35,891 nucleotides of DNA from an uncultured Granulosicoccaceae bacterium (GTDB lineage Bacteria; Pseudomonadota; Gammaproteobacteria; CALCKW01), in NCBI GenBank assembly GCA_937925815.1, contig CALAMQ010000049.1, positions 1 through 35,891 of the forward strand, written 5' to 3'. The position numbers and the translations under genes were made by a program. Within the stretch, counting starts at the first letter, position 1. Each line of letters starts with the position of its first letter. Positions 1-35,891 of the stretch are shown here, piece after piece. The notes beneath the pieces are model-generated. The model did no database searches, was not told where the DNA came from, and worked only from the letters and a program-made list of their open reading frames with translations.

Positions 1-41
1 TTGATCGCCGTGGCACGACTTGTTGCAGTTGAAGTGCTCAA
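1..41 (-). CDS. 5' end of an unidentified leftward gene, probably SOS-controlled
   Basis: Only about 13 codons lie inside the window, reading MSTSTATSRATAI from a TTG codon at 41-39. The call rests on a very strong ribosome binding site (GGAGGT, plus-strand 48-53) six bases before the TTG and on a near-perfect LexA box just upstream (58-77). The product cannot be identified from so few residues. Candidates are any SOS gene, including recA, lexA or an error-prone repair gene. A TTG start is less common than ATG, but I see no other start in a position that fits this ribosome binding site. Confidence 0.5.
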   Translation of the reverse strand, partial: MSTSTATSRATAI

Positions 42-57
42 GGCCTCACCTCCAATT

Positions 58-77
58 AACTGTATATAAAAACAGTA
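58..77 (-). promoter_or_regulatory. LexA (SOS) box
   Basis: The 20-mer AACTGTATATAAAAACAGTA has the CTG-N10-CAG core and the TA-rich centre of the gammaproteobacterial LexA operator. It departs from the E. coli consensus mainly in the right half of the spacer. It lies 4 bases upstream of the GGAGGT ribosome binding site of the leftward gene, where a LexA operator would overlap the promoter. A TATACT hexamer (plus-strand 74-79) may be the -10. The nearest rightward start is 300 bases away, so leftward control is more likely. Confidence 0.75.
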
Positions 78-380
78 TATAGCTTTGGTGACCGCAATGC
101 GACGGTCGATTGTTCAGCGTTCGAAAACGAGAGCCTTTCGAGGTTGAAATGAACAATTTTTGGCTAAACGAGCTTGTGTGTTGCAAGTGTGACACGGCCG
201 CTCGGCGGGGTATCACGGATGTAACGCCCGCTGTAAATTCCACGCGCTATTTGTGCGGTGTGTCGCACACACCCGCAGTTTGCGCCGTGTCTGCCAGTAA
301 TATCGAGCCTGTTAGTCGGATAAACGGCACCAAGGGTTTTGGCTAACCCTTCATCACTGCACACAAGACTCGAGGGTAAT
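78..380. other. Non-coding stretch between the SOS box and the exported-protein gene
   Basis: About 300 bases with no convincing gene on either strand. Short open frames here lack ribosome binding sites and family resemblance. The rightward gene at 381 must have its promoter here, but I see no clear -35/-10 pair. Confidence 0.4.
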
Positions 381-1022
381 ATGACGATTTTGCGGCAAAC
401 TTGTGCAATGCTGGCTCTGTGCGCAGGCTCTGTGGTCAATGCGGCAGATTTCCATGTCAAGGTGATTGACCGCATTACGGGCTTTCCTGTGGAGAACGCG
501 TCTGTCTGTCTCGGCACTGACATTAACCCGAGCAAGTTTGGTGGTTCACGAACGAACGACGACGGCATTGCGTCATTCAACGCGCCGGTTTGGACGCACC
601 AGGTTCAGGTATCCGGCAATGGCTACGGCAACGTCAATTTGACCCAGCCCGGTCGCAGCTACGCGTTTCAGCTCGAGTTGCGGGTCGATCCGGGTCGTGC
701 TGAGCCCGTGTGCCGCGTGGAACCCGTTGATGTCGCGCCGCGCGCTGGTATCTCAATAACGGATATCAACGTCCTTACTTCAGACGTTGATAGCGGTCGA
801 TTGGAAATTAAGACCCGGACTCGGGGCTTCGAGCCCACGCACGTTAGGGTGGCCAGCCGTGCTGATTTCGCCGGTTCGAGTTGGCAAGCAATGAGCGAGG
901 GCCGCTCAGTGCACTACGTGCGCAACATGCAGGCGGGCTTGTTTGTGCAAGTGCGTCGCCGAATTGGTACCGAGACCCAATACATTGAGTCAGTGTCCGA
1001 CGTGGTCAACCAGGCGTTGTAA
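381..1022 (+). CDS. Exported protein with carboxypeptidase-regulatory-like domain
   Basis: This 213-residue protein has a cleavable signal peptide (residues 1-21, hydrophobic core, VNA|A cleavage site), so it should be periplasmic or secreted. After cleavage comes a beta-rich segment (about 24-75) with the pattern V-D-x-x-TG-x-PV-x-x-A-x-VC-LGT, then T-x-x-x-G-x-x-F. That pattern is typical of carboxypeptidase-D regulatory-like (transthyretin-fold) repeats, which are adhesive or structural domains. The C-terminal half is unrecognised. The start at 381 was chosen because GAGGG lies at 372-376 and the signal peptide begins there. An in-frame TTG at 339 would put 14 polar residues ahead of the signal peptide and is less likely. 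No operon partner is evident, and no enzymatic role should be assumed. Confidence 0.75.
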   Translation: MTILRQTCAMLALCAGSVVNAADFHVKVIDRITGFPVENASVCLGTDINPSKFGGSRTNDDGIASFNAPVWTHQVQVSGNGYGNVNLTQPGRSYAFQLELRVDPGRAEPVCRVEPVDVAPRAGISITDINVLTSDVDSGRLEIKTRTRGFEPTHVRVASRADFAGSSWQAMSEGRSVHYVRNMQAGLFVQVRRRIGTETQYIESVSDVVNQAL

Positions 1023-1040
1023 TTGGGGTCGAGGCACGGC

Positions 1041-1232
1041 TCAGCTGTGCTCTATCTCGTCTATCTCCTCAACGCTGAGCCGCCTGGCGTCAGGTTCCAG
1101 TAGAACGGGTATGCCGTCGCGTATGGGGTAGGCGAGTCCACTTTGTCTGCACCACAGCTCTTCATTTTTGAGCACGAGCGGGCCCCGAGACACTGGGCAG
1201 CGCAGGATGCCGAGCAAGCGTTTGTCGATCAC
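1041..1232 (-). CDS. UPF0434/Trm112-family protein (YcaR-like)
   Basis: A 63-residue protein matching the UPF0434 (YcaR, Trm112-like zinc-ribbon) family over its full length. It has a first motif [10 protein letters not shown], then [20 protein letters not shown] and an acidic C-terminus. The family is conserved in Proteobacteria, and its bacterial role is poorly defined. In many genomes it sits between lpxK and kdsB, but here it stands alone, convergent with the exported-protein gene. The second cysteine of the usual CPxC pair is serine (CPVS), so zinc binding may be weak or lost. It starts with GTG, supported by AAGGA about 9 bases upstream. Confidence 0.9.
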
Positions 1233-1350
1233 GTGTCTAAATCCTTCAGGTTTGCACCACCAGTATGCCAGAGCAGCACGTCAGCACGGTGACGGTCGCG
1301 AGCCTTTTGGCCATTCCGCCGGGTAACCCAACGCAATAGGTTGGCGGTGA

Positions 1351-1356
1351 TATGAT
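1351..1356 (+). promoter_or_regulatory. Possible -10 element upstream of the XpaC/TelA module
   Basis: TATGAT matches the sigma-70 -10 consensus at five of six positions and lies about 70 bases before the small lipoprotein-like frame. No good -35 is visible at 16-18 bases upstream, so this is tentative. Confidence 0.3.
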
Positions 1357-1423
1357 GAAGCACCAGCTTACTTAAGTGCCCAGCTCACAATATTCTGTTC
1401 AGTGCTGGGACGGTGGATTCGCG

Positions 1424-1522
1424 ATGCCCGCTGCGCTCAAAGGTTTTCTTGGCCTTGTCTTGCTCTTTTTGACGTTTTTGTTGGTCTCTTGCCCCGCACT
1501 CATCTCGCCGGGGGGCGCGTGA
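1424..1522 (+). CDS. 32-residue lipoprotein-like peptide, coupled to XpaC
   Basis: A short frame encodes MPAALKGFLG followed by a strongly hydrophobic stretch ending in LLVSC (Cys23), then CPALISPGGA. A single Lys near the N-terminus, a hydrophobic core of about 13 residues and L-V-S-C form a credible lipobox, so this could be a tiny lipoprotein with a 10-residue mature part, or a single-span membrane peptide. Its TGA stop overlaps the GTG start of the XpaC gene (GTGA at 1519-1522), the same junction type used twice more in this module. The ribosome binding site is weak (GGTGG at 1412-1416). Alternatively it is a leader needed only for coupled translation of XpaC. I know no named family for it. 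Confidence 0.5.
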   Translation: MPAALKGFLGLVLLFLTFLLVSCPALISPGGA

Positions 1523-2379
1523 GTTCGGCGCGTCGCATTGGCGGCGGATCGCGCGCAGGGGAGTCGCCACGCGCTGGCGCTAAAGGACTGCTCCTGTATG
1601 CGTTGCCTTTGCCCTTGTTGGTGGTGTGCATGCTCGCGCTCGCGCGTGGCGAGGTGGTTCCAGCACTGGCTTTGGGGGCAGCTTTCGGCGTTTGCCTAGT
1701 GGCCGCAAACCTGACCCGCCGTGGTATCCGTATTGAGCAAGCAGCACTGCGTCGAAAGATTGTGCGCAGAGCCAGTGTCATCCCGTACAAGAGTGTGGGA
1801 GCGGCGTTGACCGCCGCGGGCATCTTTCTCGCCGGCTGGCTCGGCAGTGGCTATGGCATCATCGAGTCCGTGATGTTCGCGGGCCTAGCGGCTCTAGGCC
1901 ACCACTGGCGATACGGACACGATCCCGCGCGACGCGCGCAAGACCTCGGGGCGGTTGGGGTTACCGCTGAAGAGGTGCTCGATGTGCTCAACGAGGCCGA
2001 AGAGCGTATTGAATCCATTGAAGCCGTCGCTGCGACCTTCAAAAACGCAAGCTTGCGTGGGCGCTTGCAGCACATAGCGTCCGAAGCGCGCAATATTCTC
2101 AGCATCATTGAAGAAGATCCACGCGACCTGCGACGCGCACGTAAATTTCTCAAGGTCTACCTCGACGGCGCGCAGCAAGTGACGCAAGGGTATGCGCGCG
2201 CGACATCGCTTGCGGGCGGTGATGCGCTTGCCTTGTCTGACAATTTCAGTCGAGTGCTCGACACCATTGAATCCGTGCTTGAGGAGCAACGTGTGAAATT
2301 GCTTGAAAATGACCTCAACGATTTAGATATCAAGATCGAAGTTCTGCAACTGCAACTCGAAAAAGAGGGTGTTGCCTAG
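1519..2379 (+). CDS. XpaC-family membrane protein
   Basis: A 286-residue protein of the XpaC (5-bromo-4-chloroindolyl phosphate hydrolysis) family. The N-terminal half has several hydrophobic segments (about 23-43, 48-62, 94-112 and 115-128), indicating an inner-membrane protein. The C-terminal half carries the family pattern: an Ile-rich helix (IESIEAVAATFKNASLRGRL), ILSIIEEDPRD, then ARKFLKVYLDGAQQVTQGYA, and an acidic coiled coil at the end. The biochemical activity behind the family name is not well defined. XpaC and TelA genes are commonly neighbours, as here. GTG at 1519 was chosen because it overlaps the preceding stop. A longer frame opening at 1402 would add 39 residues lacking family likeness. 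Confidence 0.82.
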   Translation: MSSARRIGGGSRAGESPRAGAKGLLLYALPLPLLVVCMLALARGEVVPALALGAAFGVCLVAANLTRRGIRIEQAALRRKIVRRASVIPYKSVGAALTAAGIFLAGWLGSGYGIIESVMFAGLAALGHHWRYGHDPARRAQDLGAVGVTAEEVLDVLNEAEERIESIEAVAATFKNASLRGRLQHIASEARNILSIIEEDPRDLRRARKFLKVYLDGAQQVTQGYARATSLAGGDALALSDNFSRVLDTIESVLEEQRVKLLENDLNDLDIKIEVLQLQLEKEGVA

Positions 2380-2457
2380 CCATTGTGTCGAAGGCAACGG
2401 CCCGTTTCACAGCGAACAGACTGCTGCATCAATAGTTAAATATGTGGAGTGAAACCT

Positions 2458-3633
2458 ATGAGTGAATTGTCGACTGAAACACAGGGCGCACTCGAGCGCG
2501 CATTGAAAGCCACGCCTGGCACCGGTCTAGAGGCCTTGCAGGATGAACCCATTACAGTGGCGAACGCGAACACTGAGCAGCGTGCAGCCATCGATGCCTT
2601 GCGCCGTGAGATTGACATGGCGGACAGCAATTCTGTGTTGTTTTTTGGCAGCAAGGCGCAAGAACAATTGACCTCTGTATCCGACAGTATGCTGGAGGGT
2701 GTTCGAAACAAAGACTTGGGTTCAGCTGGTGAGTCACTCAATGACATGGTCGCAGTGCTGCGCGGGTTTGATGTCGACGGCTTGAGCCCCGAGGCGTCGC
2801 CAGGTTTTATCAGCCGCATCATTAACTGGATTCTCGGTCGTGGAAAGCCGATGGCAAAATTTATCCAGCAATATGAAACTGTGCGCCCGCAGATCGAGAC
2901 GATTACCGACAAGCTCGAATCCCACAAAACGATGTTGTTGACTGATATCGCGTCGCTCGATCGCTTGTACGATGCCAATTTGGAATATTTTCACACACTC
3001 GAACTCTACATCGCGGCGGGTGAGGCCGAGATCACCGAGTGCGACCAGGTCACGATTCCCGCCATGAAGGCTGAGGTCGAGGCAAAAGCCGAAGATGTGC
3101 TCATCGCACAATCCTTACGTGATCTGCACGCCCGACGCGATGATCTCGAGCGCCGTGTCCACGACTTGAAGCTCACACGTCAGGTGGCCATGCAGGCATT
3201 GCCGAGCATCCGAATGGTGCAGGAAAATGACAAAGGCCTGATCACAAAAATTAACTCAACGCTGGTCAACACGGTGCCACTGTGGCGCAACCAGTTGGCG
3301 CAGGCGGTCGCGATTTTCCGCTCGCAGAAAGTCACGCGAGACGTCAAAGCGGCGACAGATCTGACCAACGATCTGCTTGAGAAAAATGCTGAGAACCTGC
3401 GAACGGGCAACCGCGAAGTGCGCGAGCAAATGGAGCGGGGCGTATTTGATATGGACTCGGTTCGCAAAGCGCATGGCGACTTGCTGGCGAGCATCGAAGA
3501 GAGCTTGCAAATTGCCGATGAGGGCAAGCGCCGTCGGGCTGAGGCGGAGGTGGAACTGGGTAAGCTTGAATCTGAGCTTCGAACTGCACTCACTCGCACA
3601 TCCGCGCAACAAGTTGAGGAGACTGTGGCGTGA
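2458..3633 (+). CDS. telA: TelA-family protein (toxic anion resistance)
   Basis: A 391-residue, almost entirely helical and coiled-coil protein with the layout of the TelA/KlaA family (PF05816). Members are named for tellurite resistance but are widespread where tellurite is irrelevant, and have been linked to envelope stress and antimicrobial tolerance. Recognisable parts are the central GFISRIINWILGRGKPMAKFIQQYE segment seen near 110-135, the MLLTDIASLDRLYDANLEYFHTLELYI helix, and a C-terminal helix bundle. No signal peptide or membrane span is seen, so it is cytosolic or peripheral. GGAG at 2446-2449 fixes ATG 2458 in preference to the in-frame GTG at 2449. Its TGA overlaps the GTG of the SPFH gene. 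Confidence 0.92.
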   Translation: MSELSTETQGALERALKATPGTGLEALQDEPITVANANTEQRAAIDALRREIDMADSNSVLFFGSKAQEQLTSVSDSMLEGVRNKDLGSAGESLNDMVAVLRGFDVDGLSPEASPGFISRIINWILGRGKPMAKFIQQYETVRPQIETITDKLESHKTMLLTDIASLDRLYDANLEYFHTLELYIAAGEAEITECDQVTIPAMKAEVEAKAEDVLIAQSLRDLHARRDDLERRVHDLKLTRQVAMQALPSIRMVQENDKGLITKINSTLVNTVPLWRNQLAQAVAIFRSQKVTRDVKAATDLTNDLLEKNAENLRTGNREVREQMERGVFDMDSVRKAHGDLLASIEESLQIADEGKRRRAEAEVELGKLESELRTALTRTSAQQVEETVA

Positions 3634-4709
3634 GCCTGTTTGATCGATTGTTTGGCGAGTTTGTCGATGTCATCGACTGGGTCGACGATTCGCGGGACAC
3701 AATGGTGTGGCGCTTTCCGCGCCACGGCAATGAGATCAAGTATGGCGCGAAGCTGACAGTGCGCGAAGGGCAAACGGCCGTGTTTGTCAATGAAGGCCAA
3801 GTGGCTGATGTTCTCGGTCCAGGCCTATACGAACTCGACACGCGCAATTTGCCCGTGTTGACAACACTGCAAGCCTGGCCGAGTGGGTTCCAGAGCCCCT
3901 TTAAAGCAGAAGTGTATTTTTGCAACACTCGGCGTTTCACAGACCTAAAGTGGGGAACACGCAATCCTTTGATGATGCGTGACGCCGAATTTGGCCCGGT
4001 TCGAGTGCGCGCCTTTGGCACTTATACCTTGAGAATTGTCGACGCCAGTCGATTCTTGCGCGAAATCGTCGGTACTGACGGTGTGTTTTCCGTTGACGAA
4101 ATCAGCCACCAATTGCGCAATTTGATCGCAAGTGGCTTTGCCAGTGTGGTGGCGTCTTCTGGTATTCCCGTCCTCGATCTGGCGTCTCAGTATCCAGAGC
4201 TTGGGGATTACCTCGGGGAATCCCTAAGCGATCTCTTCGCTGAATATGGCTTAGAGGTGCCAACATTGGCAATTGAGAATATCTCTCTGCCACCGGCCGT
4301 TGAGGCGGCACTCGACAAACGTACAAGCATGGGCGTCACGGGGGATTTGGGGCGGTACTTTCAGTACCAATCCGCCGCCTCAATGGAAGAGGCTGCAAAA
4401 AATCCAGGTGGCACGGCGGGCGCCGGGGTTGGTATTGGGGCTGGCATCGCGATGGCACAGCAGATGGTTGGGCAGATGAACCAGCCTGTGCCACCGCCAT
4501 TGCCCTCGGCGCAATTTCATGTGGCGCGCGACGGCAAGGCCACTGGTCCGCACGCACGCAATGAGTTGGCGTTGATGGTTGCCTCTGGACAATTGACAAC
4601 CGAGACCTTGGTCTGGTGTGCCGGGATGCCGTCGTGGTGCCGGGCGCAGGATGTGCCGGAGCTTGCAAGTTTGGTGTCGACTGAGAATCCACCACCACTG
4701 CCGCAGTGA
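3630..4709 (+). CDS. SPFH-domain protein with C-terminal GYF_2 domain
   Basis: A 359-residue protein of the bacterial SPFH/virion-core-like group (YdjI type). Residues about 25-240 carry the SPFH-type fold: KYGAKLTVREGQTAVFVNEG, then a DLKWGTRNPL segment, then VRAFGTYTLRI. A Gly/Ala/Met-rich linker (about 260-285) leads to a GYF_2 domain (about 293-350, Y/F-hVARDGKATGPHARNEL, W-x-x-GMPSW), a protein-interaction module often found at bacterial membranes. There is no transmembrane segment, so membrane contact would be peripheral or through partners. GTG 3630 overlaps the telA stop and has a strong TGAGGAGA site at 3615-3622. Its own stop overlaps the next GTG. It probably works as an oligomeric scaffold with its neighbours. 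Confidence 0.88.
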   Translation: MSLFDRLFGEFVDVIDWVDDSRDTMVWRFPRHGNEIKYGAKLTVREGQTAVFVNEGQVADVLGPGLYELDTRNLPVLTTLQAWPSGFQSPFKAEVYFCNTRRFTDLKWGTRNPLMMRDAEFGPVRVRAFGTYTLRIVDASRFLREIVGTDGVFSVDEISHQLRNLIASGFASVVASSGIPVLDLASQYPELGDYLGESLSDLFAEYGLEVPTLAIENISLPPAVEAALDKRTSMGVTGDLGRYFQYQSAASMEEAAKNPGGTAGAGVGIGAGIAMAQQMVGQMNQPVPPPLPSAQFHVARDGKATGPHARNELALMVASGQLTTETLVWCAGMPSWCRAQDVPELASLVSTENPPPLPQ

Positions 4710-5890
4710 GATCGCGCGATCTTGGAGCAACCGGCAAGCGGTCGGGGATGGGCGCTGTTGCGGAACAATCGCATTTCCCCTGTGATCAGTGTGGAGCGGT
4801 TCTCCGCTATGCCATAGGCACGACGGCGCTGAGCTGTGAACACTGTGGATTCGAAAACGCCATTGAGTCGTCCGAACAGCCGATACTTGAGCACGATCTC
4901 AACGATGCGCTGAAGGCCATAGAATCGAGTCCGGCCGACGTTGTGGAACACGCAGCCTCGGTGCGTTGCCAGAGCTGTGGTGCGGGTTTTAGCTTGGAGG
5001 CCAATACCCACGCCGGTGAATGTGTCTTTTGCAGTGAACCGGTGGTGATCGACACGTCGACAGTGCGACGCTTCCAGCCCGAATCGTTGTTGCCATTGGC
5101 GCAAGAAGAGTCGCAGGCGCGCGCTGCGCACCAACGCTGGTTGCGCGGGCTGTGGTTTGCGCCGTCTGGGCTGCGCCGGATGGCGCAAACGGATCAATCT
5201 TTCACAGCTGTATTCTTGCCCTACTGGACGTACGACAGTGACACGGCGTCCAACTACCGTGGCGAACGTGGCGATACCTACGTCACGCGCAGGACGGTGT
5301 GGGTCAAACGCAATGGCCGACGGGTGCGCGAGACACAACGCGTCACCAAAGTGCGCTGGCGAGCGAGATCGGGCCGAGTGCAACGGCACTTTGACGACGT
5401 ACTCGTCGGCGCGAGCAACACGCTGCCGCGGCAAATCACTGACCGCCTCGCACCCTGGGATCTCGACAAGTTGGTGCCCTATTCGCCGCAATGGCTAAGC
5501 GGATCGGAGAGTGCGGTTTACCAGGTGCCGATTGACGAGGGCTTCGATCTCGCCAAAGACGCCATGAGCCGCACAATCACCGCCGACATCAAGCGCGATA
5601 TTGGCGGCGATTTCCAGCGTGTGCACGCCGTGCAAACGCGCCACAGCAACACGACCTTCAAGCATGTGTTGCTACCGGTGTGGGTGGCTTCGTTTCGGTA
5701 TGGCGGCAAGCCGTATCGCTTTTTGGTCAACGGACGCTCCGGTAAAACAGTCGGCGAGCGGCCCTGGAGCGCGTTTAAAATTGCATTTGCGGTCATAGCC
5801 TTCCTGGTACTGGTCATTGGGGGGCTGTGGTTTCTCGATCATGCAGGCTACCTCGATCTGATGCTCAAACAGCTCGCTCGGCACGTTTGA
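4706..5890 (+). CDS. Double zinc-ribbon membrane-anchored protein (YdjG-like)
   Basis: A 394-residue protein starting with two zinc ribbons: CDQC...CEHC (about 26-47) and CQSC...CVFC (about 88-110). A long soluble middle region follows (SFTAVFLPYWTYDSDT, then YRGERGDTY and a basic stretch of Arg/Lys/Val), and one C-terminal membrane span (about 358-378, FKIAFAVIAFLVLVIGGLWFL). Such proteins are often labelled 'primosomal protein N' or 'TFIIB-type zinc ribbon', but nothing here resembles a helicase. The layout matches the YdjG-like partner of SPFH proteins. GTG 4706 overlaps the previous stop, as elsewhere in this module. ATG 4748 would remove 14 residues and begin closer to the first ribbon, and is a real alternative. 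Last gene of the module. Confidence 0.82.
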   Translation: MRSRDLGATGKRSGMGAVAEQSHFPCDQCGAVLRYAIGTTALSCEHCGFENAIESSEQPILEHDLNDALKAIESSPADVVEHAASVRCQSCGAGFSLEANTHAGECVFCSEPVVIDTSTVRRFQPESLLPLAQEESQARAAHQRWLRGLWFAPSGLRRMAQTDQSFTAVFLPYWTYDSDTASNYRGERGDTYVTRRTVWVKRNGRRVRETQRVTKVRWRARSGRVQRHFDDVLVGASNTLPRQITDRLAPWDLDKLVPYSPQWLSGSESAVYQVPIDEGFDLAKDAMSRTITADIKRDIGGDFQRVHAVQTRHSNTTFKHVLLPVWVASFRYGGKPYRFLVNGRSGKTVGERPWSAFKIAFAVIAFLVLVIGGLWFLDHAGYLDLMLKQLARHV

Positions 5891-6030
5891 TCTGCAGACC
5901 CCAGTGATCGCCATGGCCGCTCATTGGCGTGGATGCGACGCCCGGCGACTGTGCCTTGTCGCAGATAGACAACAGGCCGGGGGTGGCGCTCCCCATACTC
6001 CTCGCTCTTTATGATTTCGGAGCGACAGCC

Positions 6031-7587
6031 ATGTCTAGCGAAAGCCCACGCCGCCGCCGAGGGGCCGGCCGCGCTGCCCGCCAGGCTCGTGCGAGCGCTA
6101 CACAGGCGGCTGCACCGTATATCCGGCGCAAGGTGCCAAGCTATGAGGTGCTCGACGACGCCGGTCTCGAGCTGATTGAACGCAACGCAGATCGGTTGTT
6201 GGCCGAAGTTGGCATTGAATTTCGCGAGTACCCAGAGGCACTCTCACTGTTTGCAAAAGCGGGCGCTGAGATTGACGGAGAACGCGTGCGATTTCCGCCA
6301 GGCATGTGCCGTGAAATCGTGCAAAAGAGCGCCCCGAGCACGTTCGTGCAACATGCTCGCAACCCTGAGCGCAACGTGCAAATTGGCGGGGACGCCACGG
6401 TGTTGGTGCCGGCTTATGGCCCGCCGTTTGTGTCCGATCTCGACGGTGGTCGTCGCTACGGCACCATTGAAGATTTTCGAAATTTCGTCAAATTGGCGTA
6501 CATGGCGCCAGCGCTGCACCACTCGGGTGGCACGGTCTGCGAGCCGGTTGATCTGCCAGTCAACAAGCGCCACTTTGACATGGTCTACAGCCATATTCGC
6601 TACAGCGACAAGCCCTTTATGGGGTCGGTCACGGCGCCAGAGCGCGCGCAAGATTCGATCGACATGGCGAAAATCGCCTTCGGCGAGTCCTTTTATGAGC
6701 CACAGACCGGTGCTCCCCGTTGCGTGCTGATTAACCTGATCAACGCAAATTCCCCGATGGTGTTTGACAACACCATGCTCGGCGCGGCTAAGGTCTATGC
6801 CGAAAACGGCCAGGCGACGGTCGTCTCGCCCTTTATTCTCGCCGGTGCCATGTCGCCGGTGACCGTCGCTGGCACCGCGGCGCAGATTCTTGCAGAGGCG
6901 CTCGCTGGCATGGCCTTCGTGCAGCTTGTGAACCCTGGTGCTCCTACGGTTTTTGGTACTTTTGCAAGCTCGATGAGCATGCAGTCTGGTGCGCCGACTT
7001 TTGGGTCGCCAGAGCCGTCATTGGTGATGTATGTCGCGGCCCAGCTTGCGCGCCGGCTCGGTGTGCCGTTTCGGTCCGGCGGCGGATTGTGTGCGTCCAA
7101 GCTGCCCGACGCACAGGCGGCCTATGAAGCGGCTAACACGTTGCAAACGGCAATGCTCGCGGGGGTGAATTTTATGCTCCACACAGCGGGCTGGCTCGAG
7201 GGCGGGCTGGTGATGAGCTACGAGAAATTCATGATGGACGCCGATCAAGCGGGCATGATCCAGAAATTCCACGGTGGCGTAGACCTGAGTGAAAACGGGC
7301 AAGCGATTGACGCGATTGTCGAGACCGGACCGGGGAATCACTTTCTCGGCTCCACGCACACGCAACAGAATTTCCAGTCGGCTTTCTACAACTCCTCCAT
7401 TGCGGACAATAACAGCTTCGAACAATGGCAGGCTGACGGCGGTTTGGACGCAGCTCAGCGCGCGAACCGCCGTTGGAAAGCGGCGCTTGAGAGTTACGAA
7501 GCACCGCCGATAGACCCGGCCGTCGACGAGGAATTGCTCGCGTACATGGGAGAGCGCAAAGCGTCTTTTCCCGATGCAAATTACTGA
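6031..7587 (+). CDS. MttB-family (trimethylamine methyltransferase-like) protein
   Basis: A 518-residue member of the MttB superfamily of corrinoid-dependent methyltransferases, which move a methyl group from a quaternary or tertiary amine to a Co(I) corrinoid protein. Family signs are the Arg-rich N-terminus, the glycine-rich barrel strands (LEGGLVMSYEKFMMDADQAGMI), and PGNHFLGSTHTQQNF. The frame is uninterrupted, so it has no in-frame UAG for pyrrolysine and belongs to the non-Pyl branch, some members of which demethylate glycine betaine, proline betaine or carnitine. The substrate cannot be read from sequence. No corrinoid protein or activase gene is adjacent. GGAG at 6019-6022 fixes ATG 6031. 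The following regulator is of a type often controlling betaine or carnitine genes. Confidence 0.88.
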   Translation: MSSESPRRRRGAGRAARQARASATQAAAPYIRRKVPSYEVLDDAGLELIERNADRLLAEVGIEFREYPEALSLFAKAGAEIDGERVRFPPGMCREIVQKSAPSTFVQHARNPERNVQIGGDATVLVPAYGPPFVSDLDGGRRYGTIEDFRNFVKLAYMAPALHHSGGTVCEPVDLPVNKRHFDMVYSHIRYSDKPFMGSVTAPERAQDSIDMAKIAFGESFYEPQTGAPRCVLINLINANSPMVFDNTMLGAAKVYAENGQATVVSPFILAGAMSPVTVAGTAAQILAEALAGMAFVQLVNPGAPTVFGTFASSMSMQSGAPTFGSPEPSLVMYVAAQLARRLGVPFRSGGGLCASKLPDAQAAYEAANTLQTAMLAGVNFMLHTAGWLEGGLVMSYEKFMMDADQAGMIQKFHGGVDLSENGQAIDAIVETGPGNHFLGSTHTQQNFQSAFYNSSIADNNSFEQWQADGGLDAAQRANRRWKAALESYEAPPIDPAVDEELLAYMGERKASFPDANY

Positions 7588-7635
7588 AGTTGCGCGGGAC
7601 GCAATCCACTTTTCAATGTGCGGTAGTGGAAATAC

Positions 7636-7664
7636 TGAACAGTGAGACGAACACTTGCTACACT
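7636..7664 (+). promoter_or_regulatory. Candidate promoter of the GlxA-type regulator
   Basis: TGAACA (7636-7641) and TACACT (7659-7664) are separated by 17 bases, four of six and five of six matches to sigma-70 consensus. They lie about 100 bases before the regulator start, in the 180-base gap after the methyltransferase gene. Confidence 0.4.
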
Positions 7665-7767
7665 CGCGCGATCTGTGGAACGGTGCGGTGTGGTGTGCCA
7701 AAGGCCACGCCTTAATTAGCTTGGTATACGCGGCGTCGGTGTGGCCGCATTGTTGGAGAGCGGCCCT

Positions 7768-8775
7768 GTGTCGACTGAAACTTTGGAACGGCCACGCCGA
7801 TACGGATTTCTGCTGGTTCCCAGCTTTACCCTGATGCCTTTTTCGGTGGCGGTCGACGCATTGCGCGCGGCCAACCGCTGCGCCGCTCAACCGCATTATC
7901 AGTGGCGCACGCTAGGTCTCAGCAATGGCCCTGTGACCAGCAGTTGCGGCGTGCCGGTGTTGCCTGATCAAGCGGCAGACGAACCGCTGGATGTCGACAT
8001 TCTCTTTGTCTGCGGTGGCATGGATGTGCAGCGTCAAGCGACACCAGCGGTGCTCGCGCTGCTACGCCGCTTCGGCGATCGCAAGCTGGTGCTCGGGGGC
8101 GTGTGCACCGGCGCGTACTTGCTCGCCAAAGCCGGGCTTTTGGATGGCCACCGTTGCACTATCCACTGGGAAAATCTTGCGGGCTTGCGCGAGGAGTTCC
8201 CAACGCTCATCGCCTCGCCAAAAATTTATGAGATAGACAGAGATCGTCAAACCTGCGCCGGCGGCACAGCGTCTTTTGATCTGATCCTCAACGACATCCG
8301 TTGCCGCCACGGCGTCAAGCTTGCGAATGAAGTGTCTGAGTTGCTTATCTGTGAGCGCGTTCGACAAGACGATGATCGCCAGCGGATGCCGCTCAAACAC
8401 CGCATTGGCTCGGCCCAGCCAAAGCTCACAGAAGCAGTTTCGTTGATGGAGGCGAACATCGAGGAACCGATGACGCTGAGTGAACTATCGCACCACATCG
8501 GTCTCTCGAGACGGCAGCTGGAGCGGCTGTTTAAGAAATATTTAGACGTCGTGCCCACGCGCTATTACCTTGAATTACGCCTCGAGCGCGCACGACAGTT
8601 ATTGCTGCAAACCAGCTTGCCGATTGTCGAGGTGGCACTGGCGTGCGGGTTTATCTCGGCGCCACATTTTTCAAAGTGCTATCGCGATGTCTATGGCATC
8701 CCGCCGCGCGATGAGCGCCGGCGCGCTGCGGGTCTAGAAGCGATCAGCCTCGGGAAAACCGACAGCAGCAGTTGA
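7768..8775 (+). CDS. GlxA-family AraC-type transcriptional regulator (GbdR/CdhR-like)
   Basis: A 335-residue regulator with two domains. The N-terminal DJ-1/PfpI-like sensor (about 10-185) includes the VLGGVCTGAYLLAKAGLLDG nucleophile-elbow region and HWENLAGLREEFP. The C-terminal AraC-type helix-turn-helix pair (about 220-320) includes MTLSELSHHIGLSRRQLERLF and VALACGFISAPHFSKCYR. Members include GbdR (glycine betaine), CdhR (carnitine) and ArgR, which sense small cationic metabolites. Its place just downstream of the MttB-type gene suggests it controls quaternary-amine use; the ligand is inference. GTG 7768 is preferred because GGAGAG (7755-7760) lies seven bases before it; GTG 7741 is possible. 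It is convergent with the LysR gene, with a single base between stops. Confidence 0.9.
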   Translation: MSTETLERPRRYGFLLVPSFTLMPFSVAVDALRAANRCAAQPHYQWRTLGLSNGPVTSSCGVPVLPDQAADEPLDVDILFVCGGMDVQRQATPAVLALLRRFGDRKLVLGGVCTGAYLLAKAGLLDGHRCTIHWENLAGLREEFPTLIASPKIYEIDRDRQTCAGGTASFDLILNDIRCRHGVKLANEVSELLICERVRQDDDRQRMPLKHRIGSAQPKLTEAVSLMEANIEEPMTLSELSHHIGLSRRQLERLFKKYLDVVPTRYYLELRLERARQLLLQTSLPIVEVALACGFISAPHFSKCYRDVYGIPPRDERRRAAGLEAISLGKTDSSS

Positions 8776-8776
8776 T

Positions 8777-9658
8777 CTAGACGCTGGTGTCGCTGGCACT
8801 GATTAACATTTCTGCAAAACACTCCGCTGCGCGTCCAATGGTGCGCTGGCGGTGGGTCACGAGTCCAAGTGTTCGATAAGCGTCAGCGTCGAGCATTGGC
8901 AGTGCTAGCACGCTGTCGTCGACCATGCTCTCGGGTATCAGAGTCCAACCCAGTCCAGCTGCGGCGAGAACCTTGTTGGTTTCGAGATAGTTGGTTTCCA
9001 TCACTTTCGGCGGTGAGCCGCGCTCGTCTGCAATTAAAGCATCGGCGATCTCGCGCGTGACAGTGTTGCGCGCGGGCAGGATGGCGGTGTGTCTGACAAG
9101 GTCAGCGGCACTGACATGCGCCTGCTCTGAGAGCGGGTGATCTTGAGCCACCACGGTCACGAGACGGTCTCGCCAAATATGCCGCAGCAGCACGCCATCG
9201 GGTGGGTTAGTCGGCAGTGTCACCACCGCCAATTCCAAGCTGTTGTCGGCAACTCTTGAGACGGCTTCTTCTGAATCCATCAGTTCCAGTTGCAAATCGA
9301 CGTCTGGGTATTGGGCGTTGAACGCACGCAGTACAGGCGGCAAGCGTCGCAAGCCGACGTGGTGGCTGGTCGCCAACTGCAAACCGCCGGCAACCGTGTG
9401 GTTGAGGCTGTCGAGGTGGCTCTGGCAACTCTCAAGCTCAGTCAGCACGCGCCGCGCGCTTGGCAGCAACGTCTCGCCGGCCGGGGTCAGCAGCGTGCGC
9501 CGTCCAATGCGGTCGAACAACGCGTGACCGAGGCTGTGCTCAAGTGAACTGATCCGCTTGCTGACGGCCGGTTGGGTGATGAAAAGCGTGTTCGCGGCTG
9601 TCGAGAAGGAACCCGTGTCCACCACCGCAAGGAATGCCCTGAGGTTTGAGATATCCAT
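8777..9658 (-). CDS. LysR-family transcriptional regulator
   Basis: A 293-residue LysR-type regulator. The N-terminal winged helix-turn-helix occupies about residues 3-60 (FSTAANTLFITQPAVSKRISSLE, then LFDRIGRRTLLTPAGE). A periplasmic-binding-like effector domain spans about 90-290. It reads away from leuC across a 111-base AT-rich gap, the standard arrangement in which a LysR protein controls the divergent genes and itself. By position it may activate leuCD in response to a leucine-pathway intermediate, as some LysR regulators do with isopropylmalate, but the effector cannot be read from sequence. Confidence 0.92.
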   Translation of the reverse strand: MDISNLRAFLAVVDTGSFSTAANTLFITQPAVSKRISSLEHSLGHALFDRIGRRTLLTPAGETLLPSARRVLTELESCQSHLDSLNHTVAGGLQLATSHHVGLRRLPPVLRAFNAQYPDVDLQLELMDSEEAVSRVADNSLELAVVTLPTNPPDGVLLRHIWRDRLVTVVAQDHPLSEQAHVSAADLVRHTAILPARNTVTREIADALIADERGSPPKVMETNYLETNKVLAAAGLGWTLIPESMVDDSVLALPMLDADAYRTLGLVTHRQRTIGRAAECFAEMLISASDTSV

Positions 9659-9719
9659 CTTGCGGCGCCTTCACATGAACAAAAGATATGGAAAATATAA
9701 ATAAGATGAATTTGTATTA

Positions 9720-9755
9720 TTGATGTAATCGACCCAGAATGCACATCAAGATTAC
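9720..9755. promoter_or_regulatory. Inverted repeats in the lysR-leuC gap (candidate operator)
   Basis: TTGATGT (9720-9726) and ACATCAA (9743-9749) form a 7-base inverted repeat with a 16-base spacer, and GTAATC (9725-9730) pairs with GATTAC (9750-9755). The set sits just ahead of the leuC ribosome binding site (GGGAG, 9758-9762). It could be a LysR-protein site or a structure in the leuC leader; the sequence does not decide between them. Confidence 0.4.
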
Positions 9756-9769
9756 TAGGGAGTGCGCTC

Positions 9770-11170
9770 ATGGCCGGCAGAACGCTGTATGACAAAGTCT
9801 GGGACAGTCACGTGGTACGCGAGGAGGACGGTACAGCGCTGCTGTACATTGACCGTCACCTCGTCCACGAAGTGACATCACCTCAGGCCTTTGAGGGTTT
9901 GAAACTCGCTGATCGGCCGGTGTGGCGCAAACAGTCAATTCTCGCGGTGGTCGATCACAACGTGCCCACCACAGACCGCAACAACGGCATTTCGGACCCG
10001 ACTGCGCGCCTGCAAGTGGAGACGCTCGACGACAACGCAGCCGAACAGGATTTGACCTACTTTGGCATCGGGGACGTCCGCCAGGGGATCGTGCACGTCA
10101 TCGGCCCGGAGCAGGGCGCGACCTTGCCCGGGATGACTGTAGTCTGCGGGGACTCGCACACCTCCACGCACGGCGCCTTCGGTGCACTCGCCTTTGGCAT
10201 CGGAACGTCTGAGGTTGAGCATGTGCTCGCAACCCAGTGTCTGCCGCAGCAAAAGTCAAAATCGATGTTGGTGAGCGTTGACGGTGAGGTGGTCGCGGGT
10301 GTCACCGCCAAGGACATCGTTCTGCACATCATTGGCGTGATTGGCACGGCCGGCGGCACGGGTTACACCATTGAATTTGGCGGCAGTGCGATTCGCGCAC
10401 TTTCAATGGAAGGGCGCATGACCGTGTGCAATATGTCGATAGAGGCCGGTGCGCGGGCGGGCATGGTGGCAGTGGATGACACCACTATTGAATATGTGCA
10501 AGGGCGTCCCTTTTCACCCCGCGGTGACATCGCCGAGCGCGCGGTTGCCGCGTGGCGAGAGCTGCGCTCTGATGATGACGCCGTTTTTGATCAGGAGGTT
10601 CGTATCGATGCCGCGAGCATCCAGCCGCAAGTGAGCTGGGGCACCTCGCCTGAGATGGTCGCACCGGTCGATGGCGTTGTGCCTGACCCGTCCGCCGAAG
10701 CCGATGAAACCCGCGCGGCTGGTATGCGCAAGGCGCTCGAGTACATGGACCTCAAGCCCGGCACGGCGATTCAAGACATTCCGGTTGATCGCGTGTTCAT
10801 TGGTTCCTGCACCAACTCGCGCATCGAAGACCTGCGCGCGGCAGCAAGTGTGATCAAGGGCCGCAAAGTTGCCAACAGTGTGACCCAGGCGATGGTGGTG
10901 CCAGGCTCTGGTTTGGTGCGCAAGCAGGCCGAGGAAGAGGGCCTGGACGCGGTGTTTATTGCAGCTGGCTTTGAATGGCGGCTGCCGGGTTGCTCGATGT
11001 GTCTGGCCATGAACCCGGATAAATTGCTAGACGGTGAGCGTTGCGCGAGCACATCCAACCGAAACTTTGAAGGCAGGCAAGGTGCCGGTGGCCGCACGCA
11101 CTTGGTGAGTCCAGCGATGGCCGCCGCCGCCGCTATCGCCGGCCATTTTGTCGACGCCCGTCAATTCTGA
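9770..11170 (+). CDS. leuC: 3-isopropylmalate dehydratase large subunit
   Basis: A 466-residue protein that isomerises 2-isopropylmalate to 3-isopropylmalate in leucine synthesis, together with LeuD, using a [4Fe-4S] cluster in the cytosol. The three cluster cysteines are present at residues 347 (SCTNSR), 408 and 411 (PGCSMC). [31 protein letters not shown] and the N-terminal [11 protein letters not shown] are typical of bacterial LeuC. Length is normal for the proteobacterial form. GGGAG at 9758-9762 supports ATG 9770. It is followed after 10 bases by leuD, so the two are surely co-transcribed. Confidence 0.97.
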
Positions 11171-11180
11171 GGACACGCTG

Positions 11181-11822
11181 ATGAGAGCATTTGAAACGTT
11201 AGACGGTTTGGTGGCGCCGATGGATTTGCCCAATGTCGACACCGACGCGATTATCCCCAAGCAATACCTGAAGTCGATCAAACGCACGGGCTTTGGTCCC
11301 AATGCCTTTGACAACTGGCGGTACCTCGACGAGGGCGGTCCTGAAATTGACGATAGCAGCCGTCGGCTGAATCCAGACTTTGTGCTGAACCAACCACGGT
11401 ACCAGGGCGCTGAGGTCTTGCTTGCACGCGAGAATTTTGGCTGCGGGTCGTCGCGCGAACACGCCGTTTGGGCGCTCGATCAGTTTGGTTTCCGAGTGGT
11501 TATCGCGCCGAGCTTTGCCGACATATTTTTTAACAATGCCTTCAAGTCCGGGTTGTTGCCTGTGATCCTCCCTGAGGCAGTGGTTAATCAGTTGTTTGAA
11601 GAGGTGGCTGCGAGCGAGGGCTATCGACTGACTGTTGATCTCGACAACGAATGTGTCAGCACGCCAAGTGGTGAGCGTTTCGCGTTTGAAACCGACCCAA
11701 CCCGACGTGAGAAGCTCAGAAAAGGGCTCGATGAAATTGGCATGACGCTGCAACACGCTGAGGCGATTCGTGCCTATGAAGCAAAACGGGCAGTGGAAGC
11801 ACCTTGGTTGTTCAGCGCCTGA
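11181..11822 (+). CDS. leuD: 3-isopropylmalate dehydratase small subunit
   Basis: A 213-residue partner of LeuC that completes the active site. It begins [31 protein letters not shown], which is diagnostic, and carries [21 protein letters not shown] at 11168-11173, overlapping the leuC stop, lies seven bases before ATG 11181 and decides the start over an upstream in-frame codon at 11148. leuB, which usually follows, is absent: the next gene downstream is a fumarylacetoacetate hydrolase family member. Confidence 0.97.
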
Positions 11823-11833
11823 TTCGCAGGCGC
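11815..11833 (+). terminator. Hairpin overlapping the leuD stop
   Basis: GCGCCTG and CAGGCGC form a 7-base stem around a 5-base loop, covering the leuD stop codon. No run of T follows, so it is at best a weak or Rho-assisted terminator, or an RNA-stabilising 3' structure. Confidence 0.3.
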
Positions 11834-11910
11834 AGTGTTGTTCAGCCAATTGACGCTGGCGCCTGTTGAGGTTAACTACAGGCCCGGATCAATCCGGTTG
11901 ATTTTGGGGG

Positions 11911-11931
11911 CGCGCGGCCTGTGGCCGCGTG
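11911..11931. repeat. GC-rich hairpin between leuD and the FAH gene
   Basis: CGCGGCC and GGCCGCG (11913-11919 and 11923-11929) form a perfect 7-base stem with a 3-base loop, extendable by one G-T and one C-G pair. No T run follows on either strand. The rest of the 204-base gap shows nothing else I can support. Confidence 0.35.
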
Positions 11932-12026
11932 AACCCGCGCGTCAGGTGTGACGGCGTTGGTTGCAAGTGATTCGTGCTGGGCGGCGCAGCGGTTAGGATA
12001 GGGAGTCCTCCCAATGAGATGGCTCC

Positions 12027-12716
12027 ATGACGTACATCATTCCGGTCGCACCACCCGCCAGTGTGCCGGTTGCAGACACCGACAGCCGATTTCCCATCCG
12101 CCGCGTATTTTGCATCGGCAAGAACTACAGCGATCACGTGCGGGAGATGGGCGGTGACCCCACGCGGGAAGAGCCACTTTTTTTTATCAAACCCGCTGAC
12201 AGCGTGGTCGGTCCTGGTGGGGCAGTGCCTTACCCGCCCCACACAGAAAATCTGCACTTCGAGGTGGAACTGGTTGTCGCCATTGGGCGAGATGTCGATG
12301 TCAACGCAGGCCTTGAACGGGTAGTTGACGCAGTGCTTGGTTACGGCATTGGTGTCGACCTGACCCGTCGCGACATGCAATCTGAGGCGAAAAAACGCGG
12401 TCGGCCCTGGGATATGTCCAAGAGTTTCGACGCCAGCGCACTGTGTTCTTCGCTGCATTTGGCTGACAGCGTTGGTCACCCTGAACGTGGCGAGATCGGG
12501 CTTGATCTCGATAGCGAGCCCCGACAAAGGGGTGATATCAGTCAGATGGTGTGGTCCATTCCCGAGATGCTGATCGCGCTCAATAGTCTGTTCCCGCTCA
12601 AGGCCGGTGACCTACTCTATACAGGAACCCCGTCCGGTGTTGGCCCTGTGACACGTGGGCAAACGCTCGAGGTTTGGGCTGACGGTATTGCGCGCGAGGC
12701 GTGGACGCTTTCCTAG
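12027..12716 (+). CDS. Fumarylacetoacetate hydrolase family protein
   Basis: A 229-residue, short-form FAH-family protein, close to YcgM and fumarylpyruvate hydrolases. Such enzymes cleave C-C bonds in acylpyruvates or act as oxaloacetate decarboxylases or tautomerases. Visible motifs are FCIGKNYSDHVREMG, the metal-binding HFEVELVVAIG, GYGIGVDLTRRDMQ, KSFDASA and GDLLYTGTPSGVGPV. The exact substrate cannot be set from sequence; no other aromatic-degradation genes are nearby, so a housekeeping clean-up role is as likely as a pathway role. ATG 12027 begins MTYIIPVAPP, with GGAG a little far upstream. Confidence 0.9.
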   Translation: MTYIIPVAPPASVPVADTDSRFPIRRVFCIGKNYSDHVREMGGDPTREEPLFFIKPADSVVGPGGAVPYPPHTENLHFEVELVVAIGRDVDVNAGLERVVDAVLGYGIGVDLTRRDMQSEAKKRGRPWDMSKSFDASALCSSLHLADSVGHPERGEIGLDLDSEPRQRGDISQMVWSIPEMLIALNSLFPLKAGDLLYTGTPSGVGPVTRGQTLEVWADGIAREAWTLS

Positions 12717-12721
12717 TCGGA

Positions 12722-12744
12722 GCCTCTTTTGCATGCTTAGAGGC
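12722..12744 (+). terminator. Weak hairpin after the FAH gene
   Basis: GCCTCT and AGAGGC form a 6-base stem with an 11-base loop shortly after the stop at 12716. There is no T run, so termination is doubtful. Confidence 0.25.
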
Positions 12745-12842
12745 AATGCCGCCGCTGCGTGGCATGAACTGCCGATAGAAAGAGGCCATTTGAACCGTTC
12801 TATTGACCGCGATGAGTTATTTACAGAGGTAAAGACACAGCC

Positions 12843-13157
12843 ATGATCATGACGAATATTGAAACGGTGCCTGGGAAAGCCATTATCAGTTGTTTTGGCG
12901 TGGTCTCAGGCAGCACCGTGCGCACCAAACACGCTGGGCGTGACATCATGGCAGGGTTGAAAAACATTTTTGGCGGTGAATTGCGCGGCTATACCGAGCT
13001 CTTGGGTGAATCCCGGGACGAGGCCATCCGGCGCATGCAGCAGCAGGCGAGCCAACTCGGTGCAAATGCCATCGTCAACGTGCGTTTCTCAACGAGCTCA
13101 GTGGCCGCGGGTGCGGCTGAGATTTACGTTTACGGCACTGCCGTGACGGTGGAGTAA
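12843..13157 (+). CDS. YbjQ/UPF0145-family protein (soluble)
   Basis: A 104-residue protein matching the YbjQ (UPF0145, 'heavy-metal-binding') family across its length. Recognisable parts are the first strand with GVVSGSTVRTKHAGRDI, GGELRGYTELLGESRDEAIRRM, then A-x-xLGANAIVNVRFSTSSV and EIYVYGTAVTVE. Crystal structures of the family show small ring-shaped oligomers, and the function is unknown. It has no signal or membrane segment, so it is cytosolic. It starts the three-gene run of YbjQ, YbjQ with membrane anchor, and M48 protease; only three bases separate it from the next gene. ATG 12849 is an alternative start. Confidence 0.88.
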   Translation: MIMTNIETVPGKAIISCFGVVSGSTVRTKHAGRDIMAGLKNIFGGELRGYTELLGESRDEAIRRMQQQASQLGANAIVNVRFSTSSVAAGAAEIYVYGTAVTVE

Positions 13158-13160
13158 GCC

Positions 13161-13610
13161 ATGTACCAGCTCGCGGTGTTTTGCGTGTTGCTCGCGCTTG
13201 GATATGGCTTTGGTCGGTTCGCCGAGACGCGCCACTACCAATCCATCACGCGTCGTGAAAAACTGTTTGCCGAGCTTCCCACGCTCTCTCTTCGAAGTGC
13301 AGGAGAAGATGAGGAGGCAGTGTTCAAAACACAATTCGTCTCTGCCAATGTTGTAATATCAGTCGACTACTTCAAACGTGTCGCCGCCGCCTTGCGCGGT
13401 TTTTTTGGTGGCAACGTGCAAGCCTACGAATCGCTTGTAGACCGTGCGCGGCGCGAGGCGGTGCTGCGTGTGAAGGAGTCTTGCCCGGGCGCATCGCACA
13501 TTCTCAATGTGCGAATCGAGACATCATCGATTCACAAGGGCCGTGGCAACGGTGTGGGCTCGGTCGAGGTTTTTGCCTACGGCACAGCTGTCTACAACGC
13601 GCCAGACTAG
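13161..13610 (+). CDS. Membrane-anchored YbjQ-family protein
   Basis: A 149-residue protein with an N-terminal membrane segment (about 3-20, LAVFCVLLALGYGFGRF) joined by a basic/acidic linker to a YbjQ-like domain (about 55-145: FVSANVVISVDYFKRVAAALRGFFGGNVQAYESLVDRARREAVLRV, then ILNVRIETSSI and EVFAYGTAVY). It is a paralogue of the preceding gene, with the same order of motifs but a membrane tether. Length exceeds plain YbjQ by the anchor and linker. It probably presents or recruits the soluble paralogue at the membrane, which is inference. Six bases separate it from the protease start. Confidence 0.82.
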   Translation: MYQLAVFCVLLALGYGFGRFAETRHYQSITRREKLFAELPTLSLRSAGEDEEAVFKTQFVSANVVISVDYFKRVAAALRGFFGGNVQAYESLVDRARREAVLRVKESCPGASHILNVRIETSSIHKGRGNGVGSVEVFAYGTAVYNAPD

Positions 13611-13616
13611 CTATTC

Positions 13617-14450
13617 GTGAAGTTCAAGCCTGGCATTGAGTCGCTGGAGACCGACAACGTCAACGTCAGTCACAGCTCACCTGTTCGTGAGTTTGTCACG
13701 CTGCTGTTGGGCGCGTTCGGCATCCTGGCATTGATCTATGCCGTGTCTGGTCTGTTGATTGACAAGGCGGTAGATTGGATCGACCCCAAAACGGAAAAAG
13801 CGCTTTTTTCAGATTTGTACAATGCCTTTGATGACGCTGAGTCGCAGACCGATGCCAGTGTCACACTGCAGCGCTTGGTAGACGATTTACAACAGTGTCT
13901 GGATCCGGGCTATGAGATCACGGTTAACTTGACCGAAGACAGCAGTCCCAATGCCTTTGCGTTGCCCGGCGGTAAGATGGTGGTAACCCAAGGGCTACTC
14001 GACCTCGTCTCGTCAGAAAATGGCCTCGCGTTTGTGCTCGCCCACGAGCTTGCCCATTTTGCCAACCGAGATCATTTGCGTGGCATCGGGCGCGGCATTG
14101 TTCTCGCGGCAATGAGCGCCGCTGTACTTGGATCTGATTCGGGCCTCGACGCCATTTTTGCGCCCGCCTCGTTGGCGGGGCAAGCGCGTTTCTCGCGCAG
14201 TCGCGAGTCGCAAGCCGATCAACGCGCATTGATGGCGCTCAACTGTCACTATGCACACATTGGCGGAGCGACAGAATTTTTCGAGGGCCTGAAACGCCGT
14301 GGTGACGCTGGCGACACCGCCGGCACGATCAGCCATTATTTCGCGAGCCACCCCGACGCCCAGTCTCGTGTCGATGCGCTGAGTGCGCTTGGCGGTGATT
14401 CTGGCTTCGCGCAGGGCGCTCTGCGCGAGTTGCCTGAAGCGTTACAATAA
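13617..14450 (+). CDS. M48-family membrane metalloprotease
   Basis: A 277-residue zinc protease. It has an N-terminal membrane segment (about 26-48), then the M48 catalytic domain with HELAHF at residues 143-148 (two zinc His and the catalytic Glu) and the third ligand in SRESQADQRAL. NAFALPGGKMVVTQGLLDL before the HExxH, and SHPDAQSRVDAL near the end, are typical of the BepA/LoiP and HtpX-like group, which degrade misassembled envelope proteins. The domain would face the periplasm if the N-terminus is cytosolic. It starts with GTG at 13617, six bases after the YbjQ gene, so the three form one transcription unit. The pairing suggests a shared envelope quality-control job (inference). Confidence 0.88.
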   Translation: MKFKPGIESLETDNVNVSHSSPVREFVTLLLGAFGILALIYAVSGLLIDKAVDWIDPKTEKALFSDLYNAFDDAESQTDASVTLQRLVDDLQQCLDPGYEITVNLTEDSSPNAFALPGGKMVVTQGLLDLVSSENGLAFVLAHELAHFANRDHLRGIGRGIVLAAMSAAVLGSDSGLDAIFAPASLAGQARFSRSRESQADQRALMALNCHYAHIGGATEFFEGLKRRGDAGDTAGTISHYFASHPDAQSRVDALSALGGDSGFAQGALRELPEALQ

Positions 14451-14476
14451 ACACAACCAATTGTCGAGAATAAGGT

Positions 14477-16261
14477 ATGAGCTACCGCGTCCCTTTACAG
14501 ACTTTGCGCTGGGCCGTCGATGTCGCCGGTTTCAGCCGCGTGCAACAGCAGAGTGCGTTTGCCGAGTCCAGTGACGACCTTGTCGACGCAGTGCTTGAAG
14601 AGGCGGCGAAGTTTGCTGAGGGCGTGCTCGCGCCGATCAATCACAGCGGGGATAAACAAGGCGCGAAGTGGGACGACGGTGTGGTACACACACCTGAAGG
14701 ATGGCGCGCCGCTTATACCCAATTCTACGAGGCGGGCTGGATGCAGCTCGCGGCGAGCCCAGAGTACGGTGGCCAGGGGCTGCCGTATTCTGTGTCCTCC
14801 TGCGTCAACGAGATGTGGAAATCGGCAAACATGGCCTTCAGTCTGTGTCCGTTGCTCAGCCACGGCGCGATTGAAGCGCTGGACGCGCACGGCAGTGACG
14901 CACTCAAGGCAACTTACCTCAGCAAGATGATCGAGGGCCGTTGGACCGGCACGATGAACCTCACTGAACCGCAGGCCGGTACCGACTTAGCAGCCTTGCG
15001 AAGTCGAGCCGAGCCGCAGGGCGACCACTACCTGATCTCAGGTCAAAAAATTTTCATCACGTATGGCGAGCACGACATGGCGGAGAACATCTGCCATTTG
15101 GTGTTGGCGCGCCTGCCTGACGCCCCGGACGGGGTGCGCGGCATTTCATTGTTTTTGGTGCCCAAATTCTTGCCGGATGCCGACGGCAATCCTGATCAGC
15201 GCAACGATTTACGCTGCGTCTCCATTGAGCACAAGCTCGGTATTCACGCGAGCCCAACGTGCGTGATGAGCTTTGGTGATAACGCGGGTGCGGTGGGCTA
15301 CTTGATCGGTCGCGAGAATGAAGGGCTTGCGTGCATGTTCACCATGATGAACGCCGCGCGCCACGCAGTCGGTATGGAGGGCTATGCGCTCTCGGAGCGC
15401 GCCTACCAACACGCCTTGGGTTACGCGCGTGACCGCGTTCAGGGCCGGGCCATGTTGACAGGCCCAGAGGGTGGCAAAGGCATCATCAATCACCCTGATG
15501 TACGCCGTATGCTGATGGACATGCGCTCGCGCACGGAGGCGATGCGTATGCTCGGCCTCGAAGCTGCAGTCAGCTACGACCTCGCGCACCACGCAGATGA
15601 TGAGGACACGCGCAAAGCCCATGACACGCGCGGCGCCTTGCTCACACCGATTGTCAAAGGGTGGTGCACGGAGACGGCGCAGAGTGTCACCTATGACGGT
15701 GTGCAGATACACGGCGGAATGGGATTTATCGAGGAAACCGGTGCGGCGCAGTATTACCGCGACGCTCGCATCACCACCATTTACGAAGGCACCACCGGCA
15801 TTCAGGCCAACGACCTGATTGGTCGCAAGTTCGCACGCGACGGTGGCGCCGCTTTTGCCGCGTTACTCGACGAAGTGGAAGCGGTGTCGGTTTCGCTCAC
15901 TGAGGCTGGGGACACGCCGCTTGCGCAGCTTGGCCAGCAATTGCGTGAAGCCAACGACGAGCTCAAATCGCTCGCCAACTGGTTGCTCGCACCAGAACGC
16001 GAGATGCACCATGCACCTGCCGCCGCGGTGCCGTTTATGATGGCGACCGGCACGGTGCTCGGTGGCTGGATGCACGCGCGCTCAGCGTTACGCGCTGAAC
16101 TCGCCTTGCGCGAAGACGGAGCTGATACAGAGTTTCTGACAACCCGCATCGCGCTCGCGCGCTATTACGGCGCGGGTCCGTTGGGGGCGGTTTTTGGTCT
16201 GGTGCAAACAGCGCGTGGTGTGGGCGAGTTGGTTGATGTGCTCGACGAGGCCATGTTGTAG
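14477..16261 (+). CDS. Acyl-CoA dehydrogenase, DmdC-like long form
   Basis: A 594-residue acyl-CoA dehydrogenase with the extra C-terminal domain found in the DmdC/AcdB group; it passes electrons from an acyl-CoA to ETF. Seen are the FAD-binding TMNLTEPQAGTDL, ISGQKIFITYGEHDM, the GGMGFIEETGAAQYYRDARI helix, and the catalytic-base motif IYEGTTGIQANDL with Glu at residue 437. The C-terminal region (about 460-594) is the specific extension. 3-Methylmercaptopropionyl-CoA dehydrogenase (DmdC) has this size and layout, but other short acyl-CoAs cannot be excluded. A possible DmdB-like ligase lies 6 kb downstream and ETF 13 kb downstream. GAATAAGG before ATG 14477 gives a fair ribosome binding site. 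Confidence 0.9.
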   Translation: MSYRVPLQTLRWAVDVAGFSRVQQQSAFAESSDDLVDAVLEEAAKFAEGVLAPINHSGDKQGAKWDDGVVHTPEGWRAAYTQFYEAGWMQLAASPEYGGQGLPYSVSSCVNEMWKSANMAFSLCPLLSHGAIEALDAHGSDALKATYLSKMIEGRWTGTMNLTEPQAGTDLAALRSRAEPQGDHYLISGQKIFITYGEHDMAENICHLVLARLPDAPDGVRGISLFLVPKFLPDADGNPDQRNDLRCVSIEHKLGIHASPTCVMSFGDNAGAVGYLIGRENEGLACMFTMMNAARHAVGMEGYALSERAYQHALGYARDRVQGRAMLTGPEGGKGIINHPDVRRMLMDMRSRTEAMRMLGLEAAVSYDLAHHADDEDTRKAHDTRGALLTPIVKGWCTETAQSVTYDGVQIHGGMGFIEETGAAQYYRDARITTIYEGTTGIQANDLIGRKFARDGGAAFAALLDEVEAVSVSLTEAGDTPLAQLGQQLREANDELKSLANWLLAPEREMHHAPAAAVPFMMATGTVLGGWMHARSALRAELALREDGADTEFLTTRIALARYYGAGPLGAVFGLVQTARGVGELVDVLDEAML

Positions 16262-16466
16262 TCGGAGCCGAGCCGTCGAGTCCACAGCGAGATTGTTGTA
16301 CCAATTTTAGAGTAGACGTTGAGCGCGCTTCGCCTGTCTTCCTAAGGGTTGGTTTTTTTCGCAATCAGTGCCGCAATTTCGCTGAACTATGCCCGATTTG
16401 AGTCAAGCGCTAAACCTCGATTCACGGCATCATATTGGTACCGTCAGTTGAGGAGGTGTTGCTCGG

Positions 16467-16946
16467 GTGAAACTCAGCAAACACTTTGTGCGAGATGAAT
16501 TTGAGATCAGTGATCTCGCGGTGCGGCGCGGCATCGACAACCGGATCCCCGATATCAAACTGGCCAATCTTGAATGCTTGGTGAAAGATCTACTTCAGCC
16601 GCTTCGAGACAGCCTGGGCCAACCGGTCATGGTGGCCAGTGGTTACCGTTGCGCGCGGCTCAATCGAGAAATTGCTGGATCGCGCAATTCTGCGCACACA
16701 CTTGCGCTCGCCGCAGACGTGTGGGTTGCCAATCTATCAACCTTTGACTTGACTGAGCACGTCGCCAAATCCGAGCTGCCATTTGATTGCGTGGTCAATG
16801 AATTTGGCTGTTGGACGCATATTCAAGCGCCATTGCCGGGCCACGCGCCACGTCGCAATGTGATGACAGCGCACAAGCTTGCCAACAACCACACACGTGT
16901 CAGTGACGGCAATCGCCTCGTTGACGAAAGCCGCCGTCTCGTTTAA
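16467..16946 (+). CDS. M15-family peptidase (D-Ala-D-Ala carboxypeptidase-like)
   Basis: A 159-residue protein with the M15A/VanY-like zinc peptidase fold. Zinc ligands appear in SAHTLALAAD (His, Asp) and in CWTHIQ (His), and the preceding MVASGYRCARLNREIAG helix is typical. Such enzymes cut peptidoglycan cross-link peptides and are common as phage endolysins. It has no signal peptide, so it would need phage-type lysis or stay cytosolic. A usual Gly in the SxHxxG motif is Ala here. GTG 16467 is fixed by a strong AGGAGGTG site at 16451-16458. It stands alone, with no phage genes around it. Confidence 0.8.
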   Translation: MKLSKHFVRDEFEISDLAVRRGIDNRIPDIKLANLECLVKDLLQPLRDSLGQPVMVASGYRCARLNREIAGSRNSAHTLALAADVWVANLSTFDLTEHVAKSELPFDCVVNEFGCWTHIQAPLPGHAPRRNVMTAHKLANNHTRVSDGNRLVDESRRLV

Positions 16947-16951
16947 GCCAT

Positions 16952-18130
16952 TTAGCTCAGGTTTGCAAAATCGCCGTTGACAAATCGCAACGCCGTTTCT
17001 GCAAGCACGGCACTGCCAACTGGTAGCGCTGCTTCGTTGACATCAAATTCTGGGTGATGGTGGTAGCGATCAACGCCATCGGCGGTTTTGGTGCCGAGGA
17101 TCATCATGGCGCCGCGACTGGCGCGTGTCATAAACGCAAAATCCTCCGCACCCATCATCAGCTGGCCGTTTTGCACGCGCTCTTCACCGAGCTGCGACAC
17201 CGCAACCTCACGCATCCACGACACAACGTCTGAATCGTTGAAGAGACTGGGGTAGCCTCTCTCTACACGCATTTCGTAATCCCCGCCGAGTGTCTTTGCC
17301 ACACCAAGTGCGTTTTCAACTTCCTCAAGCAAACGCTCGCGCACCGTGTCGTCAACGCTGCGCAGTGTGATGTCGAGTTCGACGGTCTCCGGTATGACAT
17401 TCGAGGCGGTGCCACCAGCCACGCGCCCGACAGTAACCACGGCGGGTTGAACAGGGTCAATCCAGCGCGAGACGATGCCGTGTAGCGCTGTCAGCACGGG
17501 TGCAAGCAAGAAGATCGGATCGCGTGCGTGGTGCGGTACGGCGCCGTGGCCACCCGTGCCACGGACGGTTTCATAGACCGTGTCGACGTTCGCAAGCAAG
17601 AAGCCCTCTGTCAGTTGCACGGTACCGGCGTCGAGTTTGCTGTCGACGTGCAGTGCGATGACGGCATCCAAATCATCGACCGCGCCGTCTTCGATCATGC
17701 GCGGTGCACCGCTGATGCCTTCGCTGTCTGAGGCCTCTTCCGAGGGTTGAAACAGCAGTCGAATCTCACCCGCAATGTTCTTGTCGGCGAGTAGATTGGC
17801 GACGCCGAGCAACATCGCAGTGTGGGCATCGTGGCCGCAGGCGTGCATTTTGCCGTCGACCGTGGATTTGTAAGGTGTGTCACGCGCCTCGAGAATCGGC
17901 AGCGCGTCCATGTCGGCGCGGATGCCAATGCGGGGTCCGTTGCCGCGACCAAGCCGCGCCACCACACCGGTGCGCCCAACGCCGGTTTGGTGCTCAATAC
18001 CCAGTTCCGTCAGGTGCTCTGACACCAGTGCCGCCGTCCGGTGCTCTTCAAAGCTCAGTTCCGGGTGCTGGTGTATTTGACGCCGCAGGTCGGTCAGCGT
18101 GTCTCCGAGTGCAGTGGCTTGGTCGAGCAT
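16952..18130 (-). CDS. M20-family amidohydrolase (hippurate/IAA-amino-acid hydrolase-like)
   Basis: A 392-residue M20D-type amidohydrolase, cleaving N-acyl amino acids or related amides with a two-metal site. MHACGHDAHTAMLLGVANLLAD gives the metal His and Asp residues, RLLFQPSEEASDSEG the next Glu pair, and HVDSKLDAG and YHHHPEFDVNEAAL the later ones. It is cytosolic, with no signal. TGAGGA lies seven bases before ATG 18130. The gene is 24 bases downstream of the DUF4344-like gene on the same strand, so they are probably co-transcribed. Substrate is not readable from sequence. Confidence 0.92.
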   Translation of the reverse strand: MLDQATALGDTLTDLRRQIHQHPELSFEEHRTAALVSEHLTELGIEHQTGVGRTGVVARLGRGNGPRIGIRADMDALPILEARDTPYKSTVDGKMHACGHDAHTAMLLGVANLLADKNIAGEIRLLFQPSEEASDSEGISGAPRMIEDGAVDDLDAVIALHVDSKLDAGTVQLTEGFLLANVDTVYETVRGTGGHGAVPHHARDPIFLLAPVLTALHGIVSRWIDPVQPAVVTVGRVAGGTASNVIPETVELDITLRSVDDTVRERLLEEVENALGVAKTLGGDYEMRVERGYPSLFNDSDVVSWMREVAVSQLGEERVQNGQLMMGAEDFAFMTRASRGAMMILGTKTADGVDRYHHHPEFDVNEAALPVGSAVLAETALRFVNGDFANLS

Positions 18131-18154
18131 GGCGGGGTCCTCAGTTAACGGGAG

Positions 18155-18880
18155 TCAGTTGCGAAATTGCCGGTTGAGTTCCTGCCAATCTTCAGCGCAT
18201 GCCTGTGCTGTCTCCGCATCCAGTCCTCGGAACAGGGTGGCGATGAGGCTCAAGTCGCTGCCGACAATCAGGCAGTTGATCTCGCGTTCACGTGCGGCGT
18301 AGACGCTGTGGCTGTGCCAGTAGTCGGTCAGTGGTCCGTCTAGACGTTGCGACGCGCGTGCAAAGGCCTCGGTGTTCACAAACCACTGTTCAGCACCATT
18401 TGGGAATTGCGAGACCATGAGCCAGGTTGCGGTGTGTTCGGCCAGTTTGTCGAGGTCGGCGTCTCGCTCCGTGTCAGCTGGGTCTGTCAATGCTTGGGCA
18501 AGCAAGTGGTAGAGCGTGAACTCCACGGTGTCGAGGCCGCGTTGCAGGGCGGCGCTGCGTTCCAACTCAAACTGCGACTGTGCTTGCACGGCTTGTGCGA
18601 GGTAGCTGTAGGGCAGTGTGATGGTGGCGGCTTCGCGCTGGAAGTTCGGTGTGCCGCTGCCGCCAAATACCAGAGTGAGATCGCTGGGCCAGTCGAGCGG
18701 CACGCGCTCTAGCGCTGCGGCGTCTGCGACCATACCGCTCGCGCGCAGTGCGTCGGCAAACAACGCCTCGTTTGCGTCAACAGGTTGTTGCCATGCAACC
18801 TCAAAATCCGCCAGCGCCGTGGCTGATAGCGCAAGAGACAAAAAGGCTGAACACACAGCCGTCACGAGGCGAGGACGCAT
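18155..18880 (-). CDS. DUF4344-like exported protein, metallopeptidase motif lost
   Basis: A 241-residue protein with a signal peptide (about 1-24, ending ATALA|D). The body follows the DUF4344 putative-metallopeptidase pattern: a first domain ending LPYSYL, then TLYHLLAQALTD where the family has a HExxHAxxD zinc motif, the ADLDKLAEHTATWLM helix, a tail with INCLIVGSD, and the final CAEDWQELNRQF. Here the motif reads H125-L-L-A-Q129, so both the catalytic Glu and the second His are gone; it is unlikely to be a zinc peptidase. ATG 18880 is chosen for its signal peptide and GGAG five bases upstream; a longer frame from 18919 is less likely. Confidence 0.72.
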   Translation of the reverse strand: MRPRLVTAVCSAFLSLALSATALADFEVAWQQPVDANEALFADALRASGMVADAAALERVPLDWPSDLTLVFGGSGTPNFQREAATITLPYSYLAQAVQAQSQFELERSAALQRGLDTVEFTLYHLLAQALTDPADTERDADLDKLAEHTATWLMVSQFPNGAEQWFVNTEAFARASQRLDGPLTDYWHSHSVYAAREREINCLIVGSDLSLIATLFRGLDAETAQACAEDWQELNRQFRN

Positions 18881-19005
18881 GGGGTCTCCGAACAAGGCAG
18901 TCCGTTGGCATGTTAACAAGCGGCTGCAAGGTGCGCGAGCTGCCAGCGCTTGCAGGCTCGGCAGCTATGCTCAAGGGAGCTTTTGCCCACGTGTGAGTGA
19001 CACCC

Positions 19006-20391
19006 ATGCCCGAACTAGCCCCTGTGCTGGACCACATCGATGCACAGTTGCCAGACGCCCTCGAACGCTTGAAAGCCCTGCTTCGCATCGAGAGCATTTC
19101 GACTGACCCCGCGTACAGTGAGGCCTGTGTGGAGGCGGCGGACTGGATGGTCGCAACCCTACAGGACATCGGTTTTGAAGCCAGCCGCCGCGACACCGCC
19201 GGCCACCCCATGGTGGTCGCTCACGGCGGTGAGTCCGCCGGTGACACCCCGCACCTGCTTTTCTATGGTCACTATGACGTGCAGCCGGTTGATCCTGTGT
19301 CACTGTGGCACTCGCCGCCATTTGATCCGCAGATCGAACCAGGAGCCGACGGTGGCGTGATCCGCGGACGCGGTGCGGCCGATGACAAGGGTCAGCTGAT
19401 GACCTTTGTCGAAGCCTGCCGCGCCTTTGTCGCTGTACACGGCGCGTTGCCGGCGAAACTGACGGTGTTTCTCGAAGGTGAAGAGGAGAGTGGGTCACCC
19501 TCGTTGGTGCCTTTTCTGGAGCAACACCGAGACGAACTGCGCGCGGACCTCGCGTTGGTGTGCGACACCGGTATGTGGGACGCCAACACGCCGGCAATCA
19601 CCACGATGTTGCGCGGCATGGTAACCAGCGAAGTCACAGTGGAGGGCGCGAAGATCGACCTTCACTCTGGGATGTTTGGCGGTCCCGCAGCGAACCCTAT
19701 TCGGGTGCTCAGCCGAGCGGTTGCAGCCTTGCATGATGACCAGGGCCGCGTGACGCTGCCGGGCTTCTACGATGGTGTCAGCGAGCTCAGCGACGACATG
19801 GCGGCGCAGTGGCGCGGGCTCGATCACGACGCCGACGCCTTTCTCGGAGGCGTGGGATTGAGCCACCCAGCGGGTGAGGCGGGGTACAGCGCGCTGGAGC
19901 AGATATGGGCGCGCCCAACACTGGAGATCAACGGCATCTGGGGCGGATACACCGGTGAAGGATTCAAAACCGTTTTGCCAGCGCGTGCCCACGCCAAGAT
20001 CAGCTGTCGTTTGGTCGGTGATCAAGACCCCGAGCGCATAGGCGAGGCGCTGAGCGCACACTTCAGGTCTGCGATGCCAGATGATTGCACCGCGCAGGTC
20101 ACGATTCACCGCGGAGCGAAAGCCACAGTGATGCCGGTTGATTCACCGCTTTTCACGCGGGCACGTGATGCGTTAACCGACGAGTGGCCAAACCCGGCGG
20201 TGTACGCGGGATGCGGTGGGTCAATTCCGGTTGTAGGGCATTTCCAAGAGGTACTTGGCATGGACAGTTTGCTGGCCGGCTTTGGGCTCGACGACGACGC
20301 GATTCATTCCCCCAATGAAAAATACAATGTCCGATGCTTCCACAAGGGCATTCGAAGCTGGGCGCGAATTCTGTGTTCAATGACCGACTGA
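19006..20391 (+). CDS. M20-family dipeptidase
   Basis: A 461-residue M20A/carnosinase-like peptidase that hydrolyses dipeptides or related short peptides with a dinuclear metal centre. Seen are LLFYGHYDVQPVD (metal His and catalytic Asp), GRGAADDKGQ (bridging Asp), EGEEESGSPSL (catalytic Glu and metal Glu), VCDTGMWD, the lid domain DLHSGMFGGPAANP, and AGCGGSIPVV followed by SPNEKYNV near the end. Cytosolic, no signal. The start is uncertain: ATG 19006 is used, but GTG 18997, three codons upstream in frame, is equally possible. It is divergent from the DUF4344-like gene, with 125 bases between. Confidence 0.9.
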   Translation: MPELAPVLDHIDAQLPDALERLKALLRIESISTDPAYSEACVEAADWMVATLQDIGFEASRRDTAGHPMVVAHGGESAGDTPHLLFYGHYDVQPVDPVSLWHSPPFDPQIEPGADGGVIRGRGAADDKGQLMTFVEACRAFVAVHGALPAKLTVFLEGEEESGSPSLVPFLEQHRDELRADLALVCDTGMWDANTPAITTMLRGMVTSEVTVEGAKIDLHSGMFGGPAANPIRVLSRAVAALHDDQGRVTLPGFYDGVSELSDDMAAQWRGLDHDADAFLGGVGLSHPAGEAGYSALEQIWARPTLEINGIWGGYTGEGFKTVLPARAHAKISCRLVGDQDPERIGEALSAHFRSAMPDDCTAQVTIHRGAKATVMPVDSPLFTRARDALTDEWPNPAVYAGCGGSIPVVGHFQEVLGMDSLLAGFGLDDDAIHSPNEKYNVRCFHKGIRSWARILCSMTD

Positions 20392-21371
20392 CTGTCACTG
20401 ACCGACGGGCAACGCGGCTGATACCGGTCGCGTTGTTGTGTGGCTTGGCGATTTTGGTCGCGGCGGCACCGGCAGCTGCAGACCCAGGAAGTTGTCGCGC
20501 GCGAGAAGGGTGCAAGGACACTGAGAATTGGCTTGATCGTAGCCATTCAGCGCTCAGTGAACGCACAGTTAATCTCGCCAGTTCACTCGACCGTTTTTTC
20601 GGTGTCGATGACAGCGCGGCGGACGCAGCCCGCAGTTTTGTATGGGTGCGGCTCAGCGGGGGACGGGACCACCTCGACGGTTCGAACGCAAAACTGTCGA
20701 TCAAAGGCCAGTGGCATTTACCCCGCATTGATGAACGCTTGGGCCTGGTTTTCAGTGATGGTGACGACGAAAACGACAGTGAAGCCGATGCCGAAGAGGG
20801 CGGTGTGGTGGGGCTGCGGTTTGAGCAGGCTGAGCGTGCACGGCGAGGGCGACTGGGCATGCGCGTTACTTTGCGCTCGCGCGGGAAGCTCAAGACTGAA
20901 TTGCGCTACCGCTACACTTTTGACCCGCTGCCAGGCGGTTTGCAGGCGCGCAGCACCACGTCACTGTGGTGGCAAGATGGCCGTGGCGTCGGGGTCTCAC
21001 TGGGTGGAAATATTGAAAAGTACTTGAGCAGCCGAAGGCTGTTGCGTTATTCCGCCCGCGTGGAACGGGCAGAGGATTTAATTGGAGCCCACTGGCAACA
21101 GGGGCTTGCATTGAACGCACGCCTGTCGCTCAGAGATGCCGCAGTGTTGTTTACCCGATTTTCCGGTATCACACAGCCGGATTCTTACCTTCAATCCGTC
21201 GCTGTTGGCGCGCGCTACCGCCGGCAAGTGCTCAGGCAGTGGATGTTCGTGGAAGTGGAGCCGGTGTTGGACTGGCGACGCCCTCTGTTTGAGGACACTC
21301 GGACCTTCTCACCCGGTATTACGTTGAGGATGGAATGGCAGTTGGGCGAGCCTGTGCAGCTGTGGCAGTAA
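20373..21371 (+). CDS. Predicted outer-membrane or exported protein, unrecognised
   Basis: About 332 residues starting with a probable signal peptide (about 17-36, LIPVALLCGLAILVAAAPAAA, cleavage before DPG). The mature part, after an acidic spacer (DDENDSEADAEEGG), consists of alternating-residue, Arg-rich amphipathic strands (RLGMRVTLRSRG, LKTELRYRYTF, RLLRYSARVER) ending in Phe-Ser-Pro-Gly-Ile-Thr-Leu-Arg-Met-Glu-Trp, a style common in outer-membrane beta barrels. No family is recognised. The start is uncertain: GTG 20373 gives a compact signal peptide and overlaps the M20 stop by 19 bases, whereas ATG 20334 would add 13 residues in front and overlap more. Overlap suggests coupling to the dipeptidase gene. 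Confidence 0.65.
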   Translation: MFNDRLTVTDRRATRLIPVALLCGLAILVAAAPAAADPGSCRAREGCKDTENWLDRSHSALSERTVNLASSLDRFFGVDDSAADAARSFVWVRLSGGRDHLDGSNAKLSIKGQWHLPRIDERLGLVFSDGDDENDSEADAEEGGVVGLRFEQAERARRGRLGMRVTLRSRGKLKTELRYRYTFDPLPGGLQARSTTSLWWQDGRGVGVSLGGNIEKYLSSRRLLRYSARVERAEDLIGAHWQQGLALNARLSLRDAAVLFTRFSGITQPDSYLQSVAVGARYRRQVLRQWMFVEVEPVLDWRRPLFEDTRTFSPGITLRMEWQLGEPVQLWQ

Positions 21372-21498
21372 CGCGTTTGCGTTAGGCGGCCGCTCGGTCA
21401 AGGTGTAACTGGCGTTGGCGAGCGGTTGCCTTGAGGCCGAGTTTAAAGCCTTTGTTTGATGGCTAATTGTTCACCGGGTGCAGCTAAGCGAACTGTAC

Positions 21499-21524
21499 AG
21501 CGCCAGTCTGATTGAACTGGCGCT
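21499..21524 (-). terminator. Terminator-like hairpin after the H-NS-like gene
   Basis: AGCGCCAGT and ACTGGCGCT form a perfect 9-base stem around an 8-base loop, 15 bases past the stop of the leftward H-NS-like gene. The sequence after the stem on that strand (GTACAGTTC) has only a poor T tract, so efficiency is uncertain. Confidence 0.5.
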
Positions 21525-21538
21525 GGGTGTGGCAGGCC

Positions 21539-21907
21539 TTATTTCTTGATTAAAATCTTTTCGATTTTGCCGCCTGATTTTAAATGGGCTTCAACCCACT
21601 TGGGTTTGCGGCCACGCCCGGTCCAGGTCTCCGCAGCGTTTTTGGGGTTGCGGTATTTGGGTGCGACCTTGCCGCGTTTCGCGCCGACTTTCTTGGCAGC
21701 CACTTTTTTCCGCTTGCCCGTGCTTTTGGTACTGCCGGCCAGATCTGACAGTGCAATGCCTTCAGCTTTTGCCATGGCTTGCAGCTTTGCCAGCGCTTTC
21801 TCACGCTTTTGATCGGCCTTCACGCGCTTGGAAAGTTGTGATTCGATGTCTTTCAGGTATTTCTCCAACACCGCCGTAGAGAGCTTGCTGAAATTGGGTT
21901 TTCTCAT
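21539..21907 (-). CDS. H-NS-family nucleoid-associated protein
   Basis: A 122-residue H-NS-type protein. The N-terminal coiled-coil oligomerisation part (about 1-60) is followed by a Lys/Ala-rich linker (about 65-90: TGKRKKVAAKKVGAKRGK) and the C-terminal DNA-binding core with TWTGRGRKPKWVEAHLKSGG, where GRGRKP corresponds to the AT-hook-like loop that reads the minor groove. It silences AT-rich DNA and compacts the nucleoid in the cytosol. ATG 21907 is chosen because the H-NS pattern begins there; the upstream 34 codons of the open frame are unrelated. The lysine-rich linker is longer and more basic than in enteric H-NS. Confidence 0.92.
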   Translation of the reverse strand: MRKPNFSKLSTAVLEKYLKDIESQLSKRVKADQKREKALAKLQAMAKAEGIALSDLAGSTKSTGKRKKVAAKKVGAKRGKVAPKYRNPKNAAETWTGRGRKPKWVEAHLKSGGKIEKILIKK

Positions 21908-22227
21908 GGAATGACCTGTGAGAGTTGAGTGGGGATATTCGAGTATTGTCAGTGATTCGACACGATTGATTACGTGTCTGTCCAAATCAGTATACCAAAG
22001 CCAATGCATTGCACCCTGTATAAACTCGCCGTATTCAAAGGCCCGACAGCTGCCGGCGCTGGGTGGCGTTCTAAGTGGGTCGCGCGATGGTCTATTCCCC
22101 TTTGCACCATCGCACGGCGCTATGTGCTCTGGGCAGTGTTGTTTTACTGCCAGACCCTGCGCAGATTTGGTAGCATTCCGCTGTAAAATTCCCCTCAGTT
22201 AACAGCAATGCGTGCGGAGTCGTCGCC
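21908..22227. other. Control region between the H-NS-like and DmdB-like genes
   Basis: A 320-base gap that must hold both divergent promoters. GACACG (21959-21964) and CGTGTC (21973-21978) form an inverted repeat with an 8-base AT-rich spacer, 52 bases ahead of the hns start, and could be an operator. TATACT (plus-strand 21989-21994, leftward) is a candidate -10 for hns without a clear -35. I see no gene and no further sites I can support. Confidence 0.35.
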
Positions 22228-23859
22228 ATGGCAATGGGCATGATGCAAGACCATCCTTTGATCGTTTCGTCCATTCTTGAATTTGCCGAGCGGTGGTTTC
22301 CAAGTGTCGAAATTGTGTCTCGTACGGTGGAAGGTGATATGCACCGATACACCTACAAAGACGCGGCTAGGCGCGCCCGGCAGCTGGCCAATGCGCTCGA
22401 GACTCTCGGTGTCAGCGCTGGTGACCGGGTTGGCACGCTCGCCTGGAACGGGTACCGGCACCTTGAGTGTTACTACGCCATAGCGGGATCAGGGGCGGTG
22501 TTGCACACTGTCAACCCGCGGCTGTTCCCAGAACAAATCAGTTACATAATCAATCACGGTGAGGACCGGGTGTTGTTTGTTGACACCACTTTCCTGCCCG
22601 TCGTGGCGTCGATTCGGCACGAGCTCACGACTGTCGAGCGCATAGTGGTGATGTGTGACCGAAACAACATGCCAGACACTGAGCTTGAGGACGTGATCTG
22701 TTACGAGGATTTGCTGGATTCCGAGTCCAGTGAGTTCGAATGGCCGCAGTTGGATGAATACACGGCGTCTGCGCTGTGTTACACCTCTGGCACCACGGGC
22801 AACCCCAAAGGGGTTTTGTACTCGCACCGGTCAATGGTTTTACACGCTTACGCTGAAGTGTCTCCCAACTCAATTGGAATGTGTGCGTCAGATTCTGTTT
22901 TGATTGTGGTGCCGCAATTTCATGTCTTTGCGTGGGGCACCACATTTGCCGCGCTCATGGCCGGTTCAAAAGTTGTCTACCCCGGACCACACATGGACGG
23001 GGCTTCCATTGCCAAGCTACTCAACGACGAAGCCTGCACGCTGTCTTTGGCGGTGCCGACAATTTGGATGATGTTGATGTCCGCGTTGAAAGCATCTGGT
23101 GAGAAGCTGCCGCACCTAAACCGAGTTGTTATCGGCGGATCAGCATGTCCCGAGGCGATGATCCGCAGCTTCGAAGATCTCTATGACGTTCAGGTATTGC
23201 ACGCGTGGGGCATGACCGAGACCGGGCCGCTTGGCAGTATGTGCCACTTGGAGCCGAAACACGCCTCGCTCGATGCCGAAGGGAAAATGGCAATTCGCTG
23301 CAAACAAGGCAAGCCTGTATACGGTATTGACTTGCGCATTGTCGATGACGCGGGGCAACCGCTGCCGCACGATGGTGTGGCCTTTGGACAGTTGCAAGTG
23401 CGCGGGCACTGGGTGACGTCGGGGTACTACCGTGTTGATGCCGATGCATCTGTCTCATCCGACGGCTGGTTTGATACAGGGGATGTCGCCACCATCGATG
23501 CCGACGGCTATATGCAAATCACGGATCGCACCAAAGACGTGATCAAATCTGGCGGTGAATGGATCAGTTCGATTGACCTCGAGAATATCGCTGTCGGGCA
23601 CGCCGATATCGCGGAGGCGGCGGTGATTGCCGTGCCACACCCCAAATGGGATGAGAGGCCGCTTGTTGTGGCGGTGCGTAAACCTGGCGCCACAATCGAA
23701 CGCGAGGCCTTACTCACGCACATCGCGGCGTCGGTCGCGCGCTGGCAAGTGCCCGATGACGTGGTGTTTGTCGATGAGTTGCCACACGGTGCGACGGGCA
23801 AGCTTAACAAGCTCGCGTTGCGCGCCCAGTTTGGCGACTATACGTTGCCTACAGCGTGA
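22228..23859 (+). CDS. AMP-binding acyl-CoA ligase, DmdB-like
   Basis: A 543-residue AMP-forming acyl-CoA synthetase. It shows the P-loop motif YTSGTTGNPKGVLYSHRS, the VPQFHVFAWG helix, AWGMTETGPLGS, GWFDTGDVATIDADGY, DRTKDVIKSGGEWISS and the catalytic-lysine tail GKLNK. Length and motif details are those of the group containing methylmercaptopropionate-CoA ligase (DmdB) and medium-chain fatty-acid ligases. Assignment to DMSP breakdown is inference, as no dmdA or dmdD is nearby. GGAG at 22216-22219, eight bases before ATG 22228, decides the start. Confidence 0.9.
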   Translation: MAMGMMQDHPLIVSSILEFAERWFPSVEIVSRTVEGDMHRYTYKDAARRARQLANALETLGVSAGDRVGTLAWNGYRHLECYYAIAGSGAVLHTVNPRLFPEQISYIINHGEDRVLFVDTTFLPVVASIRHELTTVERIVVMCDRNNMPDTELEDVICYEDLLDSESSEFEWPQLDEYTASALCYTSGTTGNPKGVLYSHRSMVLHAYAEVSPNSIGMCASDSVLIVVPQFHVFAWGTTFAALMAGSKVVYPGPHMDGASIAKLLNDEACTLSLAVPTIWMMLMSALKASGEKLPHLNRVVIGGSACPEAMIRSFEDLYDVQVLHAWGMTETGPLGSMCHLEPKHASLDAEGKMAIRCKQGKPVYGIDLRIVDDAGQPLPHDGVAFGQLQVRGHWVTSGYYRVDADASVSSDGWFDTGDVATIDADGYMQITDRTKDVIKSGGEWISSIDLENIAVGHADIAEAAVIAVPHPKWDERPLVVAVRKPGATIEREALLTHIAASVARWQVPDDVVFVDELPHGATGKLNKLALRAQFGDYTLPTA

Positions 23860-23872
23860 GTTGACGCGCCCA

Positions 23873-25168
23873 CTACAGACTGTTGGTCAGCTTCTGCCAT
23901 ATGTCCTGAACCCGGAACCGCATGTCGGCCGCGGGCAGGAACCACCGCTTGCCACGGTGCCAGAATCGCGTCTCAAATGCCGTTTGGCTGAATGCGGTCT
24001 CGGCGTCGGCATCACCGAGTATGCGCAGTGCTGCCTTGTGCCCAAGGTAAGGGGCCATGGTGTTGCCGTTGCCAGAGTATCCCATCGCCACTTCGACGCC
24101 GTCGACTGTGCCGACATGGGGTATCTGCGCAAAACTGAATCCAGTATGACCACGCCAACTGTGTGTGAGTGCGGCGCCAGAGAGCTCAGGAAACACATCG
24201 AGCATGAGACTGCGGAGCTGGGACGTGGCGAATCGGTCTGGCACGTCACACAGTGCAGCCCTGCCGCCAAAAACCAGTCTTTCGCCGTCAGGTGATGGGC
24301 GGAAGTAACAATGGCGGGCGCGTGATTCAACGTACACGCGGCCGCTTGGCATCAGCGCACGCACTCGATTGCGCCCGAGCGTTTCAGTTGCGACGATAAA
24401 GCTCGGCACGGGCACTATGCGCCTGGCTATGGTGGGCAGTGCGGTTGTGCTGTAACCGTTTGTGGCCGCGAGCACAGCGCCAGCAATCACGTCGCCGCGT
24501 GTGGTTTTGACGATTGAGGCGCGTGCGTTTGTGCTGACGCCGAGCACGCTGGTGTGACAGGCAAAAGCCGCCCCAGCGTCACGCGCGGCGCGCCATAACC
24601 CGTACGTGAATTTTGCCGGGTTAATTGCGCCGTGGGTCGGGAACACGGTGCCGCCGTGATAGAGATCGGTTGCGATCTCTGACTGTTGCTCACTGCTTTT
24701 AACAGGGTATGCGTGAGTGCCGATGCGGCGGTTGAGTTGCTCCAGTGCGCGTGCGTTTTGCTCGTATTCGCGGCGGTTGTTGCAGCCCCTGAAACGACCT
24801 ACGGGCTGCCAATCGCAATCGATTGACTCGTCGTCGATAAGCGAAGTGAAAAAGTCAATCGAATCAATGTGGGCCTCGCGCAACAGCCTTGTTGCGGTGT
24901 CCTTACCGTACTGGGCGTCCAGGGATGCGGGCGGCAGACGGTGTCCACCGCCAACCTGGCCGCCGTTGCGGGAGCTTGCGCCAGACCCTGGTGCGCCTGA
25001 CTCGACCACCAACACGTCACGCCCAGCACGTGCGAGTGTGCGTGCAGCGCTCAAGCCCGTCAGGCCGGCGCCAATGACCACCACGTCCGCTTTCGCTGGC
25101 AGCGTTATTGGGCTTTCAGGGGCGTCTGGTTCTCCGGCGGCGTCCCACCAGTAGGGCGTGTGTTGCAT
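23873..25168 (-). CDS. FAD-dependent amine oxidase, PuuB-like (DAO family)
   Basis: A 431-residue DAO-family flavoprotein, related to gamma-glutamylputrescine oxidase and similar amine or amino-acid oxidases. The dinucleotide-binding motif VVVIGAGLTGLSAARTLARAG (about 29-49), SSRNGGQVGGG, and the C-terminal HVGTVDGVEVAMGYSGNGNTMAPYLGHKAA are typical. Substrate may be a polyamine conjugate or a small secondary amine. It is cytosolic and convergent with the ligase gene, with 13 bases between stops. The ribosome binding site before ATG 25168 is weak. Confidence 0.88.
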   Translation of the reverse strand: MQHTPYWWDAAGEPDAPESPITLPAKADVVVIGAGLTGLSAARTLARAGRDVLVVESGAPGSGASSRNGGQVGGGHRLPPASLDAQYGKDTATRLLREAHIDSIDFFTSLIDDESIDCDWQPVGRFRGCNNRREYEQNARALEQLNRRIGTHAYPVKSSEQQSEIATDLYHGGTVFPTHGAINPAKFTYGLWRAARDAGAAFACHTSVLGVSTNARASIVKTTRGDVIAGAVLAATNGYSTTALPTIARRIVPVPSFIVATETLGRNRVRALMPSGRVYVESRARHCYFRPSPDGERLVFGGRAALCDVPDRFATSQLRSLMLDVFPELSGAALTHSWRGHTGFSFAQIPHVGTVDGVEVAMGYSGNGNTMAPYLGHKAALRILGDADAETAFSQTAFETRFWHRGKRWFLPAADMRFRVQDIWQKLTNSL

Positions 25169-25443
25169 GGGTTGCGCAAGTGGCCGGTGATATTGTCACA
25201 CTGTCTTCAGTGAGCGCCTGCGTCAAGTGGTTAGCGCTCGCGGCGAATGAACGAGGGAATAGGGGTGCGGCAAGAGAGGTCGGATTTCACGCCGGTCTCG
25301 ACCATTGCGCACGTGATCAAACGCTGAAAACGACAAAAATGGGTGGCGATAGGTCAGTATCCCGGGCTTGTCATATGTTGTGTTCGCAACTGCCTATACT
25401 TCAGGCCTGTGATTGATATCGCATCTCTACTGTGAGAGCTGGT

Positions 25444-26655
25444 ATGCACCTGCCTGTGTCTTTTTTTGCCTTGATGGCGTCAGTGGCATTCTTGCAGTTG
25501 GGAGTCGGTGCGCTGTCGCCACTGGACGCGCTCAGTGGCTGGCAAGTGGGTTTTTCTCCAACCCAGGTTGGCCTGCTTGGGTCAGCGCACTTTGTCGGTT
25601 TTTTTATCGGCTGTTGGTGGTCGCCGCAGTTGATGGGCACAGTGGGTCACGCCCGAGCCTTTGCAACGTTTGCCGCTTGCGGCGCGATAGGTGCGATCGC
25701 TCACCCGCTGTGGATTGACGCGTGGTTTTGGGCTGGTTTGCGTGTCATGACCGGTTTGTGCGTTGCCGGCTGTTACACCGTCATCGAGGCGTGGCTGCAT
25801 GCGTCGGTCACCAACGCCACACGTGGCCGTGCGCTCGGCAGCTACCGGGTTGTTGATCTCAGTATGTCAATGGCGGCGCAGTTGCTCATCGGTGTGTTAC
25901 CCGCAGCGAGCTACGTGTCATACAACCTGCTTGGTATTTTATGTTGTGCTGCGCTATTTCCGTTGATGGTCTCGCGGGCGCGTCAGCCGGAATCGCCTGC
26001 CGCGCCGCGTCTTCGGCCACTGAAGACTTTGCGCTTGTCACCGCTTGGTACGGCGGGTGTGGTGGTCGCAGGCCTGACCACGGGCTCGTTTCGCATGGTC
26101 GGGCCAATCTATGGTCAGCAGGTGGGGCTCGGTGCGGGGGAGACCGGCTTGTTCTTGGCGGCATTCGTGTTTGGTGGTGCGATCGCGCAGCTGCCAGTCG
26201 GTTGGCTGGCAGACAAGTATGATCGCCGGTGGGTGTTGATCTGGCTGTCCATCGCAGCCTTGTTCGCCTGCGCATTAACTGTGTTTTACGGCACGGCAAA
26301 CACGTTTGTCATTTTTTCACTGGCGGCGTTTTTTGGTTTGGTGACCTTTCCGATATTTTCTGTGGCCAGTGCTCACGCCAACGATTTCGCCAACGCCAAT
26401 TTCATGATTGAGCTCAGTGCTTCGTTGATTTTTTGGTATGGAATCGGTGCGATAGCCAGTCCACTGATCGCGTCGTCTCTGATGGAGGTTTTTGGTCCCC
26501 CAGCCCTGTTTGGCTTTATCAGTATTGCCCACCTCGCGTTGGCAGGATTTGGATTGGCGCGCATGCTGGTGCGCCCCACGTCTGAAACGCGTACGCCCTA
26601 TCGCTATATCCCGCGCACGAGTTTCACGTTGGGGCGCTTATTTAAAAGGCGATAG
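25444..26655 (+). CDS. MFS transporter (YcaD-like)
   Basis: A 403-residue major facilitator with about twelve hydrophobic segments. The first half contains GLLGSAHFVGFFIGCW and MTGLCVAGCYTVIEAWLH, and a loop with the family A-type motif GWLADKYDRRWVL lies between segments in the second half. It resembles YcaD-type permeases, whose substrates are mostly unknown. ATG 25444 is chosen because GAGAG (25434-25438) precedes it; GTG 25432 is an alternative. It is convergent with the CurA-like gene. In the 275-base gap before it I see no gene and no clear promoter. Confidence 0.88.
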   Translation: MHLPVSFFALMASVAFLQLGVGALSPLDALSGWQVGFSPTQVGLLGSAHFVGFFIGCWWSPQLMGTVGHARAFATFAACGAIGAIAHPLWIDAWFWAGLRVMTGLCVAGCYTVIEAWLHASVTNATRGRALGSYRVVDLSMSMAAQLLIGVLPAASYVSYNLLGILCCAALFPLMVSRARQPESPAAPRLRPLKTLRLSPLGTAGVVVAGLTTGSFRMVGPIYGQQVGLGAGETGLFLAAFVFGGAIAQLPVGWLADKYDRRWVLIWLSIAALFACALTVFYGTANTFVIFSLAAFFGLVTFPIFSVASAHANDFANANFMIELSASLIFWYGIGAIASPLIASSLMEVFGPPALFGFISIAHLALAGFGLARMLVRPTSETRTPYRYIPRTSFTLGRLFKRR

Positions 26656-26666
26656 GCTATTTGGAT

Positions 26667-27704
26667 TCAATTTGCAACGCGCACCAGTTGTTTGCCAAAG
26701 TTCTCACCGCGCAGAAGGCCCAAGAACGCCGCCGGCGCCGCTTCCAAACCTTCAGTGATGCTTTCGCGGTAGTGCAGCTCGCCGTTTTTGACTAGCGGTG
26801 CGACCTCGCGCAGAAATTCGCCAAAGCGGGCGTAGTGGTCCGTGATGATGTAGCCTCGCACACTTAAACGTTTGACCAAAATGTTGCGCCATATCCGCGG
26901 CAGGGCAGTTGCGGTATCAAGGCTCATACTGATATCGGATTGCGCCTGTCCGTTATACCAACTGATCATGCCGCAAACGGGAATTCTGCCGCCCACGTTC
27001 ATTTTCGGCACCACCGCTTGCAGTGTTTTCCCACCGACGTTTTCAAAGTAGATGTCAACGCCATTTGGGCAAGCTTCAGCGATTGCCTCGCCGAGCGCAC
27101 GCGCATCGTTGTGGGCGCGGTGGTCAACGCAGGCATCGAAGCCGAGCACGTCTACGGCGTACTGGCATTTCTCGGTGCCACCGGCCACCCCAACGACACG
27201 CATCCCCAGTTTCTTGGCGAGTTGACCGACAACGGATCCCACAGCACCGGTCGCAGCCGAGACCACAAGGCATTCGCCAGCCTTGGGCTGAGCGTGCTCT
27301 GTCAGTCCAATCCAGGCTGTGAAGCCTGGCATGCCCAAAATGCCCAGTGCGGTTTGTACCGGTGCTATTGTGGGGTCGAGCTTGCGTAATTGATCGGCTG
27401 TGGCCAGGCCGTGGGTCTGCCAACCCAGCCGAGATTCGACGATGTCACCGGGATCAAATCCCGGTGCTTGCGATGCGATGACACGGCACACTGTGCCGCC
27501 CTCCATAACACCGCCAATTGGCACGGGGTCGGCATAGGACGCTGCGGCGTCCATGCGCCCGCGCATGTAAGGGTCAAGCGACAGCCAGATCACTTCACAC
27601 AACACCTCACCTGCATGCGCTACGGGTGTGGTTGCGGAATCTAGCCTGAAATTTGCGGCTGTCGGCTCGCCCTCGGGGCGAGATGCGAGAAGAATGCGTT
27701 GCAT
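26667..27704 (-). CDS. NADP-dependent oxidoreductase (CurA/leukotriene-hydroxydehydrogenase-like)
   Basis: A 345-residue medium-chain dehydrogenase/reductase of the zinc-independent group that reduces enones and alkenals with NADPH. It shows EVIWLSLDPYMRGRMD near the N-terminus, the cofactor motif SAATGAVGSVVGQLAKKLG, DVYFENVGG-type sequence (VDIYFENVGGKTLQAVV), and CGMISWYN. This fits CurA or NADP-dependent alkenal reductase. AAAGGA six bases before ATG 27704 fixes the start; the open frame extends to 27743, but those residues are not family-like. It lies 25 bases downstream of the marR gene on the same strand, so the pair should be co-transcribed and MarR-controlled. Confidence 0.92.
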   Translation of the reverse strand: MQRILLASRPEGEPTAANFRLDSATTPVAHAGEVLCEVIWLSLDPYMRGRMDAAASYADPVPIGGVMEGGTVCRVIASQAPGFDPGDIVESRLGWQTHGLATADQLRKLDPTIAPVQTALGILGMPGFTAWIGLTEHAQPKAGECLVVSAATGAVGSVVGQLAKKLGMRVVGVAGGTEKCQYAVDVLGFDACVDHRAHNDARALGEAIAEACPNGVDIYFENVGGKTLQAVVPKMNVGGRIPVCGMISWYNGQAQSDISMSLDTATALPRIWRNILVKRLSVRGYIITDHYARFGEFLREVAPLVKNGELHYRESITEGLEAAPAAFLGLLRGENFGKQLVRVAN

Positions 27705-27729
27705 GGTCAATCCTTTGATCAGTGTATCG

Positions 27730-28164
27730 CTATGGCTTTGCAAGGGCGCTCAGGGCTCGGGTTGTATCCAACCATGCGCGCCGGTCTTGCGCTCCGACAT
27801 GCTCGAAAGCTCGGCGCAGCATAGCACTCTGCGCGGTACTCAGAGCGCTCTCGAGCTTGCGGCCCTTGGGTGTTAACTGTAAGCGCCGTACACGCTTGTC
27901 TTGTGTATCTGGGGTTTGCGTGATGTATGCGTCGGACAATAAACGGCGAAGCGGTGAGGCCAGCGCTTGTTTGCTGATCTCGAGTGTGTTCAGCAATTCA
28001 CCCACTGTCACTGCCGGGGTGCGAGCCACAAAATACAGTATTCGGTGATGCGCCCGCCCTAGGCCCTGCTTGGCCAAAATTCGATCGGGCTCGGCAGTGA
28101 AGGCTCTGTAGGCAAAGTAGAGCGCTTCTATTGCGTCGTGTTCGGGGTTTTTTTGGTCAACCAT
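27730..28164 (-). CDS. MarR-family transcriptional regulator
   Basis: A 144-residue MarR-type repressor. A winged helix-turn-helix lies in the middle (VGELLNTLEISKQALASPLRRLLSDAYITQ, then DTQDKRVRRLQLTPKGR), framed by N- and C-terminal helices for dimerisation. Members bind palindromes and are released by small phenolic or electrophilic ligands. Its start codon lies inside one of a matched pair of palindromes (28156-28170 and 28198-28212), strong evidence of autoregulation. It likely controls the downstream CurA-like reductase and the divergent aminotransferase. Confidence 0.93.
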   Translation of the reverse strand: MVDQKNPEHDAIEALYFAYRAFTAEPDRILAKQGLGRAHHRILYFVARTPAVTVGELLNTLEISKQALASPLRRLLSDAYITQTPDTQDKRVRRLQLTPKGRKLESALSTAQSAMLRRAFEHVGAQDRRAWLDTTRALSALAKP

Positions 28165-28170
28165 ATTGAC
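28156..28170. promoter_or_regulatory. Operator copy 1 (MarR site overlapping marR start)
   Basis: GTCAACCATATTGAC is an interrupted palindrome (GTCAA-N5-TTGAC). It covers the marR start codon and its right half overlaps the -35 (TTGACA, 28166-28171) of the divergent aminotransferase promoter. Confidence 0.75.
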
Positions 28171-28195
28171 ATTGTCTCGTATTGGGTCGGATTAT
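28166..28195 (+). promoter_or_regulatory. Candidate promoter of the aminotransferase gene
   Basis: TTGACA (28166-28171), a perfect -35, and GATTAT (28190-28195), four of six matches to -10, are 18 bases apart. Operator copy 1 overlaps the -35 and copy 2 begins 2 bases after the -10, a layout expected for repression. Confidence 0.55.
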
Positions 28196-28196
28196 A
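28191..28196 (-). promoter_or_regulatory. Candidate -10 of the marR promoter
   Basis: On the leftward strand this is TATAAT, a perfect -10, followed 26 bases on by the marR start codon. No good -35 is seen, and operator copy 2 (28198-28212) occupies the spacer just upstream. Confidence 0.5.
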
Positions 28197-28197
28197 T

Positions 28198-28212
28198 GTC
28201 AACTATATTGAC
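28198..28212. promoter_or_regulatory. Operator copy 2 (MarR site)
   Basis: GTCAACTATATTGAC, identical to copy 1 except at one central base, with the same GTCAA-N5-TTGAC form. The two copies start 42 bases apart, about four helical turns, so they lie on the same face of the DNA. Confidence 0.75.
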
Positions 28213-28226
28213 TTACTGGGATTGCC

Positions 28227-29351
28227 ATGAAGTTTGCCACACGAATGAATAGATTGGTGTCCTCACCGGTGCGAGATCTGTTGGCGCTGACCGAAAACCC
28301 AGAGATGGTGTCTTTTGCAGGTGGTCTGCCATCGGCAGACAGTTTTCCAGCCGTCGACGCGCTCTGTGCACCTGTGTCTGCTTTGCAGTATGGCGCGAGC
28401 GAGGGTGACTGGCCACTTCGAGAACGTATTGCAACGCTGGTTCGGGCGCGAGGTCTTGATTGCAAAGCTGAACAGGTACTCGTGTTGTCTGGTTCGCAGC
28501 AGGGCATTGATCTGGTCGCCAAGATGATGGTTGATTCGGGGACGCGGGTTGCGCTCGAAGTGCCAACTTACCTTGCGGCTTTGCAAGTGTTCTCGCTTTT
28601 TGGCGCTGATTATCACCCCTTTGCGCCCGGTGATGCGCCACCACCGGCAGAGCTGATATACGTCAATCCAAGCTTCCAGAACCCAACCGGACATTGTTAT
28701 ACAGCCCGTGAACGAGAACAGGTTCGCCATCACGGAGCACGCAGCGGCGCGGTACTGTTTGAAGATGATCCTTACCACGATCTCTGCTTTGACAACTGTG
28801 AGCGCACGCCGTTGGTCGCTGGTTTTGATGGCGAATGGGTTTATCAGGGATCGTTTTCAAAGTCGTTGTGCCCGGGTCTCAGGCTTGGCTTTCTCGTTGC
28901 CAGTGACGCACTGATAGGGCCGCTGACTCAACTTAAGCAAGCGTCTGATCTTCACAGCAACCGTATTGCTCAGGCTTGGGTGTTGCAGTGGCTAGACAGC
29001 CCAGATGCGCCCGAGCGCAGGCAACAGTTGATTTCGCTATACACCTCGAGACGGGATTTCTTCGCGGGTGTGCTCGACGAGTACTTCGCTGACATTGCGA
29101 GTTGGCAGTTGCCGCAAGGCGGGCTCTTTTTTTGGTTGCGGCTGCATGACGCAGAGGCACGCACAGACTTGATGTTACAGCGTGCTTTAGCTCAGCAAGT
29201 GGTTTTCATGCCCGGTAACGCGTTTTACCCGGATGCGAATCACCCGGACGCACTGCGCACGCTGCGCCTGAACTTCTCCAATGCAAAGCCCGCAGACGTG
29301 GTTCGTGGCTTGTGCACACTTGCTAGCGTCGTGCGCTCAGGTCAGGGGTAG
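28227..29351 (+). CDS. PLP-dependent class I/II aminotransferase (LysN/2-aminoadipate type)
   Basis: A 374-residue fold-type I aminotransferase. Motifs are MVSFAGGLPSADSFP at the N-terminus, GSQQGIDLVAKMM, VNPSFQNPTG, EDDPYHDL (the pyridine-N Asp region), the PLP lysine in GSFSKSLCPGLRLG, and the substrate-binding arginine near LRLNFSNA. It is the group with 2-aminoadipate and branched-chain or aromatic aminotransferases; substrate is undetermined. It lacks the N-terminal GntR domain seen in MocR regulators. GGGA at 28218-28221 serves ATG 28227. It is divergent from marR across the two-operator region and probably derepressed with marR and the reductase. Confidence 0.92.
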   Translation: MKFATRMNRLVSSPVRDLLALTENPEMVSFAGGLPSADSFPAVDALCAPVSALQYGASEGDWPLRERIATLVRARGLDCKAEQVLVLSGSQQGIDLVAKMMVDSGTRVALEVPTYLAALQVFSLFGADYHPFAPGDAPPPAELIYVNPSFQNPTGHCYTAREREQVRHHGARSGAVLFEDDPYHDLCFDNCERTPLVAGFDGEWVYQGSFSKSLCPGLRLGFLVASDALIGPLTQLKQASDLHSNRIAQAWVLQWLDSPDAPERRQQLISLYTSRRDFFAGVLDEYFADIASWQLPQGGLFFWLRLHDAEARTDLMLQRALAQQVVFMPGNAFYPDANHPDALRTLRLNFSNAKPADVVRGLCTLASVVRSGQG

Positions 29352-29377
29352 GGGGCAAACAAGCGAGCTTTGGAGGT

Positions 29378-29620
29378 TTAAGCGATGAGTCGATTGGTGT
29401 TGACGCTGTCTAGCAACAACTGACGTGCGGCGACCATCTGTCGGTGGGCGCCCCGGTAGAGCGCGAGGCCAGCGATGCCGACAACCGCGCTGAACTCTGG
29501 CAAGAGGTTGGTGAACAGCCCGTAAGCGGCGATGTGCACCAAGAGAAATCCGATGATTTTGTAACAGCGGCTGAGGTGCAGTTCGCGCAATGCGCCGTAG
29601 TGGTGGTTGGTGTAGTTCAT
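29378..29620 (-). CDS. Small membrane protein, unrecognised
   Basis: An 80-residue frame with two hydrophobic segments (about 20-40, YKIIGFLLVHIAAYGLFTNLL, and 44-55, AVVGIAGLALY), separated by a short PEF turn, then a basic RGAHRQMVAARQ helix. This suggests a two-span inner-membrane protein. No family is recognised. The ribosome binding site is weak. The frame lies in its own stretch, convergent with the aminotransferase, and no other gene overlaps it, which supports it modestly. It lies beyond the etfA terminator and should be transcribed separately. Confidence 0.5.
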   Translation of the reverse strand: MNYTNHHYGALRELHLSRCYKIIGFLLVHIAAYGLFTNLLPEFSAVVGIAGLALYRGAHRQMVAARQLLLDSVNTNRLIA

Positions 29621-29689
29621 CGCTGCAAACTACCCAGAACGGCGTTTCAATTTTGTGACACAGATCGCGTTTCGGTTTTTTTTTGGCAC

Positions 29690-29730
29690 TTATTGTAAAT
29701 AAAAACGCCAGCCGAACAGTGGCTGGCGTT
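29690..29730 (-). terminator. Intrinsic terminator of etfBA
   Basis: AACGCCAGCC (29704-29713) and GGCTGGCGTT (29721-29730) make a perfect 10-base stem with a 7-base loop. On the leftward strand the stem is followed by TTTATTTACA, giving a T-rich tract. It starts about 38 bases after the etfA stop. Confidence 0.88.
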
Positions 29731-29768
29731 AGGGTCCAATTGGCGAGTGTTGTCGCCGCGGATTTGAA

Positions 29769-30701
29769 CTAGTCGAGTGCTGCGGTAAATTGCGGTACCG
29801 CATCGAACAAGTCCATCACCAGACCGTAGTCAGCAACCTGGAAAATGGGTGCTTCCTCGTCGTTGTTGATAGCGACGATGGTCTTTGAGTCCTTCATGCC
29901 AGCAAGGTGTTGAATCGCACCCGAGATGCCGATGGCGATGTAGAGATCCGGTGCCACGACTTTGCCGGTTTGACCGACTTGGTAGTCGTTTGGCACGAAG
30001 CCCGCGTCAACCGCTGCACGCGAGGCACCCACTGCGGCGTTCAACTTGCCTGCGAGCTCGTCCAGCATGGCGAAGTTGTCGCCGTTCTGCATGCCACGGC
30101 CCCCTGAGACCACCACTTTGGCGGAAGTAAGCTCCGGACGATCAGACTGAGTCAGATCCTGGCCTTCGAATGTAGCAAGGCCTGTGTCACCGCTGCCGTC
30201 GATTGAATCGATGCTCGCCGAACCGCCTGCGGCCTCAGCGGCGGCGAATTTAGTGGTACGCACGGTGATCACTTTGGTCGCGTCGTTGCTCTTAATCACA
30301 CTCAGGACGTTGCCCGCGTAGATTGGGCGCTCGAAGGTGTCGGCGTCGACAACATCGGAGATGTCGGAGATCGCCATCACGTCCAAGAGCGCTGCAACGC
30401 GCGGCATCAAGTTTTTGCCGTTGGTGGTTGCTGGCGCGACTAAGTGGCTGTAATCGCCTGCGAGTTGGACCAGCAGTGGTGCGACGTTCTCGGCCAATTG
30501 GTTGGCGTATTCGGCGCTGTCTGCCAATTTGACACTGCGCACCCCGGGGAGTGCAGCGGCGGCCTCAGCGGCACCTGAGCAGCCGCTGCCGGCGATCAAG
30601 ATGTCGACGCTGTCGCCCATCTTTGCGGCAGCTGTCAGGGTGTTGAGGGTCGCGCCCTTGATTTCGGCGTTGTCGTGTTCGGCAATGATGAGAATGCTCA
30701 T
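29769..30701 (-). CDS. etfA: Electron transfer flavoprotein alpha subunit
   Basis: A 310-residue ETF alpha subunit that holds FAD and carries electrons from acyl-CoA and methylamine-type dehydrogenases to ETF-ubiquinone oxidoreductase in the cytosol. The FAD-binding C-terminal half has [59 protein letters not shown], and [19 protein letters not shown]. Length is normal. The start ATG 30701 was chosen because GAGGG lies seven bases upstream and the family pattern ([18 protein letters not shown]) begins there; the upstream 19 codons are not family-like. It follows etfB by 10 bases. Confidence 0.96.
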
Positions 30702-30711
30702 TGTGGTTCCC

Positions 30712-31461
30712 TCAGATGACCTGTGCTTCGTTTTTGAGTTTGTCGACGAGCTCGTCAACAGAGGCTACTTTGACGCCGGCAGCGCGTGGCGGTGGCTCGC
30801 TCACACTGACCAGAGTCTGGCGCGGTGCGGTGTCCACGCCGAGCTCGTCGATCGGCTTTTTGTCCATCGGCTTTTTCTTCGCCTTCATGATGTTTGGCAA
30901 CGAGGCGTAGCGTGGCTCGTTCAGACGCAAGTCAGACGTCAACACACAAGGCATCTTGAGCGCCAGGCGCTCAAGCCCGCCGTCGATTTCGCGGGTGATA
31001 TTGGCGGTGTCGCCGTCGAGTTCGACATTTGACACGTTGGTTCCCTGCGCCCAGCCGAGCAGGGCGGCGAGCATTTGGCCAGCTTGGTTGCTGTCGCCAT
31101 CGATCGCTTGCTTGCCCATGATCACGAGACCCGGTTGCTCAGACTCGACCAGACTCTTGAGTACCTTGGCGACGCCCAGTGGTTCAATGTCGTCTTCAGT
31201 GACAACGTGAACAGCGCGGTCAGCGCCCATTGCCAAGGCAGTGCGCAAGGTCTCTTCTGTCTTCGCGGCACCAATAGAGACGGCGACGATTTCGTCGGCC
31301 TTGCCTGCTTCGCGCATGCGAATGGCTTCTTCTATTGCGATTTCGTCGAAAGGGTTCATGGCCATTTTGACGTTGTCGAGGTTGACGCCGGTGCCGTCTG
31401 CCTTAACCCGTGCTTTGACATACGGATCGAGCACACGCTTGCACGTGACAAGTATTTTCAT
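30712..31461 (-). CDS. etfB: Electron transfer flavoprotein beta subunit
   Basis: A 249-residue ETF beta subunit. It begins [26 protein letters not shown] and contains [19 protein letters not shown] and [17 protein letters not shown], plus the Lys-rich ETF-beta C-terminal signature around [19 protein letters not shown]. It binds AMP and partners with EtfA. It is first in the leftward pair. A TATAAT hexamer lies about 87 bases upstream, but without a clear -35. Confidence 0.96.
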
Positions 31462-31835
31462 GATGGCTTACCTTAGGTCCGCAGGTTGCGGACGGTGGAA
31501 CGGAAAACGGCGCGCGGTGGGATGGCGGCCTACTCAGTTATTTCTCGATTATAGCGACCTCAAGTGGCCGTAAACACACCTTAGCGGCACCTTTTGGCCG
31601 CTTACCGTCGTGCTAACCTGCGCAGTCGCTGGGCAGACGTGGCAATCGGCACTATGGTGCAGCTCTCGACAAATGTATGCCGATGCTGCGTGTGAATTGG
31701 GTGTCACACCAGGGTGTAATGTCCATTCCACCTCGCGGCACTGGAAAAGCGGGGCTTTTTTGCGTAAGTTGCTGAATAGTGTGAACCTGTCGACAGTCGG
31801 CCGGTGAAATCGGTTGTAACCCCTGTGAGGCCCGA
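31462..31835. other. Control region between etfB and the GNAT gene
   Basis: A 374-base gap with divergent genes at each end. TATAAT on the leftward strand (plus-strand 31548-31553) is a candidate -10 for etfBA. AGCGGC (31583-31588) and GCCGCT (31597-31602) form a 6-base stem. AAAAGC (31745-31750), GGG, GCTTTT (31754-31759), then TT, is a tiny hairpin of doubtful significance. The palindrome CTGTCGACAG (31787-31796) lies 40 bases before the GNAT start. No gene is convincing here. Confidence 0.3.
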
Positions 31836-32336
31836 GTGAGTACCGCCAGTAAAACCCGCACCAAAGTGACATTGCGAGCAGCGAAACCCGATGACCTGAT
31901 GTTCATCAACGGCATCATCGAAACGGCTGTGATGAGCTGGGAGTTGCCAGAGCGGGTCAAGCGGTTGTCTTTGCCCAACTACCGCTACACCGCTGACCAT
32001 TTTGACAAGATGTCGCTCTTTCTCGCGCTCGAGAAGGAAACAAGCGATGTGCTCGGCGTGATGGCGTGTTGCGAGGCCGACGCGGAAGACCTTCCCGCAG
32101 ACCGCCAAGGGATGTTGTTGCACGGCATCTATGTCGATCCGGTCAACCACCGAGAAGGTATCGGTAAGAAGCTTGTCACGCACGCGATCAAAGCGGCGCG
32201 CAAAGCGCAGGCGGAAGGCCTGATTGTCAAGGCACAGCCTGATGCGCTCGGCTTTTTTGAGTCAGTGGGCTTCGCGAGATTGCCAGTTGAAGACCCCGAG
32301 AGCGACTTCAGAAACCGTTTTTGGATCGACGCCTGA
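31836..32336 (+). CDS. GNAT-family N-acetyltransferase
   Basis: A 166-residue acetyltransferase. The acetyl-CoA motif is in VDPVNHREGIGKKLVTHAIKAA, preceded by the strand GMLLHGIY, and a final FFESVGFARL helix-strand is typical of GNAT proteins. It is a single-domain cytosolic enzyme; the acceptor is unknown. It starts with GTG at 31836 (TGAGGC upstream). It is the first of the rightward genes after the etf region. Confidence 0.9.
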   Translation: MSTASKTRTKVTLRAAKPDDLMFINGIIETAVMSWELPERVKRLSLPNYRYTADHFDKMSLFLALEKETSDVLGVMACCEADAEDLPADRQGMLLHGIYVDPVNHREGIGKKLVTHAIKAARKAQAEGLIVKAQPDALGFFESVGFARLPVEDPESDFRNRFWIDA

Positions 32337-32467
32337 ACGTCGCCAACGCTCACGCCGCCACACCTGAACGATCAGCCTTAGTTTCGGTACGCTGACACCG
32401 GCGTGCAGCGCTTGGGCACGTTGTGCGCATAGCGACTCCTACCAACAGACAAGGATGTCGTTTGCGT

Positions 32468-33499
32468 ATGGATCGCAGAACCTGTGGTGGGATTGCAGCA
32501 GTCATGGTGCTGCTGGTGTTGCTTGGCGTGGTCTCTTCTCGCAGCTTGCCAGACGGGCGAGCGCAGCGGCCAGTGATCGTGTTGCTTAACGACTGGGCGA
32601 GCCAGCAAGTCTTTGCGCACATCGTTGGGCGATTGATCGAACGTGGCGGCCAACCCGTCACCTACCAGTACTCCGATGCAGAACTGCAATTTGATGCGCT
32701 CGCACTGGGTGATGCCCATGTGCAGGTTGCGGTTTGGCACAATCGCATGGCAGAACCCTTTGAACACGCGCTCGACCGCGGTGTGGTCAATGCGGGCCAG
32801 CATGCACTGCATTTTCGTGATGGCTGGTGGGTCTCCGATGCCACGCTCGCCGTGTGCCCGCAGGCGGCAACCTGGTCTGGCTTGATCGCCTGTGCCGGAC
32901 GAACTGAGGCACTGCGCACTGCTGATGCAAGCGTGCAAGCAACCGAATCACTGTCCATTCCCACTGGTTTGCCGGGCTATTTTCACGCTCCTCCCGAGGC
33001 ATTCGACCGGTCCTACGCAGATGTGGTGGACAAACTGCGCATGCCGTTCACGGTGCACCCAGCCGCAGATCTTGCCGCCCTCGGTGAGACCTGGCGACGC
33101 TTTGACAATCAGTCCGCGCTCACCCCAGACGTGCCCATAGAGGTTGTCTACAACTGGTCGCCGAACACCCTGGAAGGTGGCCCGGTTAATGGGCGTTTTG
33201 TCGACTTTCCAGAGCCTGAGCTCGCCTGCTTTCTAGACCCTGATTGGGGTCCTAATCCCGATGTGACAGGAGATTGTGGTGATCCTTTGCCGTTTCCTGT
33301 CAGCAAGGCTGCCTGGGCGGGTCTGATAGACGCCTTTCCAGATACCTGGCAGTTACTTCAAGCGGTTTCATTCGATGCTATCGACTACCGCCAAGTGGTA
33401 GCTTGGATGGCGCGGCCGGGCGCCGAGCCTGCGCGTGTCGCGCAGCGGTGGATCGAAGCCAACGTAGAGCGTGTTAGCGAGTGGCAGGAGGCGCTATGA
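32468..33499 (+). CDS. Glycine betaine/proline-betaine-type ABC substrate-binding protein (OpuAC-like)
   Basis: About 343 residues, with a hydrophobic N-terminal segment (about 8-25) that is either a signal peptide or membrane anchor, then an OpuAC-type binding fold. Typical aromatic positions are NDWASQQVFAHIVGRLIE near the N-terminus, VAVWHNRMAEPFE, DGWWVSD, VVYNWSPNTLEGG and AAWAGLIDAFPDTWQLLQAV. Such proteins bind glycine betaine or related quaternary amines in an aromatic box. No ATPase or permease gene is adjacent, so it must pair with a transporter elsewhere or act otherwise. There is no lipobox. The start is uncertain: AAGGA (32451-32455) fits TTG 32462 better than ATG 32468; either gives the same signal peptide. 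Confidence 0.78.
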   Translation: MDRRTCGGIAAVMVLLVLLGVVSSRSLPDGRAQRPVIVLLNDWASQQVFAHIVGRLIERGGQPVTYQYSDAELQFDALALGDAHVQVAVWHNRMAEPFEHALDRGVVNAGQHALHFRDGWWVSDATLAVCPQAATWSGLIACAGRTEALRTADASVQATESLSIPTGLPGYFHAPPEAFDRSYADVVDKLRMPFTVHPAADLAALGETWRRFDNQSALTPDVPIEVVYNWSPNTLEGGPVNGRFVDFPEPELACFLDPDWGPNPDVTGDCGDPLPFPVSKAAWAGLIDAFPDTWQLLQAVSFDAIDYRQVVAWMARPGAEPARVAQRWIEANVERVSEWQEAL

Positions 33500-33535
33500 T
33501 CATTGCCAGTTGTTCTGATTTGTTGGGGTGTTTGC

Positions 33536-34306
33536 ATGTCGAAGTTGGCAAGTTCAGTTGCGTTGGTAACAGGCGCAGGCAGTGGTATTGGCGAGGCGAG
33601 TTCTATCGCGCTTGCGAAGGCGGGATATGAGGTCTACCTCGTTGGTCGGCGGAACGCCGCTCTAGACGCGGTTGTGGCCAACGCTGCGGAACAGGGTGTG
33701 CCAGCCGACCACATGCACGTGGTGCCAACAGACGTCAGTGATGAGGCTTCTGTAGCCGCGCTTTTTGATCTCATTGAAGCACGCTCTGGTCGCCTTGATG
33801 TGCTCTTTAACAACGCCGGTACAGGCGCGCCGCCAGTGCCCATCGATGAACTTTCAGTGGCCGACTGGCGCCGGGTTGTGGACGTCAATCTCACGGGTTT
33901 GTTTCTCTGCGCACGCAGCGCCTTTGCGTTGATGAAGCGGCAACAACCTGGTGGTGGGCGCATCATCAACAACGGCAGTATCTCAGCCACAACCCCACGG
34001 CCGCTGTCCGCGCCGTACACGGCCACCAAGCACGCAGTCACTGGACTGACCAAGTGCCTGGCGTTGGACGGTCGTGAACACCGTATTGCCTGTGGCCAAA
34101 TTGATATTGGAAACGCTGCCACGGCAATGACCGATGCGATGACCGAGGGCGTGTTGCAGGCGGATGGGCGCAAGGCCGCGGAGCCGCGCATGGACGTTGA
34201 GCACGTCGCAGACGCCGTCGTTCAAATGGCCTCGCTGCCGCTTGAATCCAATGTGCTTCAGATGACTATCATGGCGACGAACATGCCGTTTGTTGGCCGT
34301 GGCTGA
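33536..34306 (+). CDS. SDR-family oxidoreductase
   Basis: A 256-residue short-chain dehydrogenase. Cofactor motif TGAGSGIG lies near residue 12, NNAG (NNAGTG) in the middle, then NNGSISATT with the catalytic Ser, and YTATK with the catalytic Tyr and Lys. The D/E residues after the second strand were not resolved, so NAD versus NADP preference is not clear. ATG 33536 (start [13 protein letters not shown]) is chosen for family fit and the TTGGGGTG upstream; a longer frame from 33503 adds 11 residues of no family character. It follows the binding-protein gene by 36 bases and may share its operon. Confidence 0.92.
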
Positions 34307-34324
34307 ATCCCAATCGCCTGCTAA

Positions 34325-34368
34325 CCTCAGGAGTCCACGTTCCAAGACTGCGGCACCTGAGGAGTCCA
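34325..34368 (+). repeat. Imperfect 13-base direct repeat carrying the ribosome binding site
   Basis: CCTCAGGAGTCCA (34325-34337) and CCTGAGGAGTCCA (34356-34368) differ at one base, with a 31-base period. The second copy contains the ribosome binding site of the lytic-transglycosylase gene and ends at its ATG. Confidence 0.6.
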
Positions 34369-34974
34369 ATGCGATCAGCCTGTGTTGTGTTGTTTTGTTG
34401 TGCGGTGGTGACGGGGTGCGCCACGTCGCCCCCCAGCCGTTCTGACGATGTCTGCAGAATTTTCTATGAGAAGCGCGGTTGGTACGAAGCCGCGCTGGAC
34501 GCCAAACGTCGCCACGGCACACCGGTCGACTTGCAGATGGCGATCATCAAGCAAGAGAGCGATTTTCAGCACGATGTTCGACCGCGTGAAGATGGCTTTT
34601 TGGGCATTTTCCCGGGCCGCACAAAAAGTTCAGCCTACGGCTATTCCCAAGCCATCGACAGCACTTGGCGTGCGTATGTGGATGACACCGGTGTGCGCGG
34701 TGCACGCCGCGATGTGTTTTACGACGCGGTGGATTTTGTTGCGTGGTATTCGAATCAAACCCGCATTCGCAGTGGCATTGGCTTCAACGACACCTACAAC
34801 CAGTACCTCAATTACCACGAGGGCTGGGGCGGCTATTCGCGCAACACCCACGCGAGCAAAGCCTGGTTGCTGGCGGTGGCGGATAAAGTCACACACAACC
34901 GCACGCGTTACGCGCAGCAAATGCAGCGCTGCGTGTTGCCGCCGGCGGGTTTTTGGCGGCGAGTTGTGGGTTAG
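34369..34974 (+). CDS. Lytic-transglycosylase-like lipoprotein
   Basis: A 201-residue protein with a lipoprotein signal (VVTGC, lipid-modified Cys17). The remainder has the soluble lytic transglycosylase-like fold: AIIKQESDFQHDVRP with the catalytic Glu, GYSQAIDSTWRAYVDD in place of the usual GLMQ, and NYHEGWGGYSRNT near the end. It cuts peptidoglycan glycan strands, probably from the inner face of the outer membrane. GAGGAG before ATG 34369 is a good ribosome binding site and lies in the second copy of a 13-base repeat. Confidence 0.85.
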   Translation: MRSACVVLFCCAVVTGCATSPPSRSDDVCRIFYEKRGWYEAALDAKRRHGTPVDLQMAIIKQESDFQHDVRPREDGFLGIFPGRTKSSAYGYSQAIDSTWRAYVDDTGVRGARRDVFYDAVDFVAWYSNQTRIRSGIGFNDTYNQYLNYHEGWGGYSRNTHASKAWLLAVADKVTHNRTRYAQQMQRCVLPPAGFWRRVVG

Positions 34975-35077
34975 CGCGCTGGTTTAGCCGGCCTGAGAAG
35001 CGGGCTGATGACGTCAGTTTGACGCCATCTCCGAGAACAATACAACTGCGGAGGCAACGCGAACGCGGCTGGTGCGG

Positions 35078-35891
<814 letters not shown>

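Follow-up and report, generated by a model that had tools for sequence, protein, structure and literature searches.

A recurrent proteobacterial operon that joins XpaC-TelA genes to an SPFH-zinc-ribbon pair behind a one-helix microprotein

Five genes, for a microprotein, XpaC, TelA, an SPFH protein and a double zinc-ribbon protein (ZnR), form a unit that is found again in many Gamma- and Alphaproteobacteria. They probably encode a widespread, unstudied membrane-protection complex. The example described here lies in a window of 35,891 nucleotides, the whole stretch of DNA that was analysed, from an uncultured Granulosicoccaceae bacterium, where a check of the sequence places five tightly packed frames, all on the plus strand, at 1424-5890 (Table 1). 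TelA and XpaC are widespread, have so far lacked a mechanism and are named after incidental phenotypes. The operon links them by gene linkage to an SPFH/zinc-ribbon pair known from Bacillus and adds a missing piece, the microprotein that heads it. Rhodobacterales and other cultured bacteria are tractable hosts for probing TelA function.

Table 1. Genes of the operon, with positions in the window and features of the predicted products (TM, transmembrane segment)
Gene	Position	Strand	Product
microprotein gene	1424..1522	+	32 aa, one TM, predicted N-in/C-out; MPAALKGFLGLVLLFLTFLLVSCPALISPGGA
XpaC	1519..2379	+	286 aa; PF10112 1.5e-26
TelA	2458..3633	+	391 aa, no TM, long helical hairpin; PF05816 2e-107
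SPFH/Band_7_1 protein	3630..4709	+	359 aa, no TM; PF13421 2.2e-98, GYF_2 PF14237 6.4e-17
double zinc-ribbon protein (ZnR)	4706..5890	+	394 aa; two CxxC...CxxC ribbons, long-stranded beta domain, TM 356-380

The genes share the sequence GTGA at three junctions, between the microprotein gene and XpaC (1519-1522), TelA and SPFH (3630-3633), and SPFH and ZnR (4706-4709). The original prediction described five frames that run together with three such overlaps; the frames and overlaps are present, but the run is not unbroken, because a gap of 78 nt separates XpaC from TelA. Fixed stoichiometry, which had been read from the overlaps, is unsupported, given that they vary outside the genus and are not kept in most relatives. 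The identities assigned from the sequence (XpaC, TelA, a GYF-containing SPFH protein and a C-terminally anchored double zinc ribbon) are borne out by Pfam matches, cysteines and TM prediction, which gives one segment each for the microprotein and ZnR, at least two for XpaC and none for TelA or the SPFH protein. A promoter scan of the window was at chance level, and a terminator scan returned 10 sites against a mean of 5.7 (sd 2.8), with the sites falling inside genes. Upstream of the operon, at 339-1022, lies a 227 aa frame with a secreted-looking N-terminus (MLALCAGSVVNAAD) and without a Pfam match.

The gene arrangement is not a product of chance. Public genomes were searched with a ZnR profile and the best 80 loci, ranked in a way that favours close relatives, mostly Rhodobacterales, were combined with 12 earlier loci to give 92. 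The co-occurrence on which the original prediction depended is seen in these neighbourhoods, with all four large genes present in 68 of the 78 ZnR loci that have enough flank. SPFH is upstream of ZnR in 79 of 85 loci, and four-gene linkage was found in 9/12 other ZnR-match genomes that were fetched and searched. Two genomes (G070 and G200) have XpaC-TelA-SPFH intact and ZnR on a separate contig. More distant relatives, such as Vibrio, Comamonas and Tsukamurella plasmids, carry SPFH-ZnR without the rest of the module. In the Rhodobacterales loci (L043, L044 and most others), TelA and SPFH are separated by a DUF2927 gene whose start resembles that of a lipoprotein.

Co-occurrence was surveyed in 229 genomes of the class, among which 12 have ZnR (E < 1e-50), 14 a strong Band_7_1 match, and 17 XpaC and 23 TelA above cut-off. 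XpaC is found only with TelA (17/17) and ZnR only with strong Band_7_1 (12/12). XpaC is present in 11 of the 12 ZnR genomes versus 6 of the 217 others (Fisher p 8e-14, as with all such p-values a rough figure, because related genomes are not independent).

Several loci stand apart from this general pattern. One Rhodobacterales-type module (L060) sits on a contig whose title, Enemella evansiae, names an actinobacterium, which may reflect contamination or mislabelling. The Methylotuvimicrobium locus (L028:2953-18356) has SPFH-ZnR without adjoining XpaC-TelA, preceded by two frames with Hsp70/DnaK-like starts, and genes for a TIR-domain protein and a TRAFs-binding protein lie near SPFH-ZnR on a Vibrio coralliilyticus plasmid (L155:605-2849).

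The frame at 1424-1522 is a real gene. Translation of upstream sequence reveals a similar peptide of 26-34 aa 5' of XpaC in each of twelve relatives, and an HMM built from these peptides finds further gammaproteobacterial copies outside its seeds (L022, L031-L033, L038-L040 and L053) with E-values of 1.8e-5 to 1.6e-17; L025 is the sole tested gammaproteobacterial XpaC locus without a match to the HMM. The alphaproteobacterial equivalent at XpaC loci typically reads MSxTGLQKLAFFLLVALILYVSxxGGA. A combined HMM, run against all six-frame peptides of 1.77 Mb, detects 77 loci at E < 0.01, every one at an XpaC start and none elsewhere; some of the 77 are extracts that overlap at the same site in a genome, and 23 of them supplied seeds. 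Judged by an alignment that combines the two sets of very short sequences, the alpha- and gammaproteobacterial forms would constitute one family. Its members are 27-47 aa long with a single TM segment, and 69 of 75 start with ATG.

The microprotein is under purifying selection. The pN/pS ratio over 25 pairs, two of which near-duplicate others, is 0.26 in frame versus 1.06 and 2.37 in shifted frames, and differences by codon position number 159/82/327. The TM score of the microprotein is 2.62, and positive charges at its N-terminus suggest an N-in/C-out topology. Neither a Pfam nor an NCBIfam model matches it, and no paper on an XpaC-linked small protein was found in the literature searched. 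The copy on a Thiodictyon plasmid (L159:3432-6459) carries a hypothetical-protein annotation and lies immediately 5' of XpaC, without an annotated TelA alongside and with arsenosugar biosynthesis genes adjoining. The microprotein also heads XpaC-TelA pairs without adjoining SPFH or ZnR (L120, L122, L128 and L142). Therefore, its partner is most likely XpaC, and these pairs define microprotein-XpaC-TelA as a sub-unit of the module.

XpaC has its TM segments at the N-terminus, followed by a helical part predicted to be cytoplasmic, and its GTG start at 1519 agrees with the conserved M-S-x-A-x-R-Y N-terminus of homologues. At one locus, a second XpaC-like frame with a weak match lies upstream of the main XpaC (L064:3899-5805). 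TelA was modelled by AlphaFold2 with a mean pLDDT of 70 and a poorly modelled C-terminal part; the hairpin is formed by helices 131-209 and 214-304, with pLDDT about 75-97 over 131-280. Foldseek returns only generic long helical bundles for TelA (best E 1.6e-3, query TM-scores 0.14-0.34), and matches to pore-forming toxins in the fold search were taken as coiled-coil noise. Sequence searches of the PDB with TelA and XpaC gave nothing significant.

The eight ribbon cysteines of ZnR (C26, C29, C44, C47, C88, C91, C106 and C109) are all invariant in 33 homologues. The AlphaFold2 model (pLDDT 89.8, pTM 0.82) consists of the two ribbons, the beta domain and the C-terminal TM helix. ZnR has no Pfam match above cut-off, a PDB sequence search gave nothing significant, and a fold search likewise found nothing (best E 0.06, probability 0.06).

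The C-terminal region of the SPFH protein is arranged as PPPLP-GYF_2-PPPLP. A PPPxP-type motif occurs within the final 14 residues of 76 of 79 SPFH homologues, 69 homologues also have one ahead of the GYF domain, and none of the 79 ends in a zinc ribbon. In a PDB sequence search the sole match was to the GYF region of 7z3c. The flotillins FloA and FloT have an N-terminal TM or hairpin anchor; the SPFH protein of the window is without such an anchor and has no TM-like segment. GYF domains bind proline-rich peptides, so self-assembly of the SPFH protein through GYF-PPPxP contacts is a natural hypothesis.

On balance, the operon probably encodes a membrane-associated envelope-stress complex, a sub-membrane scaffold made of two joined units. 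Complex formation, anchoring roles and stress function are inferred, and the parallel with Bacillus depends on homology across phyla. In the first unit, the microprotein and XpaC, as inner-membrane proteins, would tether coiled-coil TelA to the cytoplasmic side of the membrane. In the second, ZnR would sit in the membrane through its C-terminal TM helix and would recruit the soluble SPFH scaffold, which may multimerise, probably aided by binding of the GYF domain to the PPPxP tails of neighbouring subunits. The joint scaffold could then stabilise the membrane or organise envelope complexes under membrane-active stress, acting alongside PspA where it is present rather than in its place. The stress setting is proposed because xpaC-yaaN, yceC-H and pspA-ydjGHI of Bacillus all belong to the sigma-W envelope-stress regulon (PMC3498285), and by this analogy the membrane-stress role that had been predicted is retained. 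A more specific version, in which the operon is a distinct PspA-free machine, common in Gamma- and Alphaproteobacteria, whose one-helix microprotein gates or anchors XpaC-TelA on a GYF-PPPxP self-polymerising SPFH protein, is possible but doubtful.

The main rival to a membrane-stress scaffold is a metal or metalloid role, in which the module would shield secretion or membrane enzymes from oxyanions of the tellurite or selenite kind, or aid TerC-type metal export, with membrane stress secondary. This role is unlikely, and stays in play through the genes that neighbour the module, examples of which were confirmed by Pfam. In 8 gammaproteobacterial loci (L018, L029, L031, L032, L033, L040, L041 and L053) the gene directly 5' of the microprotein encodes a thiopurine S-methyltransferase (TPMT, PF05724), at a spacing of 15-17 nt in the two that were measured, L018 and L029. 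A TerC gene (PF03741) in the same orientation precedes the microprotein-XpaC genes in 10 alphaproteobacterial loci (L044, L052, L061, L063, L070, L072, L083, L084, L100 and L101), and in L042 it lies upstream on the opposite strand. TelA is, moreover, named for tellurite resistance, and the Thiodictyon plasmid places XpaC near arsenosugar genes. However, neither neighbour is universal, and the window operon has neither alongside, its genome encoding TPMT elsewhere. In addition, disruption of Listeria lmo1967, a TelA/YaaN-like gene, raises susceptibility to nisin 4-fold and to tellurite 2-fold (reported in PMC12791056), such that the nisin effect exceeds the tellurite effect.

The original prediction had TelA substitute for PspA, and a model in which TelA polymerises to do so in a YdjG/YdjI-like complex now appears quite improbable. 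Relatives of the SPFH protein and ZnR do work with PspA in Bacillus (PMC8581546), the structure predicted for TelA contains a long helical hairpin, and the claim that no PspA is encoded here holds well beyond the operon itself: a PspA HMM finds none in any of the 92 loci, where a PspA gene in the same operon would have spoken against the prediction, and PspA/IM30 (PF04012) gives no match at E <= 0.001 in the window's own genome (99% complete). The module is independent of PspA in gene order. Nevertheless, comparison of TelA with PspA by hhalign gives a probability of 0.8%, and there is no specific fold match, although a distant relation is conceivable, given shallow profiles and a TelA model of mean pLDDT 70; XpaC, also considered as a PspA homologue, was rejected at 0.2% by profile comparison. 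Bacillus has the TelA-family genes yaaN and yceH together with PspA (operons in PMC3498285). PspA is above cut-off in 14 of 44 genomes of the public loci and in 7 of 13 ZnR genomes, in each of these 7 on a different contig from ZnR. Within the class, it accompanies the module more often than expected, in 7 of 12 ZnR genomes versus 38 of 217 others and in 10 of 17 XpaC genomes versus 35 of 212 others, enrichments to which genome size could contribute. Enrichment of PspA with the module, rather than depletion, is not what replacement would give.

A partial Ter-type anti-phage or xenobiotic system with TelA as its sub-membrane component is highly improbable. Ter systems are described as including TelA and TerC (PMC7824862) and TerC adjoins in some Alphaproteobacteria, but the window's genome lacks TerD, as do 15 of 18 XpaC-TelA genomes, and PADLOC gives no match above noise.

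The literature searched, which covers few subscription journals, held no description of a joined XpaC-TelA and SPFH-ZnR operon and no paper that treats TelA, SPFH and zinc ribbon together; only PMC12791056 combines TelA, XpaC and PspA. The closest known system to the scaffold proposed here is pspA-ydjG-ydjH-ydjI of Bacillus subtilis. YdjG carries a TM segment and an uncharacterised domain besides its two zinc ribbons, and YdjH is a TPM protein (PMC11237479); YdjI is predicted to be soluble, and YdjG and YdjH are required for foci of YdjI and of PspA (PMC8581546). Both systems pair a Band_7 SPFH protein without a TM segment with a double zinc ribbon that has one. The predicted match of the SPFH protein and zinc ribbon to YdjI and YdjG is upheld by Band_7_1 in both SPFH proteins, by an Enterococcus zinc-ribbon protein with PF08271 that matches ZnR at 3e-23 and, for YdjG, by its published description. 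Unlike the Bacillus operon, that of the window is without PspA, has PPPxP-GYF-PPPxP in place of the C-terminal zinc ribbon of the SPFH protein, and adds XpaC, TelA and the microprotein. None of the five products has the TPM domain of YdjH, the partner that in Bacillus binds both YdjI and PspA, so anchoring must work differently here.

On an Enterococcus gallinarum plasmid (L157), SPFH is immediately followed by a ZnR homologue (26%, 3e-23), also without PspA, but there a TPM gene stands where XpaC-TelA stand here, and the SPFH protein has a zinc ribbon at its end. The window operon has TelA in common with Ter stress systems (TerB/C/D/F, TelA), and TerC is adjacent in some Rhodobacterales, whereas TerD (PF02342) was not found in the window's genome. 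Adjacent XpaC and TelA genes (PF10112, PF05816) are also present as xpaC-yaaN in Bacillus and lmo1966-lmo1967 in Listeria, but in the window the pair is joined to SPFH-ZnR, with the microprotein first. By sequence relationship, the window operon thus appears to join relatives of two Bacillus operons that are separate there but are induced together, as members of one sigma-W regulon, under envelope stress.
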